Shown here: in pieces, positions 1 to 64,000 of the stretch
Numbering within the stretch: position 1 is the stretch's first letter
How the letters are laid out: the number at the start of each line of letters is the position of its first letter
NCBI GenBank assembly: GCA_029263125.1
Contig: JAJCYD010000024.1
Span: 58,699 to 122,698 of the forward strand
DNA length: 64,000 nt
Direction: 5' to 3'
Origin: Solirubrobacteraceae bacterium
Lineage (GTDB): Bacteria; Actinomycetota; Thermoleophilia; Solirubrobacterales; Solirubrobacteraceae
Program-made: the position numbers and the translations under genes
The notes under the pieces: model-generated
Database searches by the model: none
What the model saw: only the letters and a program-made list of their open reading frames with translations
Told to the model about the DNA's origin: nothing

Positions 1-86
1 CGCCGGTCCCGAGCACGCCCACGAGCGCGAACCCGACCCGCGCTGGGCGAAGCTCTCAAACCTGAAGCTCCAATAGCCCGGTCTCC

Positions 87-521
87 GTGCCCGAACGCGA
101 GATGCTGGTCGATGCCCTCGCGGCAGGCGCCGTCGCGGCGGTGCTCAGCGGCGTGCCCTCGACGGCTCATGCCCTGCTGCACCGTGAGAACCCGCTGGAG
201 GCCTCGCTGGCGGCGGGGACGCTGCTGCTCGCCGACGAGGACCGGATCTCGCGGCTGCTGCCCGCTGCGATGCTGGCTCACGGCGCGCTGTCGCTCGGCT
301 GGGCGCTCGTGCTCGCCGCCGCCCTACCGCGCCGCCGCGCCGTGGCATGGTCGCTACCGGCGGGTCTCGCCATCGCCGCCCTCGATCTCGGCGTCGTCGG
401 CCGCCGTTACCCGCGCATCCGGGCGCTGGCGACCGCACCGCAGGTGCTCGACCACCTGGCGTATGCCGCGACCGTCGCCGTGGTGATCAGCCGCCGGCGG
501 TCTCGGCGGCCGGCACGCTGA
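87..521 (+). CDS. Small hydrophobic protein of unknown function
   Basis: I do not recognise this 144-residue protein. It is rich in Ala and Leu and has about four hydrophobic stretches (near residues 8-28, 60-82, 85-102 and 120-135), so it is probably an integral membrane protein, ending in an Arg-rich tail (RRRSRRPAR) that would sit in the cytoplasm. The annotated start is GTG; an in-frame ATG lies five codons later. Its last 35 bases overlap the 3' end of the convergent G3E GTPase gene. The reading frame is long and has hydrophobic periodicity, which supports coding. Confidence 0.6.
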   Translation: MPEREMLVDALAAGAVAAVLSGVPSTAHALLHRENPLEASLAAGTLLLADEDRISRLLPAAMLAHGALSLGWALVLAAALPRRRAVAWSLPAGLAIAALDLGVVGRRYPRIRALATAPQVLDHLAYAATVAVVISRRRSRRPAR

Positions 522-1482
522 GGCGCGCCATCGTCGCGTCGAGCGCGCCGGCATCGACGGAGCCCGCAAGCCCGATGATCACCAGGCGCGAGCTCGGCTG
601 CTCGTCGCCCCACGATCCCTGCGCCTCGATGCTGTAGCGCCGGCCGACCAGCTGCAGCAGGTAGCGCCGCTCTCCGTCCTCGGCCAGGTGCAGGAACCCC
701 TTGGCCCGCACGATCCCCTCCGGCAGGGCCTCCAGCGCCGCGACGAGCCCCGCGCCGCTCACCGGCGCCTCGCCGCTGAAGCTCCACGTCTCATATCGCG
801 GATGCCCGTGGTCGTGCTCGCCCCGATCGTGACCGGCGTGGTCGTGCGCCGGCCGCGACGGCGCCGAGCCCGCGCCCGCGCCCGGACCGACGCCGATCAG
901 CACGTCGGCCGGCACCTCCCCGAACGCCGCGTCGACCATGCTCGTCGACGGCCCGACGATCTCGCGCAGCCAGCGGCGCAGCGATCCCAGCGCATCCGGC
1001 TCGACGAGATCGGTCTTGTTGACGACGAGCAGGTCGGCCGAGCGCAGCTGTGCGATCACCTGGGACGCGGTCGCCTCGTCCTCGGCGCGAGCGCGCACCG
1101 CCTCGGCATCGACGACGATCACGACCGCGTCGCGGGCATAGCCGGGCATCTCGCCGAGCACCGCGATCTGCGTCGGATCCGCCACGCCGCTGGCCTCGAC
1201 GACGACGTGCTCGGGCGCGTGATCGCCGTCGCGGAAGTTCGCGAGCGCCGCGATGAAGTCCTTGCCGATCCCACAGCAGATGCAGCCGTTGGAGAGGTTG
1301 ACCATGTCGCCGTCGCGCGACTGGATGAGCTCCTCGTCGATGTTGATCGCGCCGAAGTCGTTGACGAGCACGGCGAGGCGGCGCTCGCCGGCCCCGCTGA
1401 GCAGGTGGTTGAGCAACGTGGTCTTGCCGGCGCCCAGGTAGCCGCCGATCACCGTCAGCTGGATCGCGGAGGTCACGGCCAT
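487..1482 (-). CDS. G3E-family (CobW/COG0523) GTP-binding metallochaperone
   Basis: This is a P-loop GTPase of the family that delivers or regulates metals such as Zn, Co or Ni. The Walker A is GGYLGAGKTT near residue 12, the family's metal-binding CxCC motif is present as NGCICCGI, and the GTP specificity motif is VNKTDL. A His-rich linker (HDHAGHDRGEHDHGH) precedes the C-terminal CobW_C domain, consistent with metal storage or sensing. The ORF track start is too early. The ATG giving MAVTSAIQLTVIGG lies 10 bases after the upstream methyltransferase stop and fits the family's N terminus, giving 331 residues. It is probably co-transcribed with that methyltransferase. The metal cannot be told from sequence; no Zur box was identified. 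Confidence 0.88.
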   Translation of the reverse strand: MAVTSAIQLTVIGGYLGAGKTTLLNHLLSGAGERRLAVLVNDFGAINIDEELIQSRDGDMVNLSNGCICCGIGKDFIAALANFRDGDHAPEHVVVEASGVADPTQIAVLGEMPGYARDAVVIVVDAEAVRARAEDEATASQVIAQLRSADLLVVNKTDLVEPDALGSLRRWLREIVGPSTSMVDAAFGEVPADVLIGVGPGAGAGSAPSRPAHDHAGHDRGEHDHGHPRYETWSFSGEAPVSGAGLVAALEALPEGIVRAKGFLHLAEDGERRYLLQLVGRRYSIEAQGSWGDEQPSSRLVIIGLAGSVDAGALDATMARLSVPAAETAGG

Positions 1483-1492
1483 CGACACAAAT

Positions 1493-2116
1493 CTAGTGGT
1501 CCATCCGCTCGTCCAGGCGCTGCGCGACGATCGCCGCCAGCCCACGTAACTCCCCGCGGCGCTCGACGACGCCCTCGCGGTAGTGGCGTACGTGCAGTCC
1601 TTCGAAGGCTCGCAGCAGCTCGTTGCGTTCCAGGACGTAGTCGGGATTGAACGCCTTGCCGAGCTCGTCGACGTGCGCGCGAGAGAAGGTCTCGTAGAGC
1701 AGCAGGCCGCCCGGCGCCAGCGCGCTGGCGAGCGCGGCGAAGAGGTCGCGCTGGAGGTAGTGCATGCAGATGACGACGTCGTATCCGTCCGCGGGCAGCG
1801 GGTCGCGCTCGAGATCGCTCACGCGGGCGTCGATCGCCAGGCCGAAGCGCGCGGCGGCCGATCCGATCGCGTTCACGGCGACGTCGGAGACGTCGAGCGC
1901 GACCACCTCGAAGCCGATCTGCGCGAGCAGGCGCGCGTCGCTGGCATCGCCGCACGCGACATCGAGCGCTCGCGGGCGCTGAGCGGCGCCACACACCTCC
2001 ACCAGCTCGGAGCGGTGTTCCACGAGCCACGCGCCGGGCTCCCCTCCAAGCGCCCGGAACCCGTCCTTGGAGTAGCGGGCGTTCCAGCGCTCACGCGCGG
2101 GCGGGCGGTCGCTCAT
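1493..2116 (-). CDS. Class I SAM-dependent methyltransferase (TehB/UbiE-like)
   Basis: This 207-residue protein has a Rossmann methyltransferase fold. Motif I is ALDVACGDAS near residue 49, the acidic residue after strand beta-2 lies in VVALDVSD, and the post-motif region is DVVICMHYLQRDLF. The N terminus RERWNARYSKDG resembles small-molecule methyltransferases related to TehB. The substrate is unknown. It ends 10 bases before the G3E GTPase start and probably forms a two-gene unit with it. Confidence 0.85.
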   Translation of the reverse strand: MSDRPPARERWNARYSKDGFRALGGEPGAWLVEHRSELVEVCGAAQRPRALDVACGDASDARLLAQIGFEVVALDVSDVAVNAIGSAAARFGLAIDARVSDLERDPLPADGYDVVICMHYLQRDLFAALASALAPGGLLLYETFSRAHVDELGKAFNPDYVLERNELLRAFEGLHVRHYREGVVERRGELRGLAAIVAQRLDERMDH

Positions 2117-2211
2117 GCGCCGGGCACGCTACTACGACGACACCCGGCTCATGTCCGGTGCTGCGGCCGGGTACGCGGGCTCAGACGCGCACAACGAGCA
2201 GGAGGAAGCGC

Positions 2212-2517
2212 ATGTCCGAGAAGGAGATGGCAGATCCGCAGACCTACCGCGGGGGCGTAGAGGAGCCCGCCGACGCCAAGGCCGGTGCCCCCGGCGGACT
2301 CGTGCCTCGCGAGATGGTCGACGAGGAGACCAGCGAGCGCGCCGACGAGCAGGAGATGAGCGACGCGGCACTCGGCGGCTTTGCGACCGAGGAGCCTTCG
2401 ACGCAGGTGCCGCGCGACGGCGGCGACGATGCCGACGCCACGCGCGACGGCGGCCCCGACCCCGACTCCCCCAGCCGCACGGGCTCGGGCTCCGTGCCCG
2501 ATCCCGGGCGCACCTGA
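2212..2517 (+). CDS. Acidic, probably disordered small protein
   Basis: This is a 101-residue protein of unknown function, rich in Asp, Glu, Gly and Pro and with no hydrophobic core, so it is likely disordered. The start was moved to the ATG at MSEKEMADPQ because a strong Shine-Dalgarno sequence (AGGAGGAAG) ends a few bases upstream; the longer ORF has no such site. It is divergent from the methyltransferase gene. The C terminus carries DGG-type repeats (DGGDDADATRDGGPDPDS). Confidence 0.6.
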   Translation: MSEKEMADPQTYRGGVEEPADAKAGAPGGLVPREMVDEETSERADEQEMSDAALGGFATEEPSTQVPRDGGDDADATRDGGPDPDSPSRTGSGSVPDPGRT

Positions 2518-2583
2518 GCGACCCCGGTGGCGTGGCGTCGTTGAACGGTTGTCGCCGATCGCCGATCGCGCGATGATGTGCGC

Positions 2584-2979
2584 ATGGCCAAGATCCGGAT
2601 AGACCAGGCGGACGACCTCGCGGTACGCGATGTCGTGCACGCAAAGCTCAGCACCGTCGAGGCGACGTCGACGATCGGCGACGTTCGTGCGTACTTCGCG
2701 GCGAGCGCCAGCCGCCGGCAGGCGTTCGTCGTGGACGGTGGACGCTACGTCGGGGCGCTCACGCCGGACGACCTCGCCGGCAAGGCCGCGGACCGCCTCG
2801 CCGTGGAGGTCGCCGATCGCGGAACGACGATCGGCCTCGACGAGCCGGCGACGACCGGCCGCGACCTGGCGCTGCGAACCGATGCCCGGCGCGTGGCGGT
2901 GATCGACGACGACGGCAGGCTCGTCGGCGTGGTCGCCGTCACCGGCGATCTCACGTCGTTCTGCGGTACGGCCGCCTGA
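2584..2979 (+). CDS. CBS-domain-like protein
   Basis: This 131-residue protein has two CBS-like motifs: an N-terminal one with VRDVVHAKLSTVEATSTIGDVRAYF and QAFVVDGGRYVGALTPDDL, and a second ending AVIDDDGRLVGVVAVT. CBS pairs usually bind adenine nucleotides and regulate partner proteins. The first repeat is clear and the second is shorter than usual. The ATG was preferred to the GTG two codons earlier. A GATGAT hexamer sits six bases before the ATG and there is no clear Shine-Dalgarno sequence, which suggests a leaderless transcript. Confidence 0.75.
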   Translation: MAKIRIDQADDLAVRDVVHAKLSTVEATSTIGDVRAYFAASASRRQAFVVDGGRYVGALTPDDLAGKAADRLAVEVADRGTTIGLDEPATTGRDLALRTDARRVAVIDDDGRLVGVVAVTGDLTSFCGTAA

Positions 2980-2987
2980 AGCCCCGG

Positions 2988-3782
2988 TCAGCCCTCGTCG
3001 AGGATCTTCTGCGCGCCGACGGTCGCCGGATGATCGGCGCCGAAGAGTCGCTCGAGATCGGCGACAAGCTGGCGCTGGATGACCGTCGCCTCATCGGCGC
3101 GTCCCGCGGCTCGGTATGAGGACGCGAGGTCGCGGCGGGCCGTCAGGACGTCCTCGTGATCGTCGCCGTGGATCCGGGCGGCCTCGCTGACCATCGTCTC
3201 CTCGACGGCAATCGACTCGTCATGGCGATCGGCCGACCACAGCGAGGACCCGAGGTTCGAGCGGGCGTCGAGCGTCTCCTCGTCGTCGGGTCCGAGGACG
3301 CGGACGCGGTCTTCGAGCACCTGCGCCAGCACGGTGATGGCGTCGGCCGCGCGGCCAGCCGAGGCATAGGAGAAGGACAGGTTCGAACGAGCCGTGAGCG
3401 TGTCGAGGTGATCTGGTCCGAGCACCCGCAGGGTCGCCTCGAGCACCTCTTCCTCGATTCGGATCGCCTCGTCGAGGCGACCATTCGACCAGTAGGACGC
3501 GGCCAGGTTGACGCGGGCGCGCAGCGTCGAGGGTGAGTCGGCTCCGAGCGTGCGCTCGGAGATCTCAAGCACCTCCTCCTCGATCGTGATGGCGTCCTCG
3601 GAGCGGCCGGACTGCCAGTAGGAGTACGCGAGCTCACTGCGCATCGCCAGCGTCTCGGCATGCTCGGGACCGAAGGCGGCGACGTGCTCGTCGACCTGGC
3701 GCTCCTGGCGCTCGATCGCCTTCTTGACGACGTCCTTGACGGCCTGCTGCTGCTCATGCTCGGTCTGCACCTGCTCGTCCAT
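2988..3782 (-). CDS. Tetratricopeptide repeat protein (kinesin-light-chain type)
   Basis: This 264-residue protein is almost entirely made of about five 42-residue repeats of the TPR_10/TPR_12 type, each with a pattern like LGPDHLDTLTARSNLSFSYASAGR. Such repeats form helical scaffolds for protein binding. No enzymatic domain is fused. The start was set at MDEQVQTEHEQ because GAGGAGG lies just upstream; the track start adds eight residues without support. A short charged helix precedes the repeats. The partner is unknown. Confidence 0.85.
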   Translation of the reverse strand: MDEQVQTEHEQQQAVKDVVKKAIERQERQVDEHVAAFGPEHAETLAMRSELAYSYWQSGRSEDAITIEEEVLEISERTLGADSPSTLRARVNLAASYWSNGRLDEAIRIEEEVLEATLRVLGPDHLDTLTARSNLSFSYASAGRAADAITVLAQVLEDRVRVLGPDDEETLDARSNLGSSLWSADRHDESIAVEETMVSEAARIHGDDHEDVLTARRDLASSYRAAGRADEATVIQRQLVADLERLFGADHPATVGAQKILDEG

Positions 3783-3878
3783 CTCGCACCCTCCTCGCAC
3801 AACCACTCGGCGAGAGAGCGTACCGAGGCCACAGCTGCCGGTCAGGGCTTGGCGCGTGGGCGTGGACGCCGGCGCCGC

Positions 3879-4301
3879 TCAGCGCAGCGACGGCTCGCGC
3901 ACCTCGTCCTGCGCGGCGGCGAACTCACAGCAGCAGTCGATCAGCGGGCCCGAGATGGCGCGCAGGGCGCCGATGCGCTCCCGCTCCTGGAGCGGCTGAT
4001 AGCTCTCGACGTCGCGCTCGGTGACATAGGTCGCGGCGAGCTCGCACAGCATCAGCGCCTGCTCACGAGTGAGGGTCAACGGCGCTTCGTCGCCGAAGAC
4101 GCTCGTGGAGAGCAGCAGGTCGTCGAGGCCGATCCATGCGCGCAGCGCGAGCACCGCATCGGCCTCGTCGTAGTCCGCGCGAGCCATGCTCTCGCGCTTC
4201 CATGCCAGCGCCTCGCGGAGCACGTCGATCTCGGCGCGAACCATGGTCGCGTCGCAGACGACGGTCTTGCCGTCGCGTCCTATGCGGTAGCTGCGATTCA
4301 T
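3879..4301 (-). CDS. Conserved-looking hypothetical protein
   Basis: This is a protein of about 140 residues that I do not recognise. It looks mostly helical with mixed charge; a CCCEF motif near the C terminus (PLIDCCCEFAAAQDE) is its only striking feature. Two starts are possible: the ATG at MNRSYRIGRDG used here, and an ATG six codons upstream. Neither has a strong ribosome binding site. No membrane segment or signal peptide is visible. Confidence 0.55.
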   Translation of the reverse strand: MNRSYRIGRDGKTVVCDATMVRAEIDVLREALAWKRESMARADYDEADAVLALRAWIGLDDLLLSTSVFGDEAPLTLTREQALMLCELAATYVTERDVESYQPLQERERIGALRAISGPLIDCCCEFAAAQDEVREPSLR

Positions 4302-4380
4302 GAGAGTGCCTATACCCATACTTCTATGTTCGGCACGACAGGTGTGTGACGTTACCTACGCACGGCCAGAATTCGACGGA

Positions 4381-5421
4381 TCAGCATGGCCCCGGAGTTG
4401 ACGCGCATGCCTGCCGGACCGCGGCCGCGAACGCGTCGACCTCCTCGGCCGTCGTGTCCCAGGAGCACATCCAGCGTACCGAGCCGCTCGGCGGGTCCCA
4501 CACGTAGAAGCGCCAATCGGCCTGCAGGATCCGCGTGGCGGCCGCGGGGATGACGGCGAACACGCCGTTGGCCTCGACGCGCTCGACGATCCGCACTCCC
4601 GCCGCGCCGTCCAGCGCGGCAGCCAGGCGCGCGGCCATCGCGTTGGCGTGGGCGGCGTTGCGGCGCCAGAGATCGCCCTCCAGCAGGGCGATGAACTGCG
4701 CCGCGAGGAAGCGGCTCTTGGACGCCAGCTGCATCGTCTGCTTGCGCAGGTAGACGAACCCCTCGGCGAGTTGCGGGCGCAGCAGGACGACCGCCTCGCC
4801 CAGCAGCAGGCCGTTCTTCGTGCCACCGTAGGACACGGCGTCGACGCCCGCGTCGCTGGCGAGGGCGCGCAGCGGCACGCCGAGCGCGGCGGCGGCGTTG
4901 GACAGCCGCGCGCCGTCGACGTGCAGCAGCATGTCGTGCTCGTGAGCGACGTCGGCGAGCGCCGACAGCTCGTCCACGCTGTAGCACGTGCCGACCTCGG
5001 TGCTCTGAGCGATCGAGACCACGCGCGGCTGCACGGCATGCTCGTCGCCACGGCGCCCGAGCCGAGCCGCCACGAGCTCCGGCGTCAGCTTGCCGGCGGG
5101 AGCGGCGACCGCGTCCAGCTTCACGCCGGCGACGTGCTCGGGCGCTCCGCCCTCGTCGACGTCGATGTGTGCTCCCGCAGCGCACACGACTGACTCCCAC
5201 GGCCGGCACATCGCCCGCAGGCACAGGACGTTGGCCGCGGTCCCGTTGAAGACGAGAAACCCGACCGCGTGCTCGCCGAAGTGCTGACGCAGCAGCTCCT
5301 CGGCGCGGGCCGTCCACCGATCGGCGCCGTAGGACGCGGCATGTCCGGCGTTGGCCTCGGCGACCGCCGCCAGGACGTCAGGGTGCGCTGATGCGTAGTT
5401 GTCGGAGGCAAAGCCCTTCAC
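4381..5421 (-). CDS. PLP-dependent threonine-aldolase-family enzyme
   Basis: This 346-residue fold-type I PLP enzyme belongs to the beta-eliminating lyase/low-specificity threonine aldolase family. The N terminus MKGFASDNYASAHPDVL matches the family's start, HVDGARLSNAAAALG contains the PLP-pyridine Asp, and the Schiff-base lysine is in SYGGTKNGLLLGEA. Family members cleave L-threonine or L-allo-threonine to glycine and acetaldehyde, and some act on other beta-hydroxy amino acids. The start codon is GTG. The gene is divergent from the pilus operon. Confidence 0.88.
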   Translation of the reverse strand: MKGFASDNYASAHPDVLAAVAEANAGHAASYGADRWTARAEELLRQHFGEHAVGFLVFNGTAANVLCLRAMCRPWESVVCAAGAHIDVDEGGAPEHVAGVKLDAVAAPAGKLTPELVAARLGRRGDEHAVQPRVVSIAQSTEVGTCYSVDELSALADVAHEHDMLLHVDGARLSNAAAALGVPLRALASDAGVDAVSYGGTKNGLLLGEAVVLLRPQLAEGFVYLRKQTMQLASKSRFLAAQFIALLEGDLWRRNAAHANAMAARLAAALDGAAGVRIVERVEANGVFAVIPAAATRILQADWRFYVWDPPSGSVRWMCSWDTTAEEVDAFAAAVRQACASTPGPC

Positions 5422-5450
5422 GCCGCGACCAGGCTAGTTCCAGCGCGCAT

Positions 5451-5483
5451 TGGACGCCTCCGCGGGCATAGACCATGCGTCCA
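5451..5483. promoter_or_regulatory. Inverted repeat in the ltaE-like/pilM divergent region
   Basis: Seven-base arms TGGACGC and GCGTCCA are separated by 19 bases in the 114-bp gap between two divergent genes. This could be an operator for the pilus operon, but nothing else supports it. Confidence 0.25.
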
Positions 5484-5535
5484 GACGCCTCAAGATGGGC
5501 TTGCAGGGACCGCAGGCGGCGCCGAAGAGTGCCCC

Positions 5536-7443
5536 GTGAGGATTTCATCTTTGCTTCCCGACGGAGGTCTCCGTCTAGGAACGCGTCGATCGTCAGCCAC
5601 GGTCGCCCTCGACATCGGGCCCGACGCCATCGTCGTGCTGCAGTCGTCGGGAACCGAGCGCGCACGTGTACGTCGCGCCATCGTCCATCCACTACCCGTC
5701 GGACTCGTCGTCGACGGCGAGGTCGTCAACGCCGACCAGCTCGCCGTCGAGCTGCGCGCGCTCTTCACCGAGCACAAGCTGCCACGCGACGTTCGCGTCG
5801 GACTCGCCCACCCGCGCCTGATGGTGCGGATGGTGGAGCTTCCGGCGTCGCTCAGCGGGCGCGACCTCGATGGCGCGGTGCACCACATGGCCAGCGACCT
5901 GCTGCCGGTGGCGCTCGACCAGCTCGTGGTCGACTACCGCTGCGTCGGCAAGTCTCCCGCCGGCGACGGCCCGCCGATGCAGCGCGTCCTGATGGCCGCT
6001 GCACGCGCCGACGGCATCGAGCGCCTGACGCAGGCCCTCGCGGGCGCCCACCTCAAGGCCGAGCGCATCCAGCTCTCGGGTCTCGCGATGCTTGGCGCCT
6101 TCGACCATCCGCCGCTCGGCGGCGAGGCGATCCTCTACGTCCAGGCCGGCGCGCTGACGAACGTCGTCATCGCCGAGGACGACGAGCCGCTGCTGGTGCG
6201 CGCCGCGTCCGCCGGCTCCGAGTCGATCGCCCAGAGCCTCGCCGAGCGCACGGGCATCACCCACGAGGAGGCTCGCACGCACATCGCCGCGATGGGCGTG
6301 CAGGGCGCCGTCGCGCCGGGCGCTCGCGCTCTGGACCCCGAGCTGGAGGCCGCGGTCTCCCAGCAGGTCAGCGAGGGGCTGCGCCGCGTCATCGCGGAGA
6401 TCGAGTCCTCGCGCGGGTTCTACTCCGCGCGGCCCGACGCTCGTCCGATCGGCGGCGTCGTGCTGACCGGCGCGATGACCACGTGGCCCGGCGTCGCGGA
6501 GGTCATGCGCGAGGAGCTCAACGTGCCGGTCCTGCCCGCCGGGCGTGACGCCTGGCCGGATCTCGGAACGGTGTCGGTTCCCCCCGAGCGCCTCGACGTC
6601 GCCGTCGGGCTCGCGCTCGACGTCGGCAGCCAGCGCCCCGACCTGCGGCCGGCGAAGGCTGGGTCGACCGCGAGCTCTGGCGTCAAGGTTGCCTCCTCGG
6701 ACTCCGGCGGCCGCGTCGCGCAGGTCGCGTGCGGTGTCACGGCGCTCGTCGCGGCTGCCATGGTGTACGCGGTCGTCGTCTCCAACCAGGTCAGCTCCGG
6801 CCAGGAGCGCCTCGCCGACATCCGCACCGAGCTCGTGCAGTCCGAGCAGCAGGCAGCGGCGCTCAAGCCCTACGCCGACTTCGCTCAGACCACGACGAGT
6901 CGCAGAGCAGCGGTGAAGACGATCTCCACCGCACGCTTCAACTGGGACCGCTCGCTGACCGAGCTCGCGAAGGTCGCACCCGGCGACGTCTGGTTGAAGT
7001 CCGCCAAGGCGACGATCGACCCGAAGACCACCGTCGAGGGAGGCGCGAGCGCCGACACCAGCGCTCTGCGCGGCGCACTGCCCGGACCCGCAATCGAGCT
7101 GGCAGGTTGCGCGCAGAAGGAGAGCGACGTGCCGAAGTACATGGACCGTCTCTACTCGATGACGGGCGTCTCGGAGGTCGGCTTCAGCAAGACCGAGCGC
7201 CCCGTCAAGGGCAAGAACGGCGCCGCCACCGGGAGCGCGCAGTGTGCCGGCAACGACACATCGGCCTTCTCGCTGGTGACCTACTTCAAGCAGAGCGCCG
7301 CACTCGCGGCACTCAACGCTCCCGCTCCCGCTCCCGCCGCCGGCGGCTCCGGTTCGGCGGCGGTCGCGCCGACGACACCCCCAGCCGCGGCGACCGCCCC
7401 GGCAGCACAGACAGCCACCAACGGCACAGGAGCCCCGAAATGA
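5536..7443 (+). CDS. pilMN: Fused type IV pilus proteins PilM and PilN
   Basis: This 635-residue protein joins two type IV pilus alignment proteins that are normally separate. Residues about 22-375 are the actin-like PilM domain, with a first phosphate-like loop VALDIGPDAIVVLQ, conserved VRMVELPASL, and the closing VVLTGAMTTWPGVAEVMRE. After a Ser/Gly linker, a single transmembrane helix at about 395-413 (VALVAAAMVYAVVV-like) starts the PilN region, followed by a coiled coil (QERLADIRTELVQSEQQAAAL) and a periplasm-type ferredoxin-like domain. A low-complexity Ala/Pro tail ends the protein. PilM is cytoplasmic and normally binds the N-terminal tail of PilN, so fusion makes that interaction permanent. 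The start is GTG. The TGA overlaps the pilO ATG by four bases. Confidence 0.88.
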   Translation: MRISSLLPDGGLRLGTRRSSATVALDIGPDAIVVLQSSGTERARVRRAIVHPLPVGLVVDGEVVNADQLAVELRALFTEHKLPRDVRVGLAHPRLMVRMVELPASLSGRDLDGAVHHMASDLLPVALDQLVVDYRCVGKSPAGDGPPMQRVLMAAARADGIERLTQALAGAHLKAERIQLSGLAMLGAFDHPPLGGEAILYVQAGALTNVVIAEDDEPLLVRAASAGSESIAQSLAERTGITHEEARTHIAAMGVQGAVAPGARALDPELEAAVSQQVSEGLRRVIAEIESSRGFYSARPDARPIGGVVLTGAMTTWPGVAEVMREELNVPVLPAGRDAWPDLGTVSVPPERLDVAVGLALDVGSQRPDLRPAKAGSTASSGVKVASSDSGGRVAQVACGVTALVAAAMVYAVVVSNQVSSGQERLADIRTELVQSEQQAAALKPYADFAQTTTSRRAAVKTISTARFNWDRSLTELAKVAPGDVWLKSAKATIDPKTTVEGGASADTSALRGALPGPAIELAGCAQKESDVPKYMDRLYSMTGVSEVGFSKTERPVKGKNGAATGSAQCAGNDTSAFSLVTYFKQSAALAALNAPAPAPAAGGSGSAAVAPTTPPAAATAPAAQTATNGTGAPK

Positions 7444-8138
7444 TCAAGTCGGCTTCTCCGCACCAGAAGATCATCGCGGTGACCGTGCTCGTGGGCGTGG
7501 CGCTGATTGGCGCCCTGTGGCTCATGGTGATCTCGCCGAAGCGCACCGAGAGCGCCGAGGTGCGCGACAACGTCGCCGCGCAGGAGCTGCGTCTCAGCTC
7601 GGCCACGGCACAGCTCGCCAGCTACCAACAGGCCAAGAAGGACTACCCGAAGAACCTGCGGGTGCTCAAGCGCCTCGACAAGGCCGTTCCGTCACGGGGT
7701 GAGATCTCCAAGCTCCTGCGCCAGCTGCAGACCCGCGCCCAGGCTCGCAACAGCGATCTGCGGCTCGCAGCCCTCAAGCCGGCCCGAGCCGCTCCGGCCG
7801 CGGCCGGAGCGGTCGCATCGACCTCGACGTTGACGCCGGGCGCAACCGCCCCCGGTGCCAGCGGACTGGCGACGCTGCCATTCACGTTCACCTACACGGG
7901 CAAGTACTTCGATCTGGTCAAGGTCCTGAAGGCGGCTCGCCGCGCGGTCACGACGCGCTCGGGCAACCTCACGATCGACGGTCGGCTGGTGACGATCGAG
8001 GGTGTGAGCTTCGAGCGCACCGAGCCCGACGATCCGCTCATCACGGCGCAGATCAGCGCCACCGCCTACATCGCCGCTGCGCCGGCGACACCACCGTCCG
8101 CGGATCCCGCGGCCGCCACGACGCAGGGAGGGTCATGA
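7440..8138 (+). CDS. pilO: Type IV pilus inner-membrane protein PilO
   Basis: This 232-residue protein has one N-terminal transmembrane helix (IIAVTVLVGVALIGALWLMVI), a coiled coil, and a C-terminal ferredoxin-like domain (LPFTFTYTGKYFDLVKVLKAARRAV), the usual PilO arrangement. PilO pairs with PilN in the alignment subcomplex that links the pilus motor to the envelope. ATGA overlaps at both ends tie it to pilMN and the next gene. The Ala/Pro-rich insertion near residues 115-145 and the C-terminal tail are low complexity. Confidence 0.85.
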   Translation: MIKSASPHQKIIAVTVLVGVALIGALWLMVISPKRTESAEVRDNVAAQELRLSSATAQLASYQQAKKDYPKNLRVLKRLDKAVPSRGEISKLLRQLQTRAQARNSDLRLAALKPARAAPAAAGAVASTSTLTPGATAPGASGLATLPFTFTYTGKYFDLVKVLKAARRAVTTRSGNLTIDGRLVTIEGVSFERTEPDDPLITAQISATAYIAAAPATPPSADPAAATTQGGS

Positions 8139-9094
8139 TGCTCCGCGGTCTTGTCGACGATCTGGTCCGGCGGCGCCTGTGGCCGATCATGGCTCTCGCC
8201 GTCCTGGTGATCCTCGTAGCACCACTGCTGTTCCTGAAGTCCGCTCCCGACAACGCCCCGGCCGCCTCCGACGCGCCGCCGGCGGCACAGCCGGGCGAGC
8301 TTCCCACCGGCGGTGAGCGCCTGGTGACCGAGAGCAACAAGGCGACGACGCCTCGCTACAAGGGCGGCTCCAGCTCCGATCCGTTCGCCCCGCCGGCTTC
8401 GGCGATCGCGGCCACCAAGGCCGCCAACGCACCGGCCGCGACGAAGTCGCCGTCGAACGCGAAGTCGTCGAATGGCGCGACGAGCGCTGGCAAGCTCCCG
8501 TCGAAGGCCGTCATCACCAACGCGGACGGATCGAAGACGACGATCACGACGCAGAAGCCGTCGACGAGCAAGAAGCCGACGCCGAAGGCGAAGTCCGCCC
8601 CGCAGCCCAAGGCCACGCCCCCCGCGCGGTCGAAGACGACGTACGCATCGGTCAGCGTCCGCTTCGCCAAGAAGCAGGACAGCAAGGCCCGCCGCAACAT
8701 CCCGCGCCTGCAGACCTTCAAGGCCGGCGACACCGTCGCGGCGATGTTCGTCAAGTACTCGCCGGCGCGCAAGAAGGCGGTCTTCGCGATCGCCCCGAGC
8801 ACGAAGGTCTCGGGCGATGTGAAGTGCCGGCGCAAGAAGGGCGTGTGCCGCTACGTCGACATCCCCGAGGGCAAGAGCGTGCGACTGACGGTGCTCAAGG
8901 CCAACGGCGCCAAAATCACCCGCCGCCTGGACGTCGTCAAGGTCCTGACCACATCCGAGATCGCCGCATCGTCGGCCCCGGCGCCCACCGTCGCCGCCCG
9001 CACCGCGCCGCTCGCCCAAGCAACATGCCTGCTGAAGGGCATGCTGGTACTGCCGGTGTTCTACCCCTCGCTGCCGGCCGACGCCTGTGGGTAG
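8135..9094 (+). CDS. Unknown single-pass membrane protein in the pilP position
   Basis: This 319-residue protein is not recognised from sequence. It has an N-terminal transmembrane helix (LWPIMALAVLVILVAPLLFL), a long Ser/Lys/Ala/Pro linker from about 50 to 165, then a folded basic domain (YASVSVRFAKKQDSKARRNIPRLQTFKAGDTVAAMFVKYS...) with a CRRKKGVCRYVDI pair of cysteines. It lies after pilO with a 4-base overlap, where diderm operons carry pilP. It is not PilP-like in sequence. Inference: it extends into or across the wall and connects the alignment complex there. Confidence 0.6.
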   Translation: MMLRGLVDDLVRRRLWPIMALAVLVILVAPLLFLKSAPDNAPAASDAPPAAQPGELPTGGERLVTESNKATTPRYKGGSSSDPFAPPASAIAATKAANAPAATKSPSNAKSSNGATSAGKLPSKAVITNADGSKTTITTQKPSTSKKPTPKAKSAPQPKATPPARSKTTYASVSVRFAKKQDSKARRNIPRLQTFKAGDTVAAMFVKYSPARKKAVFAIAPSTKVSGDVKCRRKKGVCRYVDIPEGKSVRLTVLKANGAKITRRLDVVKVLTTSEIAASSAPAPTVAARTAPLAQATCLLKGMLVLPVFYPSLPADACG

Positions 9095-9818
9095 GGATCC
9101 GCACCCAGCCTCGGATGGTGGCTTCACGATCATCGAGGTCATGGTCGCGATGCTGATCCTGATCGTCGGGGTGCTGGGCACGCTCGTCCTCGTCGAGGGC
9201 GGCCTGTCCAGCACTAGCCGCACGACTGCTCGCGAGCAGGGGACCAACCTCGCTCGCGACCTCGTGGAGCGCAGCCGGCAGGCTGCCTACACCGACATGG
9301 CGGTGAACACCGCGCCGCAGACGCTGCACGACCTGCTGCCGGGCTCCGACAGCGCGACGGCGGTGACGGGCTCGGCCCCGAGCTCCACCTTTCAGATGAC
9401 GCGTCGCAACGTCGTCTACACCGTCAAGGTCTTCTCCTGCGCGGTCGACGACCCGTCGGACGGCATCGGAATCGGTACCGCAGGGTTCTGTGTCCCTCCA
9501 TCCACGCCGGGACCCAACCCGGACCCAATTCCCCCGACTGTCGGGGCCAACGTCCTGGGCATCAGCGTCGCGGCCGGCGGATCCCTGCTGAACACGGTCT
9601 GCAACGCCCTCGGCAATCCGGCTGTCATCGGTCAGCTCACCGCTACGGTCAGCACGCTGGTTCCCGTCAGCGTGTGCCCCCCAGGCTCTTCCGTCACCGA
9701 CGCCAACCTCGATTCAAACGCCGACGACTTCCACCGGGTGCGCATCGACGTGAGCTGGTCCAGCGGCGGCCCCAACCGAACGTTGACCCAGACAACCCTA
9801 CTGCCCAACCCGTCCTAG
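9087..9818 (+). CDS. Type IV prepilin-like protein (PilV type)
   Basis: This 243-residue protein carries a class III signal near residue 12: GGFTIIEVMVAMLILIVGVLG, with Gly at -1, Phe at +1 and Glu at +5, as required for prepilin peptidase. The hydrophobic helix continues into a coiled stretch and a Cys-containing globular domain. The IIEVMVAM form is typical of PilV-like minor pilins. The start is GTG and overlaps the preceding stop by eight bases. Confidence 0.85.
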   Translation: MGRDPHPASDGGFTIIEVMVAMLILIVGVLGTLVLVEGGLSSTSRTTAREQGTNLARDLVERSRQAAYTDMAVNTAPQTLHDLLPGSDSATAVTGSAPSSTFQMTRRNVVYTVKVFSCAVDDPSDGIGIGTAGFCVPPSTPGPNPDPIPPTVGANVLGISVAAGGSLLNTVCNALGNPAVIGQLTATVSTLVPVSVCPPGSSVTDANLDSNADDFHRVRIDVSWSSGGPNRTLTQTTLLPNPS

Positions 9819-9829
9819 GTGTGATTTCC

Positions 9830-10660
9830 ATGATGTCCAAGACGCTGAGCCAGGAAGACGGATTCACACTCGTCGAAATCCTCGTCGCGCTATCGCTGTC
9901 GATCATCGTGCTGTTCGCGACGCTGCAGAGCCTCGACCTCTTCAGCTCCAACGCAGCATCACAGACGCGCGTCACCGACGCCAACGAAAAGGTGCGCTTG
10001 ACGATGGACCGCACAGTGCGCGACCTGCGCGGAGCATCTACCATCTTGATCGCCACCAGCAACGACTTGGCCTACGCGGTGCCTGAGACCTCTGGCGTGC
10101 GCATCGCGCGACTCTGCGTGGACGGCACCGATGTCTACAGCTTCTCGGCCCCGGCCGCGGCAGCGGTTGCGCCAACGGCTACCTGCGCAAGCGGCTCCAA
10201 GATCGCCAAGGTGCGCACGACCGACCCGACGGCGTTCACATACGACGGAGCAGCCTCCGCTGCGGGGGCAGCTGCCGCGCTGGTCCGCAACGTTGGCCTC
10301 AAGCTCAGCGTGGATGCGAGCGGCGGCGGACGGACCGGAGGCAGCACGCTTACGGCCAGTGCGGCGGTCCGGCGGACTGCCGCCACGGTACCTGGAGGCG
10401 AGAACCCCATCCGCGTGGTGTGCGGCCAGACCGGTCCTCTGGTCACACTCGGGGTCGCGCTGCCGGTAGAGCTCGGTCAGCTCACGGTGACCTACCTGGT
10501 GAACGGCAACGTCACCGTGGCCGGCGGCACGGTGACGCCGGGCGGATCGGGTTCCTTGACCCTGCTCCCGCCGACGGCCACCCAGGTCGTCGCGATCGTC
10601 ACCGACTCGCTCGGGATCACCCGCGCGCTTTTCAACGACACCGTGGGGTGCGTCGCATGA
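9830..10660 (+). CDS. Type IV prepilin-like protein (PilW type)
   Basis: The ORF track begins far too early. The probable start is one of two adjacent ATGs (9830 or 9833), with a GTG at 9821 as an alternative. The protein has the signal EDGFTLVEILVALSLSIIVLFATL, with Gly at -1, Phe at +1 and Glu at +5. The PilW-like continuation includes KVRLTMDRTVRDLRGAS. The gene lies 11 bases after the PilV-like gene and overlaps the next ATG by four bases. It is probably a minor pilin or pilus initiator. Confidence 0.83.
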   Translation: MMSKTLSQEDGFTLVEILVALSLSIIVLFATLQSLDLFSSNAASQTRVTDANEKVRLTMDRTVRDLRGASTILIATSNDLAYAVPETSGVRIARLCVDGTDVYSFSAPAAAAVAPTATCASGSKIAKVRTTDPTAFTYDGAASAAGAAAALVRNVGLKLSVDASGGGRTGGSTLTASAAVRRTAATVPGGENPIRVVCGQTGPLVTLGVALPVELGQLTVTYLVNGNVTVAGGTVTPGGSGSLTLLPPTATQVVAIVTDSLGITRALFNDTVGCVA

Positions 10661-12414
10661 TTCGCAGACTGAAGTCCGGTGAAGACGGCTCCGCGATGAT
10701 CACGGCGCTGCTGGCGACCATCATGCTGCTCGCTCTCGGCATGGCGCTGCTGTCGATCGTCGACACGCAGGCCGATCAGTCAGCCCAGGAGCGCACCCGC
10801 GACCGCGCCTTCAACGTCAGCGAGACGGTGCTCAACAGCGAGGCCTTCGTGTTGGGACGCAACTGGCCCACGACGGCTCCGGCAGGAGATCCCACCTGTT
10901 CTGCGGCTGGCGCCGGCTTCGACGACCCGATCGGCATCGCCGCCGGGTCGACGCCGGCGTCAGAGCGGCTGCGCCGCAACCTCACAGAAAGCTACAACCC
11001 CGCCACGGACCCCGCCTACGCGGGAGCGACATGGCAGGTCAACATCTGCGACGACGATGATCCCGACGGCTCGGGCCCCCTTCCAGGTCCGACCGTCTGG
11101 AACGATTCGATGCTCGGCCATAAGGCCTGGGATTCGGAGAACAACGGCCCGGGCAAGCCGAAGGGAAACGGACGTGTGTGGGTCCGCGCACAAGCCACGG
11201 TGGCCGGCAAGACCCGCGTGCTCGCCGGACTCGTCAGAGTCACCAAGAGTCCGGTCGTGGATTCGCGCTACGCGCTCGTGGCGGGCGGGATATCCGATGA
11301 TCTCGGAGCATCGCTCAACACCATCACCAACCAGGGTGTGCTTGGCCAGGTCGTCACCGACCTGTTCGGTTCCACGAAGACCGTGGAGGTCGATCCGACA
11401 GCGGGCGCGCCAACGCCGAACGGAATCACGGGTCTGCGCTGCGGCGCCGCGGACATCATCGGCGGCGGGTCGCCCTGCGTAAGCGGCACCTTGGGTGCCG
11501 CAGCCGCCGTCCCGGTGGTCGCCAGCCTCGTGACCGGCGACAAGATCGAGAACTTCCCCCGCACGACCTCGACACCGAATCGCACCATCGAGCAGTTGCG
11601 CAATCAGGCTCGGACGTCGGGCACCTATACCGCGGTCTCAGCGGGCACTGCCCCCATAACGAGTTCGAACCCGCTGAACCTCACGGACACCGCGCCCGCA
11701 AGCGTGACAGCGTGCACCATCACCGGGGCACCCGATCAGAACACCGTCGCCTTCGTCGAACAGGTCGGAAACACGGGCGCCGAGAACGCGGTTGGTGGTC
11801 GCGGTGACCAGTACTGCGCAATCGACGTCACGGTCGCCAAGCGCTACAAAGCCATTGTTGTCGCCAGCGGGCGCGTCGTGATCCGCGGTGACAACACCAC
11901 GACCGCCTCGACGGACACGGCTCGCAACAACTTCACCGGCGTGGTCTACGGCCTCAACCTCCAGCGCCTTGACGTCGACAAGGGAGGGCGTGGACTGGGT
12001 GACGTCACGGCGCGCGAGGTGGTCCGCATCGACCGAGGCGCCCACATTCAGGGAGCGGTCCACGCAGACGGCCGCAGCGCAAGGGTGGGGAGCTATCCCC
12101 CGCCACTCACGATCAACACGAACACGCTCGTGGACGCGCTGATTCCATGCGTGATCGTGCTCGGCCTACCCGTCTGCATCCTGCGAGACACGATCAAGGC
12201 CCTCACCACCGGACTGACGGGGATCGTCGACAGCCTCCTGAACAACGGCGTCAGCGTCACGAACCTGGCTAATGCGCTACTGACGCAGGTCAGGCCGCAG
12301 CGCGCGAGCTACGGCCCGGCGATCACCGCCAACGTGGCGGCGATCAACGCACTCACGACATATGGACCTTCCGCGGTCGTCCCCGGCACCTTCCGCGACC
12401 TCCAGGCGCGGTAG
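10657..12414 (+). CDS. Large PilX-like pilus-tip or minor pilin protein
   Basis: This 585-residue protein has an N terminus SGEDGSAMITALLATIMLLALGMALLSI. It resembles PilX, with a short basic leader, Gly-Ser instead of the Gly-Phe cleavage pair, and no Glu at +5. The long exported part has several Cys residues and Thr/Asn-rich strands, and near residues 500-560 a second hydrophobic stretch (ALIPCVIVLGLPVCIL). Size and position as last gene of the operon suggest a tip adhesin or assembly-priming protein. The ATG overlaps the previous TGA. A strong hairpin follows. Confidence 0.7.
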   Translation: MIRRLKSGEDGSAMITALLATIMLLALGMALLSIVDTQADQSAQERTRDRAFNVSETVLNSEAFVLGRNWPTTAPAGDPTCSAAGAGFDDPIGIAAGSTPASERLRRNLTESYNPATDPAYAGATWQVNICDDDDPDGSGPLPGPTVWNDSMLGHKAWDSENNGPGKPKGNGRVWVRAQATVAGKTRVLAGLVRVTKSPVVDSRYALVAGGISDDLGASLNTITNQGVLGQVVTDLFGSTKTVEVDPTAGAPTPNGITGLRCGAADIIGGGSPCVSGTLGAAAAVPVVASLVTGDKIENFPRTTSTPNRTIEQLRNQARTSGTYTAVSAGTAPITSSNPLNLTDTAPASVTACTITGAPDQNTVAFVEQVGNTGAENAVGGRGDQYCAIDVTVAKRYKAIVVASGRVVIRGDNTTTASTDTARNNFTGVVYGLNLQRLDVDKGGRGLGDVTAREVVRIDRGAHIQGAVHADGRSARVGSYPPPLTINTNTLVDALIPCVIVLGLPVCILRDTIKALTTGLTGIVDSLLNNGVSVTNLANALLTQVRPQRASYGPAITANVAAINALTTYGPSAVVPGTFRDLQAR

Positions 12415-12436
12415 GGCCGCGAAGCACCCCCAACGT

Positions 12437-12472
12437 CCTGTCCAGGGGCTCACCTCACCGCCCCTGGACAGG
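12437..12472. terminator. Bidirectional hairpin between the pil operon and the DUF559 gene
   Basis: A perfect 13-bp stem (CCTGTCCAGGGGC with GCCCCTGGACAGG) encloses a 10-base loop, 22 bases after the last pil stop codon. The distal arm lies inside the last codons of the convergent gene. There is no clear T tract. Confidence 0.65.
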
Positions 12473-13378
12473 GCCGCTGCGTCCTCCCAGCAGCGCCGCG
12501 AGCTCGGCGAGCATGTACGCCGGCCGCTCGATGACGTCGCCGTAGGTGTAGCGGCGGAACTCGTCGCCGCGGGCGCGCGCCTCGCGCTCGCGCCGGCGGT
12601 CCTGCTCCCAGGCATGGCGTGAGCGGTGGTAGCGGTAGCCGTCGAGCTCGACGGTGAGGCGATGGTCAGGCCAGCGGCAGTCCACGCGGCGCCCGCCGGC
12701 CGGCCGATTGGTCAGCGGCTGCGGAAGGCCGGCGTCAGCCAACCGCGCCAGGAAGCGGCGCTCCAGCGGGCTGAGCGTGACCTGCGCGTCACCGCGCATG
12801 ATCGCACGCAGCTTCGCCGCGCCCGGCCGGTTCGGACACCGTGCCAGCACCCGCTCGACATGGCGGGGAGTCGTGTCGTGACGCACTCCCGCCTCGTGGC
12901 ACGCTCGCGCCAGGTCGTCGACGCTCAGCGTCGCCGCAAGATCGACGAGCGTACGCGCGGGGGTCGTGACGGGGATCGCCAGCCACGTCATGACGTCACG
13001 GCGATCGACGCGACGCGTTCGCCGCGTGCGGATGCCGGGAATCCGGCGTTCGGTCGTCGTCAGCACCTGCGGCGCCGGCACCGACCCCTTCAGGATTCCA
13101 AGCAGGTGCGCCGCCGCCCGACCGCGGAGCCACGCCCCCGCCCCACAGGCCCACACGGCGGCCAGGTAGCGCGCCTCGACGCTCGCCGCACGGTGCCCGA
13201 CGCGGTACATCCCGTGGTGCAGGCGCAGGAGCGACCCGATCTGCGACCGGTGCCTGCTCTCCGCGTCGGTGATCCCCGCGTCCAGGAGCTGCGCCCGTGT
13301 GACCACGCCGTGCGCCGCGCTCGCCAACCGCACCAGCTCCTGCTCCACTGTCCTGTCCTGTGGTGCCACCACCACCAA
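12455..13378 (-). CDS. AbiEi-type HTH plus DUF559 endonuclease-like protein
   Basis: This protein of about 300 residues has an AbiEi-like winged-helix N terminus (ASAAHGVVTRAQLLDAGITDAESRHR ... LHHGMYRVGH) and a C-terminal DUF559 region of the Vsr/restriction-like fold (RRVDCRWPDHRLTVELDGYRYH), where the WPD and VELDG acidic residues match the family. Such proteins are common single genes in actinobacteria. The AbiEi part is known from type IV antitoxins, but no toxin is adjacent. The track start is TTG, followed by GTG codons at 13375, 13372 and 13369; one of these may be the real start. An inverted repeat and a GGCGAGTTT-type motif cover the start. Confidence 0.7.
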   Translation of the reverse strand: MVVVAPQDRTVEQELVRLASAAHGVVTRAQLLDAGITDAESRHRSQIGSLLRLHHGMYRVGHRAASVEARYLAAVWACGAGAWLRGRAAAHLLGILKGSVPAPQVLTTTERRIPGIRTRRTRRVDRRDVMTWLAIPVTTPARTLVDLAATLSVDDLARACHEAGVRHDTTPRHVERVLARCPNRPGAAKLRAIMRGDAQVTLSPLERRFLARLADAGLPQPLTNRPAGGRRVDCRWPDHRLTVELDGYRYHRSRHAWEQDRRREREARARGDEFRRYTYGDVIERPAYMLAELAALLGGRSGPVQGR

Positions 13379-13391
13379 TAGGCAGGACAGT
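13347..13391. promoter_or_regulatory. Inverted repeat spanning the start of the AbiEi/DUF559 gene
   Basis: Nine-base perfect arms ACTGTCCTG (13347-13355) and CAGGACAGT (13383-13391) flank the start codon region, and the distal arm sits between the two boxes of the candidate promoter at 13376-13409. AbiEi antitoxins are known to repress their own promoters through inverted repeats, so an autoregulatory operator is a reasonable inference. Confidence 0.45.
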
Positions 13392-13409
13392 GCCGAAACT
13401 CGCCCCCCC
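13376..13409 (-). promoter_or_regulatory. Copy D of the GGCGAACTT two-box motif
   Basis: Read on the minus strand this is a G7 tract, CGAGTTTCGG, then CCTATT after about 14 bases, directly at the DUF559 gene start. It is the least conserved of four copies (AGTTT for AACTT). Confidence 0.4.
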
Positions 13410-13446
13410 GTTGATCCGAAACCGCTCGGGCCACGATGAAGCTCGC

Positions 13447-13827
13447 ATGAGACACGCGATCCTCCTCACGCTGTTGGGCGCCGCGCTGCTGGTCGGCTGC
13501 GGCGACGACAAGGCGAGCCAAAGCGCCGATGCGCCCGCCGAGACGCAGCAGGCGGGCGCGGGGCCGGCCATCGACACGATCCAGATCAAGGACTTCACCT
13601 TCATCCCGCCGAACGCCACGGTCAAGGTCGGCGAGAAGATCACGATCCCCAACGAGGACACGGCGCCTCATACGCTGACCGAGGACGACACGTCGTCGCC
13701 CACCTTCGACAGTGGCACGATCCGCGGCAAGCAGACCGGTTCGGTCACCTTCGCGAAGACCGGAACCTTCAAGTACTACTGCGAGTTTCATCCGACGATG
13801 AAGGGCACCGTCACCGTCACGAAGTAG
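13447..13827 (+). CDS. Cupredoxin-type copper lipoprotein
   Basis: This 126-residue protein has a lipoprotein signal (LLTLLGAALLVGC, lipobox LVGC) followed by a Ser/Ala/Gln linker and a plastocyanin/azurin-like domain. Type 1 copper ligands are visible: His in TAPHTLTED, then Cys, His and Met in YYCEFHPTMKG. It would be anchored outside the membrane and carry single electrons. The start at MRHAILL was preferred because it gives a normal signal peptide; the track ORF starts 29 codons too early. It converges on the sigma factor gene with a 7-base gap. Confidence 0.85.
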   Translation: MRHAILLTLLGAALLVGCGDDKASQSADAPAETQQAGAGPAIDTIQIKDFTFIPPNATVKVGEKITIPNEDTAPHTLTEDDTSSPTFDSGTIRGKQTGSVTFAKTGTFKYYCEFHPTMKGTVTVTK

Positions 13828-13834
13828 CGCCCGA

Positions 13835-14896
13835 CTATGCGGCTTCGCGCAGTGCGTCGAGCTCGCGCAGGCTGGCAAGGCGCTCCAGGGCACGCTGCTC
13901 GAGCTTGCGCGTCTCGGGCTGGGTGATACCCAGCCGCCTGCTGGTCTCACGCAGGCCGACCGGCCCGTCCATGCCGTCGACGCCGTAGCGCAGCTCGACG
14001 ACCTTGCGCTCCTCGTCGGGCAGCCCGGCAAGCGCAAGGTGCAGTGCCTGATCGCGCAGCGCGACCTCGACCTCCTCCGCCGGGCCGGCGCGGTCGTCAC
14101 CGAGCAGCTCGCCGAGAGCGGTGTCGCCCTCCTCGCCGACGGGGCGATCCAAGCTCGTGACCGTGCGCGCGATGGAGCCCATCGCCACGACCTGGGCCAG
14201 CGGCAACTCCGCCTCGACGGCGACTTCCTCGTCGGTCGGCTCGCGTCCGAGGCGGGTGTTGAGCGCTCGCCTCGCGCGCTGGATCTTGCGCTCGCGCTGG
14301 GCGATGTTCGTCGGGACGCGGATCGTGCGTGACTTGTTCTCGATGCCCCGCTGAATCGCCTGGCGAATCCAGTAGGTCGCATACGTGGAGAACTTGAAGC
14401 CCCGGCGCCAGTCGAACTTCTCACTCGCGCGGATCAGCCCGAAGATGCCCTCCTGGATGAGGTCGAGCAGCGGCAGCTCGTTCTGCGGGTACTTCTTGGC
14501 GATCGAGACGACCAGCGCGAGGTTGGAGTTGATCATCCGCTCCTTCGCCGCGGTGTCTCCCTGCTCGATGCGCTTGGCCAGCTCGACCTCCTCGGCGGCG
14601 GTCAGCAGCGGGTGGCGGCGGATCTCGTTGAGAAACAGTCCCAGCGCGTCCGTCGTGACGGTCGCCAGGCTGCCGTTGCCGTAGTCGGTCGCGGGGACGT
14701 CGCTGCGGCCGCAGTCGTCGGAGACCGTGATGCCCCGCGCCTCGACCGCTTCGTGCAGCGCCGGCAGGTCGTCGTCGTCACATTCCAGCTTGCGGGCGAG
14801 CGCGTCGAGCTCGGAGAGGTTGACGCAGCCGCTCTCCTCCCCGCTCTCGAGGAGCTGGGCCAGCGAGACGGGCGGGCTGTCGAGATCGAGATCCAT
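13835..14896 (-). CDS. Sigma-70 family RNA polymerase sigma factor
   Basis: This 353-residue protein has an acidic N terminus (about 90 residues), then region 1.2-2 ([80 protein letters not shown]), region 3 ([18 protein letters not shown] ... LGREPTDEE) and region 4 ([41 protein letters not shown]). The overall form is that of group 1/2 factors. The region 4.2 recognition helix carries QPETRKLE where primary sigma factors have RERIRQIE, so it is more likely an alternative group 2 factor than the main one. A GGAG lies before the chosen ATG (MDLDLDS). Confidence 0.88.
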
Positions 14897-15017
14897 GTCA
14901 GCGGCTCCTACCCCGTGGGCACCGCGCGCGAACGACGAGCGGCGCAGCGGGACTCGCACCATAGCGCGCAGCCATGACCCCGCCGATCGGTTTGGTCATC
15001 CGGGTACGCTGCCCAGC

Positions 15018-15290
15018 ATGGACGAACCGACGTGCACCTTGCGCGTACTCGTTCAGCCACGCTCCAGGCGCGAGGAGATCGTCGGGATGCGCGACGACGC
15101 GCTGGTCGTGCGAGTGAAGGCGCCGCCGACCGACGGGCGCGCCAACCACGCGCTCTGCCGGCTCATCGCAGCGAGCGCCGGCCTTGCTCCATCGCGGGTG
15201 TCGGTGCGCCACGGCGCGGGGTCGCGCAACAAGCTCCTGGCATGTGAGGGGATCGACGCAGCGGGTCTGCGGCGCGCGCTGAATCTGTGA
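15018..15290 (+). CDS. DUF167 (YggU-family) protein
   Basis: This 90-residue protein matches the YggU/DUF167 family: LRVLVQPRSRREEIVG at the N terminus, VRVKAPPTDGRANHALCRLIA in the centre and VSVRHGAGSRNKLL near the end. The molecular function of the family is unknown. The ATG at 15018 has TACGCT seven bases upstream and no Shine-Dalgarno sequence. It is divergent from the sigma gene and converges on the propeller protein gene. Confidence 0.85.
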   Translation: MDEPTCTLRVLVQPRSRREEIVGMRDDALVVRVKAPPTDGRANHALCRLIAASAGLAPSRVSVRHGAGSRNKLLACEGIDAAGLRRALNL

Positions 15291-15412
15291 CGACAAGGCG
15301 ATCAAGCGCCGGCCGCGATGGCGGACGTTGCAGGTCAACGCACGCCCCCTCCGGCGCTCCCGCGGCCGCGTCCCATTCGCCGGGGCGTCGTGCTGCCCGG
15401 GTCGACGTCGCG

Positions 15413-18400
15413 CTATGGGGCCACGGCCTTGGCGAGCTGCTCGCCGCGGATGCCGCGTGGCTCGTAGCCGGTGTACTGGATCGACAGCTGGCCCCCCGGT
15501 CCTTGCCGCGGTAGCTGGCAGCGTCCTGGTGAGCAACCACCTGCCGTTATCGATCGTCGCGGTGTAGTTGAGGAACCTCACGGTGGCGTTGCCCGCGGTG
15601 TATCCGAGGCGGATGCGCACGACCCCTCGTGCGCGTCGGCTGGTCGTCCCCGACACATGCAGCCGGCCCTTCTTCTGGATCCGGGTCGTGCCGCGCCGGA
15701 GCAGCGCCTTGCCCGGCGCCGCGCGAAGACGCACGTCGTCGCGGCGCACGCGATCGTTGCCTGCGTAGGTCATCGACAGGATGCCGGTCGTCTTGCGCCG
15801 CTGAGAGGACGGGAGACGACGGTTGATGCGGATCGTCCCGTTGCGTATCGGTGCCGTGAATCGTGTGGTGCGCCCGGCCGATCGATAGCTGACGCTGACG
15901 CGTCCTGTCGCACGTCCCGTGATCCGGGCCAGCACGTCGAGGCTTCCGCGACGTACTTCGGCGCGCTGAACCTGCAGCTTGGCGGGGAGGGACTGCGACG
16001 CCGGCGAGGGCGGCGCCGGCGCCGATGGCCGTCGCGTCAGCGGCGCCGGCGCTGCCGGAGGTGATGCCACCGGCGAAGACGGAGGCGGCGGAGACGGCGG
16101 AGACGGCGCAGGCGGCGGCGGAGACGACGGAGACGGCGGAGGAGGCGGCGGAGGCGGCGGGAGCGGAGGCGGCGAGTCCGCGGGCACGGGCACGGGCACG
16201 GCCGTGCTGCGTGCGGTTGTCGCGCCATCCGCGCTGGTGGCACGCACCTCGCAACCGACCGCATGCCCGGCGTCGGCGGAGGCGAGGACGTAGGTATCGC
16301 CCTCGGCTCCCGTGATCACCGCGCCGTCGCGCAGCCAGCGGCGCGCGTAGCTGGTGGGCGTGAAGCGCCAGCGACCGCGGGTGCAGCGCAGCGGCGATCC
16401 GACCACGGCGTGGCCGATCAGCTCAGGCGCGTCGAGCAGCTCGGGTGCCGGGCGTGTTCCGGCTGAGAGCGTGAACCGCGCATGGTGGGCCAGTGGATCG
16501 GTGCCGGTACCGCCCGGGCGATACCACTCGTTGATCTCGCCGCTTGCGACGTGCAGGGCCGTGCCGTCCGGGGTCACCGCGAGATCGCTGATCTGGCCGA
16601 CCCGGCCGACGTCCAGCGGGGAATACCGATCGCTCCCACGCGGCGCCCACGCCAGCACGTCGGCGCTCGCGACCGAAATCGCGGCAAGCTGCCAGCGCGC
16701 CACCCCGCCGATCAGCGTCTGGTTGCCTTCTCGGCCGACGAACAGGGTCTCGCCGTCCGGCGTCACCACGAGCGCCGTGACGAACGCGTAGACGTTCGTG
16801 TCGGCCCCCCACGCCGTCGCGCGGCCGTCCGAGGTGCGCAAGGCCGCCAGGCCGAGGCGCTCCGCGCCGCCGATCGACGGCGCGCCCCGGGGGCGCTCGG
16901 CGTCGAAGCCGAAGGCGCCGCCGGCGAACACCGTCGTGCCGTCGGGCGTCACCGCGAGATCGCTCACGGTGGTGTCGGCGTCGGGTGCGAAGGCCCGGAC
17001 GGATCCGCTGGCGCTGGAGATCGCCGCGATGTTCGCTCGCGGTGTGCCGGCCACCGTGGCGAAGTCTCCACCCAGGTAGAGCGTCGCGCCATCGGGCGAG
17101 TACTCGAGCGCTCGCACCGCTGGAGCGACGATTGGGCCGACATCGCTTGCGCCGAGGTCGGCTCGGACGTCGGTCACGGCCCCATCGGACGTGCGCAGGA
17201 CGGCGAGCCGTTCACGCGCCACGCCACCGATCGCCTCGAAGTAGCCGCCGACAGCCAGGTGGGTTTCGTCCGGCGACAACGCGACCGCAGATACCGATCG
17301 CGGAAGGTGATGCTCCCACAGCAGCGTTCCGTCTGAGGCGATCGCGCGCACCGCCGACGCCGTACTCCAGGACTGGCTGACGCCGCCGGCGAGGTAGACC
17401 GTGCCGTCGGATGCGATCGCGCTGTCGACGATGACGTTCTCCCCGCTGCCCGGCACGCTCAGGTCGGGCGGCGTCCACGCCGAGACCTCGCCGTCGCGCC
17501 CGACCACCATCGCGCTGCGGCGCCGGCGCGACTCGATCCCGAGGCCGTTGCCGTTGAACAGCAACTGCTCGCCGTCGGCGGAGATCGCGATGACCGCACC
17601 GGATTCCGTGCCGGTCATCACGGCGCCCGGAAGCACGCTGCCATCGTCCGGGTCCACGGGAACGGCCGCAGGTCCTCCCTCCGAACGCGGGGTCAGCCAG
17701 AGCCGGTCACCGGAGCGATCCAGTCGCGCGGAGCTGGCATCGACCGCTGTGCTCCACGGCAGCCGCGAGCCGTCGGAGGCTCGCAGCAGCACCGGCCCGT
17801 CGAACGCCTCGCCGCCGAGCAGCGTCCCGGTACCAGCGCCGAGCCCGCGGTCGTCGCGCGCGATCAGGGAGGTCACCCCAAAGGAGCTGCTCTGGGGTCG
17901 CGAGCCGCCGATCGACCAGCGTGTCGCGAGCGTCCCGGCATCCAGCGCGAGGACACCATTCAACTCGGCGAGGTAGAGCGTGCCCCCGTCAGCCGACACA
18001 GCGACGGGGCCACCGCCGCCGGCCGGGCCGCGTCGCAGCAGCGCTCCCGTCGTCGTATCGAGGGCTCCGACCGACAGCAGCTGCGAATGGTCCACCGATC
18101 CGAACGACCCGCCGACGTACAGCGTCGCGCCGTCCGGTGCGAGCACGATGCCCTGGGCGCCGATCACGCCCTGCGGTCGCCAGTCCGACAGCGCGCCGCT
18201 CTGCGGATCGACGGCGCCGAGATGCCACTGCGAGCGCGCGTCGATCTCTTCGAACTGGCCGGCGATGTACAGCCGCGAGCGATCGGGCGTCAGCAGCAAC
18301 TGGTGGACCCGGCCCTCGCTGCCGTTCTGGGTCAGCAGCACCGGATCGAAGCCGGGGTCCAGCTCGTAATCGGCGTCGAGGCGTACGACGCGGCCGTCGT

Positions 18401-18767
18401 ATCCGACATACCAGCCGCCCTGCCCGTCGGCGACGGTGACGGCGGGAGGGGGGTAGAAGCTGTTGGCTTTGACGAACGAAGCCTGCTCGGCCAGCGGCCG
18501 GCCGCTGCGCACGGAGACCGGAAACGGTCCCGTCAGCGGCCGTGCGGCGCGAAAGAAGGCGCCCGCGACGACCGTCGCGTCGCCGTTGGTGGCCACCGTC
18601 CCGGCGCCGCCATCCAGGACGGCCACGCCGTCATCGGGAAGGCTTGAGATCGGAACGCTCGCCGTGGCAGGACACGCCAGCACCGCGAGCGCAAGCACCC
18701 CCAGCAGCACCAGTCGCCCCATACGACCGCAGCGCCCGTCCAGCCTTCGATTACCGCCGCGCCCCAT
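15413..18767 (-). CDS. Secreted propeller/delta-60-type surface protein, frameshifted near its end
   Basis: This exported protein of about 1100 residues has a signal peptide (MGRLVLLGVLALAVLACPATASV). It then has about ten blade-like repeats of the type LAVTPDGTTVFAGGAFG, an Ig-like domain (GRWRFTPTSYARRWLRDGAVITGAEGDTYVL), a Pro-rich spacer and a beta-rich C-terminal domain (LPAKLQVQRAEVRRGSLDVLARITGRATGRVSVSYRSAG). After RTLPATAARTGG the track frame turns into Arg-rich nonsense and runs antisense through the DUF167 gene. Removing one base from the C6 run at 15492-15497 restores QLSIQYTGYEPRGIRGEQLAK and a stop at 15413, matching the end of the metalloprotease at 58017. The start may be 18767 or 18722. 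It is either a sequencing error or a real phase-variable tract. Confidence 0.75.
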
Positions 18768-18816
18768 ACGGCACTATCGGCGCAGCAACCGGGACACTTG
18801 ACCGCGAGCATCGGCG

Positions 18817-20136
18817 TTACGCGCGACCCCTCAATCTGGCGAGATCCTGCTGAAAGCCCGGGTAGGACACGGCCGCAGCATCGATCCCGACGACCTGCAC
18901 CCCCTCGTGTGAGGCCAGGCCCGCCACCGCCCCGAGCATGGCCATGCGGTGATCGCCTGCGGCGTCGATCGTGCCGCCACGCAGCCCACGGCATCCGGCG
19001 CCCGAGACCACGAAGCCGTCATCGGTCGCCTCGATCTCAGCGCCCAGGCCGCGCAGCCCGTCGACGACCCCGGCGATGCGGTCGGACTCCTTGACACGCA
19101 GCTCCTGCGCGCCACGCACCACGGTTTCGCCCTCGGCGAAGCAGCCCAGCAACGCGACCAGCGGCAGCTCGTCGATCGCGAGGGGCACCTCCTCCGCGGC
19201 CACGGCCGTGCCACGCAACGGGCCCGCCGCGACGGCGAGGTCACAGATCGGCTCGGCCGAAGCGACCGCTGCGCCGGTCCCGGGGACCGCTTCGAGCTCA
19301 CCCTGCACCGCGGCTCCCATCCGCTCGAGAATCCGCAGGAATCCGGTGCGCGTCCAGTTCACCCCGACATCGCGGACGGTGACCCGCGATCCCGCGACGA
19401 GCACGGCCGCGGCGATCATGAACGCCGCCGACGAGAGATCGCCGGGCACGACGATGTGCTGCGCGTGTAGCGAATCGACCGGCTGCAGGCTGACGTCGAG
19501 GCCGTCCCGAGCAATCCGAACGCCCGCTCCGGCGAGCATCCGCTCGGTGTGATCGCGGCTTGGCGCGGGCTCGGTCACCGTCGTCGTGGCGTCGGCGCAC
19601 ATCCCCGCGATCAGCACGCACGACTTCACCTGCGCGCTGGCGACCGGCAGGACGTAGGAGATCGCGCGCAGGGCACGCCCACGAACGAGAAACGGCGGGT
19701 AGCGGCCGTCCGTCGCCTCGATGACGCCCCCCATCCTGCGCAGCGGCTGCGCGATGCGATCGACCGGGCGCCGGCGGATCGAGGCGTCGCCGTCGAGCTG
19801 GAACGTGCTCCCCTCCTGCGCGGCAAGCCAGCCCGGCAGCAGGCGCATCAGCGTGCCAGCGTTGCCGACGTCGATCATCGCCCCGTCCCCCGCGCCGCGC
19901 AGGCCGACGCCCTCGACGACGACATCGTCGCCCTCCAGCCTGACGCGAGCCCCGAGCACGCGGATGGCATCCAGCGTCGACGTCGTGTCCTGCGCGTGCA
20001 GGTAGTTGACGATCCGCGCGGTGCCGCTGGACATCGCGCCGAAGAGCGCGGCGCGATGGGAGATCGACTTGTCGGCCGGGGCCGTGACCGACCCCTGCAG
20101 CCCGGCCGTGGCCGGCGCGAAGAACGCGTCGCTCAT
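18817..20136 (-). CDS. aroA: 3-phosphoshikimate 1-carboxyvinyltransferase (EPSP synthase)
   Basis: This 439-residue enzyme joins PEP to shikimate-3-phosphate in the cytoplasm. Motifs: APADKSISHRAALFGA with the catalytic Lys near residue 23, DVGNAGTLMRLLPG, RRPVDRIAQPLRRMGG, and VKESDRIAGVVDGLRGLGA in the second half. In the GNAGT loop the residue equivalent to E. coli Pro101 is Leu, as in many Gram-positive enzymes. It overlaps tyrA by four bases and is the last gene of the aromatic operon. Confidence 0.95.
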   Translation of the reverse strand: MSDAFFAPATAGLQGSVTAPADKSISHRAALFGAMSSGTARIVNYLHAQDTTSTLDAIRVLGARVRLEGDDVVVEGVGLRGAGDGAMIDVGNAGTLMRLLPGWLAAQEGSTFQLDGDASIRRRPVDRIAQPLRRMGGVIEATDGRYPPFLVRGRALRAISYVLPVASAQVKSCVLIAGMCADATTTVTEPAPSRDHTERMLAGAGVRIARDGLDVSLQPVDSLHAQHIVVPGDLSSAAFMIAAAVLVAGSRVTVRDVGVNWTRTGFLRILERMGAAVQGELEAVPGTGAAVASAEPICDLAVAAGPLRGTAVAAEEVPLAIDELPLVALLGCFAEGETVVRGAQELRVKESDRIAGVVDGLRGLGAEIEATDDGFVVSGAGCRGLRGGTIDAAGDHRMAMLGAVAGLASHEGVQVVGIDAAAVSYPGFQQDLARLRGRA

Positions 20137-21185
20137 GCGGCCGGGTAGCCCAGGCCGCTCACCAGTTCGATCGCGCGAGCGGCGTCGCCGTCACAGACCC
20201 ACAGCGCGATGACCCCCGTCCGGTTGTCGGGCTCGGGGGCCAGGGTCATGTCGGCGATGTTGATGCCCGCACGACCGAGCTGCAGCGCGATCTGCGCCAC
20301 CGTCCCCGGCTTGTTGGGCACCGACACGCGGATCTCGCGCGAGCTGTCACCCTGCATGCCGACCTTCAACAGCGCGGCGCGGTGCAGCGCCGCCTGCGCC
20401 TGCCAGCCGCTGAGATCGCCGTCCTCGCGCAGCAGGTCGCGCACCTCCCCCAGGCGCAGCAGAAGCTCGTCGATCTGCGCGCCGAGCGCGGCCGCGTTCG
20501 CCCGATAGATCTGCCCCCACAACGGCGGGTTGGATCCCGCGACGCGGGTCGCGTCGCGAAAGCTCGGACCGGTCGCGGGCAGCGTCGCGCCACCGAGCGC
20601 CTGTGCGGCCTGCTCGACGAGCAGGTTCGCCACGACGTGTGGCAGGTGTGAGACCGCGGCCATCAGGCGATCGTGCTCGGCCGCGTCGATCGCGGTCGGG
20701 ACCGCGCCGAGCCCGGCGACGAAGCGTGCGAGGCGTTCGTAGAGCACTCCGGGCGTTCGCTCGCGCGGGGTGAGATACCACGTCGCGCCGTCGAACAGGT
20801 CCTCTCGCGCATGCGCGACGCCGACCGATTCCGCGCCCGCGAGCGGGTGCCCGCCGACGAACTGCTCGCGGTCGACCGCCTCCACGAGCGCCTGCTTCGT
20901 CGAGCCGACGTCGCTGACGACGGCGTCCGGCAGCCGTTCGCAGAGGTCACAGACCGCGCCCTGCAGCGCATCGACCGACACCGACGCGATGGCGACGTCG
21001 GCCGGCCCGAGATCGTCGAGGCTGTCGACGGCCTCGTCGATCGCGCCGCGCCGCAGCGCGATCTCCAGCGCCGCAGGGCTGCGGTTCCAGCCGACGACAT
21101 GTGCTCCGAGCCGCGCGCGGGCCGCGAGACCGATCGAGCCGCCGATCAGGCCGACGCCGAGCAGCGCGACCCGCGGCGCGCTCAC
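20133..21185 (-). CDS. tyrA: Prephenate/arogenate dehydrogenase with C-terminal ACT domain
   Basis: This 350-residue protein has a Rossmann NAD(P) motif VALLGVGLIGGSIG at the N terminus, then VVSDVGSTKQAL, GGHPLAGAE and the helical C-terminal dimer domain (AAVSHLPHVVANLLV). An ACT domain follows (IRVSVPNKPGTVAQIALQLGRAGINIADM), which in this family binds tyrosine for feedback inhibition. It makes 4-hydroxyphenylpyruvate (or tyrosine from arogenate). It overlaps aroG and aroA by four bases each, so it is translationally coupled. Confidence 0.93.
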   Translation of the reverse strand: MSAPRVALLGVGLIGGSIGLAARARLGAHVVGWNRSPAALEIALRRGAIDEAVDSLDDLGPADVAIASVSVDALQGAVCDLCERLPDAVVSDVGSTKQALVEAVDREQFVGGHPLAGAESVGVAHAREDLFDGATWYLTPRERTPGVLYERLARFVAGLGAVPTAIDAAEHDRLMAAVSHLPHVVANLLVEQAAQALGGATLPATGPSFRDATRVAGSNPPLWGQIYRANAAALGAQIDELLLRLGEVRDLLREDGDLSGWQAQAALHRAALLKVGMQGDSSREIRVSVPNKPGTVAQIALQLGRAGINIADMTLAPEPDNRTGVIALWVCDGDAARAIELVSGLGYPAA

Positions 21186-22261
21186 GCCACCGCGCGCCGG
21201 GCTCGCACCGCTGCGGCGAGCTCGTCGAGCACGTCGACCGTCGTCTCCCAGTCCATGCAGGCGTCGGTGATCGACTGTCCGTAGGTCAGCTCACCGCCAA
21301 GGTTCTGGCGACCGGCGACAAGGAAGGACTCCAGCATGACGCCGACGATCGCCGTGCTGCCGGCGGCGACCTGCTCGCCGATCCCTGCGGCGACCTGGGG
21401 CTGGCGCTCGTGGTCCTTGGCGCTGTTGGCATGCGAGGCGTCGACGACGACGCGCTCTGGCAGCCCGGCCGCGCGCAGCCGTGCGAGCGCTCCCGCGACA
21501 CCATCCGGTCCGTGGTTGGGCGCACCGTCGCCGCCGCGCAGGATCACGTGGCCGTCGGGGTTGCCGCTGGTGTGCAGGATCGCCGGCGTGCCGCTGAAGT
21601 CCACGCCGGCGAATGAGTGCTTGCCCGCGGCCGCCCGAACGGCGTCGACGGCGACCTGGACGTCGCCGTCGGTGCGGTTCTTGAAGCCGACGGGCATCGA
21701 CAGTCCCGACCCGAGCTGGCGGTGGATCTGGCTCTCGGTCGTGCGGGCGCCGATCGCCCCCCACGCCACGGTGTCGGAGATGTACTGCGGCGTCACCGGG
21801 TCGAGGAACTCGCAGCCGACGGGCAGCTTGAACGCCAGCACCTCGAGCAGCAGGGCCCGTGCCGTGCGCAACCCGAAGTCGACGTCGCGCGAGTCATCGA
21901 GGTGCGGGTCGTTGATGAGGCCCTTCCAGCCCGTCGTCGTGCGCGGCTTCTCGAAGTACACGCGCATCGCGATGCAGAGGTCGGCCGACAGGTCGCTGGC
22001 CTGCTCGCTCAGGCGCTGTGCGTACTCCAGTGCCGCGACGGGGTCGTGCACGCTGCACGGCCCGACGACGACGAGCAGCCGGTCGTCTGTGCCCTGAAGG
22101 ATCGCGTGCGTCGCGGCGCGGCCCGAGACGACGACCTCGGCCAGCTGCGGCTCCAGCGGCAGGCTCGCGATCAGGCTCTGCGGCGTTGTGAGCGAGGAGA
22201 CCCGCTCGATGCGACGGTCGCGAATTCCCGACGCGAGCTCGGCGGCGGTTGCGGGAACCAT
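21182..22261 (-). CDS. aroG: 3-deoxy-D-arabino-heptulosonate 7-phosphate synthase, class I
   Basis: This 359-residue enzyme condenses PEP and erythrose 4-phosphate, the first step of the shikimate pathway. Class I (AroF/G/H-like) motifs are LLVVVGPCSVHDP, MRVYFEKPRTTTGWKGLINDP, SGLSMPVGFKNRTDG, ILRGG and VVDASHANSAKDHERQ. A GGGAG lies about nine bases before the ATG. The gene is preceded by a leader peptide rich in Phe, Trp and Tyr and a hairpin, which suggests control of the operon by aromatic amino acid supply in addition to any allosteric control. Confidence 0.94.
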   Translation of the reverse strand: MVPATAAELASGIRDRRIERVSSLTTPQSLIASLPLEPQLAEVVVSGRAATHAILQGTDDRLLVVVGPCSVHDPVAALEYAQRLSEQASDLSADLCIAMRVYFEKPRTTTGWKGLINDPHLDDSRDVDFGLRTARALLLEVLAFKLPVGCEFLDPVTPQYISDTVAWGAIGARTTESQIHRQLGSGLSMPVGFKNRTDGDVQVAVDAVRAAAGKHSFAGVDFSGTPAILHTSGNPDGHVILRGGDGAPNHGPDGVAGALARLRAAGLPERVVVDASHANSAKDHERQPQVAAGIGEQVAAGSTAIVGVMLESFLVAGRQNLGGELTYGQSITDACMDWETTVDVLDELAAAVRARRAVA

Positions 22262-22353
22262 GGTCAGGCTCCCGGGCGAGACGGTCGTCGTGTCATGCCG
22301 ATCATCACTGCAAGTCCTTTCGAGAAGACGCCTGGAGACGGATGGTCCTGCGG

Positions 22354-22401
22354 GGCGCTCGGCGGGAAGGGCGGTGAGACAGGGGTGGTGAGCCGAGCGC
22401 C
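22354..22401 (-). promoter_or_regulatory. Hairpin after the aromatic leader peptide (candidate attenuator)
   Basis: A perfect 10-bp inverted repeat on the transcribed strand (GGCGCTCGGC and GCCGAGCGCC) encloses 28 bases and starts at the last base of the leader peptide's TAG. The first arm could instead pair with GAGCCG and AGCG at the 5' end of the leader coding sequence, giving a competing structure. There is no U tract, so control could be Rho-dependent or at the level of translation. Confidence 0.6.
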
Positions 22402-22475
22402 TAGATAAATCGCCAGGCGAAATAGCGACGAGCGAACCAGAAGGTGGTACGGCTGCTGTCGCTCGTGCGGCTCAT
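22401..22475 (-). CDS. Aromatic-amino-acid leader peptide of the aroG operon
   Basis: This is a 24-codon ORF absent from the ORF track. It begins 13 bases after the aminotransferase stop and ends TAG. The last 13 residues are FWFARRYFAWRFI, holding four Phe, two Trp and one Tyr, while the first 11 residues have no aromatic residue. Such clustering just before a hairpin and a DAHP synthase gene is the signature of ribosome-mediated attenuation. The Shine-Dalgarno sequence is weak, so translation may be coupled to the upstream gene. Confidence 0.7.
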   Translation of the reverse strand: MSRTSDSSRTTFWFARRYFAWRFI

Positions 22476-22488
22476 TCGGATGCCAATG

Positions 22489-23568
22489 CTAGAGCACGTC
22501 GCCCAGCGCGTCGAGAAAGCGGACGTTCTGCGTAGGCGTGCCGTAGGTCACGCGCAGCGCCCCCGGACGCCCGAGCGCCCCTCCGGCTCGCACGATCACG
22601 CCGCGCTCGGCGAGCCCGGCGACGACCTCGGACTCGTCCACGTCGCCGGGGAGATCGAACCAGCAGAAGTTCGCCTGCGACGCGGCCGGCTCGATGCCCA
22701 GGTCATTCAGCCCGCTCTCGATCTCCACGCGCGCGACGACGGCGCGCTCGACGCGTTCCGCGACGGCGTCCTGGTGGCGCAGCGCCTCCACGGCCGCCGC
22801 CTGCGCGGCGACGTTGCAGAAGAACGGCTGGCGCACCTGGTCGACGGCGCGCGGGAAGTCCTCCGAGCCGCACAGCGCGAAGCCGACGCGCATCCCGCAC
22901 AGGCCATAGACCTTGGAGAAGGTGCGCAGCAGGACCAGGTTGGAATGCTTGGCCAGCAGATCGAGCGTCGTATCGGGGTCGTCGAGCAGGTTGAACTCGC
23001 AGTAGGCCTCGTCGACGATCAGCGCGATGTGGCGCGGGACGCGCTCGACGAACGCCGCGATGTCGGCGAACGCCAACGCGGTCGACGTCGGGTTGTTGGG
23101 GTTGCAGACGATCACCAGGCGCGTGGCGGCCGTGATCTCCGTGGCCATGGCGTCGAGGTCGTGGCACTGCTCGTCGTCGAGCGCGACGGTGATCGCCCGC
23201 GCGCCCGACGCCGCCGCGAGGTGCGGATAGACGCTGAACGACGGCCACGCGTAGACGAGCTCGGCACCGGGCTCCAGCAGCGCCTCGCCCGCCGCGAGCA
23301 AAACGTCGCACGAGCCGTTCCCGATCGCGATGCGCGCGGATGGCACGCCGTAGCGGTTGCTCAGCGCCCGCTTGAGCTCGGAGTTGGAGGGGTCCGGGTA
23401 GCGGTTGGCTCCCGCGACGGCGCGCTGGGCGGCGGCGACGACGGCGTCCAGCGGCGGGTCTGGCGACTCGTTGGAGGCGAGCATCGCGACGTCGTCGCCG
23501 AGCGCGTAGGCGCCGGCCGTCGGGTAGACGGGAATCCGTCGGATGCGCTCGGAGAACTCGATGGCCAT
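22489..23568 (-). CDS. HisC-family aminotransferase (histidinol-phosphate or aromatic)
   Basis: This 359-residue fold-type I PLP enzyme has LASNESPDPP at the N terminus, IAIGNGSCDVL for phosphate binding, VICNPNNPTS, IVDEAYCEF, and the Schiff-base Lys in LLRTFSKVYGLCGMRVGF. HisC proteins make histidinol phosphate, but members next to tyrA and aro genes often act on aromatic keto acids. No other his gene is nearby and the gene heads the aromatic block, so an aromatic role is the better guess. Confidence 0.82.
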   Translation of the reverse strand: MAIEFSERIRRIPVYPTAGAYALGDDVAMLASNESPDPPLDAVVAAAQRAVAGANRYPDPSNSELKRALSNRYGVPSARIAIGNGSCDVLLAAGEALLEPGAELVYAWPSFSVYPHLAAASGARAITVALDDEQCHDLDAMATEITAATRLVIVCNPNNPTSTALAFADIAAFVERVPRHIALIVDEAYCEFNLLDDPDTTLDLLAKHSNLVLLRTFSKVYGLCGMRVGFALCGSEDFPRAVDQVRQPFFCNVAAQAAAVEALRHQDAVAERVERAVVARVEIESGLNDLGIEPAASQANFCWFDLPGDVDESEVVAGLAERGVIVRAGGALGRPGALRVTYGTPTQNVRFLDALGDVL

Positions 23569-23601
23569 GTCAGCGATTGTGGCGCACGCCGACGCCGCGA
23601 C

Positions 23602-24180
23602 TCACGCCGGGCGGGCGTAGCACTCCACGAGCGCGCTGCCGCGCAGCTCGCGAAGCTGGTTCTTGCACCACCACGACCAGTCGTCGGCGCGGTCCTCCAG
23701 CGCGCTGCGCACGAACGTCTCCCAAGCCATCCAGGCGCAGGCCTCGACCTCCACGGGGTTGGGCCGCGGCTGGCCGGCCGCGCGCGCCACGTACACCGGG
23801 CAGAACTCGTGCTCGACGACCCCGCGGAACGCCGGCGCGCGGTAGCGGTGGTCGGCCACCGCGAGCTCGATGTCGCTCGCGGCCATGCCCAGCTCGTAGT
23901 CCAGGCGCCGGAGGATCGCGTCGGGGATGCTCTCCCCCGGGCCGGGGTGCCCGCACACCGTGTTGCTCCACACCCCCGGCCAGACCGTCTTGCCAAGCGC
24001 CCGTCGCGTCACGAGAAACGCGCCGTCGTCGTCGAAGACGTAACAGGAGAACGCCAGGTGCAACGGGGTGTCGGCGTGATGGGACGTGCGCTTGGAGGCG
24101 GTGCCCGTCGGCGTGCCATTCTCGTCGACGAGCACGATCAGCTCGTCGCCGACGGTCGTGATGGCATCGATCGCGCTCAT
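23602..24180 (-). CDS. idi: Isopentenyl-diphosphate delta-isomerase, type I
   Basis: This 192-residue Nudix-fold enzyme interconverts IPP and DMAPP for isoprenoid synthesis. Active-site Cys is in WSNTVCGHPGPGES and the catalytic Glu in VVEHEFCPVY; metal-binding His residues are in SHHADTPLHLAF. The start was set at MSAIDAITT; the track adds 12 residues of unlikely sequence. It stands between the aminotransferase gene and the chorismate mutase gene. Confidence 0.92.
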   Translation of the reverse strand: MSAIDAITTVGDELIVLVDENGTPTGTASKRTSHHADTPLHLAFSCYVFDDDGAFLVTRRALGKTVWPGVWSNTVCGHPGPGESIPDAILRRLDYELGMAASDIELAVADHRYRAPAFRGVVEHEFCPVYVARAAGQPRPNPVEVEACAWMAWETFVRSALEDRADDWSWWCKNQLRELRGSALVECYARPA

Positions 24181-24236
24181 GACATGACGTACGCGCGCGC
24201 GGGCGGATCGGTCCACCCGGCGTGCGAAGCCGGGCG

Positions 24237-24602
24237 CTACTGCGCGCCCTCGAGATCCTGGCGCAGCGCGCGCGCCTCGCCGAGGTACACGTGGCGCGCG
24301 ACGTGCGCGTCAGGTGCGTGGTAGTGCATCAGCACGCGGATGATCTGCGGCAGCGATCCGGGCACGGGCACCTCGCGAGCGCACAGCAGCGGCACCTCGG
24401 AGAATCCCATGTTGCGCGCCGCCACAGCCGGAAACTCCGCGTTGAGGTCGTCGGTCAGCGTGAAGATGCAGCTGACGACATCGCTGGGATGCAGGTCGTT
24501 GCGCTTGAGGATCTCGCGCAGCAGCCACTCCGTCGACCCGAGGATCGCCTGGGCCTCGTTGCGGTCGACCGACGAGGCCCCGCGCAGTGCGAAGAGCCGC
24601 AT
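24237..24602 (-). CDS. aroH: Chorismate mutase, AroH type
   Basis: This 121-residue protein is of the trimeric AroH fold rather than the common helical AroQ type. Typical motifs are LRGASSVDRNEAQAILGSTEWLLREIL, DVVSCIFTLTDDLNAEFPAVAARNMGFSEVPLLCAREVPVPGSL and RVLMHYHA. It converts chorismate to prephenate, the substrate of the nearby TyrA. The track ORF is longer by 61 codons upstream, but the family starts at MRLFALRGA. Confidence 0.92.
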   Translation of the reverse strand: MRLFALRGASSVDRNEAQAILGSTEWLLREILKRNDLHPSDVVSCIFTLTDDLNAEFPAVAARNMGFSEVPLLCAREVPVPGSLPQIIRVLMHYHAPDAHVARHVYLGEARALRQDLEGAQ

Positions 24603-24613
24603 GGCGGACGATG

Positions 24614-25186
24614 CTAGTGCTCTGTGTCGGCGAACAGCGTGTCGAGCGCCAACGAGAAGCCGGGCATTGCCGGCGACGTGAGCGTGTCGCCACGCCCGAC
24701 CTCGAGCGCGACATCGAACGTCGGCGCCGCGGGCACGCTGCGGCGGAACACGAGCACGACGTCGGCGGCGGTGTCCACGAGCCACAGCTCGGGCAGGCCG
24801 TACTGCTCGTAGTGGCGCAGCTTGGCCCCGATGTCATAGCGCCACGTCGATGGCGAGCGCACTTCCACGGCGAGGTCTGGGATCGGCGACGGGCGACCGC
24901 CGTCTCGGCGCGGACCCGTTCCTTCGGTGTACCAGAGCAGGTCAGGGGCGAAGACGTTGAAATCGTCCATGCGCACGTCCAGCGGCAGCCACGAGTGGCC
25001 GCGTCCGCAAGCGGCACGCCGCCAATCGCCGATGGCGAAGAACAGCTCACCCAGAACCCCTTGGTGCAGCGGCAGCGGCTCCTCCACGACGATCACCCCA
25101 TCTATGAGGTGCGTCTTGCGGTCCTCCAGATCGAGCGCGAGGTACTCGTCTGCGGTCATGAGCGCGGCAACCGGCACAGCGGTCAT
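24614..25186 (-). CDS. Uma2-family (DUF820) putative nuclease-like protein
   Basis: This 190-residue protein matches the Uma2 family with a restriction-endonuclease-like fold: ALMTADEYLALDLEDRKTHLIDGVIVV at the N terminus, APDLLWYTEG, the PD/ExK-like PIPDLAVEVRSPSTWRYDIGAKLRHYEQYGLPELWLVDT. The biological role of the family is unknown. The ATG follows an AGGAGGCGAG ribosome binding site. A two-box intergenic motif lies just upstream, between this gene and the rluB stop. Confidence 0.82.
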   Translation of the reverse strand: MTAVPVAALMTADEYLALDLEDRKTHLIDGVIVVEEPLPLHQGVLGELFFAIGDWRRAACGRGHSWLPLDVRMDDFNVFAPDLLWYTEGTGPRRDGGRPSPIPDLAVEVRSPSTWRYDIGAKLRHYEQYGLPELWLVDTAADVVLVFRRSVPAAPTFDVALEVGRGDTLTSPAMPGFSLALDTLFADTEH

Positions 25187-25230
25187 CGTACTCGCCTCCT
25201 GACGTCCGGTCGATGGCCTTCATCGACTGT

Positions 25231-25263
25231 CATAGGCCCTGGCGACCCGAAGTTCGCCCCCCC
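25231..25263 (-). promoter_or_regulatory. Copy C of the GGCGAACTT two-box motif
   Basis: On the minus strand this is a G7 tract, CGAACTTCGGGTCGCC, then GCCTATGAC, 45 to 77 bases upstream of the Uma2-like gene and just after the rluB-type stop codon. Spacing between the boxes is about 14 bases, as in copy D. Confidence 0.45.
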
Positions 25264-25265
25264 AG

Positions 25266-25979
25266 TCAGCGCCCGGTCGGCGCCCCGCCCTGACGCAGCC
25301 CCTCGACCTCCGACGCCTTCAGCCGCCGGTGCGCCCCCTCGGGCAGCTCGTCCAGGCGCAGCGCGCCGAAGCGGATGCGCTGAAGCGTCCGCACGCGGTG
25401 GCCGACGGCCTCGCACATGCGCTTGACCTGATGGTTTCGCCCCTCGCGGATCGTCAGCTCCAGCAGGCCCGGCTTGACCTGACGGACCTTCGCCGGCAGC
25501 GTGCGGCCATCGTCGAGATCGACGCCCTCGCGCAGCGTCCGCAGCGCATGCTCGGGCACGGGCGACGGGCGGACCGTCGCGCGGTAGGTGCGCGGCACCT
25601 CGAAGGACGGGTGGGTCATGCGCTGGGCGAGGTCGCCGTCGTTGGTGACAAGGATCAGGCCGGTGCTGTCGACGTCCAGCCGCCCGACCGGGTACAGCCG
25701 CGCGCCGGCCGCCGGCACGAGGTCGATCACCGTCCGCCGGCCATGGGTGTCGCGCGCGGTCGAGAGGACGCCCGGCGGCTTGTGGACGATGAAAACCATG
25801 CGCTCCTCGGGACCTTCGAGGAAGCGCCCGTCGACGGCGACGCCGCTGTCGGCGTCCACGTCGCGCGCGGGGTCGGTCACGCGCTCGTCGGCGATCGTGA
25901 CGCGACCGGCGCGGATGATCTCCTCCGCGCCACGCCTCGACGCGACGCCCGCGTGAGCGAGGAATTTGGCCAAACGCAC
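25266..25979 (-). CDS. RluB/RsuA-family 23S/16S rRNA pseudouridine synthase
   Basis: This 237-residue protein has an N-terminal S4 RNA-binding domain (MRLAKFLAHAGVASRRGAEEIIRAGRVTI) and a pseudouridine synthase domain with the catalytic Asp in YPVGRLDVDSTGLILVTNDG and the family motif IREGRNHQVKRMCEAVGH. It is probably RluB-like, modifying 23S rRNA. The start is GTG. In many Gram-positives it follows scpA-scpB; here it is separated from them by about 3.5 kb. Confidence 0.9.
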   Translation of the reverse strand: MRLAKFLAHAGVASRRGAEEIIRAGRVTIADERVTDPARDVDADSGVAVDGRFLEGPEERMVFIVHKPPGVLSTARDTHGRRTVIDLVPAAGARLYPVGRLDVDSTGLILVTNDGDLAQRMTHPSFEVPRTYRATVRPSPVPEHALRTLREGVDLDDGRTLPAKVRQVKPGLLELTIREGRNHQVKRMCEAVGHRVRTLQRIRFGALRLDELPEGAHRRLKASEVEGLRQGGAPTGR

Positions 25980-25993
25980 CTTACGATGGTCGC

Positions 25994-26566
25994 ATGGTGG
26001 CGCCCAACCCGTTTCTGCCGGAGCTGTTGTCCTTCGCGCTGCCGCTGCACGCGCTGCGCGAGGAGCTCGTGCGGATCGTCGCCGGTTGGGCCGACGAGCA
26101 CGAGCTGTACGTCGCGGCCGAGCGCTTCTTTCCGACCTACGCCGTCACCGCGCTGCCGCGGGGAGCCGACATCGCGCAGGCCTTGTCCGAGCTGGAGCCG
26201 GTGCGGCGGCTGTGCCTGCGCCGCGGCGAGTTCTTCGAGGGCGCGATCGACGAGCGCCAGCACCTCGTGCGCAACCCCGAGTGCCTCGCGATCGTGCTGG
26301 AGCCCGTCAGCGAGGACGGGCTGCGCGCGACCGCGATGACCTGCAAGATGGGCGACGAAGACGGATTGCGCGAATGGGCGGCGCTCGTGCGCGAGTCCGC
26401 CTACAAGCTGCACCGCGGCGCCGATGCGATCGATCCCGCGGACGGCAGCCGACAGGACGTGCCCGACCACTTCCATACACCCGGCGCCCACGACCTCGCC
26501 GCGGGCGGCGTGCCGATGCTGTCGGCCGCCGGCTCGGCGACGTTTGAGTTCTGGGACCTGAGCTGA
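25994..26566 (+). CDS. Unknown protein, first of a tandem paralogous pair
   Basis: This 190-residue soluble protein is not recognised. It is homologous along its length to the next gene. Shared blocks include FLPELLSFALPLHALREEL at the N terminus, LRNPECLAIVLEP..EDGLRAT in the middle and VPDHFHTPGAHDLAAGGVPML..AGSATFEFWDL at the end. The conserved His residues in the last block could bind metal, but no catalytic motif is known to me. It is only 14 bases from the divergent rluB-type gene. TACGAT lies six bases before the ATG, so the mRNA may be leaderless. Confidence 0.6.
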   Translation: MVAPNPFLPELLSFALPLHALREELVRIVAGWADEHELYVAAERFFPTYAVTALPRGADIAQALSELEPVRRLCLRRGEFFEGAIDERQHLVRNPECLAIVLEPVSEDGLRATAMTCKMGDEDGLREWAALVRESAYKLHRGADAIDPADGSRQDVPDHFHTPGAHDLAAGGVPMLSAAGSATFEFWDLS

Positions 26567-26572
26567 GCGCCG

Positions 26573-27136
26573 ATGCCGCTGTTCGTTCCGGAGATGACGA
26601 ACTTCCTGCTGCCCTTCCACGGCACGCGCGAGGAGCTCATCGCGCTCGCGCAACGATGGTCAGACGAGCATGGCGTCTTCCTCGCCGTCGAGCGCTTCTA
26701 CCCCCGCTATGACGCGGCGGCGGTGCCCGCCACAGTGAAGCTCGCGCGGGCCGTCGAGGAGTTCGATCCGGTGCGGCGGATGTGCCTGTGCAAGCGCGCG
26801 TTCGACCTCACCGCGGCGAACGCCTCCGAGTTCCTGCAGCGCAACCCCGAGTCGCTGGTGATCATCCTCGAGCCGCTCACCGAGGACGGCCTGCGATCGA
26901 CGGCGATCTCTGCGCGCATGGCCAATGTCGACGAGCTGCGCTGGTGGATCTCGATCGTCCGCGACGAAGCGTTTGCGATGCACGAGGGCGCGTGGTCGAC
27001 GGACCCCGACAGCGGGCGGCGCGTGCACGTCCCCGACCATCGCCACATGCAGGGAGCGCACGACCTCGCCGCCGGCGGCGTTCGGATGCTCGCCGCCGCC
27101 GGCAGCGCGGTGTTCGAATTCGACGATCTGGCCTGA
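26573..27136 (+). CDS. Unknown protein, second of a tandem paralogous pair
   Basis: This 187-residue paralogue of the preceding gene follows it by six bases, so the two are co-transcribed. Common features are FVPEMTNFLLPFHGTREEL, VERFYPRYDAAAVP, LQRNPESLVIILEPLTEDGLRSTAI and the C-terminal VPDHRHMQGAHDLAAGGVRMLAAAGSAVFEF. By eye identity is well under half, so the duplication is old. Both copies keep the DH.H..GAHDLAAGG block, which is therefore the likely functional site. The role is unknown. Confidence 0.6.
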   Translation: MPLFVPEMTNFLLPFHGTREELIALAQRWSDEHGVFLAVERFYPRYDAAAVPATVKLARAVEEFDPVRRMCLCKRAFDLTAANASEFLQRNPESLVIILEPLTEDGLRSTAISARMANVDELRWWISIVRDEAFAMHEGAWSTDPDSGRRVHVPDHRHMQGAHDLAAGGVRMLAAAGSAVFEFDDLA

Positions 27137-27160
27137 CGGCCCGCGTCCTACGATGGGCCG

Positions 27161-28144
27161 ATGGATCTGGCCCTCCTGCAACGCACGCTGACCGACGCCG
27201 GGCAGCCGTCCTTCCGAGCCGGGCAGGTCTGGTCATGGGCGGCGCGCGGAGCCGCCGGCTACGCGGACATGACCAACGTGCCGGCGGCCCTGCGCGACGA
27301 GCTCGACGAGCGCGTCCCGTTCTCGACGCTGGCCGTCTCACATCAGGCGCAGTCAAGCGACGGGACCGTCAAGGCACTCTTTCACACCCATGACGGGCGG
27401 CCGGTCGAGGCGGTGCTCATGCGCTATCGCGACGGCCGGCGGTCGCTGTGCGTCTCCTCGCAGTCGGGCTGCCCGTTGACCTGCACATTCTGCGCCACCG
27501 GCTCGATGGCCTATGGACGCAACCTCACGACATCGGAGATCCTCGACCAGGCGCTGCACTTCCGCCGCATCGAGGACGTCGACCACCTCGTGTTCATGGG
27601 CATGGGCGAGCCGATGATGAACCTCGACAACGTGCTCGCCGCCTGCCGTCGGCTGCCGGACATCGGCATCACCAACCGCCGCACGACGATCTCGACCGTC
27701 GGCTGGGTGCCCGGCATCGACCGGCTCGCACAGACCGGCATGCCGCTGCGCCTCGCCTTCTCGCTGCACGCCGCAGACGACGCCCTGCGCTCGCAGATCA
27801 TGCCCGTCAACGACCGCTATCCGCTGCTGGACGTCCTCGCCGCCTGCCGGCGCTGGCATCACGCCAAGCGCCAGCCGGTGTACATCGAGTACGTCATGCT
27901 CGCCGGCGTCAACGACCGCCATGAGCAGGCCGTCGCGCTCGCTGGGCTGTTGGACCGCAAGTCCTTCAAGGTGAACCTCATTCCCTACAACCCGAGCGGC
28001 TCACCGTATGACGGCTCGGGGCCCGACGCGATCGAGGCCTTCCGCGCGGCGCTGGAGCAGCACGGAATGCGGGTGACCGTGCGACTCACTCGCGGGCGTG
28101 ACATCGCGGCCGCCTGCGGGCAGCTTGCCGCCGCGACCGGCTGA
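27161..28144 (+). CDS. rlmN: Dual-specificity rRNA/tRNA adenine-C2 methyltransferase RlmN
   Basis: This 327-residue radical SAM enzyme methylates C2 of A2503 in 23S rRNA and A37 in some tRNAs. The cluster-binding motif CxxxCxxC is CPLTCTFC, followed by MGMGEPMMNLDNVLAACRRL and the RlmN-type GWVPGIDRLA. The methyl-carrying Cys near the C terminus is in DIAAACGQL. TACGAT lies six bases before the ATG and there is no Shine-Dalgarno sequence. Confidence 0.94.
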   Translation: MDLALLQRTLTDAGQPSFRAGQVWSWAARGAAGYADMTNVPAALRDELDERVPFSTLAVSHQAQSSDGTVKALFHTHDGRPVEAVLMRYRDGRRSLCVSSQSGCPLTCTFCATGSMAYGRNLTTSEILDQALHFRRIEDVDHLVFMGMGEPMMNLDNVLAACRRLPDIGITNRRTTISTVGWVPGIDRLAQTGMPLRLAFSLHAADDALRSQIMPVNDRYPLLDVLAACRRWHHAKRQPVYIEYVMLAGVNDRHEQAVALAGLLDRKSFKVNLIPYNPSGSPYDGSGPDAIEAFRAALEQHGMRVTVRLTRGRDIAAACGQLAAATG

Positions 28145-28172
28145 GCGGTGATCGCGACATGACCGCGTGCGG

Positions 28173-28844
28173 CTACCCCTCGCAGCCGACACCGTCGCCG
28201 TCGCGGTCCAGCTGAAACGGATCGCTGCCGACGCTGCGCACACGGCCCGTGTAGTCCGGGCCGTCGCCGCTGCCGCCCTCGCAGTCGTAGTCGGGCGATT
28301 GCGCGTTCAGGCAGGCGCCCTCGTAGTTGGGGTCGCAGGCGCCGTCCGTTGCAGCCTTGGCCTTCGCGCCGGCGCGCACCGTGCGCTGTCCAGCGCGGAC
28401 GGCGTTCGCCTTGGCGCGCTTGTAGGTCGCGTGCGCCCGGCGGGTGCGCTTCGTGGACGGATACGCCTTCGCGGCGATGACCAGCTCGCGCGCCCGTTCG
28501 CGGTCTCCCGCCTGCACGGCCGCGATCGCACGGCCGGCGAGCCGGTTGGCGATGCGTCGAAGGATCGAGCTCAGCTCGTCGGCGTCCAGCGCCGAGACCA
28601 TCTCGGTCGCCCGGTCATAGTCATCGTTCTTGACCGCGCGGCGAGCCGCTGCGATCGTCGCCTGCTCACCGCCGGCAGCGTCCGCTGACAGCGCGCTTCG
28701 CGTTGCGGCGCCCTCACCGCCGGCCGGCGTGCCGCTGTGACCCGACAGCACGGCGGTCGCGGTCACCGCGACGATCGCCAGCAGTGCCCACACCCACCCC
28801 GGCGGCTTCACGTGCGTTGCTCTTGAACCGTTCTCAGCGTTCAC
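28173..28844 (-). CDS. Membrane-anchored protein with C-terminal excalibur calcium-binding domain
   Basis: This 223-residue protein has an N-terminal transmembrane helix (VWALLAIVAVTATAVLSG), a helical region rich in Ala, Arg and Lys (tandem-helix motif AIAAVQAGDRERARELVIAAKAYPS), and a C-terminal excalibur domain: YDCEGGSGDGPDYTG ... FQLDRDGDGVGCEG with the DxDxDGxxCE calcium loop. Excalibur domains occur on exported proteins, often with nucleases, but no nuclease is visible here. It is probably an extracytoplasmic protein of unknown role. Confidence 0.75.
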   Translation of the reverse strand: MNAENGSRATHVKPPGWVWALLAIVAVTATAVLSGHSGTPAGGEGAATRSALSADAAGGEQATIAAARRAVKNDDYDRATEMVSALDADELSSILRRIANRLAGRAIAAVQAGDRERARELVIAAKAYPSTKRTRRAHATYKRAKANAVRAGQRTVRAGAKAKAATDGACDPNYEGACLNAQSPDYDCEGGSGDGPDYTGRVRSVGSDPFQLDRDGDGVGCEG

Positions 28845-28978
28845 TCGCGGTTCTCGTCGGCCTCTGCCGGCATCACCTTGAGCGCTGGCATCGCGGGCTC
28901 GTCACATGGTCGGTCGCTTGGTCTCTCCCAGCGCCGCCGCTCGGCGCGGGCTCGGCCGGGATCCCCGCTCTGGCGTCG

Positions 28979-29452
28979 TCAGCGGCCGAGCCGTTCGTCC
29001 TCGTCGACCGGCTGCACCCAGTCCTCGGCGCGTCGGCCGTCGTAGCCGCGATCGTCGTAGTCCGCCGGGAGCTCGGTGCCTGAGGCGCGCTGATCGATCG
29101 GCGTGTCGGCGGGAGCGAGCGTCGACGGGGGCACGGCGTAGCCGGCGTCACCCACCGCGCCATCCCCGGCGCCGGACGGCGGGCCCGTGGCCGCGCCACC
29201 CTGCATGCCGGCGGCGACCTGGCCGGCCTGAGCTCGCAGCCGCCGCTCGGCCAGCGCAGCGTCCTGCGGACTTGTCGCCTGCGCATGTTCAGCGACGGCC
29301 GCGGCCATCGGATCGCGTGACGCGGATGCGCGGCTGCGGCGTGGGAGCGGGGAGCCAGGTCGGCGCGCCGGGCCAGCGCGACGTCGCTGCATGACGGCGA
29401 ATGCGATCGCGGCGATCAGGGCGACGGCGAGGATGACGACGAGGATCTCCAT
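28979..29452 (-). CDS. Single-pass membrane protein of unknown function
   Basis: From the chosen start (MEILVVILAVALIAAIAFAVM) this is a 157-residue protein with one N-terminal transmembrane helix, a basic stretch (RRRAGPARRPGSPLPRRSR) and a disordered Gly/Ala/Asp-rich tail. It may be a small membrane anchor. The longer track start adds 11 residues before the helix without benefit. Confidence 0.5.
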   Translation of the reverse strand: MEILVVILAVALIAAIAFAVMQRRRAGPARRPGSPLPRRSRASASRDPMAAAVAEHAQATSPQDAALAERRLRAQAGQVAAGMQGGAATGPPSGAGDGAVGDAGYAVPPSTLAPADTPIDQRASGTELPADYDDRGYDGRRAEDWVQPVDEDERLGR

Positions 29453-29530
29453 GGCGGGTCGATACCCGTGCCGGCACGTCGCCAACCGCCGCAGCGACGG
29501 CGCCGGTCGGCGGAGGCGAGCCCGCGGCGC

Positions 29531-30112
29531 TCAGCCCTCCGTCGCCCCGGCGCGCTGCTCCCCGGCGCGCAGCAGGCGGTCGCGCAGGTCGGCCTCCTCC
29601 TCCGGCGTCGGATCCCACTCGCCGACGCTCGGCAGCGCCTTGAGCGTGTCGAGGCCGAAGAGCTTGAGGAACAGGTCGGTCGTGCGGTACAGCACCGCGC
29701 CGAACTGCGAGCGCCCGGCCTCCTCGACGAACCCGCGCTCCAGCAGCGTCGCCGACGCCGAGTCGGCCGACACGCCGCGAATGCGGGTGATCTCCGGCCG
29801 CGAGACCGGCTGCAGGTAGGCGACGATCGCCAGCGTCTCGGCCTGGGCGGGCGTCAGCGGCGGCGTGCGCGGCTTGGCCAGCAGCCGGCGCGCGGCCTCC
29901 TCGGCGACGGGGTCGGTTCCCAGCGCGATCCCACCCGCCACGCGCTTGAGCTGCAGGCCGCGCTCGCCGGGGGCGTAGGCGCGATCCAACTCCGCCAGCG
30001 CCTCCGCCAGCTCGCCGGCCTCGCAGTCCGCCGCCTCGGCGAGGTCCTCGACGGCCACGGGGTCCGCGCTGAGAAACAGCAGCGCCTCGACGATCCGGGC
30101 AAGCTCGGTCAT
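29531..30112 (-). CDS. scpB: Segregation and condensation protein B
   Basis: This 193-residue protein is the winged-helix subunit of the SMC condensin. Typical blocks are MTELARIVEALLFLSADPV, TPPLTPAQAETLAIVAYLQPVSRPEITRIRGVS and GRSQFGAVLYRTTDLFLKLFGLDTLKALP. The start overlaps the scpA stop by four bases. The track start is 25 codons upstream, inside scpA. Confidence 0.93.
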   Translation of the reverse strand: MTELARIVEALLFLSADPVAVEDLAEAADCEAGELAEALAELDRAYAPGERGLQLKRVAGGIALGTDPVAEEAARRLLAKPRTPPLTPAQAETLAIVAYLQPVSRPEITRIRGVSADSASATLLERGFVEEAGRSQFGAVLYRTTDLFLKLFGLDTLKALPSVGEWDPTPEEEADLRDRLLRAGEQRAGATEG

Positions 30113-30861
30113 GCGAAGACCCGATCGCGGGCGGGGCGCTGGAAGGCAGCGATCTCGATCGCGCCGAAGGGCTCGTCCTGCGTCCATGTCGCCTCGCCCT
30201 GCTTGTACAGCTCCAGCAGCGCGAACAGCGTCACGGCGACCGTCACGCGATCGGCGCCGCGCACGGCCTCGTCGAACGAGCAGCCTCCGCCGCGCAACAG
30301 CAGCTTGCGCAGGTGGGTGAGCCGCTCGCCGACGGTGATCGTCGGGACGGTGACGTGCCCGAGGTTCAGCTGGGCCGGCACGCGCAGCAGTCCGGCGAGC
30401 GCGGTGCCGAGCCGGCGCGGGTCGTAGACGGCCCCGGCATCGGCCAGCGTGGTGCGGCGCAGCGCCGGCGGCAGCGCTGCGGAGCGATAGCGCACGCCGT
30501 CCTCCCCCGCGAGCCGATCGCTCAGGTGCTCGGCGGCGCGGCGGTAGCGCCGCGCTTCGAGCATGCGCGCCAGCAGCTCCTCGGCCGCCTCGCCGGGTTC
30601 CAGATCCAACGGATCGTCCTCGGCGCGCGGGAGCATCATCCGCGACTTGAGCTCCAGCAGGGCGGCGATCAGCACGAGGAACTCGGTCGCGACCTCGAGG
30701 TCGAGCTCGCCGCGCGCGTGGAGGTGGTCGAGATAGGCGATGACGACCTCGGCGAGCTGCACCTCCAGCAGGTCGACCTCCTCGCGCAGCACGAGCGTCA
30801 GCAGCAGGTCAAACGGCCCGGAGAAGACGTCCAGGTCGAGCTCGAGCGAGGCGGCGTTCAC
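30109..30861 (-). CDS. scpA: Segregation and condensation protein A (kleisin)
   Basis: This 250-residue kleisin bridges the SMC heads in chromosome condensation. The N-terminal domain FSGPFDLLLTLVLREEVDLLEVQLAEVVIAYLDHL and the region TEFLVLIAALLELKSRMMLPR are diagnostic; the C-terminal winged helix (RADRVTVAVTLFALLELYKQG) is present. It is co-translated with scpB. Confidence 0.93.
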   Translation of the reverse strand: MNAASLELDLDVFSGPFDLLLTLVLREEVDLLEVQLAEVVIAYLDHLHARGELDLEVATEFLVLIAALLELKSRMMLPRAEDDPLDLEPGEAAEELLARMLEARRYRRAAEHLSDRLAGEDGVRYRSAALPPALRRTTLADAGAVYDPRRLGTALAGLLRVPAQLNLGHVTVPTITVGERLTHLRKLLLRGGGCSFDEAVRGADRVTVAVTLFALLELYKQGEATWTQDEPFGAIEIAAFQRPARDRVFA

Positions 30862-30901
30862 GTCGCGCAGGCTAGCGGCGGCGGGAGACGTCCCGGCGCC
30901 G

Positions 30902-31912
30902 TCAGCCGCGCGGTGGGCCGACGCCCATCGCCGCGCGCACGTCGGCGAGCGTCACCGACGCGATCGCGCGCGCCTTCGCCGCGCCCGCGGCGAGGATCGC
31001 CTCCAGCGCGACCTCGTCGTCGCGCAGCCCGCGATAGCGCTCCTGCAGCGGCGCGAGCTCCGCCGCCACGGCTTCACCGACGGCGACCTTCAGATCGCCA
31101 TAGCCACGAGCGCTCGCCAGCTCCTGGACCACCGAGTCCGACGACACGCCCGAAACAGCCGCCAGGATCTCGACGAGGTTCGTCACGCCGGGCTTGTCCT
31201 CGTCGCAGCGGATCACCGGCGGATCGTCCGAATCGGTCACGGCACGCTTGAACTTCTTCATGATCGTCGTGGCGTCGTCGAGCACGTAGACCGTTCCCTG
31301 CTCGCTGCCGCCGGTCGTCGACATCTTGCGCTCGGGGCTCTGCAGATCTCGCACGCGCGCGCCGACCGCCGGGATCCGCTGCTCGGGAACGACGAGCAGG
31401 CCCTCGCCGAAACGGGCGTTGAAGCGCGTCGCGATGTCGCGCATGAGCTCGAGGTGCTCGCGCTGGTCCTCGCCCACGGGCACCTCCCCCGCCCGGTAGG
31501 CGAGCACGTCGGCGGCCATCAGCACCGGGTACAGCAGCAACCCGGCGGACACGAGCTCGCGCTGGGCGGCGGACTTGTCCCGGAACTGATGCATGCGGTT
31601 CAGCTCGCCGAGCGCGGTCACCGACGTCAGCAGCCAGCACAGCTCGGTGTGCTCGGCGACGTCGCCCTGTCGAAAGAGGATGCAGCGCTCGGGATCCAGG
31701 CCCGCCGCGAGCAGGATCGCGGTCGTGTCGAGCACGCGCGCGCGCAGCTCGGCGGGGTCGTAGGCGACGGTCGTCGCGTGCAGGTCGACAATGCAGTAGA
31801 TCGCGGGCTCGCCGCGATCCTGACCGGCGACGTACTGCGTGATCGCCCCGATGTAGTTGCCCAGGTGCTTGCGCCCGGTGGGCTGGATGCCGCTGAAGAT
31901 GATCGGAGCCAC
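30902..31912 (-). CDS. trpS: Tryptophanyl-tRNA synthetase
   Basis: This class I aminoacyl-tRNA synthetase of about 336 residues starts at VAPIIFSGIQPTGRKHLGNYIG, where TGRKHLGNY stands for the HIGH motif. KMSKS is ERKMSTTGG. Tryptophan pocket residues follow IVDLHA and VGEDQREHLEL. The track ORF extends 34 codons upstream, but the family starts at this GTG, which gives the usual length. Its upstream neighbour on the other strand is a decayed SRPBCC-like gene. Confidence 0.93.
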   Translation of the reverse strand: MAPIIFSGIQPTGRKHLGNYIGAITQYVAGQDRGEPAIYCIVDLHATTVAYDPAELRARVLDTTAILLAAGLDPERCILFRQGDVAEHTELCWLLTSVTALGELNRMHQFRDKSAAQRELVSAGLLLYPVLMAADVLAYRAGEVPVGEDQREHLELMRDIATRFNARFGEGLLVVPEQRIPAVGARVRDLQSPERKMSTTGGSEQGTVYVLDDATTIMKKFKRAVTDSDDPPVIRCDEDKPGVTNLVEILAAVSGVSSDSVVQELASARGYGDLKVAVGEAVAAELAPLQERYRGLRDDEVALEAILAAGAAKARAIASVTLADVRAAMGVGPPRG

Positions 31913-31946
31913 GGAGGCGGAGGCTATCCGTCTACTCTCTGAATGG

Positions 31947-32170
31947 ATGTCGACAGATACGATCGACGTGGAGATCGCGATCGCCTGCGATCCGCAGGAG
32001 CTGTGGCGGCGCACCCAACAACCGGCGCTGCATCAGCGATGGGGTGCGCTTTCTCACCCGCTATGACTACGAGCCGCGCTGGGGCACGATCGGCCGACTG
32101 GTGGATCGGGCGCTCGTTCGCCCGCTGCTGAGCTGGGGTACGGCGTGGAGCTTTGACGAGCTGGGCCTGA
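31947..32170 (+). pseudogene. Remnant of an SRPBCC-like (polyketide cyclase/START-type) gene
   Basis: The N-terminal piece MSTDTIDVEIAIACDPQELWRRTQQPALHQRW is in one frame. It is followed at once, in another frame, by GVRFLTRYDYEPRWGTIGRL and RPLLSWGTAWSFD. Together they look like the first and last thirds of one SRPBCC family protein with the middle lost and the frame broken at about 32040. No intact reading frame spans the two parts. The family assignment rests on my recognition of these blocks only. Confidence 0.55.
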
Positions 32171-32189
32171 CAGGGCATCGTGCCCAAGC

Positions 32190-32599
32190 TGCTGGTTCGC
32201 GACACGGCGGAGTGTGCTCGAAGTCCGCCAACAGCAGGCGCTAGTCCACATCGCGCGAATCACGTCGCGAGTTACGTTCAGATGGCACGGTGAGTCCAGA
32301 GCGTCTCTCGGCGCGAAATGCGGTAGTCCGTATCGCGGGGCACTCGTGCACAACTGACGGATCGACACCGCTTGATCTTCGACACGGCACTCATGCATCA
32401 CCTGGATGCACAACTGCCGGATCCGGCGTTGGCATCGAACGAGACGTCAGTTGTGCATGGGTCCGAAGACCCTGTGACGCGGGCGATGCCCGTTGCGAGT
32501 CCGATCAGTTCGTTTCTCCACGATTCCCGACACGCTCGCGCGGACTGCCGCTTTCAGACGAGTGTCAACGGCCATCGGTTTCTCCCCAGCTAGCCACCG
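32190..32599. other. Gene-poor stretch between a pseudogene and a small ORF
   Basis: I see no convincing gene here. The GC content and codon pattern look less regular than in the neighbours. It holds three copies of a short repeat described separately. The region is best read as decayed DNA. Confidence 0.5.
32347..32457. repeat. Short direct and inverted repeats (TGCACAACTGACGGATC)
   Basis: TGCACAACTGACGGATC at 32347-32363 recurs with one mismatch at 32407-32423. The first 13 bases recur in inverted orientation (CGTCAGTTGTGCA) at 32445-32457. They lie within 110 bases in a gene-free stretch. Confidence 0.6.
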
Positions 32600-32851
32600 A
32601 TGGTCGGCTCGCCGCACAGGCCGAGCAGGTCGCGACGAAGCTCGGGATCGAAGCGGCAACGGATTCCGATCGACATCTTCCGCTGGGCGATCGATCGTCT
32701 CCTCGCCGGCGAGATCGTCACCCGTCAGGACGTGCGAGATCGGCACGCCGGACGCTTCGCCTCCGGCGTCATGGACATCCTCGCGGCGGTACCGGACTTC
32801 GAAGCCGTCACGTTGGGACGCGGACGCGCCGTTCGCATGCGCGCTGCTTGA
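32600..32851 (+). CDS. Possible small protein or gene fragment
   Basis: The later part of this frame (IPIDIFRWAIDRLLAGEIVTRQDVRDRHAGRFASGVMDILAAVPDFEAV) has protein-like composition. The first 20 residues are Arg/Ser-rich, while another frame over the same bases reads DGRLAAQAEQVATKLGIEAATDSD, so a frameshift may separate the two halves. It ends four bases before the stop of the convergent GIY-YIG gene. The function is unknown; a remnant is as likely as a gene. Confidence 0.3.
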   Translation: MVGSPHRPSRSRRSSGSKRQRIPIDIFRWAIDRLLAGEIVTRQDVRDRHAGRFASGVMDILAAVPDFEAVTLGRGRAVRMRAA

Positions 32852-32855
32852 GATC

Positions 32856-33275
32856 TCAGCGCTTGGTCAGAGGAGGCCGATGCTCGGTCTTGAGCGCCGC
32901 CTCCAAGGCGACCGCAGCGGACTCATCGGCGCACGTCTGCCATGCGATCTCGCAGCCCTTCAACCACGCGCGGACGCGTTGCGCGTCCGCGACGGAAGTT
33001 TGGTGTCGGCGAGCCTTGATGTCCGCCGCAGTCGCGATCCCGAGATGCTCGGCGACGTTGCGCCGCATCGCGGAGTTGGTCATCGACGCGCCGCGCGCGC
33101 TGTGGTTCTTCCACACGCGATCGCGCAGGCACCCCGCCTTGCCCACGTACTGACGCACCCCGTCGCGATACACCGAGTAGACACCGGGATCGGTGGGCAG
33201 GTCCTCGCGGCGCAGCGCGCTCATAGTGCGACGGGCCTGCGCGTCCATCGCGTCCCACCGAGAGCTGGATTCCAT
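32856..33275 (-). CDS. GIY-YIG nuclease-domain protein
   Basis: The C-terminal 139 residues of the track ORF are the real protein (start MESSSRWDAMDAQARR). It has a GIY-YIG-like core: DPGVYSVYRDGVRQYVGKAGCLRDRVWKNHS, where GVYSVY and YVG stand for the two halves and the Arg lies in the helix after them. A Glu follows in ALEAALKTEHRPPL. Such domains cut DNA in repair, restriction or homing enzymes. The partner domain is missing and the role unknown. It stands in a patch of decayed genes, so recent acquisition is possible. Confidence 0.65.
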   Translation of the reverse strand: MESSSRWDAMDAQARRTMSALRREDLPTDPGVYSVYRDGVRQYVGKAGCLRDRVWKNHSARGASMTNSAMRRNVAEHLGIATAADIKARRHQTSVADAQRVRAWLKGCEIAWQTCADESAAVALEAALKTEHRPPLTKR

Positions 33276-33657
33276 AGTCCTGGGTCGTATCGGCAGCAGC
33301 CTCTCAAACCACAAGTGCAGCAGCGAACGCCGACCCCCTCGGCCAGTGCAGTTGGGGAACCGCTGCCCGATTCTCCACCGGACGGCGCGGTGCGGCTTTC
33401 GCGCGAGAACCCGCGCACTCGCGGCTTGGCGACATGTTCTTACAGGATGGGTAGCGGGTGCTAGCACCAGTGCTATCCGGGGCTACTCATCCGCGGAAAA
33501 GATGACCGGGCGACTGCCCGTTTTCGACGAACTGAGCGCTCCGCCACGCTTCTCAGCGCATGCGGCGCGCGTGTTTCGTCCCGCGGCTGCCCAGCGGGCT
33601 GGCGGGGACGCCAGCACGCTGCGACTGCTGGCGACCCTGGCGGCTCGTTCTCGGCCG
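33276..33657. other. Intergenic stretch without a recognised gene
   Basis: No supported gene is seen. It holds a perfect 12-bp palindrome GGTGCTAGCACC at 33457-33468. The stretch lies downstream of gcvPB and upstream of the GIY-YIG gene on the same strand, so it should contain a terminator and a promoter, but neither is clear. Confidence 0.5.
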
Positions 33658-35169
33658 CTACAGCTCCTGGCGCACGCGCGGCTTGCGCGCGGCACCCGCT
33701 TCGTCCAAGCGCCGCACGGGCGTCGTGTACGGGGCGTTGAGCGCGACATCCGGGTCCTTCGCCGCCTCGCGGACGATCGCGACGATCGCCTCGACGAACT
33801 CGTCGAGCGTCTCGCGCGTCTCGGTCTCGGTCGGCTCGATCAGCAGCGCCTCCTCGACGACGAGCGGGAAGTACACCGTCGGCGGGTGCATCCCGTGGTC
33901 CAGCAGGCGCTTGGCGAGATCCAGCGTGCGGATGCCGAGCTCCTTCTTCATCGGGGCGCCGCTGAGCACGAACTCGTGCATGCAGCGCTCGCCGAACGCC
34001 AGCGGCAGCAGCTCGCCGACCTCCTCGCGCAACCGCGCCAGGAGGTAGTTGGCATTGAGCACCGCGACCTCCGACAGGTCCTTCAACCCCTCCGCGCCAA
34101 GGGAGCGGATATAGGCGTATGTGCGAACGAAAACGCCGTAGTTGCCCTGAAAGCCGCGCAGCTTGCCGATCGACTTCGGCCGATCGACATCGAGGTCGAA
34201 CGTCGGCGGACCGCCATTGTCCGGCGGGCGGCAGACGACCTGCGGGCGCGGCAGGTAGGGCTCGATCCGCTCGGACACCGCGATCGGCCCGGCTCCCGGG
34301 CCACCGCCGCCGTGCGGCTGGGTGAACGTCTTGTGCAGGTTGAAGTGCACGATGTCAAAGCCCATGTCACCGGGCCGCGAGTACCCCATGATCGCGTTGA
34401 GGTTCGCGCCGTCGTAGTACAGCGTCGCGCCGACCCCATGCACGATCGCGGCGATCTCCTCGATGTTGGGATCGAAGATCCCCAGCGTGCTCGGATTGGT
34501 GAGCATCAGGCAGGCGCACTGCTCGTCGGCCTTGGCGCGCAGATCCTCCACGTCCACGCCACCGTCGGCGTCCAGCGCGACCTTAACGACCTCATAGCCG
34601 GCCATCGTCACCGTCGCCGGGTTGGTCCCGTGCGCGGAGTCGGGCGTCAGCACCTTCGTGCGATGCTCGCCGCGGTCCTCGTGGAAGGCGCGCGTGAGCA
34701 GCACGCCCGCAAGCTCGCCATGCGATCCGGCCGAGGGCTGCAGCGAGACGTGCGGCAGGCCGGCGATCTCACCGAGCGCCACCTGCAGCGCGAACATGAG
34801 CTCCAGGGCGCCCTGTGCGCGTCGCGGGTGCTGGAGCGGATGCAGGCGGCAATGCCCGGGCAGGGCCGCCACGCGCTCGTGCAGGCGCGGGTTGTGCTTC
34901 ATCGTGCAGGATCCGAGCGGATAGAAGCCCGAGTCCAGGTCGAAGTTGCGCTTGGAGAGGTTGACGTAGTGGCGCACGATCTCCGGCTCGGATGCCTCGG
35001 GCAGGCGCGGCTTTTCAGCGCGGCGCATGCTCGCCGGAATCAGGCCGCCGACCTCGGGCACGTCCAGCGCGGGCGCGACGAACGCGCGCCGCCCCGGCGA
35101 GCCCTTCTCGAAGATCGTCGTCGCGCGCTCGCGCTGCTGCGGCGTGCTGCCGCCATCCAGCCGCGTCAT
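33658..35169 (-). CDS. gcvPB: Glycine dehydrogenase (decarboxylating) subunit 2
   Basis: This 503-residue protein is the catalytic half of the two-subunit P protein. It has the N-terminal FYPLGSCTMKHNPR, HGTNPATVTMAGYEVV, YYDGANLNAIMG, and the PLP Lys in VHFNLHKTFTQPHGGGGPGAGP. With GcvPA it decarboxylates glycine and passes the aminomethyl group to lipoyl-GcvH. The start overlaps the gcvPA stop by four bases. The last 20 residues are basic and may extend beyond the family core. Confidence 0.95.
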   Translation of the reverse strand: MTRLDGGSTPQQRERATTIFEKGSPGRRAFVAPALDVPEVGGLIPASMRRAEKPRLPEASEPEIVRHYVNLSKRNFDLDSGFYPLGSCTMKHNPRLHERVAALPGHCRLHPLQHPRRAQGALELMFALQVALGEIAGLPHVSLQPSAGSHGELAGVLLTRAFHEDRGEHRTKVLTPDSAHGTNPATVTMAGYEVVKVALDADGGVDVEDLRAKADEQCACLMLTNPSTLGIFDPNIEEIAAIVHGVGATLYYDGANLNAIMGYSRPGDMGFDIVHFNLHKTFTQPHGGGGPGAGPIAVSERIEPYLPRPQVVCRPPDNGGPPTFDLDVDRPKSIGKLRGFQGNYGVFVRTYAYIRSLGAEGLKDLSEVAVLNANYLLARLREEVGELLPLAFGERCMHEFVLSGAPMKKELGIRTLDLAKRLLDHGMHPPTVYFPLVVEEALLIEPTETETRETLDEFVEAIVAIVREAAKDPDVALNAPYTTPVRRLDEAGAARKPRVRQEL

Positions 35170-36548
35170 GCGACCGCCCCCGCGTCGGCGAGCGCCCGCT
35201 CGGCCGCGACGGCGTTGCCGAGCACGTCGGCGAAACGGTCGATGTCCGCCCGCGAGCGCTGCTCGGTGATCGCCACCAGCAGCCCGTCGGGATGCTCGTC
35301 GTAGGAGCGTCCCAGCGCGTAGCCGGCGTTGACCCCCGCGGCGGCGCAGCGCTCCAGCACGCGGTCCACCGGCGCATCGATCGACAGCGCGAACTCGCGC
35401 ACGACCGGCTGGTCGTGCAGCGCGCTGACGCCGTCAAGCGCCGACAGCGTCTGGCGCGCGTAATGGGTGCGCTGCAGCATCAGCTCGCCGAGCTCGACGA
35501 GGCCACGACGCCCCAGCCAGCTGAGGTACACCACGCCGCCGAGCGCGTTGAGCGCCTGCGACGTGCAGATGTTCGACGTCGCCTTCTCGCGGCGGATGTG
35601 CTGCTCGCGCGTCTGCAGCGTCAGCACGAACCCGCGCCGTCCGTCGGCGTCGGTGGTCTCGCCCGCGATCCGGCCGGGCATGTTGCGGATGTGCTTCTCG
35701 GTCGCGGCGAAGAAGCCGAACGACGGGCCGCCGAAGTCCAGCCGGTTGCCGAGCGTCTGGCCCTCGCCGACGCAGACGTCCACGCCCTGGTTGCCGGGCG
35801 CCTCGATCACGCCGAGCGTCAGCGGATCGGCGGCGCAGACGACGAGCGCGCCATGCTCGTGCGCGGCGTCGCAGAGGGCCCGCACGTCCTCGATCGACCC
35901 GAGGAAGTTCGGCTGCTGGATGATCACGGCGCTGACGTCGTCGCCGAGTCCGCCGGCCAGCGCCTCCGCGTCGGTCACGCCATCCTCCAGCGCGATCTCC
36001 TCCACGGTCATGGCGTAGCCGACCGCCAGCGTGCGCAGCGTCTCGCGGCTGTCTGGGTGCACGCCGCGGCTGACGAGCAGGCGCGAGCGCTTGTTGACGG
36101 CCTTCGCCAGGTACGCGGCGGCGGCGACGGCGCTCGGCCCTTCATAGACCGAGGCGTTGGACACCGCCAGGCCCGTCAGCTCGGAGATCGCCGTCTGGTA
36201 CTCGAACATCACCTGCAGGCCACCCTGGCTGACCTCGGGCTGGTAGGGCGTGTAGGGCGTCAGGAACTCCGAGCGCGACATCAGCATGTCGATGATCGAC
36301 GGCACGTAGTGGTCATACATCCCGGCGCCGAGGAAGCAGAGCTCGTCCTCGGTGCTGACGTTGCGGGCGGCGAGCCGGCGCAGCTCGGCGTAGACGGCCT
36401 GCTCGGGCTCGCCCGCCGGCAGGTCGATCGGGCCGTCCAGGCGCACGCCGGCTGGAATCCCGTCGAAGAGCTGCTCGATCGATTCCACACCGATCACCCC
36501 GAGCATGTGCTCGAGGTCCTGCTCGGTGACCGCCGTGTAACCGCTCAA
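35166..36548 (-). CDS. gcvPA: Glycine dehydrogenase (decarboxylating) subunit 1
   Basis: This 460-residue protein is the partner subunit of GcvPB. It has FLGAGMYDHYVPSIIDMLMSRSEFLTPYTPYQPEVSQGGLQVMFEYQ, FEYQTAISELTGL, ASVYEGPSA and the C-terminal LVAITEQRSRADIDRFADVL. The track start is wrong because it runs through gcvH in another frame. Alignment with the family places the start at SGYTAVTEQDLEHMLGVIGV, which gives a TTG codon whose last bases form the gcvH TGA (TTGA overlap). TTG start and overlap suggest strict coupling to gcvH translation. Confidence 0.92.
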   Translation of the reverse strand: MSGYTAVTEQDLEHMLGVIGVESIEQLFDGIPAGVRLDGPIDLPAGEPEQAVYAELRRLAARNVSTEDELCFLGAGMYDHYVPSIIDMLMSRSEFLTPYTPYQPEVSQGGLQVMFEYQTAISELTGLAVSNASVYEGPSAVAAAAYLAKAVNKRSRLLVSRGVHPDSRETLRTLAVGYAMTVEEIALEDGVTDAEALAGGLGDDVSAVIIQQPNFLGSIEDVRALCDAAHEHGALVVCAADPLTLGVIEAPGNQGVDVCVGEGQTLGNRLDFGGPSFGFFAATEKHIRNMPGRIAGETTDADGRRGFVLTLQTREQHIRREKATSNICTSQALNALGGVVYLSWLGRRGLVELGELMLQRTHYARQTLSALDGVSALHDQPVVREFALSIDAPVDRVLERCAAAGVNAGYALGRSYDEHPDGLLVAITEQRSRADIDRFADVLGNAVAAERALADAGAVA

Positions 36549-36931
36549 GAGAGCGTCGCCTGGTAGTCGTCGCGCTTGAGCAGGCTGTCGGCCTCCTTGG
36601 GGTCTGACAGCTTGACCCTCACCATCCACCCGTCGCCGTAGGGGTCGCCGTTGATCGCCTCGGGCGCGTCGGCGAGCGCCACGTTGACCTCGACGATCTC
36701 CCCCGACAGCGGGGCGACGACCTCCGACACGGCCTTGACGGACTCCACCTCGGCATAGAACTCGTTCGCGGCCACCGTCGAGCCGACCCCGGGAGGGTCG
36801 AAGAAGACCACCTCGCCGAGCGCCTCCTGCGCAAACCACGTGATGCCGAACGTCGCGGTGTCGCCCTCGACGCTGGCCCAGTCGTGCTCGGGGTGGTAGA
36901 GCAGCCCGTCGGGATAGGACTCGTCAGCCAT
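36545..36931 (-). CDS. gcvH: Glycine cleavage system H protein
   Basis: This 128-residue lipoyl carrier protein has the lipoylated Lys in AEVESVKAVSEVVAPLSGEIVEVN, with the usual start LLYHPEHDWASVEGDTATFGITWFAQEALGEVVF. It shuttles the aminomethyl group between the P, T and L proteins. The start MADESYPDG overlaps the gcvT 3' end by eight bases. Confidence 0.95.
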   Translation of the reverse strand: MADESYPDGLLYHPEHDWASVEGDTATFGITWFAQEALGEVVFFDPPGVGSTVAANEFYAEVESVKAVSEVVAPLSGEIVEVNVALADAPEAINGDPYGDGWMVRVKLSDPKEADSLLKRDDYQATLS

Positions 36932-38003
36932 CGGTCTCCTTGTCATACAGCGGCTTGGACGCGACGACGGCGTGCCGCGCCTTGCCGCGAACGTCGATCT
37001 CGATGTGCTCGCCGACGGTGGCGCCGGCGGAGGGCAGGTATGCCATCCCGATGCCGATACCCAGGCACGGCGAATGGGTACCGCTGGTCACCTCGCCCCC
37101 GCCGACGACGGCGTTGCCGGGCCGCGGGATGCCCGGGCCGGTGAGCTTGAACGGGACGAGGCGCTGCGCCGGGCCCGCCGCGCGCTGCGCGCGCACGGCG
37201 TCGGCGCCGATGAAGTGCGTGTCCTCCTTGCAGGCCCAGCCAAGGCCGGCCTCGATCGGGCCGCGGTCGGCTGACAGGTCGTTGCCGTAGAGGTGAAAGC
37301 AGGCTTCGAGGCGCAGCGTGTCGCGCGCGGCCAGTCCCGCGGGAACGGCGCCGCGACGCACGATCTCGTCCCACAGCGCGGGGGCGTCCCCGGGGTCGAC
37401 GAGCAGCTCGACGCCGTCCTCGCCGGTGTAGCCCGTGCCGCAGACGATCGCGTCGCGCCCGAAGACGATGCCGCGCGCGGCGGTCATGCGAGCTGGCAGC
37501 GGGGTGTCGGCGACCGCCTGGACGATCTCGCGGGCGACCGGCCCCTGCACCGCGATCATCGCGTACTCGTCGTGCACGTCGCGCAGCTCGACGTCGAAGT
37601 CGTCGGCGTGCGAGCGCAGCCATGCGACGTCGCTGTCGTGGTTGGCGGCGTTGGTCACCGTGAGGTAGCGCTCGGCACCCAGGCGGTAGGTGAAGAGGTC
37701 GTCGAGCACGCCACCGTCCTCGGCGCACAGCATCGAGTATTGCGCGCTGCCGATCGCCATCTTGGAGATGTCGTTGCTGTAGACGCGCTGCAGGAAGGCC
37801 TCCGCGCCCGGCCCCTCGAAGTCGACCTCGCCCATGTGCGAGACGTCGAAGATGCCCGCGGTGCGGCGGACGGCGAGGTGCTCGGAGCTGATGCCCTCGG
37901 CGTACTGGATCGGCATCTCCCAGCCGGCGAAGGCGCCCGTCTTCGCGCCAGCCGCGCGGTGGCATTCAAAGAGGGATGTGCGCTTCTGCGTACTGGACGA
38001 CAC
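36924..38003 (-). CDS. gcvT: Aminomethyltransferase (glycine cleavage T protein)
   Basis: This tetrahydrofolate-dependent enzyme of 359 residues has FECHRAAGAKTGAFAGWEMPIQYAEGISSEHLAVRRTAGIFDVSHMGE, the folate-binding GTGYTGEDGVELLV and the C-terminal PCLGIGIGMAYLPS. The track ORF runs 115 codons further upstream in Arg-rich sequence. The GTG before SSSTQKRTSLFECH gives normal length and was chosen. It is the first gene of a gcvT-gcvH-gcvPA-gcvPB operon. No glycine riboswitch could be recognised in the 143 bases upstream. Confidence 0.92.
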   Translation of the reverse strand: MSSSTQKRTSLFECHRAAGAKTGAFAGWEMPIQYAEGISSEHLAVRRTAGIFDVSHMGEVDFEGPGAEAFLQRVYSNDISKMAIGSAQYSMLCAEDGGVLDDLFTYRLGAERYLTVTNAANHDSDVAWLRSHADDFDVELRDVHDEYAMIAVQGPVAREIVQAVADTPLPARMTAARGIVFGRDAIVCGTGYTGEDGVELLVDPGDAPALWDEIVRRGAVPAGLAARDTLRLEACFHLYGNDLSADRGPIEAGLGWACKEDTHFIGADAVRAQRAAGPAQRLVPFKLTGPGIPRPGNAVVGGGEVTSGTHSPCLGIGIGMAYLPSAGATVGEHIEIDVRGKARHAVVASKPLYDKETDG

Positions 38004-38146
38004 TCCGACGAGGCTATCGGAGCCCCTGGTGCGCCCACGGGCGCCGAGCCTTGAAATTTCCTGCCGTCTCATCGGGCCGACCTTAGAGTCGCGCGAGCGC
38101 CATGCGTCACCCGAAATCGGCGATGCGCGGCGGCTAGGATCGCGAC

Positions 38147-38632
38147 ATGGCCTCGCCCGGCAGATCCGGTCCTCGGCGCGCAGCGGGCTGGTATCCCGAC
38201 GAGAGCGGCGCGGCGGGGTGGCGCTACTGGGACGGCGCCCGCTGGACCGAGGCGCAGTCAGCGGCGATCCCGCCGGCAGGTCCGCACCTGCAACGCGACG
38301 ACATTCGCAGCTGGGCGCTCGCCGCCCATCTGTGCGCCATCCTCTCAATCCTCACGACCGGCCTGTCGTTCGTCGGTCCGCTCATCGCCTACCTCGCCAA
38401 CCGCGACAAGCCGTTCGTTCGCGATCACGCACGGGAGGCGCTGAACTTCAACCTCTCGTTCCTGCTGGTGCTCGTCGCCGTCCTGCTCGGGCTGCTGCTC
38501 GCGGACCTCCCCCTGACGGCGGTGCTGATCGCGCTCGTGAGCGGCTGGCTGCTGCTCGTCTGCGCGGCGGCGATCAAGGCCGGACAGGGCGAGGACTTCC
38601 GCTACCCGATCTCGATCCGCTTCGTCCGCTGA
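38147..38632 (+). CDS. DUF2510-DUF4870 membrane protein
   Basis: This 161-residue protein has an N-terminal DUF2510 motif (AAGWYPDESGAAGWRYWDGARWTE) and a DUF4870/Tic20-like membrane domain (SWALAAHLCAILSILTTGLSFVGPLIAYLANRDKPFVRDHAREALNFNLSF, then two more hydrophobic segments). The function is unknown; such proteins are common in actinobacteria. TAGGAT lies six bases before the ATG and there is no Shine-Dalgarno sequence. Confidence 0.85.
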   Translation: MASPGRSGPRRAAGWYPDESGAAGWRYWDGARWTEAQSAAIPPAGPHLQRDDIRSWALAAHLCAILSILTTGLSFVGPLIAYLANRDKPFVRDHAREALNFNLSFLLVLVAVLLGLLLADLPLTAVLIALVSGWLLLVCAAAIKAGQGEDFRYPISIRFVR

Positions 38633-38633
38633 G

Positions 38634-38654
38634 CCGTCGACCTCAGGTCGACGG
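38634..38654. terminator. 21-bp palindrome after the DUF4870 gene
   Basis: Ten-base arms CCGTCGACCT and AGGTCGACGG flank a single C, two bases after the plus-strand stop codon. It could act as a terminator hairpin for the plus-strand gene or as a protein site; there is no T tract. Confidence 0.45.
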
Positions 38655-38674
38655 TACAGCCGACATCCAGACTC

Positions 38675-38697
38675 TAAACCTCACGTCGACGCTGAGG
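38675..38697 (-). terminator. Probable ftsZ terminator
   Basis: On the minus strand, eight bases after the ftsZ stop, CCTCAGCGTCGACGTGAGG can fold into a 7-bp stem with one bulged G and is followed by TTTAGA. The geometry fits a weak intrinsic terminator. Confidence 0.45.
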
Positions 38698-38704
38698 AAC
38701 CGGG

Positions 38705-39826
38705 TCAGCGCAGGAAGGGCGGAATCTCGATGTCGTCATCGGAGATCTCCAGTGACGAACGCTCGCGATCGTCATACCGCGGCCCACGGTCGCGCGGCGC
38801 CGGCGGCGGGTTGGGCTGCCGGTCGCGCTCGGGACGCCCGCGGTAGCCGCTTGGCTGGCTCGGAGCAGGCGCCGGACGGCCGTGATCGAAGCCGGTCGCG
38901 ATCACCGTGACGCGGACCTCGTCGCCCTGCGCCTCGTCGATCACGGCGCCGAAGATGATGTTGGCGTTGGTGGCCGCGGCCTCCTTCACGATCTCTGCCG
39001 CCTCGTTGACCTCGAAGAGGCCGAGCTCGCGGCCACCGGTCATGTTCAGCAGGATCCCGGTCGCCCCCTCGACGCTCTCCTCGAGCAGTGGGCTGGAGAT
39101 CGCGATCCGCGCAGCCTCGGCCGCGCGGTTCTCTCCGTTGGACGTCCCGATGCCCATCAGCGCCGAGCCCGCGTCCTGCATGATCGTGCGCACGTCGGCG
39201 AAGTCGAGGTTGATCAGGCCGGGGATCGTGATCAGGTCGGTGATGCCCTGCACGCCCTGGCGCAGGACGTTGTCGGCCTCGCGGAAGGCGTCGAGCATCG
39301 TCGTGCGCCGTTCGACGACCGACAGCAGCTTCTCGTTGGGGATCACGATCAGCGTGTCGACGACCTCGCGCAGGCGGGCGATGCCCTCCTCCGCCTGGCG
39401 CGTGCGCTGGGTTCCCTCGAACTCGAAGGGCTTCGTGACGACCCCGACGGTCAGCGCGCCGATCTCCTGCTTGGCGATCTCGGCGATGACGGGGGCAGCG
39501 CCGGTGCCGGTTCCACCGCCCTCGCCCGCGGTCACGAACACCATGTCCGCGCCCTTCAACGCCTCCTTGATGTCGTCGCGCGACTCCGCGGCGGCACCGA
39601 AACCGATGTCGGGGCTGGCGCCCGCGCCGAGGCCCTTGGTCAGCTCGTGGCCGATGTTGAGCTTGATGTCGGCGTCGGTCATCTGCAGCGCCTGGGCATC
39701 GGTGTTGGCCGAGATGAACTCCACGCCACGCAGACCCGCGTCGACCATGCGGTTGACCGCATTGGTGCCGCCGCCTCCGACGCCGACGACCTTGATGACC
39801 GCGAGATAGCTGCTGCTGGATTCCAT
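38705..39826 (-). CDS. ftsZ: Cell division protein FtsZ
   Basis: This 373-residue tubulin-like GTPase forms the Z ring. The start [27 protein letters not shown] fits the family; the track ORF begins 46 codons earlier. GTP-binding and synergy motifs are [39 protein letters not shown] and [19 protein letters not shown]. The C-terminal linker is short and rich in Pro and Arg, ending in the partner-binding peptide [10 protein letters not shown]. No ftsA or sepF is adjacent. Confidence 0.97.
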
Positions 39827-39895
39827 GAGAGAGGCGTCCGACCCTTGAGTTAGCGTTGAGAGTTTTCGGCTCCCCGGACCATTGCTGCGCAAACC

Positions 39896-39925
39896 ACAGT
39901 AAGCACGGGCCAGAACCGATGTCAA
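39896..39925 (-). promoter_or_regulatory. Probable ftsZ promoter
   Basis: TTGACA, 18 bases, then TACTGT on the minus strand lies 70 to 99 bases before the ftsZ ATG, in the ftsQ-ftsZ gap. The match to the primary sigma consensus is good. Confidence 0.55.
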
Positions 39926-39948
39926 CGAAAAGTCTACTCCCGCAACTT

Positions 39949-39967
39949 GTCTTGCAGATTGCAAGAC
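39949..39967 (-). terminator. Hairpin between ftsQ and ftsZ
   Basis: GTCTTGCA and TGCAAGAC form a perfect 8-bp stem with a 3-base loop just upstream of the probable ftsZ promoter. It may end or process the long dcw transcript before ftsZ is transcribed from its own promoter. Confidence 0.4.
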
Positions 39968-40010
39968 TCTCGACCTGTGCAGGAGAAATGGATTTGCGTT
40001 GCCATCAACC

Positions 40011-40748
40011 TCAAGTCAAGCCTGAGGCTTCGTCGGTGCGGGGCTTGAAGCCACCGGCGACCGGCCGATCGGGAAGCCTGAGGTCGACATAGCTCGCCCC
40101 GCGCGAACTGCTCTGCCTCAGCACCTCGGCGGCTGCCGCCCATTTCGCCCGGGCGCGCTCGTCGCCGCCGAAGTAGAGCTTCGGTCCGTCCTGCAGCGCG
40201 GCCGAGATGCCGCGGCTGCTGCGGAACACGCGATCGATACGAGCCCGTAGCGCCGCGGGCGCGGCGGCCATCAGACCGATCGCTCGCATCGCATCGGCGT
40301 CGCGCACGCGGTCGCCGGCCGGCATCCGCTTCAGCCCGACCACCGGCAGACCGCGGGTGGGCGCGCCGCGCAGGAGTACGCCGTCGAAGGCGACGGCCAG
40401 CGCACTGCCTCCCGCCGTCACGGTCGCGACGGGGACGTAGGCGTTGACATCGATGCGCAGACCGTGAGGGAAGTCGGTCGTCGTGCGCAGGTTGCGCACG
40501 ATCGGGTAGGCCGAGACCGCGTCTTGGAGCGCCGCCTTGTCGAGAGCGAGGGTCGTCATGTCCAGGCCCGCGGTGGTCAGCGCCCCGCGGATCTGCTTGG
40601 CCTGATGTCCCTGGATCCCGCTGACCTCGACGCGCTCCACGGCGACCAGCGAGCTTGTGCGCAGCCACAGGCCCGCGGACGCCAGCACGGCGGCCAGGAC
40701 GGCCACCGCGAGGACGAGGCGCAGGTGTCGTCGTGCGAAGGTCCTCAT
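40011..40748 (-). CDS. ftsQ: Cell division protein FtsQ/DivIB
   Basis: This 245-residue bitopic membrane protein has a basic N terminus, one transmembrane helix ([22 protein letters not shown]), and a POTRA domain starting [26 protein letters not shown], followed by the FtsQ beta domain. It recruits FtsL and FtsI-type partners to the division site. The start MRTFARRHL was preferred. Its promoter lies in the 65-bp gap shared with divergent murB, or it is read from murC across murB on the opposite strand. Confidence 0.85.
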
Positions 40749-40813
40749 CGACTCGGTTCTTCGGCGCGACCCGCGCGGCCCCTGCCGAGGATGGCCGACT
40801 AGCCTGCGCGTCC

Positions 40814-41887
<1,074 letters not shown>

Positions 41888-41905
41888 GGCTGAGCGCCCA
41901 CCGTC

Positions 41906-43240
41906 TCAGCTCGCCACGAGCCTGCGTCCGAGCGCGTCGATGTCGCCCGCGCCCAGCACGAGGCACAGGTCGCCGTCGCGCAGCGTCGCCTCCAGCAGCG
42001 TCTGTGCCGCATCGAAGTCCGGCGCCCATGCGACCGTGCGACCGCGGCCGGCGTCGGCCGCGGCCTCGGCGACGATCAGCCCCGTGACGCCTTCGTGGTC
42101 CCGCGCGCGCTCGCGTGAGGGATAGATGTCGAGCACGCAGGCGACGTCGGCCAGCGCCAGGGCGGCGCCGAACTCACGCCCCAGCAGCTGCGTGCGCGAG
42201 AACAGGTGCGGCTGGAAGGCCGCGACCACGCGTCGAGGGTTCAGTGTCCGCGCGGCGAGGATCGCCGCGCGAACCTCGGTCGGGTGATGGGCGTAGTCGT
42301 CGACCACGAGCGCGCCCGACGCCGTCCTGCCGAGATGCTCGAAGCGCCGGCCCGCGCCTGCGAAGTCTCCGAGCGCCGGCGCCAGGTCGGCGGGATCGGC
42401 GCCCGCGACGACGCAGGCGGTCAGCGCCGCCGCGGCATTGGCGACGTTGTGCGCTCCGGGAACCGACAGCGCGACGCCCTGCCCGGCCCAGGTGAAGCGC
42501 GCACCGTCGGGATGAAGCTCGATCTCCGACGCGCCGAAGAAGGCGGCGTCGACGATCTCCCAGCGGTCCAGGAACGCCTCGCTCTGCTCGCGATCGGCCA
42601 CGACCGCGCGCAGGCTGCCGCGCAGGAACTCAGCGAAGGCCCGTTCGAGCTCGGCGTGCGAGGCGTAGGTCGTGTGGTGGTCGAGCTCGATGTTCGTCAC
42701 CACGCCCACCTCTGGCGAGAGCGCCAGGAACGAGCGGTCGGACTCGTCGGCCTCGACGACGAGCCACTCGCCGTCGCCCCAGCCGGCGTTGGCGCCCGTC
42801 GTGCTCAGCGCCCCGCCGATGACGTATGACGGCTCCCATCCGATCCGCATCAACGCGTGGGTCGCCATCGAGGCGGTGGTCGTCTTGCCGTGCGTGCCGG
42901 CGATCGCGATCGTCCGCCGCTGGCGGCTGAGCTCACCGAGCAGCTCGCCGCGATGGATCTCCCGCAGGCCGCGCCGGCGTGCGGCCACCCGCTCAAGGTT
43001 GTCGGCGCCGATCGCCGTCGACACGACGAGCTCGACGTCATCGCCCGCCGGGACGTTCGTCGCGTCGTGACCGATCGCCGGCTCGACGCCCGCCTCCCGC
43101 ACGCGCGCGAGGTAGGGCGACTCAGCCTGATCGGAGCCGGTCACCGCCGCGCCGAGCCGTCGCGCGATCAGCGCCAACCCGCTCATTCCCGCGCCACCGA
43201 GGCCGACGAAGTGCAGCCGCCGCTGCTGCCAGGCGGTCAT
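41906..43240 (-). CDS. murC: UDP-N-acetylmuramate-L-alanine ligase
   Basis: This 444-residue Mur ligase adds L-Ala to UDP-MurNAc. It has an N-terminal Rossmann motif HFVGLGGAGMSGLALIARRLG, the ATP loop AIAGTHGKTTTASM, NIELDHHTTYA, and the C-terminal domain start VDDYAHHPTEVRA. It overlaps murG by four bases. Confidence 0.96.
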   Translation of the reverse strand: MTAWQQRRLHFVGLGGAGMSGLALIARRLGAAVTGSDQAESPYLARVREAGVEPAIGHDATNVPAGDDVELVVSTAIGADNLERVAARRRGLREIHRGELLGELSRQRRTIAIAGTHGKTTTASMATHALMRIGWEPSYVIGGALSTTGANAGWGDGEWLVVEADESDRSFLALSPEVGVVTNIELDHHTTYASHAELERAFAEFLRGSLRAVVADREQSEAFLDRWEIVDAAFFGASEIELHPDGARFTWAGQGVALSVPGAHNVANAAAALTACVVAGADPADLAPALGDFAGAGRRFEHLGRTASGALVVDDYAHHPTEVRAAILAARTLNPRRVVAAFQPHLFSRTQLLGREFGAALALADVACVLDIYPSRERARDHEGVTGLIVAEAAADAGRGRTVAWAPDFDAAQTLLEATLRDGDLCLVLGAGDIDALGRRLVAS

Positions 43241-44298
43241 CCCGACGAGGCTCGCGCGGCGGCGAGCAGCTCGTTGGCGACGGTCTGCGCTGCGTCGGGG
43301 CGAGCGATCGCCGCCGACGCCGATGCCATCGCCGCGAGTCCGACCGGGTCGGCGAGCAGCGCGCCGACCTCCTCACCCAGGCGAGCGGGCGTGAGCTCCT
43401 CGTCGGGCACGACGATCGCGGCGCCCGCGTCGGCCATCCAGCGCGCGTTGGAGGTCTGATGGTCGGCACTGGCGTGCGGGTAGGGCACCAGCAGCGCGGG
43501 CTTGCCCGCCGCGGCGATCTCGAAGATCGACCCTCCGGAGCGCGCGACGCACAGGTCGCATGCCGCGAGCGCCTCGGCGAAGTCGTCGATGTATGCCCGC
43601 AGGTCGTAGTGCTCCCCGGGCACGCGATCGGCCAGATCGTCGTAGTCGCGCCTGCCCGACGCGTGCAGGACGCGAAAGGGCGCGTCGCGGAAGGCGTCGA
43701 TCGCGGCCTCGTTGATGCGCTGAGCGCCCAGTGACCCGCCGAAGACGAGCACGCAGGTGTCATCGTCTGAGAGATCGAAGCGCGCGCGTGCCGCGGCACG
43801 GTCGGTGGCGGGCGGCGAGACCGGGCGGCCCGTGACGCGATAGCGCTCTCCGCGCCGGCCGTCGATCGGGAAGGCGAGGCACACGCGCTTGGCGCGCCGA
43901 GCGAGCAGCCGGTTGGTGATGCCGAGGTGGCTGTCGGCCTCGGTGAGCACGAGCGGGATGCGCTTGCGGACGGCGGCCAGCCCCACGGGCCCTGCGACGT
44001 ACCCGCCGGCCCCCAGCACCGCGGCCGGCTGCAGCTCGGACAGGATCCGGCCCGCGCTGCGCACCGCGAGGGCCGCCAAGCCGACCGCGCGTGCCGCGCG
44101 CAGCGGATTGGTGCGGCTCAGGCCGGCGACGCCGATCGTTCGCAGCTCATACCCGGCCGCCGGGACGAGCCTCGCCTCCGCACGCTCGCCTCCGACGAAG
44201 ACGACCTCGGCGCCGGCATCCTGCAGGCGCTCGGCAACCGCGAGCGCCGGCACCACATGCCCGGCCGTCCCTCCCGCGGCGATCAGGATCCTGAACAT
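43237..44298 (-). CDS. murG: Lipid II synthase MurG (GlcNAc transferase)
   Basis: This 353-residue GT-B enzyme adds GlcNAc to lipid I at the inner membrane face. It has IAAGGTAGHVVPALAVAERL, GAGGYVAGPVGLAAV, LVFGGSLGAQRINEA, and the donor-binding ARSGGSIFEIAAAGKPALLVPYPHASADHQTSNA. Its start lies 24 bases after the ftsW stop. Confidence 0.96.
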   Translation of the reverse strand: MFRILIAAGGTAGHVVPALAVAERLQDAGAEVVFVGGERAEARLVPAAGYELRTIGVAGLSRTNPLRAARAVGLAALAVRSAGRILSELQPAAVLGAGGYVAGPVGLAAVRKRIPLVLTEADSHLGITNRLLARRAKRVCLAFPIDGRRGERYRVTGRPVSPPATDRAAARARFDLSDDDTCVLVFGGSLGAQRINEAAIDAFRDAPFRVLHASGRRDYDDLADRVPGEHYDLRAYIDDFAEALAACDLCVARSGGSIFEIAAAGKPALLVPYPHASADHQTSNARWMADAGAAIVVPDEELTPARLGEEVGALLADPVGLAAMASASAAIARPDAAQTVANELLAAARASSG

Positions 44299-44322
44299 CG
44301 ATGCACCGGCGGTCGTGGGCGC

Positions 44323-45642
44323 CTAGGACGCCGAGGCGCCGCGCGGTTCGGCGGATCTGCTCGGCCGGGCACGGCGGGATCCTCGCGCATCCGCGCGATC
44401 GCCGGTCGGCGGGGGCAGGACGGCGAGATGGCTCGTGCTGCGCGCCGCGATGTTCAGCAGCAGGCCCATCGCCGCGAGCAGGACGAGCAGGCTCGTTCCT
44501 CCCGAGGAGATGAACGGCAGTGGGACCCCGGTCACGGGCGCGATGCCGAGGACGGCGAAGACGTTGAGCAGCGCCTGACACAGGATCAGCCCGGTGACAC
44601 CCGCGGCCAGCAGCTGCTGATGCAGCGTTGCCGCCGACCTCGCCGTGCGCAGGCCCGCGTAGCCGATCATCCCGTAGAGCAGCAGCAGCGCGCCGATGCC
44701 GGCGACGCCCAGCTCTTCGCCGATGACGGCGAGGATGAAGTCCGTGTGCGCCTCGGGCAGGTAGAAGACCTTCTGCACCGATTCGCCGATGCCGACGCCG
44801 AACAGCCCGCCCGAGCCGAGCGCGATCTGACCCTGAACGGCCTGAAGACCGGTGTCGGTCGGGTCGGCCCACGGGTTGATGAAGGCCGTCAGCCGCGAGA
44901 CGCGCTCGGGGTCCACGAGGGCGAACAGCACCACGAGCGCCGTTCCGCAGATAGCGAGCAGTCCGAGGATCCGCACCGGGACGCCCGCGACGAGCAGTAG
45001 CGAGCCGAGCGTGAAGGCGATCACGAGCGTCGTCCCCAGATCCGGCTGGGACGCCACGAGCACCATCGCCGCGCCCGCGACGAGCAGCAGCGGCCGGATG
45101 ACGCCACGCGTCGTCTGAAGCCGCGCGGGCCGCGTCGCCAGTACGCCGGCGGCATGCAGCACGAGCGCCAGCTTCATGAGCTCCGAAGGCTGAAACTGCA
45201 CCGGCCCGGCCCCGATCCAGCGGCGTGCGCCGTTGATGTCCACGCCGATCCCCGGGATCTTGACGGCGACGAGCAGCACGAAGGCGAGCCCCAGTAGCGC
45301 CGGCGTGATCCGCGACAGCAGCGTCAATCCGCTGCGTGACAGAAACAGCATCACGACGAGCCCGAGCGCGCCATAGGCGAGGTAGCGGACGAGGTAGGTC
45401 GTGCCGTCGCCCTGGCCTTCGAGCAGGGTCCGCGCGGAGGACGCGCTGTAGACCATCACCGCGCCCGCCGCCAGCAGGCAGAACGTCGCGGTCAGCAGGA
45501 TGTTGTACTCGACGGGCCTGGTCTTTGGCCGCGTCCGCGGCGTGGACTCGGGACGAGCCTGGGCGGCGACAGCCATCCCTGCGCTGTTCGACGCGCGAAC
45601 GCGTCTTCCTCGCTTCGACGGTCCTAGGCGTCCCAACGACAT
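44323..45642 (-). CDS. ftsW: Septal peptidoglycan polymerase FtsW (SEDS family)
   Basis: This protein of about 439 residues has ten hydrophobic segments. SEDS motifs are VKIPGIGVDINGARRWIGAGPVQFQPSELMKLALVL, SQPDLGTTLVI, YLPEAHTDFILAVIGEELG and GVPLPFISSGGTSLLV. It polymerises septal glycan together with FtsI. The start is uncertain: MSLGRLGP at 45642 or MAVAAQARP at 45576; no clear Shine-Dalgarno sequence separates them. A charged C-terminal tail follows the last helix. Confidence 0.93.
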   Translation of the reverse strand: MSLGRLGPSKRGRRVRASNSAGMAVAAQARPESTPRTRPKTRPVEYNILLTATFCLLAAGAVMVYSASSARTLLEGQGDGTTYLVRYLAYGALGLVVMLFLSRSGLTLLSRITPALLGLAFVLLVAVKIPGIGVDINGARRWIGAGPVQFQPSELMKLALVLHAAGVLATRPARLQTTRGVIRPLLLVAGAAMVLVASQPDLGTTLVIAFTLGSLLLVAGVPVRILGLLAICGTALVVLFALVDPERVSRLTAFINPWADPTDTGLQAVQGQIALGSGGLFGVGIGESVQKVFYLPEAHTDFILAVIGEELGVAGIGALLLLYGMIGYAGLRTARSAATLHQQLLAAGVTGLILCQALLNVFAVLGIAPVTGVPLPFISSGGTSLLVLLAAMGLLLNIAARSTSHLAVLPPPTGDRADARGSRRARPSRSAEPRGASAS

Positions 45643-45735
45643 CGGCGTCTGGCGCGCGAACGCCTCGACGACCGCGCGACCGGTCCGTGCTCGTCATTCT
45701 CGGGGTGCCGCTGCTGGATCGACCCGTACTGGGCG

Positions 45736-47016
45736 CTACCGCAGCAGCGCCTTGAACGCCCGGCCGCGCGCCTCGTAATCGGTGAACTGGTCGAAGCTCG
45801 CACAGGCGGGCGACAGCAGCACGACCTCGCCGTCGCGCGCCGCCGCGCGCGCCTCGCCGACCGCGTCGTGCAGCGTGCTGCACGCCACGCCGCCGACCTC
45901 TGCCTGCAGCTGTGGCGTCGCCTCGCCGATCAGGTAGACGCGGTGCGCGCGATCGCGCAGCGCGGTGAAGTCCTGGCCCTTGCCCCGGCCGCCCAGGATC
46001 AGGTGCACGGGCGCGTCAAAGCTCGCCAGCGCGACGAGCGACGAGGCGACGTTCGTGGCCTTGGAGTCGTTGACATAGAGCACGCCGTCGATCGTCGCGA
46101 CGTCCTCCAGGCGGTGCTCGACGCCCGCGAACCCCCGCAGGCCGGCACGCACCGCGTCGGGGTCGATCCCGCGCGCCAGCGCGATCGCCGCAGCCGCCGC
46201 GGCGTTGGCGCGGTTGTGCGCGCCGCGCAGCCCGATCTCGTCGTGGGCGATCAGCGGCTCGTCGTCCCACCACAGGTGGCCGGCGCGATCGTCAAGATCG
46301 CCGCCGGAACCGAAGCGGACGCGACGCGCGCAGCCGCCGAGGTCCTCGATCCCCAAGCCCGCGGGCGCGACCGCCACGTCGTCGGTGCCCTGGCGCGCGA
46401 ACATCCGCAGCTTCGCGCCGACGTAGTCCTCAAATGTGCCGTGACGGTCCAGGTGATCGGGCTGCACGTTGAGCAGCACCGCACCCTCCGGAGCGAAGTC
46501 GATCACGTCCTCAAGCTGAAAGGAGCTGACCTCACAGACGATCACCGTGCCGGCCGCAAGTGACCCCACGAGCCCGCTCAGCGCGTCGCCGACGTTGCCG
46601 GCGACGGCGACGGGCAGCCCGGCCTCGCGGTGGATGTGACCGAGCAGTTGCACGGTCGTCGTCTTGCCGTTGGTACCGGTGACCGCGACGAACGGGTGCT
46701 CGCCGAGCAGCCGCCAACCCAGCTCGATCTCGCCCAGGACGGCAATCCCGCGCGAGCGCGCCGCCGCGATCACCGCGGCCTCGCGCGGCACGCCGGGCGA
46801 CTTGACGACCGCTCGTGCGTGGTCGAGCTGCGCCAGGCCGTCGCAGCGCACGTGCGCATCGAGGCCGTCGGGAAGGCCGGCGGGCGAACCGGCGTCGACG
46901 GCCACGACCGACTCGCCACGCGCCTGCAGCGCCCGGGCGGCGGCGACGCCCGACCGGGCCAGGCCGACGACGAGCCACGGCCCCGGCGGCAGCGGCGGAC
47001 GGGGGCGCTCAGACAA
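45736..47016 (-). CDS. murD: UDP-N-acetylmuramoyl-L-alanine-D-glutamate ligase
   Basis: This 426-residue Mur ligase has an N-terminal WLVVGLARSGVAAARAL, ATP loop VAVTGTNGKTTTVQLLGHI, LNVQPDHLDRHGTFEDY and the C-terminal LILGGRGKGQDF and LLSPACASFDQFTDYEARG. The start is a TTG codon overlapping the mraY 3' end by eight bases; there is no nearer ATG before the Rossmann motif. It adds D-Glu. Confidence 0.95.
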   Translation of the reverse strand: MSERPRPPLPPGPWLVVGLARSGVAAARALQARGESVVAVDAGSPAGLPDGLDAHVRCDGLAQLDHARAVVKSPGVPREAAVIAAARSRGIAVLGEIELGWRLLGEHPFVAVTGTNGKTTTVQLLGHIHREAGLPVAVAGNVGDALSGLVGSLAAGTVIVCEVSSFQLEDVIDFAPEGAVLLNVQPDHLDRHGTFEDYVGAKLRMFARQGTDDVAVAPAGLGIEDLGGCARRVRFGSGGDLDDRAGHLWWDDEPLIAHDEIGLRGAHNRANAAAAAAIALARGIDPDAVRAGLRGFAGVEHRLEDVATIDGVLYVNDSKATNVASSLVALASFDAPVHLILGGRGKGQDFTALRDRAHRVYLIGEATPQLQAEVGGVACSTLHDAVGEARAAARDGEVVLLSPACASFDQFTDYEARGRAFKALLR

Positions 47017-47992
47017 CGGAGTACTGATAAAGCGTGAAGCCGATCGCGCTGAAGATCGCGGCCACGATCCAGAAGCGCAGGATGATCTTCGTCTCAGACC
47101 ACGCCATCAGCTCGAAGTGGTGGTGGATCGGCGCCATCAGGAAGACGCGCTTGCGGAAGGTCTGAAACGAGAACACCTGGATCAGCACGCTGAGCGCCTC
47201 GACGACGAAGATCCCGCCGATGAGGATCAGCAGCACCTCGGTCTTCGTCATGATCGCCAACCCGGCGATCGCGCCACCCAAGCCCAGCGAGCCCGTGTCG
47301 CCCATGAAGATCGTTGCCGGGAACGCGTTGAACCACAGAAACCCGACGCACGCTCCCACCAGGCATCCGGACAGCAGCGCGAGGTCGTGCTGGCCGGTCG
47401 TGATGAACGTGATGCCGATGTAGGACAGCAGCACGATTGCCGCGCAGCCTGCCGCCAGGCCGTCGAGGCCGTCGGTGAGGTTCACCGCGCTCGTCGTGCC
47501 CGCCACGACGATGTAGATCATGATCAAGAACGGGATCCCGCCGAGGAAGCTCAGGTCCACCTGGTAGTCGACGACGCGCAGGCGCAGCGTCTGCTGCAGG
47601 CCCACCTTCTCCGTCGCGACGTACCACAGCAGGACCGAGATGAGGATCGTCACCCCGAGCTTCATGCGAGCGCTGATCCCCAGCGAACGGCGCCGCACGA
47701 TCTTGATGAAGTCGTCGGCGAAGCCCAGCAGCGCGCACAGCATCGCCACCCCATAGACCCCGACCGAACGCCAGTCGTAGTCCGACAGGATCAAAAACGG
47801 GATCGAGATCGCCGTGAAGATGATGATCCCGCCCATCGTCGGCGTCCCGGCCTTGACGTGGTGAGCCGCCGGCCCTTCCTCGCGGATGAACTGCCCGAAC
47901 TCGCGCCCCTGCAGGAAGGCGATGAACTTCGGCGACAGGAAGATGCAGATCAGCAGCGCCGCCGTGCCGGCGATCAGCACCTCGCCCATCAC
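47009..47992 (-). CDS. mraY: Phospho-N-acetylmuramoyl-pentapeptide transferase
   Basis: This 327-residue multi-pass membrane enzyme makes lipid I. It has HHVKAGTPTMGGI, LLGFADDFIKI with catalytic Asp residues, SAVNLTDGLDGLAAG, FLWFNAFPATIFMGDTGSLGLGG and the MAPIHHHFEL motif. The ATG overlaps the murF stop. Confidence 0.97.
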   Translation of the reverse strand: MMGEVLIAGTAALLICIFLSPKFIAFLQGREFGQFIREEGPAAHHVKAGTPTMGGIIIFTAISIPFLILSDYDWRSVGVYGVAMLCALLGFADDFIKIVRRRSLGISARMKLGVTILISVLLWYVATEKVGLQQTLRLRVVDYQVDLSFLGGIPFLIMIYIVVAGTTSAVNLTDGLDGLAAGCAAIVLLSYIGITFITTGQHDLALLSGCLVGACVGFLWFNAFPATIFMGDTGSLGLGGAIAGLAIMTKTEVLLILIGGIFVVEALSVLIQVFSFQTFRKRVFLMAPIHHHFELMAWSETKIILRFWIVAAIFSAIGFTLYQYSVV

Positions 47993-49287
47993 GCACCCGC
48001 CACGGCCGCGCGAAGGTGCTCGGCGACGACCTCCAGGCCCACGCCGCGCGAGCCCTTGACGAGCACCGTGTCACCCGGCCGCACGAGCTCGCCCACCAGC
48101 GCGGCGGCCTCTTGGGCATCGCGCGCCGCGTGCGTCTCCCCGCCGAACGCCTCGCCGATGTGCGCACCGAGGGGGCCGACGGCGACCAGCAGGTCCAGCC
48201 CGCCGGCGGCGGCGTGCGCGCCGATCTCCTCGTGAAAGCGCACCTCGTCGGCGCCGAGCTCGAGCATGGCACCGAGCACGGCGACGCGCCGCCCCGAAGC
48301 GGATGCGGCGAGATCGTCAAGGGCGGCGCGCATCGACATCGGGTTGGCGTTGTAGCAGTCGTCGATGACGAGCAGCGAGCCCAGGCGGATCCGCTGGCCG
48401 CGCAGCGCGCTGAGCGTGACGTCGAGCATGCCGCTCGGCTGCGCGCCGAGCGCGCGCGCCGCGGCGAGGGCGGCCAAGGCGTTGGAGCGCATGTGAGCCG
48501 AGTCAAACGGGACCTCCAGCGCGCCGAGATCGCTGACATCGCCGCCCGCGCCGAACGTGACGGTCCGCAGATCCGATCGGCGGTGAGCGTCCAGCAGCGG
48601 CTCGTCGGCCGGCACGACCGCGGTCGCTCCCGGGCGCAGCCCGGCGAGCAGCTCGGCCTTCGCGCCGGCCACCGCCTGCACCGTCCCCAGCAGCTCCAGA
48701 TGCACGGGACCGACGTTGACGATCACGCCGACGTCGGGCTCGGCGATCGCCGCCAGCTCGGCGATCTGCCCGCTGCCGCGCATCGCCATCTCCAGGACGA
48801 GCGCCTGCGTCCCGGGCGGCGCGGCGAGGATCGCCAGCGGCAGCCCGATCTCCGTGTTGTGGTTCTGCTCGCTGGCGACGACGCGCCGGTCCTGGCGCAG
48901 CATGGCCGCAAGCAGGTCCTTCGTCGAGGTCTTGCCGGTCGATCCGGTGATGCCGGCGACCTGCGCTCCGAGATCCCGCCGCCACTGCCGCGCCAGCGCC
49001 TGCATCGCGGCGAGCGCGTCCTCAGCGGCGAGGACCGCGCCACCGGAGGGCAGATCGACCGCGTAGCCGGGGGTGACGAGCACGCCCCACGCGCCGTCCT
49101 GGAGCGCCCTCGCGGCGAAGCGCCCGCCGTCGGTACGGGTGCCCGGGAGCCCGACGAACAGGTCGCCGGGACGCACGTCGCGCGAGTCGATCGTCGCCCG
49201 CGCGGGCCCGCGCGAGCCCTCGATCCCGACGGCCGCGACCGTCGCACCCGCCGCCGCGGCGACACGCTCAGCTGACCAGTCGCGCAC
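47989..49287 (-). CDS. murF: UDP-N-acetylmuramoyl-tripeptide-D-alanyl-D-alanine ligase
   Basis: This 432-residue Mur ligase adds D-Ala-D-Ala. It has an N-terminal domain VRPGDLFVGLPGTRTDGGRF, ATP loop VAGITGSTGKTSTKDLLAAML, and VIDDCYNANPMSMRAALDDLA. The start is GTG and lies 20 bases inside the murE 3' end. Confidence 0.95.
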   Translation of the reverse strand: MRDWSAERVAAAAGATVAAVGIEGSRGPARATIDSRDVRPGDLFVGLPGTRTDGGRFAARALQDGAWGVLVTPGYAVDLPSGGAVLAAEDALAAMQALARQWRRDLGAQVAGITGSTGKTSTKDLLAAMLRQDRRVVASEQNHNTEIGLPLAILAAPPGTQALVLEMAMRGSGQIAELAAIAEPDVGVIVNVGPVHLELLGTVQAVAGAKAELLAGLRPGATAVVPADEPLLDAHRRSDLRTVTFGAGGDVSDLGALEVPFDSAHMRSNALAALAAARALGAQPSGMLDVTLSALRGQRIRLGSLLVIDDCYNANPMSMRAALDDLAASASGRRVAVLGAMLELGADEVRFHEEIGAHAAAGGLDLLVAVGPLGAHIGEAFGGETHAARDAQEAAALVGELVRPGDTVLVKGSRGVGLEVVAEHLRAAVAGA

Positions 49288-50701
49288 GCAGCGCCTCCGC
49301 GGCCACGGTGACGTCGTCGAAGGGCAGCTTGCGACCGCCCTCGAACTCCTGCCCCTGTTCGTGGCCCTTGCCCGCCAGCACGACGACGTCGCCGTCGCGC
49401 GCGACCGACACGGCCCGCTCGATCGCGGCGCGGCGGTCGACGATCGACTCCGTCGCGGTGCGGTCGGTGATGCCGGCCAGGATCTCGGTGACGATCGCGT
49501 CGGGATCCTCCGATCGCGGGTTGTCGGACGTGACGATCGTGTGGTCGGCCAGGCGCGACGCGATCTCCCCCATCAGCGGGCGCTTGCCGCGATCGCGATC
49601 CCCGCCGCAGCCGAAGACGCAGATCAGGCGTCCACGCGTCAGCGGGCGCGCCGCCGCAAGCACGTTCTCCAGCGAATCGGGCGTATGGGCGTAGTCGACG
49701 AGCAGTGCGAACCCCTGCCCCTCGTCGACGGGCTCAAAGCGGCCGGGCACGCGGCCGGCGCTGGGAAGCGCGGCCACGATCGCGTCGTCGCCGATGCCCA
49801 GTCCGCGGGCCGCCGCGACGGCCCCGAGGACGTTGAGCACGTTGAAGCGGCCCGGCAGCGGCGAGCGCAGCCGCAGGCCGCCGGCGGTGAACGTCGAGCC
49901 GGTGAAGTCGCTCGACAGCTCGGTCGCCCGCAGGTCCGCGCCGGACGCGTCGATGCCGAACGTCACGACGTGCGGAAGGTCCAGCTCGCGCGCCAGGCGC
50001 GCGCCGTAGGGGTCGTCGACGTTGATCACGGCAACGCCCGGCCGTGCGTCGAAGAGCCGGCGCTTGGCGGCGAAGTAGTCCTCCATCGTCGGATGGAAGT
50101 CGAGGTGATCCTGGGTGAGGTTCGTGAAGATCGCGGCCGCCCAGTGGATCGCGTCGGTGCGCCCGAGCGCCAGCGCGTGGCTGGAGACCTCCATGACGCA
50201 ATGCGAGTCGCCGGCGTCGCGCATCGCCGCGAATGCGGCCTGCAGATCGATCGCCTCCGGGGTCGTGCGCGCGACTTCGTGCTCAGTCCCGCCGATGATC
50301 GACGTGACCGTGCCGAGCAGGCCGGTCGCGTGTCCCGAGCCCTCCAGCAGCGCCCGCACGAGGTAGGCGGTCGTCGTCTTGCCGTTCGTGCCGGTGACCC
50401 CCACCGTGCGCAGCGTCGCCGTCGGATCGCCGTGCAGGCGCGCGGCGGCCGGTGCCATCGCCGCCCGCACGTCGTCGACGACGATCTCGGGAACGCCGAG
50501 GCCGAGCGGATGGTCGACGACGAGCGCCACCGCTCCGCGCCGCACGGCGTCGGCCGCGAAGTCGTGGCCGTCGCGCGTGAATCCCCGGACGCAGAAGAAG
50601 ACGCTTGAAGGCACGACCCGGCGATTGTCGAGCGCCAGCGCGGAGACCTCGACGGTCCTACCGTCCGGTGCGAGCTCTCCGAAGACCTCACGCAGCGTCA
50701 T
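49268..50701 (-). CDS. murE: UDP-N-acetylmuramoyl-tripeptide synthetase
   Basis: This 477-residue Mur ligase adds the third residue of the stem peptide. It has SSVFFCVRGFTRDGHDFA, the ATP loop VGVTGTNGKTTTAYLVRALL, FTNLTQDHLDFHPTMEDYFAAK, VDYAHTPDSLENVL and, in the specificity region, TSDNPRSEDPDAIV. DNPRSEDP is the form typical of meso-diaminopimelate-adding enzymes (DNPR), so the wall is probably A1-gamma type. The upstream gap to ftsI is 51 bases. Confidence 0.95.
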   Translation of the reverse strand: MTLREVFGELAPDGRTVEVSALALDNRRVVPSSVFFCVRGFTRDGHDFAADAVRRGAVALVVDHPLGLGVPEIVVDDVRAAMAPAAARLHGDPTATLRTVGVTGTNGKTTTAYLVRALLEGSGHATGLLGTVTSIIGGTEHEVARTTPEAIDLQAAFAAMRDAGDSHCVMEVSSHALALGRTDAIHWAAAIFTNLTQDHLDFHPTMEDYFAAKRRLFDARPGVAVINVDDPYGARLARELDLPHVVTFGIDASGADLRATELSSDFTGSTFTAGGLRLRSPLPGRFNVLNVLGAVAAARGLGIGDDAIVAALPSAGRVPGRFEPVDEGQGFALLVDYAHTPDSLENVLAAARPLTRGRLICVFGCGGDRDRGKRPLMGEIASRLADHTIVTSDNPRSEDPDAIVTEILAGITDRTATESIVDRRAAIERAVSVARDGDVVVLAGKGHEQGQEFEGGRKLPFDDVTVAAEALRARLVS

Positions 50702-50752
50702 GGCGTTCTGACCTCTGTCATCCCCGTCGATGCACGTGAGGATACGGGCGGC

Positions 50753-52411
50753 TCAGCCCGGCGGGATGCTGAGGTACGGCAGCGCGAAGCGCATGATCTC
50801 CTGAAATGCCGGCGCCGCGACCTCGGCCCCGTAGTACTCGCCTTGCGGCTCGTCGACCATCACGGTGACCAGCAGCTTGGGCTTGGATGCGGGGGCGAAG
50901 CCCACGAACGAGCCGATGTAGCGGCTCGTTGAGTACTCCCCGGTCTTGCGGTCGATCTTGTTCGCCGTGCCGGTCTTGCCCGCCAGCGTGTAGCCGTCGA
51001 TCGCCGCTGCCGATCCGGTGCCGTCGGCGCTGACGACGCCCTCGAGCATCGATCGGATCTGCTTGGCGGTCGTGGCGGAGAGCACGCGCTGCCCGGGCTG
51101 CTGCGCGGCGCGCTTTCCGTCGACCGCCGCGATCAGCTGCGGCTTGCGCAGCATGCCGCCGTTGGCGATCGCGGCGTAGGCCCGCGTCAGCTGCAGCGGC
51201 GTCACCGACACGCCCTGGCCGATCGGCAGGTTGCCGATCGACGAGCCGGAGTAGTCCTTGCGGGCGAGCACCTGCCCGGCCTCCTCGCCGGCCAGCTCGA
51301 TGCCCGTCCGCCGGCCGAAGCCAAAGCGCCGAACCCAGCGATCGAAGCGCGTGGCGCCGAGCTTGAGGCCGATCTTCACCGTTCCGACGTTGGAGGACTG
51401 CGCGAGAATCTCAGCCGTGGTCAGGTCGATCGTCCCGCGCTCGTGCGATTCGCCGATCGTGCGGTCGGCGACCTCGATCGTGGGCGGCAGGTTGAAGACG
51501 TCGTCGGGATCGACGACCCCCTCCTCCAGCGCGCCGGAGACCGTGAACGGCTTGAACGTCGAGCCGGGCTCGTAGTTGAAGCCGACCGCGCGGTTCTGGG
51601 CGGCGTACTGCGGCGCGCCGCCGAAGTCGTTGGCATCCACACGCGGCCAGTTGGCCATCGTCAGCACTCCCCCGTTGCGGGGATCCATCACGATCGCCGT
51701 CGCGCCCTTGGGGTGCCACTTCGCACCGATCTCCGCAAGCACGTCCTCGACCTTGGCCTGCAGCGGCGCATCGATCGTCAGGCGCAGCTCCTTGCCGGCG
51801 ACCGCCCGCTTGGGCTCCTGCTGGACGATCGGGTCGCCGACGCCGTCGTTGACGACGCGGCGCGTGCCGTCGCTGCCGCCGAGCACGTCGTCCTGCGCGT
51901 ACTCCAGCCCGCTGAGCCCGTCGCCGTCGACGCCGACGCCGCCGATGACCTGCGAGGCAAGCCAGCGGCGCGGGTACTCGCGGCGCGAGCTGGGCGTGAA
52001 GTCCAGGCCCACGATCTTCAATGCCTTGATCTTCTGGACCTTCGACGCCGACAGGTTGCGCGCGAGGTAGACGAAGCCGCCGCTGCTGCCGAGCTTCTTG
52101 AGCACGTCGGGCTCCGTCGAGCCCAGCAGCGGCGCCAGGCGCGCCGCCGCCCGCTGCGGCGACCGGACGAGGTACGGCGTCGCCGCCACGTCGGAGGCAG
52201 GCTCGGACACCGCCAGGTCGATGCCGCGGCGGTCGGTGATCGAGCCGCGGCGCGCGGGGACCTTGATCTCGTTGACCTGCTGGGTGACGGCAGCGCGCTT
52301 CAACGACGGCGCCTTGACGCCGCCGAGCCACAGGGTGCGCCCACCGGCCAGTGCCAGCAGGCACAGGAAAATCGCGAAGAGCAGCCCGATGCGCCGCTCG
52401 ACCAGGCCCAC
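50753..52411 (-). CDS. ftsI: Septal transpeptidase FtsI (class B penicillin-binding protein)
   Basis: This 552-residue protein has a short cytoplasmic tail, one transmembrane helix (LLFAIFLCLLALAGGRTLWL), a pedestal domain (ARRGSITDRRGIDLA) and a transpeptidase domain with active Ser in GSTFKPFTV, SSN in AQSSNVGTVKIG and KTG in AGKTGTANK. It cross-links septal peptidoglycan with FtsW. The start is GTG, overlapping the ftsL TAG by one base. No PASTA domains are present. Confidence 0.95.
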   Translation of the reverse strand: MGLVERRIGLLFAIFLCLLALAGGRTLWLGGVKAPSLKRAAVTQQVNEIKVPARRGSITDRRGIDLAVSEPASDVAATPYLVRSPQRAAARLAPLLGSTEPDVLKKLGSSGGFVYLARNLSASKVQKIKALKIVGLDFTPSSRREYPRRWLASQVIGGVGVDGDGLSGLEYAQDDVLGGSDGTRRVVNDGVGDPIVQQEPKRAVAGKELRLTIDAPLQAKVEDVLAEIGAKWHPKGATAIVMDPRNGGVLTMANWPRVDANDFGGAPQYAAQNRAVGFNYEPGSTFKPFTVSGALEEGVVDPDDVFNLPPTIEVADRTIGESHERGTIDLTTAEILAQSSNVGTVKIGLKLGATRFDRWVRRFGFGRRTGIELAGEEAGQVLARKDYSGSSIGNLPIGQGVSVTPLQLTRAYAAIANGGMLRKPQLIAAVDGKRAAQQPGQRVLSATTAKQIRSMLEGVVSADGTGSAAAIDGYTLAGKTGTANKIDRKTGEYSTSRYIGSFVGFAPASKPKLLVTVMVDEPQGEYYGAEVAAPAFQEIMRFALPYLSIPPG

Positions 52412-53331
52412 TACCCGACCGCTGACGGCGTTGCCTGCGCTGCCGCGCCGCCGGCCTGGGCGGCCGGCGCAGGTGCTGCCGGCGGGGGCGATCCGACGGG
52501 CGCTGGCGTCGCGCCGGCAGCCGGAGCCGGCTGGGCCGGTGGAGTGCTCGCGACGGGTGCGGGCTGTGGCGGCGGGACCGTGGATGGCGCCGGTGACGCC
52601 GGTGCGCCGTCAGCACCGGGTGCGGCCGCCCCGTCCACCGTCGTCGTCGCGGTCAGCGTGCCGGCGGGTCCGGCGACCGCGCGATCCGGTGCCTGGATGC
52701 TGACGGCGGCGCGCTTGGCGGCGGCGCGGGTGTCTCGCGTGCGGAGGTATCCGACGTCGGCCGGGGCGGGCATGACCATGCCCTGCGCCTCGGCCATCGG
52801 CCGGATGCGCTCCGGCGAGCTCAGCCGCGAGACCTCGCGGCGCAGCCCGGCATTGCTCTGCTCCAGCGTGCTCGCCGTCTGCACCGCGTTGCTGATGCCG
52901 GTGTTGAGCTTCAGCAGCGACACCTGCGTGGCGACGATCCCCAGCAGGGCGAAGGCGATGATGCCGATCCAGATGCGGCTGCGCACGAGCCGGTCCATCG
53001 CCCGGCTCGACGAGACGTCGAGGGCGACGCCGGCCACGCGCGAGGCGATCGCGACGCCGCCGTAGGCCAGCCGACGCGGGCGTGCCGCAGCCGGGGTGGC
53101 TCGCCGGCGGGGAGCGGGCGCCGGCAGTGCCCGCGATGGCGCCGCCGCGTCGGCGTATGCCAGCGCGGACGCGTCGATCTGCGCGCGCGGCGCGCGAGCG
53201 GGCGGGCCGGCGGCCGGGTCCGAGCCGCTCCTGGGCGGGTTCGCCGGACCCGACACGCGCCGTGGCGCGGCCGGCGTCGCGCTACGCGGGATCTTCCGGC
53301 CGGCGCTGGTTGCTGGCGAGCTTGCACTCAT
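52411..53331 (-). CDS. ftsL: FtsL-like division protein with long Ala/Pro-rich flanks
   Basis: This 306-residue protein holds a transmembrane helix (RIWIGIIAFALLGIVATQVSLLKLN) followed by a short coiled coil (ISNAVQTASTLEQSNAGLRREVSRLSSPERIRPMAEAQGMVMP). This is the FtsL/DivIC pattern, and the PERI..MAEAQGMV motif is typical. Both flanks are low complexity: about 150 residues of Arg/Ala/Pro before the helix and about 120 residues of Ala/Pro after it. ATGA overlap with rsmH and TAGTG overlap with ftsI place it in the right slot. The track ORF starts far upstream, inside rsmH. Confidence 0.85.
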   Translation of the reverse strand: MSASSPATSAGRKIPRSATPAAPRRVSGPANPPRSGSDPAAGPPARAPRAQIDASALAYADAAAPSRALPAPAPRRRATPAAARPRRLAYGGVAIASRVAGVALDVSSSRAMDRLVRSRIWIGIIAFALLGIVATQVSLLKLNTGISNAVQTASTLEQSNAGLRREVSRLSSPERIRPMAEAQGMVMPAPADVGYLRTRDTRAAAKRAAVSIQAPDRAVAGPAGTLTATTTVDGAAAPGADGAPASPAPSTVPPPQPAPVASTPPAQPAPAAGATPAPVGSPPPAAPAPAAQAGGAAAQATPSAVG

Positions 53332-54275
53332 CCTTGATCCTCCCTCAGCTTCGATGCGACGCGCAGGCGCGCCGATCGGGCTCGCGGGTTGGCGGCGATC
53401 TCCCCGGCTGTCGGGACGATCGAACGGCGGGTGACCAGCTCGGCCTCGGGCTCGCGACCGCAGCCGCAGACCGGCAGGTCGGGAGGGCAGATGCAGCCCT
53501 GCGCGCGTGCGGCGATGAAGCGCTTGACGCGGCGGTCCTCCAGCGAATGGAAGGAGATCGCGGCAAGCCGGCCATGCGTCGCGAGCACGTCCCACGCCAG
53601 CGGCAGCGCCGCGTCGAGCTGGCCGAGCTCGTCGTTGACGGCGATCCGCAACGCCTGGAAGACGCGCTTGGCGGGGTGGCCGGCTGCAAAGCGAGCGGGA
53701 GTCGGGATCGCCTGGGTGATGACGTCGACGAGCTCGATCGTGGAGGCGATCGGCTTGCGATCGCGGGCGCGCACGATCGCGCGTGCGATCTGCCGCGCGT
53801 AGCGCTCCTCGCCGAGCTCGCGGAAGATCGTCTCCAGATGGCGAGGCTCGGCGTCGTTGACGAGCTCGTGCGCACCGCGCTGCAGGCCGGGATCCATGCG
53901 CATGTCCAGCGGCGCGTCGTAGGAGTAGGAGAACCCGCGCTCCCAGGTGTCGATCTGCATCGAGGACATGCCGAGGTCCAGCAGCACGACATCGGCGTGA
54001 ACGCCTTCCTCGCGCAGCTGCGACAACCCGTCGACGAACGACGCGCGGATGAATCGCGTGGTGCACGAGACCTCGTCGGCGAGCTCGGCGAAGCGCTCCG
54101 CGGCGATCGGGTCTCGGTCGATCGCGATCAGCGTGCCGGTGGCGCCGATGCGTCCGGCCAGCAGCCGCGCGTGGCCGCCCGCGCCGAACGTGCAGTCGAC
54201 GACGACCTGGCCGGGCTGCGGATCGAGCAGCTCGATCGCCTCCCCCGCAAGGACGGGCACGTGCGCCATCTTCAT
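53328..54275 (-). CDS. rsmH: 16S rRNA (cytosine-1402-N4)-methyltransferase
   Basis: This 315-residue enzyme is also known as MraW. It has HVPVLAGEAIELLDPQPGQVVVDCTFGAGGHARLL, IAIDRDPIAAERF, VLLDLGMSSMQIDTWERGFSY and AISFHSLEDRRVKRFI. A CxC pair and CGCG (ICPPDLPVCGCGRE) lie near the C terminus as usual. The start MKMAHVPV follows the mraZ stop by one base; an ATG two codons later is possible. Confidence 0.96.
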   Translation of the reverse strand: MKMAHVPVLAGEAIELLDPQPGQVVVDCTFGAGGHARLLAGRIGATGTLIAIDRDPIAAERFAELADEVSCTTRFIRASFVDGLSQLREEGVHADVVLLDLGMSSMQIDTWERGFSYSYDAPLDMRMDPGLQRGAHELVNDAEPRHLETIFRELGEERYARQIARAIVRARDRKPIASTIELVDVITQAIPTPARFAAGHPAKRVFQALRIAVNDELGQLDAALPLAWDVLATHGRLAAISFHSLEDRRVKRFIAARAQGCICPPDLPVCGCGREPEAELVTRRSIVPTAGEIAANPRARSARLRVASKLREDQG

Positions 54276-54276
54276 C

Positions 54277-54711
54277 TCAAGCAGGGTTGCCAAGGCGTGA
54301 GGTGATGTCGATGACGTCGGATGCCAGCGCGGCGTCGTATGCCGACCACGCGGCACGGCTCCAGATCTCCAGCGCGTCGCCCGAGCCGGTGACGACGACC
54401 TCCTTCTGCAGGCTGGCGTACTCCAGCAGGAACGCCGGGATCATCACGCGGCCCGCCGCGTCGAGCTCGGTGTCCAGCGAGTTCGCGGAGAAGAAGCGCT
54501 TGAGCTTCTGCGCCTCCGGCTGGAGGGGATGAAAGCCGGCCAGCGATGCCGCCGTGTAGGCGTCGTAGCCGCTCGGCGTCCACAGCGCGACGCAGCGCTC
54601 GAGTCCCTTGGCGAGCACGACCCCCTCCGACAGGGCGGCGCGGAAGCGCGCCGGCACCGTGAGCCGGTTCTTTGCGTCGAGGGAATAGTCGAAGGTGCCG
54701 CGAAAGACCAT
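54277..54711 (-). CDS. mraZ: Transcriptional regulator MraZ
   Basis: This 144-residue protein has two AbrB-like SpoVT repeats, each with the DxxxR motif: FDYSLDAKNRLTVPARFRAAL and TELDAAGRVMIPAFLLEYA. MraZ binds repeats in front of its own operon and represses it. The start MVFRGTFDYS is the family start; the track ORF adds 38 residues that cover the leader hairpin. It is the first gene of the dcw cluster. Confidence 0.95.
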   Translation of the reverse strand: MVFRGTFDYSLDAKNRLTVPARFRAALSEGVVLAKGLERCVALWTPSGYDAYTAASLAGFHPLQPEAQKLKRFFSANSLDTELDAAGRVMIPAFLLEYASLQKEVVVTGSGDALEIWSRAAWSAYDAALASDVIDITSRLGNPA

Positions 54712-54746
54712 GTGTGCGAGGTGCCGACGTGCATGAGAAAGATCGA

Positions 54747-54789
54747 GAGCCGGGCTGGAGGGGTGGGAGGAGCCCCTCCAGCCCGGCTC
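54747..54789 (-). promoter_or_regulatory. 17-bp hairpin in the mraZ leader
   Basis: Perfect arms GAGCCGGGCTGGAGGGG and CCCCTCCAGCCCGGCTC enclose nine bases, 35 bases before the mraZ start. On the transcribed strand it is followed by TCGATCTTTCTC. It could be an attenuator, an RNA-processing site or a stabiliser of the long transcript. Confidence 0.6.
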
Positions 54790-54804
54790 GCTGCGGCGAA
54801 GGTA

Positions 54805-54870
54805 CCCCACTCTCTCCCACAACACAACCTATTCTGCACGCGATCTCCCACAATTCTTCGCTCGGTCCCA
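54805..54870 (-). promoter_or_regulatory. Probable MraZ boxes and mraZ promoter
   Basis: On the minus strand, TGGGA or TGGGG occurs at 54866-54870, 54846-54850, 54815-54819 and 54805-54809. The last two form TGGGA-N5-TGGGG, the 10-bp period known for MraZ boxes, and the first two are 20 bp apart. A possible promoter lies between (TTGTGG at 54848-54853, 16 bases, TAGGTT at 54826-54831), so bound MraZ would flank it. Confidence 0.65.
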
Positions 54871-55063
54871 CGATTCCGTGCGAAAACCGAGATTGAGCAG
54901 GGTCTTTGTGGCGATCGCGGACACGGCGCCGGCCGGGCTCCGGATGCAGCCTGGCTTGCAGTGCACGCACCGCGGGCGCGTTCTTGCAGTCCGAGCAGGA
55001 TTCCGCCGCCCCGATGTGCATAGGCGGTGGGGCGTCGTGGGAGGCCCGGCCGGGACCCCGGAT
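54871..55063. other. Gap between the Tad genes and the mraZ leader
   Basis: I see no gene in this 193-base stretch. It contains GC-rich sequence downstream of tadC and no obvious terminator hairpin. Confidence 0.5.
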
Positions 55064-55909
55064 TCAGCCCAGCGCCTGGACCAGCACGGCCGCGACGAGC
55101 AGCATCACGGCGGGCACGAGCACGAGCGCGACCACGAGCTGGATCTTCGGCGCCGCACGCGCGCCGTCGTCGCGCAGCAGCCGGGCCTGCTCGGCTCGCG
55201 CCTCGGTGACGAGCGCCTCCAGCGCCGGCGCCAGCGGCGCGCCGTGGCGGTCGGCGCGCGTCACCGCGGCGGTCAGCGTCGCGACGCCGTCAGCGGGGCA
55301 GCGCGCCACCAGCTGCTCGAAGGCTTCGGCGCGCGTGGCGCCGAGCTGCATCCTCCTCGCCGCGGCGCGCAGCTCGCCGGCGAGCACGCCCTGACAGCGC
55401 TCGCCAACCTCAGCCAGAGCGCGGCCGATCGGAAGCCCGGCCTGGACCGCGACGCGCAGCAGATCCAGCACGTCGGCCAGCTCGTGACCGATCCGGGCGG
55501 CGCGAGCGCGAGCGCGGCGCGCCAGGAGGAGATCGGGCGCGAGGAATCCGCCGGCCGGCGCGCACAGCATCGCCACGACGCCCAGGCGCCCCGGGAGCGA
55601 TCCGATGAGCGTGATCGCCAGCAGCAGGCCGGTCAGCGCTCCGACGGCCTTGAGCGCCATGACGTCGGTCGGCCCAAGACCCAGCGGGTCTCCCGCGGCG
55701 GCGATCCGCGCATGCAGGTCGGCCGGCGGCAGCATGCCGGCGCGGCGGCGCGCCAGGCCGGCGAGCGCGACGGTCATCGCTCCGAGCCGGGTGCGGCGCC
55801 GCCCGGCGGGCGAACGGCGGCCGCGTGCTCGCGGGTGAGCGAGCAGTTCGACGATCGCCGCCGCGCCGGCGGCGCCCGCGAGCCCCGCCAACACGGCGGC
55901 GGCGCTCAC
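55064..55909 (-). CDS. tadC: Tad pilus inner-membrane platform protein TadC-like
   Basis: This 281-residue protein has a type II secretion F domain (ELADVLDLLRVAVQAGLPIGRALAEVGERCQGVLAGELRAAARRMQLGATRAEAFEQLVARC) between hydrophobic segments at both ends. The start is GTG (VSAAAVLAGLAGAAG), overlapping the tadB stop by four bases; the track adds 13 residues. With TadB it should form the platform on which TadA acts. Confidence 0.85.
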   Translation of the reverse strand: MSAAAVLAGLAGAAGAAAIVELLAHPRARGRRSPAGRRRTRLGAMTVALAGLARRRAGMLPPADLHARIAAAGDPLGLGPTDVMALKAVGALTGLLLAITLIGSLPGRLGVVAMLCAPAGGFLAPDLLLARRARARAARIGHELADVLDLLRVAVQAGLPIGRALAEVGERCQGVLAGELRAAARRMQLGATRAEAFEQLVARCPADGVATLTAAVTRADRHGAPLAPALEALVTEARAEQARLLRDDGARAAPKIQLVVALVLVPAVMLLVAAVLVQALG

Positions 55910-56766
55910 CGCATGTCCCCCACTCGCGCGATCCGCCGGACACAGCAATACGCGAGGACCTGAAGTCCCACGGCGCCCGCCACGAGCGCCGCCGTCAACG
56001 GCGAGCCGGCGAGCGTTCGCAGATATCCCGGCGACGCGATCTCACCGAGTGCGAGTCCCGCGAACGGCAGGCCGATCACGAGCAGTGCGGTGAAGCGCGC
56101 CTGCGCGGTCGCCGATCGCGCCTCGGCCACGACGCGGCCGCGCGATTCCAGCGCGGACGCCAGCGAGCGCAGCAGCCCGGCGAGATCGCCGCCCGCGTCG
56201 CGCTGCAGCAGGACCGCGGCGACGAGCGTGTCGCACGGCCCCGGCCCGGCCCACCTGGCGAGCTCGCCCAGCACGTCCTCGGTGCGCTCGCCGAGCTCCA
56301 GTGCCGCCGCCGCGGCTCGCAGCTCCTCGCCGGCGGCGCCCCGGACGCCTCCCCCGTGCGCCGCGGCCCCGATCGCGCCGCGCACCGAGTGCCCGCCGGC
56401 CAGCGCGTCGGCCAGGGCGCGAGCGATCGCCGGCGCCTGCGCCGCGATCGCCTCGCGGCGGCGCCGCGCGCGTGCCCGCAGGACGGCGCGAGCGATCCAC
56501 GGCCCCGCCGCCCCGAGCCCGGCCGCGATCAGCGGGCCGGCGGCCAGCCATCCCGCCGCGGCCAGCGACAGGACCCCGACGAGCGCCAGCCGCCGGCGCT
56601 CCGGGCTCGTCGGCTCGCGCCCGCTGCGCAGGGCATCCAGCGCCGGCGCGAGCCAGCGGCCGGCGCGGCGAACGACCCGCTGCTGCTCGGCGGCGGCGAT
56701 CAGCTCCCACGCCGCCAGCACGGCGCAGGCGGCGGCCAGCCCGGCGAGGAGGGCCGTCGCGCTCAC
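55906..56766 (-). CDS. tadB: Tad pilus inner-membrane platform protein TadB-like
   Basis: This 286-residue protein has N-terminal hydrophobic segments, a cytoplasmic F domain (IARALADALAGGHSVRGAIGAAAHGGG ... LARWAGPGPCDTLVAAVLLQRDAGGDLAGLLRSLASALESR) and two C-terminal membrane helices. It overlaps tadA and tadC by four bases each. Confidence 0.85.
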   Translation of the reverse strand: MSATALLAGLAAACAVLAAWELIAAAEQQRVVRRAGRWLAPALDALRSGREPTSPERRRLALVGVLSLAAAGWLAAGPLIAAGLGAAGPWIARAVLRARARRRREAIAAQAPAIARALADALAGGHSVRGAIGAAAHGGGVRGAAGEELRAAAAALELGERTEDVLGELARWAGPGPCDTLVAAVLLQRDAGGDLAGLLRSLASALESRGRVVAEARSATAQARFTALLVIGLPFAGLALGEIASPGYLRTLAGSPLTAALVAGAVGLQVLAYCCVRRIARVGDMR

Positions 56767-57956
56767 GCCGCGCGGGCAAGGCGCGTGGCGAGCGCGTCGG
56801 CGAGCGGCGCGCGCCAGGTCGGGCGGCCATCCTGCGACAGCGTGTACAGCTCGCGCGTCCCCGCCCCGCCGGCGATCCGCACGATCTCGCTGACGGCCAC
56901 GACGCGGCGCGAGCCGTCGGCCATCCGCGCCTGGTGCACGACGAGGTCCAGCGCACCGGCGACCTGATCGCGGACCGCTTCGTGGGGCAGCCCGAGCCCG
57001 GCCATCAGCGCCAGCGTCTCGACGCGGCGCAGCGCCTCCTCGGGCGACCCGGCATGCACGGTCGACAGCGAGCCGTCGTGGCCGCTTGACATCGCGCTGA
57101 GCATGTCCAGCGCCTCGGCCCCGCGCACCTCGCCGACGACGATCCGGTCGGGTCGCATGCGCAACGCGTTGCGCACGAGCCGCCGCACGGTGACCTCGCC
57201 GCGTCCCTCAAGCGACGCCGGGCGCGCCTCCAGGCGGACGACGTGCGGATGGCGCAGGCGCAGCTCGGCGGCGTCCTCGACGGTCACGATCCGCTCACCG
57301 TCGTCGATGAACTCGGTGAGGGCGTTGAGCGTCGTCGTCTTGCCCGAGCCGGTGCCGCCGCTGATCAGCAGGTTGCAGCGCGCGCGCACCGCCGTGCGCA
57401 GCAGGTCGTGCAGCGGCGCGGCCCACGTGCCGTTGGCGACGAGGTCGTCGGGGCCGAAGCCGCGCGGCCGAAAGCGGCGGATCGTCAGCACCGAGCCGTC
57501 GAGCGCCAGCGGCGCGACGACGACGTTGACGCGCGAGCCGTCGGGCAGGCGCGCGTCGCACAGCGGCTCGGCCTCGTCGACGCGGCGCCCGATCGGCGCG
57601 AGGATGCGCTCGATGGCGTGTCGCAGGTCCGCTTCGCCGGCGAAGCACGCCGCCGTCGGCTCGATGCGTCCGGCGCGCTCGACCCACACCTTGGCGTGCC
57701 CGTTGACCATCACCTCGTCGACCGTTGGATCTGACAGCAACGGCTCCAGCGGCCCCAGGCCGAAGGATCGCTCCGCGACGCGGGCGACCAACCTCGCCCG
57801 CGCGGCGTCGTCCAGCAGCCCGGCCTCCCGGTCGACGAGCGCGCGGATGCGCTCGTGCAGGTCGCCGCCGTCGTGCCGGGCGGCCTCGCCCAGCAGGCGG
57901 TCGCGCAACGAACCGGCGAGCTCGTCGAGCGCCGCGTCGCGGTCGAAGTGGTCCAT
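56763..57956 (-). CDS. tadA: Tad/Flp pilus assembly ATPase TadA (CpaF)
   Basis: This 397-residue secretion ATPase has the N-terminal domain with LEPLLSDPTVDEVMVNG, Walker A LLISGGTGSGKTTTLNAL, Asp box VTVEDAAELRL, Walker B PDRIVVGEVRGAEALDMLSAMSSGHDGSLSTVHA and the His box. Its start codon is only four bases after CTCTAAG of the candidate promoter motif, so the mRNA may be leaderless. The Flp pilin and prepilin peptidase are not in the window. Confidence 0.95.
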   Translation of the reverse strand: MDHFDRDAALDELAGSLRDRLLGEAARHDGGDLHERIRALVDREAGLLDDAARARLVARVAERSFGLGPLEPLLSDPTVDEVMVNGHAKVWVERAGRIEPTAACFAGEADLRHAIERILAPIGRRVDEAEPLCDARLPDGSRVNVVVAPLALDGSVLTIRRFRPRGFGPDDLVANGTWAAPLHDLLRTAVRARCNLLISGGTGSGKTTTLNALTEFIDDGERIVTVEDAAELRLRHPHVVRLEARPASLEGRGEVTVRRLVRNALRMRPDRIVVGEVRGAEALDMLSAMSSGHDGSLSTVHAGSPEEALRRVETLALMAGLGLPHEAVRDQVAGALDLVVHQARMADGSRRVVAVSEIVRIAGGAGTRELYTLSQDGRPTWRAPLADALATRLARAA

Positions 57957-57960
57957 GCCC

Positions 57961-57994
57961 CTTAGAGGAGCGGGCCGACGGAAGTTCGCCCCCC
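57961..57994 (-). promoter_or_regulatory. Copy A of the GGCGAACTT two-box motif, before tadA
   Basis: On the minus strand: G6, CGAACTT, 16 bases, then CTAAGGGGC and the tadA ATG. It lies in the 60-bp gap after the metalloprotease stop codon. The position just before the start codon supports a promoter role. Confidence 0.5.
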
Positions 57995-58016
57995 TCGCAG
58001 GACCGCGCGTCGTCGC

Positions 58017-60284
58017 TCAGCCGAGATTGCCGATGCTCTTGCCGTCCTGCTCGCCTCGGTATGGACCTCCGCGCGCACGGAGGTCTCCGGTGAACTGGAT
58101 CGTCAGGTAGGCGTCGGGGTCGTTCGCGGCACTGGACGGGAGCCGCTCGTCGACGCTCCAGCGGCCGTCGCGGATCGTGGCTTTCGCCGTCCACACTTCG
58201 GCCGCGCCGCCAGCGGACCGATAGGTCGCCCTGAGCCTCACCACACCTGAGACGTCGCGATCGACCGTGCCGCCGACCGACAATCGTCCGCCCGAGAAGG
58301 TCAGCCGATCTCGCACCAGGAGGGTCCGGCCGTGCGCGGCCCGCAGCCGCAGTTCGTCGGAGAGCGTCGCGCCGTTGCCCGCATACGACACATTGAGAAT
58401 CCCGCTGGACCGGCCGCGCTGGCGGGCGTGCAGTCTCGCGCTCAGACGAACCGGCTTCTCCCCCTCGCGAGCGGTTCCGACATCGACGGTATAGCGCTCG
58501 AAGCGGCCGGCCGCCTGATAGTCGATCGTCAGCTTGCCGGTGGCGCGGCCCGTGATCGAGAACAGCACATCCAACCGCCCGCCTTTCACGGACGCGCGCT
58601 TGACCTTCAGCTTGGCGGGAAACTTCGCCCCACCCGACGAGCGCGCCGGTAGCTGTGCCGACGACGAGGCCGGCCGAGGTGCGAGCGCCTGCGGCGGCTG
58701 AGCCGTCTGCGGTGCCGGTGCCGGCTGCGGCGCTTGGAACTGCACCACCGCTCCCCCCAAGGATCGGTTACCCGCCACATCCACGGCGACCGCCCGGTAT
58801 CCGTGCGCCCGTCCGTCGGCCGGTCCGGTCTCCGCGAAGGCTTGGGTCGTCGTCTGCGCGACCACGGCACCGTCGCGCTCGATCTCATAGTGGCTGAGTT
58901 CCTCGTCGTCGCTGGCCGCAAACCACGAGAAGTCAACCGTCGTCGCGCTCGTCGCCGAGCTGCGCAAGCGCGGGGCCTCGGGCGGCGTGGCATCTGGTCG
59001 GGGCACGACGATGCTCACGGTCGCCCCGCCCGCATCGATCGCGCCGACGCGAAGCTCGGTGCCCGAGACCGGATCGAGAAACGACGCCCCCGACAGGAGG
59101 GCGGCGTCGCCGAAGCCGCCCGGCGAGCCGGGCGTCATGTCCAAGAGCGCCGACTGCTGTCGTCGCTCGATGGCCTGCACGAGCCTCACCGAGACACCCT
59201 GAACGACCGGCTGACTCGAACCGAATGCGTCGAAGGGCGCGCTCGCACGCCGGAGTTCGAGCGCGAAGAAGTCCTGCGTCGCCTGTCCGGAGACTCGCCG
59301 CGGCACCCTGATCGAGCGCACGCCACTCGTCGATGTCGTCGGCGCCAGACGGATCGTCTGCGACGCGCGCACGTAGGCATCGTCACCTGCCGAGATGTTG
59401 TCAGTCTGCAGCCGGTGCCAGGTCGACATCAGACTCGACCCGAGGGCCATGGTGTCAAACGGATCGCCGTACTCATCGACCGAGCACGACGAACTGCCAG
59501 CGAGGCTGACCGGTGCGCCGGCCTGTGCACAGGCAAGCGTCGACGCGTGGTGAGCTCCCATGTTGTGCCCCAGCTCGTGCGTGATGACCGACACGTCCGG
59601 GCCGCCGTTGTACCAGCTGATCGGACCCGCCACGTCCCCGAGACCGCCATAGGTGCAGTCACGGAGGTTGGGGTGAACGATGGCGACGTGGTCGAAACCG
59701 TCGAGGGAGGAGCCCAGCCGGTTGAACACCTCGCGCTTGAATGCGTCGTAGTCGCATCCTACGCCGCTCACGCTCAGCGCGAGCGGTGCGAAGGTCTCGC
59801 CCGCCAGCGTGACGCGCCCTGCACTCTGCTGTCCGAAGAACCGAGCCGCGGATTGCTCGGCTTCAAAGAAACTCTGCCGTGCTTGGGCTTGCGTCGTCGG
59901 GGCTGCAGGTGCGTCGGACAGTGTCACGATCACGACGGCAACGCGGCGAGGCCCGGCTCCGATCCGTGCCGACGTAGCGGCCGAGTCGTCGAGCGGTTCG
60001 ACACGTCCGCGCAGCGTCGTGCCGTCCCCGCTGCCTACGACCCGCACGAGCCGGCCGAGCAGCGGTCGCGCGTCGTTCGTGGCCTCGACCCTCCAGTCAC
60101 GTCCGTCCCTGCCGCGCAACGTGAGCCGGTCTTCGCTGCTTTCCGCGTCGAAGTCGTCGAGATGCTCGACGATCAACGTCCCCGTCCATGCCGATGGACC
60201 ACCCGCGGCGCTGGCCTGCGACCCTGAGAGCGAGATCAGGCAACTGCCGAGCAGCACGATTCGCAGCCAGTCCTTGATACTCAC
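58017..60284 (-). CDS. Secreted M11-type (gametolysin-like) zinc metalloprotease
   Basis: This protein of about 755 residues has a signal peptide (IKDWLRIVLLGSCLISLSGSQASA), a metzincin-like domain with zinc site SVITHELGHNMGAHHAST and a later Met in DTMALGSSLMS, a fibronectin-III-like domain (PPEAPRLRSSATSATTVDFSW), and a beta-rich C-terminal domain also found in the propeller protein at 15413. The GTG at VSIKDWL is preceded by GAGGCGG at the right distance and was chosen over two upstream ATGs. It may cleave extracellular or wall proteins. It sits between tadA and cpaB. Confidence 0.8.
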   Translation of the reverse strand: MSIKDWLRIVLLGSCLISLSGSQASAAGGPSAWTGTLIVEHLDDFDAESSEDRLTLRGRDGRDWRVEATNDARPLLGRLVRVVGSGDGTTLRGRVEPLDDSAATSARIGAGPRRVAVVIVTLSDAPAAPTTQAQARQSFFEAEQSAARFFGQQSAGRVTLAGETFAPLALSVSGVGCDYDAFKREVFNRLGSSLDGFDHVAIVHPNLRDCTYGGLGDVAGPISWYNGGPDVSVITHELGHNMGAHHASTLACAQAGAPVSLAGSSSCSVDEYGDPFDTMALGSSLMSTWHRLQTDNISAGDDAYVRASQTIRLAPTTSTSGVRSIRVPRRVSGQATQDFFALELRRASAPFDAFGSSQPVVQGVSVRLVQAIERRQQSALLDMTPGSPGGFGDAALLSGASFLDPVSGTELRVGAIDAGGATVSIVVPRPDATPPEAPRLRSSATSATTVDFSWFAASDDEELSHYEIERDGAVVAQTTTQAFAETGPADGRAHGYRAVAVDVAGNRSLGGAVVQFQAPQPAPAPQTAQPPQALAPRPASSSAQLPARSSGGAKFPAKLKVKRASVKGGRLDVLFSITGRATGKLTIDYQAAGRFERYTVDVGTAREGEKPVRLSARLHARQRGRSSGILNVSYAGNGATLSDELRLRAAHGRTLLVRDRLTFSGGRLSVGGTVDRDVSGVVRLRATYRSAGGAAEVWTAKATIRDGRWSVDERLPSSAANDPDAYLTIQFTGDLRARGGPYRGEQDGKSIGNLG

Positions 60285-60413
60285 AGCCGTACCGCCTCGG
60301 TTAAAGAACATGGCCCGATAGATGCGCGCGAACATTAGCGCCCTAGTGCGTCGACTATCACCTCGCCATCACATTGACCTGCCGGTGTACTGGTAGTCAC
60401 ATCAGCCCTGGCG

Positions 60414-60605
60414 ATGACGGCACACACTATACGGTCGGGGAGTGCGGCGGACCTCGTCCTGCCTCCCGCGGTGGTGGCTGCCACATGTTCGCAACTCACC
60501 GCCGGCCTTGAGACCGTGAAGTCCCACATCGCGTACGTTCTCACCAAGCTCGGCGCCTGCGACCGCGACCGCGCAGTGATCCGCGCCTACGCGACAGGGT
60601 TGATC
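60414..60605 (+). pseudogene. Fragment of a NarL/LuxR-type response regulator
   Basis: The frame reads GSAADLVLPPAVVAATCSQLTAGLETVKSHIAYVLTKLGACDRDRAVIRAYATGLI. The second half is the LuxR recognition helix region (ETVKSH..VLTKLG..DR..AV..AY..GL). The first helix of the HTH and the whole receiver domain are missing, with an abrupt join after VLPPAVV. It is a deletion remnant. Confidence 0.55.
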
Positions 60606-60821
60606 ATCCCCCCGCTGATGCGCAGCACCAGGATCGACATCGTTTCATCCGCGCAGGCGACCGTGACACTCCGCAGACAGCGCGTGGCAGCTCCCCAGGG
60701 TCCGCCGACGGGCGCATTCTTGAACACACCGTGGTCGCAGGATCGCGGTAGAGACCTCGCATCTCCGTTCTCATGCCGGTTTGTCCGGCACACGCACGGG
60801 CTACTTCCCTGCGACATCGCC

Positions 60822-61529
60822 CTACCGGAAGTCCGAGCCCATCCGCAGGCCGACCTTGCCGCGAGCGCGATCGCCGTCGGAGCGTGGCAGCAGCCGCAGC
60901 TCGCGCGCGAAGTCCTGTGCCGCCGCCAGGTAGACCGCCTGGCGCAGCGTGACGCGCAGCGACACGGCGACACGGTCGCCGGGCACAGCCTCCGTGCCGC
61001 GGCTGGGGGCCTGCTCGGTCGCGGTGAATGCGGCGGCGTCGAGCACCTCGACGTCCTCGAGCGCGAGCACCGTCTGGCCGCGCTCGTCGGCTTGCGGCTC
61101 GGGCGTGACGAGAATGTCGACGCGGCTGCCCGCGGTGACGAGGTCCGGCGAGCCGAGCGCGACGAGGTGGGCGATGCGCTCGCCGCGGCGAATCGGCGGA
61201 CCGGCGGGGCGAGAGCGCCCGTCGCCGACCATGGCCGCCGACAGGTCGGTGCCCGCGGGAATGTCGACGGATGCCCTCAGTCCCTGAAGCTCATCGGGCG
61301 AGGCGATCCGGCCGTCGGAGGCGAAGCGCTGAGGCACGCGCCGCACCGCGAGCGCCTGGGGCTTGATCTGCATGCCGGCGTCGATCGGCTCCCGCGCCAC
61401 GACGACGTTGACGAGCTCGCCGACGCGGCGTGACAACGACGCCTCCCTGCCGGCGATGCTCGAGGCCGCCAGCCCGCCCAGGATCAGCGCGAGGCCGCCA
61501 AGCAGCAACGCACGACGGCGGTGGCTCAT
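60822..61529 (-). CDS. cpaB: CpaB/RcpC-type Flp pilus assembly protein (SAF domain)
   Basis: This 235-residue protein has an N-terminal transmembrane helix (ALLLGGLALILGGLAASSIAG), a SAF-type domain (VVVAREPIDAGMQIKPQALAVRRVPQRFA ... VDIPAGTDLSAAMVG) and an RcpC/CpaB C-terminal region (GSRVDILVTPE ... DVEVLDAA). It is a periplasm-side Tad assembly factor in diderms; here it would sit outside the membrane. It overlaps the kinase gene by four bases. Confidence 0.85.
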   Translation of the reverse strand: MSHRRRALLLGGLALILGGLAASSIAGREASLSRRVGELVNVVVAREPIDAGMQIKPQALAVRRVPQRFASDGRIASPDELQGLRASVDIPAGTDLSAAMVGDGRSRPAGPPIRRGERIAHLVALGSPDLVTAGSRVDILVTPEPQADERGQTVLALEDVEVLDAAAFTATEQAPSRGTEAVPGDRVAVSLRVTLRQAVYLAAAQDFARELRLLPRSDGDRARGKVGLRMGSDFR

Positions 61530-62251
61530 CGCTGCCTCCCGCCGGCATGTCGCTGGGGCAGCTCGATCCCGATGCGCGCGCCGCGTTGCGACGGCGCCGC
61601 GACGAGGCGACCGCCATGGCGCTCGGCGATCTCGGCGGCGATCGCCAGACCCCGGCCGCGCCGGCCGCGCCCGCCGCGCGCCCGCCTCGTGAGGTCGCCG
61701 ACGGACGCCGGCAGCCCGGGTCCCTCGTCGCTGACCTCGATGCGCACGTGCCGGTGACCAACCACGCGCGCGGTGAGCTCGACGCGTCCGCTCGCGTGCT
61801 CGAGGGCGTTGGCCACGAGGTTGGAGATCGCCTGCGCGAGCCGGATCCGGTCCGCGTGGACCCTCGCGTCTCTCGCGATCGCGCCCAGCGCGATCTGGCT
61901 GTCGAAGCTCGCGGCCACGGCGCGCCAGCTTTCGAGCTGCTCCTCCAGCAGCTCGGCCACGGCGATCGACTCCGTGCGATCGATCGACCGCTTGCCGCTG
62001 CGAGCGGCCGCGAAGTCGTCGAGCGCGAGGGCGGCGCGGCGCAGCTCGAGATCGATCGCCGCCAGGCGCTCCGGCGGCGCCTCCTCGCGGCGCTCCATCG
62101 TGGCGAGGCTGAGTCGCACGGCCGTCAGCGGCCCCCGCAGCTCATGGCAGGCCCGGGCGACGAGCTCGCGGCGCCGACGCAGCTCATACGCCGCGGCGCC
62201 CGCGACCGCGAGGCCAAGCGCCGCGAGCACCCACGCGAGCGGCACATCCAC
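61526..62251 (-). CDS. Membrane histidine kinase without sensor domain
   Basis: This 241-residue kinase has one N-terminal transmembrane helix (LAWVLAALGLAVAGAAAY) followed directly by HisKA with H box ARACHELRGPLTAV, and a HATPase domain with N box AQAISNLVANALEH, G1 SDEGPGLP and G2 GRGLAIAAEIAERHGG. There is no extracellular or PAS sensor domain. The likely partner is the OmpR-type regulator at the window end. The 4-base overlap with cpaB suggests that it controls pilus genes. Confidence 0.87.
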   Translation of the reverse strand: MDVPLAWVLAALGLAVAGAAAYELRRRRELVARACHELRGPLTAVRLSLATMERREEAPPERLAAIDLELRRAALALDDFAAARSGKRSIDRTESIAVAELLEEQLESWRAVAASFDSQIALGAIARDARVHADRIRLAQAISNLVANALEHASGRVELTARVVGHRHVRIEVSDEGPGLPASVGDLTRRARGGRGRRGRGLAIAAEIAERHGGRLVAAPSQRGARIGIELPQRHAGGRQR

Positions 62252-62682
62252 GTCACGCCTCGTTGCATGTTGTCGTCACGTTCATGACCCGCGTTCTTGT
62301 TGGAGGTTCGCCAGCCGCGCCCTGGGGTGGCGTGCCGCACCCCATAGAGGGCCGGGAGAGCGAAAGTTCGCCCCCTCGGCCGATCCGACCGGCGGCCGCC
62401 GCCGCGGTGACCTTGGGGTCGCCGTTGACGTACATCGTGCAGACCGCATGCACCCCGGTGTCGGCGATCAGCCTCGCCTTGGCGTCGAAGCGCAGCATCC
62501 GTGTCTCCGCGAGCAGGTCGGCCATCGGTCTTACGTCGTAGACCGGTCGGCGATCCCGGAGAGCACGACCGAGCTGGCCGGAGGCACGATCCGGACCGAC
62601 GAGGGTCCCCGCGGACCTGGAGGCCCGACGGATCGGGCACCGGTCGTGCCTCTCCGTCAACCGGATAGCGCGGGGGGCTTGC
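62252..62682. other. Gene-poor stretch upstream of the kinase, with possible coding remnants
   Basis: No intact gene is supported. On the minus strand, MADLLAETRMLRFDAKARLIADTGVHAVCTMYVNGDPKVTAAAAAG (from 62525) looks protein-like but runs into an intergenic motif, and another frame upstream reads SVRIVPPASSVVLSGIADRSTT before a stop. They may be parts of a decayed gene. I cannot name a family. Confidence 0.35.
62341..62375 (-). promoter_or_regulatory. Copy B of the GGCGAACTT two-box motif, upstream of the kinase
   Basis: On the minus strand: G5, CGAACTT, 16 bases, then CTATGGGG, about 90 bases before the kinase start. Spacing and boxes match copy A closely, so both halves of the pilus locus carry the same signal. 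Confidence 0.5.
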
Positions 62683-62850
62683 TCTCACACCTGGCCCAGC
62701 GGCTGGGCGGGTTTGGCATGCCAGACATGCAGAAACCGCCCAGGTCGATGGGATGCGCGTCCGGCTGGCCGTGTTCCCCATGGCATGCATGCACAAGGCG
62801 CCCAACCCGGTGATCGCAGGCGACGACGATCGTCGCCCGAGACCGCTCCG
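62683..62850. repeat. About 168-bp direct repeat, copy 1
   Basis: This copy is about 90 percent identical, by eye, to 63271-63441. It contains GGGCGGGTTT and AAACCGCCC as imperfect arms around TGGCATGCCA, and it ends with the palindrome CGACGATCGTCG. No intact gene lies in it. Confidence 0.8.
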
Positions 62851-62903
62851 CTGGGCTACGTCACCCGTCCAGCGCCAGCGGCCTGTCGCGTACGGTCGCG
62901 AGA

Positions 62904-63240
62904 TGAGCTCCATCGACTTCGCGCGCACCCGAGCATTCATCGACGCGATCCCAGAAGGCAGATGGGCCGCCTACAAGGACGTAGCCAGGGCGGGCGGGAA
63001 CGTCAGCGGAGCCCAAGCGGTCGGTACGTGGCTTGGCCGCGAGGGCCATGGGATTCCGCTCGACTATCGCGTGCTCACCGTCCAAGGCCGCATGCCCGAC
63101 ACATTTCGCTCGGCCGGTTGGGATGCCCGGACGACCCCGCCAGCGCCCTCGCAAAGCTCAAGTCCGAGGGCGTCACCATCGACGACCACAACCGCGCCGC
63201 GCAATCACAGCGCTTCTCGGCGACGGACTGGAGCCAGTAG
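62904..63240 (+). pseudogene. Frameshifted MGMT/alkyltransferase-like DNA-binding protein gene
   Basis: The first frame reads FIDAIPEGRWAAYKDVARAG then NVSGAQAVGTWLGREGHGIP, resembling the DNA-binding domain of O6-alkylguanine methyltransferases (IPxGxxxxYxxxA ... AxxVGxxL). The catalytic PCHR is replaced by LDYRVL, as in alkyltransferase-like proteins. Near 63125 the frame is lost; one base too many separates it from DDPASALAKLKSEGVTIDDHNR and a TAG stop. TACGGT lies six bases before the ATG. The gene lies exactly between the two direct repeats. Confidence 0.6.
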
Positions 63241-63270
63241 CGAGTTCCCCACGGCGCGAGAAGGAGGCGA

Positions 63271-63441
63271 TCTCGCACCTGGCCGAGCGGCTGGGCAGGT
63301 TTGGCATGCCAGACATACAGAAACCGCCCAGCTCGATGGGATGCGCGTCCGGCTGGCCGTGTTCCCCATGACATGCATGCAGAAGGCGCCCAACCCGGCT
63401 CAGATCGCAGGCGACGGCGATCGCCGCCCGAGACCGCCCCG
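63271..63441. repeat. About 171-bp direct repeat, copy 2
   Basis: This is the second copy of the repeat at 62683-62850. The inner palindrome here is CGGCGATCGCCG. Compared with copy 1 both partners of one base pair have changed (A-T to G-C). Confidence 0.8.
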
Positions 63442-63580
63442 GTCGACGATTGGGGCGCTGAGCCGCATCCGTCTGGCGCTGAGCGCGCTGCCCACCCAGG
63501 CCGGGAGCCCCCGCGCGTGGAGCGGAGCGCAGCCAGACCACACCGAGGAACGGCCGGAGCACTCCACCGGCCCCCGAACC

Positions 63581-64000
63581 TCAGCTCGCGAACGTTCCTC
63601 CCAGTTTGGGCACTTGCGTCTGATGCAACACCCCATCTACGAGCCGGTACCCCACGCCCCAGACGTTCACCACGTAGCGATCGCCGTGGCGGCCGAGCTT
63701 GGCACGCAGACGGCAGGCGTGGGAATCCAGGGTGCGCGTCGAGCCGGTGGAGCGGTAGCCCCAGATGCCGCGCAGCAGCTCCTCCTTGGTGAAGACCCTC
63801 GTCGGCTCGGACACCAGCGTGCGCAGCAGCGCGAACTCCTTCGCGGACAGGATCACACGATCGCCGCGCAGGCGCACCTCGCGCGACGGCGGATCGACCT
63901 CCAGCTCACCCGCTCGCAGGCAGCCGGTCGCGGTGCGGCGGTTGGCGCGTCGCAGCAATGCCGCGACGCGTCCGCGCAGCTCGGGATAGGAGAAGGGCTT
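63581..64000 (-). CDS. OmpR-family response regulator, cut by the window end
   Basis: Only the last 139 residues are in the window. The first residues KPFSYPELRGRVAALLRR are the end of the receiver domain (conserved KPF). The rest is a winged-helix DNA-binding domain: LEVDPPSREVRLRGDRVILSAKEFALLRTLVSEPTRVFTKEELLRGIWG ... RTLDSHACRLRAKLG and VWGVGYRLVDG. It probably pairs with the histidine kinase at 61526, about 1.3 kb downstream on the same strand, separated by the repeat and pseudogene insertion. Confidence 0.9.
   Translation of the reverse strand, partial: KPFSYPELRGRVAALLRRANRRTATGCLRAGELEVDPPSREVRLRGDRVILSAKEFALLRTLVSEPTRVFTKEELLRGIWGYRSTGSTRTLDSHACRLRAKLGRHGDRYVVNVWGVGYRLVDGVLHQTQVPKLGGTFAS

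Follow-up and report, generated by a model that had tools for sequence, protein, structure and literature searches.

A recurrent two-box element before Tad pilus, regulatory and DNA-handling genes in Solirubrobacterales as a probable ECF-type sigma factor promoter

In a 64,000-nucleotide stretch of a Solirubrobacteraceae genome (hereafter the window), which forms part of contig C24 of a 3.75 Mb draft assembly, a two-box motif recurs between genes, and this repetition is real. The motif is best explained as a bipartite promoter of the ECF type, whose likeliest reader is an autoregulated, zf-HC2-fused sigma factor distributed throughout the order, a reading to which a probability of roughly 0.6 is assigned. 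Under this explanation box 1, GGGGCGAACTT with the core GGGGNGAA, would represent the -35 element and box 2 the -10 element.

The first-pass annotation of the window had listed four copies of the motif, all of which are present where it placed them, on the minus strand, between genes and directed towards the next gene (Table 1). The four copies share the layout GGGGCGA(A/G)(C/T)TT, 13 bases, CCT, and then A or CTA. The spacers of 14 or 16 bases originally described reduce to one constant interval of 13 bases from CTT to CCT, the apparent difference reflecting second boxes that read CCTA or CCTCTA. When scored against GGGGCGAACTT-N13-CCT, three copies match at 14 of 14 positions and the fourth at 12, and a scan of both strands for GGGGCGAACTT followed by N12/13 and CCT, with at least 12 of the 14 positions matched, returned exactly these four. 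Third-order Markov copies of the window, scored like the real window and serving as the chance level, contained 0.9 sites at 12 or more positions, 0.07 at 13 or more and 0 at 14. At the copy near 13376, an annotated-looking open reading frame begins with TTG within the second box, and several GTG codons are located downstream at the usual distance.

Table 1. Promoter elements and associated genes in the window (positions counted from the first base of the window).
Feature	Position	Strand	Remark
Promoter element GGGGCGAACTT-N13-CCT(CTA) before tadA	57966..57992	-	CCT starts 12 nt before ATG at 57956
Promoter element GGGGCGAACTT-N13-CCT(CTA) before Tad-linked histidine kinase	62348..62374	-	
Promoter element GGGGCGAACTT-N13-CCT(A) before Uma2-family gene	25234..25260	-	
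Variant promoter element GGGGCGAGTTT-N13-CCT(A) before DUF559 / AbiEi_4 gene	13380..13406	-	
TadA/CpaF ATPase (T2SSE)	56763..57956	-	Best NCBIfam TIGR03819, below cut-off
TadB-like T2SSF inner membrane protein, downstream of tadA	55906..56766	-	
Short histidine kinase (HisKA + HATPase_c)	61526..62251	-	
CpaB/RcpC-like Flp pilus assembly protein, downstream of kinase	60822..61529	-	
OmpR-type response regulator, C-terminal part	63581..64000	-	Rest on contig C10
DUF559-type protein	12455..13378	-	AbiEi_4 N-terminal; MTES_1575 nuclease-like C-terminal, below cut-off
Uma2-family putative nuclease	24614..25186	-	

Contigs C10 and C24 share 141 identical terminal bases, and they are very likely neighbours whose junction falls inside the response-regulator gene. 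The promoter of this gene, on C10, reads GGGGCGAGTTG-N13-CCTATAGAGGGCATG, and the response regulator, the kinase and tadA of this genome each possess a separate copy of the element. The Tad cluster also encodes, between cpaB and tadA (58017-60335), an apparently secreted protein of 772 residues with merely weak partial matches to peptidase and glucanase models. Elsewhere in the window (5536-12414) lies a type IV pilus-like cluster, including PilM/PilN and an N-methylation pilin, which is devoid of the element.

Beyond the window, the motif is sparse but specific, as judged against the reversed pattern as a control. The genome scan suggested by the first-pass annotation, employing the strict form CGAACTT-N12-18-CTAW, produced 4 matches in 3.75 Mb, all on C24, versus 6 control matches, and the motif devoid of its G tract was accordingly rejected as a specific signal. 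The motif becomes enriched only when the pattern includes the G tract: GGGGCGAACTT-N12-18-CTA yields 5 matches versus 0 in the own genome, and the looser form GGGGCGANNNT-N12/13-CCTM yields 13 versus 1, a few of these 13 lying within genes or in unclear sequence. A still looser 15-mer with 2 mismatches returned 221 matches versus 148, mostly noise, and was discarded. Across 146 genomes of the family, GGGGCGAACTT-N12/13-CCT was matched 68 times versus once by the control, and in 86 genomes of sister families 13 times versus 3.

The geometry of the element was examined in 79 GGGGCGAACTT half-sites gathered without requiring box 2. The spacer position at which CCT begins is 12 in 24 of these half-sites and 13 in 17, with at most 4 cases at any other position, and ATG or GTG start codons peak at positions 24-27. 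Box 2 is CCTA or CCTCTA, with CCTTA in sister families, and drift has changed the element to GGGGAAAAC ... CTTTAG in clade g19. Start codons fall 5-13 nt after box 2, and in many genes the interval from the first base of CCT to the start codon is mostly 11-15 nt, which fits leaderless transcripts. Transcription would probably start on the initiation codon or next to it and yield leaderless mRNAs; were the ATG the start point, box 1 would lie near -35 and box 2 would span -12 to -9. Conservation is confined to the site itself, with the flanks varying among genomes while the boxes, their spacing and the distance to the start codon are kept, and the motif is strongly biased in orientation and in position relative to genes. 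Box 2 is unlike the housekeeping -10 (TAnnnT), a T at the place of its -7 position being present in 3/41 sites, which speaks against an activator working with the principal sigma factor. As a side observation, the copies before g29 pilin genes (L064, L066, L285, L292) have an inverted C-tract, CGCCCCC...GGGGGCG, upstream, which is possibly a hairpin or an operator overlapping box 1.

The genes downstream of the motif, called by GC3-based choice of open reading frames rather than by a gene finder, cluster into recurrent families. Those conserved across genera encode the Tad pilus ATPase, its histidine kinase and response regulator, a pilin-like protein, secreted proteins, RecQ, RecD2, DUF559 and Uma2. 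The element before the tadA start is conserved in five genomes (G002, G006, G036, G129, G147), TadA ATPases being among the targets in clades g1, g18, g26 and g30, and the short histidine kinase carries it in 7 genomes, with orthologous kinase genes so equipped in other genomes of g1, g6 and g29. Further DUF559/AbiEi-type genes with the element occur in the own genome (C24:53387), in G002 and G006 and in family f2, and further Uma2 genes at L051, L370, L412 and L413. Additional targets comprise the OmpR-type response regulator, an ECF sigma factor, a secreted protein of ~490 residues, a pilin-like GQATxEY protein (g29), RecQ (g1), RecD2 (g29), a PD-(D/E)XK protein and DNA methylases, as well as ssb and a yraN-like gene, each in a single genome of the sister families. 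Some of the recurrent sites, such as those of DUF559 and Uma2, may reflect gene families that spread together with their promoters. At L051 (1495-1600; G000 C38:33.8 kb), two elements stand back to back, one driving RecQ and the other, with CCTTG as its second box, driving a Uma2 gene.

A pointer to the reader is the ECF sigma gene itself, which follows the motif in G002 and G030; its orthologue in the own genome (C14:167.5 kb) is preceded by GGGGGGCGAGGTTGCGCATAGGGTGCCCTACAGGG. The protein contains sigma-70 regions 2 and 4 (r4_2 just below the cut-off) and zf-HC2, followed by a hydrophobic stretch and a tail rich in Pro, Ala, Ser and Thr, and low-complexity tails of 100-150 aa occur in most orthologues. 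Most of the order possesses the gene, usually in single copy. Under a lenient definition, the element is present upstream of 24 of the 46 sigma orthologues in the family in the sense orientation and of none in the antisense orientation, versus 0/19 for weaker ECF hits, some of them from the same genomes (Fisher p 3e-5), and its rate in the comEC/dprA control regions is 0.003 per 270 nt. Another 40 upstream regions of order-wide sigma genes (11 from the own family and 29 from sister families) score at least 12 in 15 cases in the sense orientation versus 1 in the antisense; about half of the sigma orthologues match the element weakly or not at all. The sigma factor is present in 24/26 motif-bearing genomes of the family and in 9/11 of those in sister families; one order-wide search employed a query 80% identical to the own sigma, and presence or absence alone was taken from it.

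On these grounds, the first-pass proposal of a -35/-10 pair for an alternative sigma factor is supported by the fixed spacing from box to box and on to the start codon, the missing -7 T, the bias in orientation and position and the element before the ECF gene across the order, while its second option, an activator site combined with a -10, retains some footing in that the regulator gene keeps the element where the sigma factor is missing. In the preferred autoregulated ECF sigma reading, the fused zinc finger, as its resemblance to known systems suggests, would serve as a built-in anti-sigma brake, and release of the sigma factor, presumably from this brake, would generate positive feedback through its own promoter. 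The freed sigma factor would then activate itself, the Tad pilus with its two-component system and secreted proteins, together with a varying set of DNA-handling genes (RecQ, RecD2, DUF559, Uma2).

Clades g24 and g23, in which no orthologue of the zinc-finger-fused sigma was found, bear directly on this assignment. The element is not confined to genomes with the sigma factor: in these clades 6/14 response-regulator genes keep it, so that the zinc-finger-fused sigma is not proven to be the cognate factor. It is therefore conceivable, although unlikely, that another sigma factor, be it a different ECF or different ECFs by clade, reads the element and has the zinc-finger-fused ECF among its targets. 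The persistence of the element in clades lacking the fused sigma, and the further ECF genes that these clades hold as weak hits, accord with such a reader; against it, none of the 19 weaker ECF hits is preceded by the element, and the 185-aa ECF genes examined in g24, which were rejected as a replacement sigma, have a different upstream sequence with no matching element.

Attention must also be given to the Tad-linked OmpR-type response regulator, which might bind box 1, recruit RNA polymerase and autoregulate itself, the kinase, the Tad genes and the other targets, an arrangement judged decidedly unlikely. The element occurs most regularly before the response-regulator gene, in 22/29 cases in sigma-bearing clades besides the 6/14 in sigma-less ones, and since the genes for the response regulator and the kinase also carry the element, autoregulation does not single out the sigma factor. 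Nor do phyletic profiles discriminate between the two candidates, the presence of the motif being associated with the sigma factor (p 5e-6) about as strongly as with the response regulator (p 2e-5) in tests uncorrected for phylogeny. OmpR-type regulators usually bind direct repeats, whereas box 1 is a single asymmetric copy; that box 2 is not a housekeeping -10 also argues against this reader. No second copy was seen upstream when the flanks were inspected by eye. Furthermore, motif sites occur in four genomes lacking a close orthologue of the regulator (G030, G040, G060, G126), two of which are less than 80% complete; the sites in G030 and G040, with completeness of 96% and 90%, make the regulator alone insufficient as an explanation.

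The nature of the targets raises the further idea that the motif is the promoter of a natural-competence regulon, in which DNA uptake through Tad pili would be coupled to DNA processing. RecQ, RecD2, PD-(D/E)XK, DNA methylases, ssb and the yraN-like gene among the targets are in keeping with it, but the regions in which a competence regulon would be sought lack the element, no site having been detected at comEC in 10 genomes (operon regions of 5) or around dprA/yraN in 20 genome regions, and competence is consequently regarded as very unlikely. Chance or a dispersed mobile repeat has a negligible probability and is already refuted by the controls, for although similar strings arise by chance elsewhere, and the pattern in Actinokineospora is an unrelated dispersed repeat, the reversed controls are near zero, the conserved targets have unrelated flanks and the distance to the start codon is fixed. 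A collection-wide scan of contigs gave only chance matches and this repeat, in which GGGGCGAACTT is embedded in conserved flanks unrelated to the promoter (loci L093, L110, L118, L141, L131).

The autoregulated ECF sigma explanation has close counterparts among known systems. By domain layout, the sigma factor is likened to ECF52, ECF53 and ECF48 of Actinobacteria, with an ECF domain, a zinc finger (PF13490), a hydrophobic segment and a Pro-rich tail (PMC5826349, PMC8999054), and in ECF48/52/53 sigma factors the fused zinc finger has been proposed to act as a built-in anti-sigma (PMC8999054). In contrast to ECF52, the own-genome sigma has no Pfam match to a carbohydrate-binding domain. For SCO4117 (ECF52) of Streptomyces coelicolor, which of the sigma factors described comes nearest to this one, autoregulation has been proposed and the motif CSGYN-17bp-SRHA reported, the promoter specificity of zinc-finger-fused ECF sigmas being described as unsettled (PMC5826349); the present motif and its targets differ from those of SCO4117. 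Linked two-component systems also govern Flp/Tad pili elsewhere, which was counted in favour of the response regulator: an adjacent system controls the Flp/Tad genes of Pectobacterium (PMC3767616), and PprAB controls the type IVb pili of Pseudomonas aeruginosa (PMC3510237). As here, a kinase and a response regulator are linked to or control Tad/Flp genes together with secreted adhesins; unlike there, both regulator genes are situated behind a sigma-like bipartite promoter that they have in common with an ECF sigma gene.

The boxes themselves resemble those of Escherichia coli sigma-E (RpoE, ECF02), whose promoters have a GAACTT-like -35 and a TCTA- or TCTGA-like -10. With GAACTT aligned, the spacer of the present element is 2-3 nt shorter, and further differences lie in the long G tract before its -35 and in the architecture of the sigma factor. 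The type of switch is familiar, but no description of this motif or regulon was found in open-licence papers. The element provides a testable regulon for a bacterial lineage with no described regulons in the open-licence papers searched and gives a zinc-finger-fused ECF sigma a likely promoter; as judged from sequence, it would also tie an ECF sigma to the expression of Tad pili and supply a named promoter for DUF559 and Uma2, two widespread but obscure families. The candidate regulon may serve a state of surface contact or gene exchange. The comprehensive version, in which one order-wide, self-activating ECF sigma with a zinc-finger brake couples recombination helicases, DNA methylases and the nuclease-like proteins DUF559/Uma2, through leaderless promoters, to the Tad pilus with its two-component system in a DNA-exchange or surface-contact state, is tentative and rather unlikely in its entirety.

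The g24 genomes offer a separate observation (L534-L541). Repeated AATTAG/CTAATTGAGTC-like sequences stand before their genes for ECF sigmas of ~185 aa, which are oriented divergently to a gene for a conserved LPGSNVLQQLVNGAEAWA-like peptide, and this family probably constitutes a separate regulon with its own motif.
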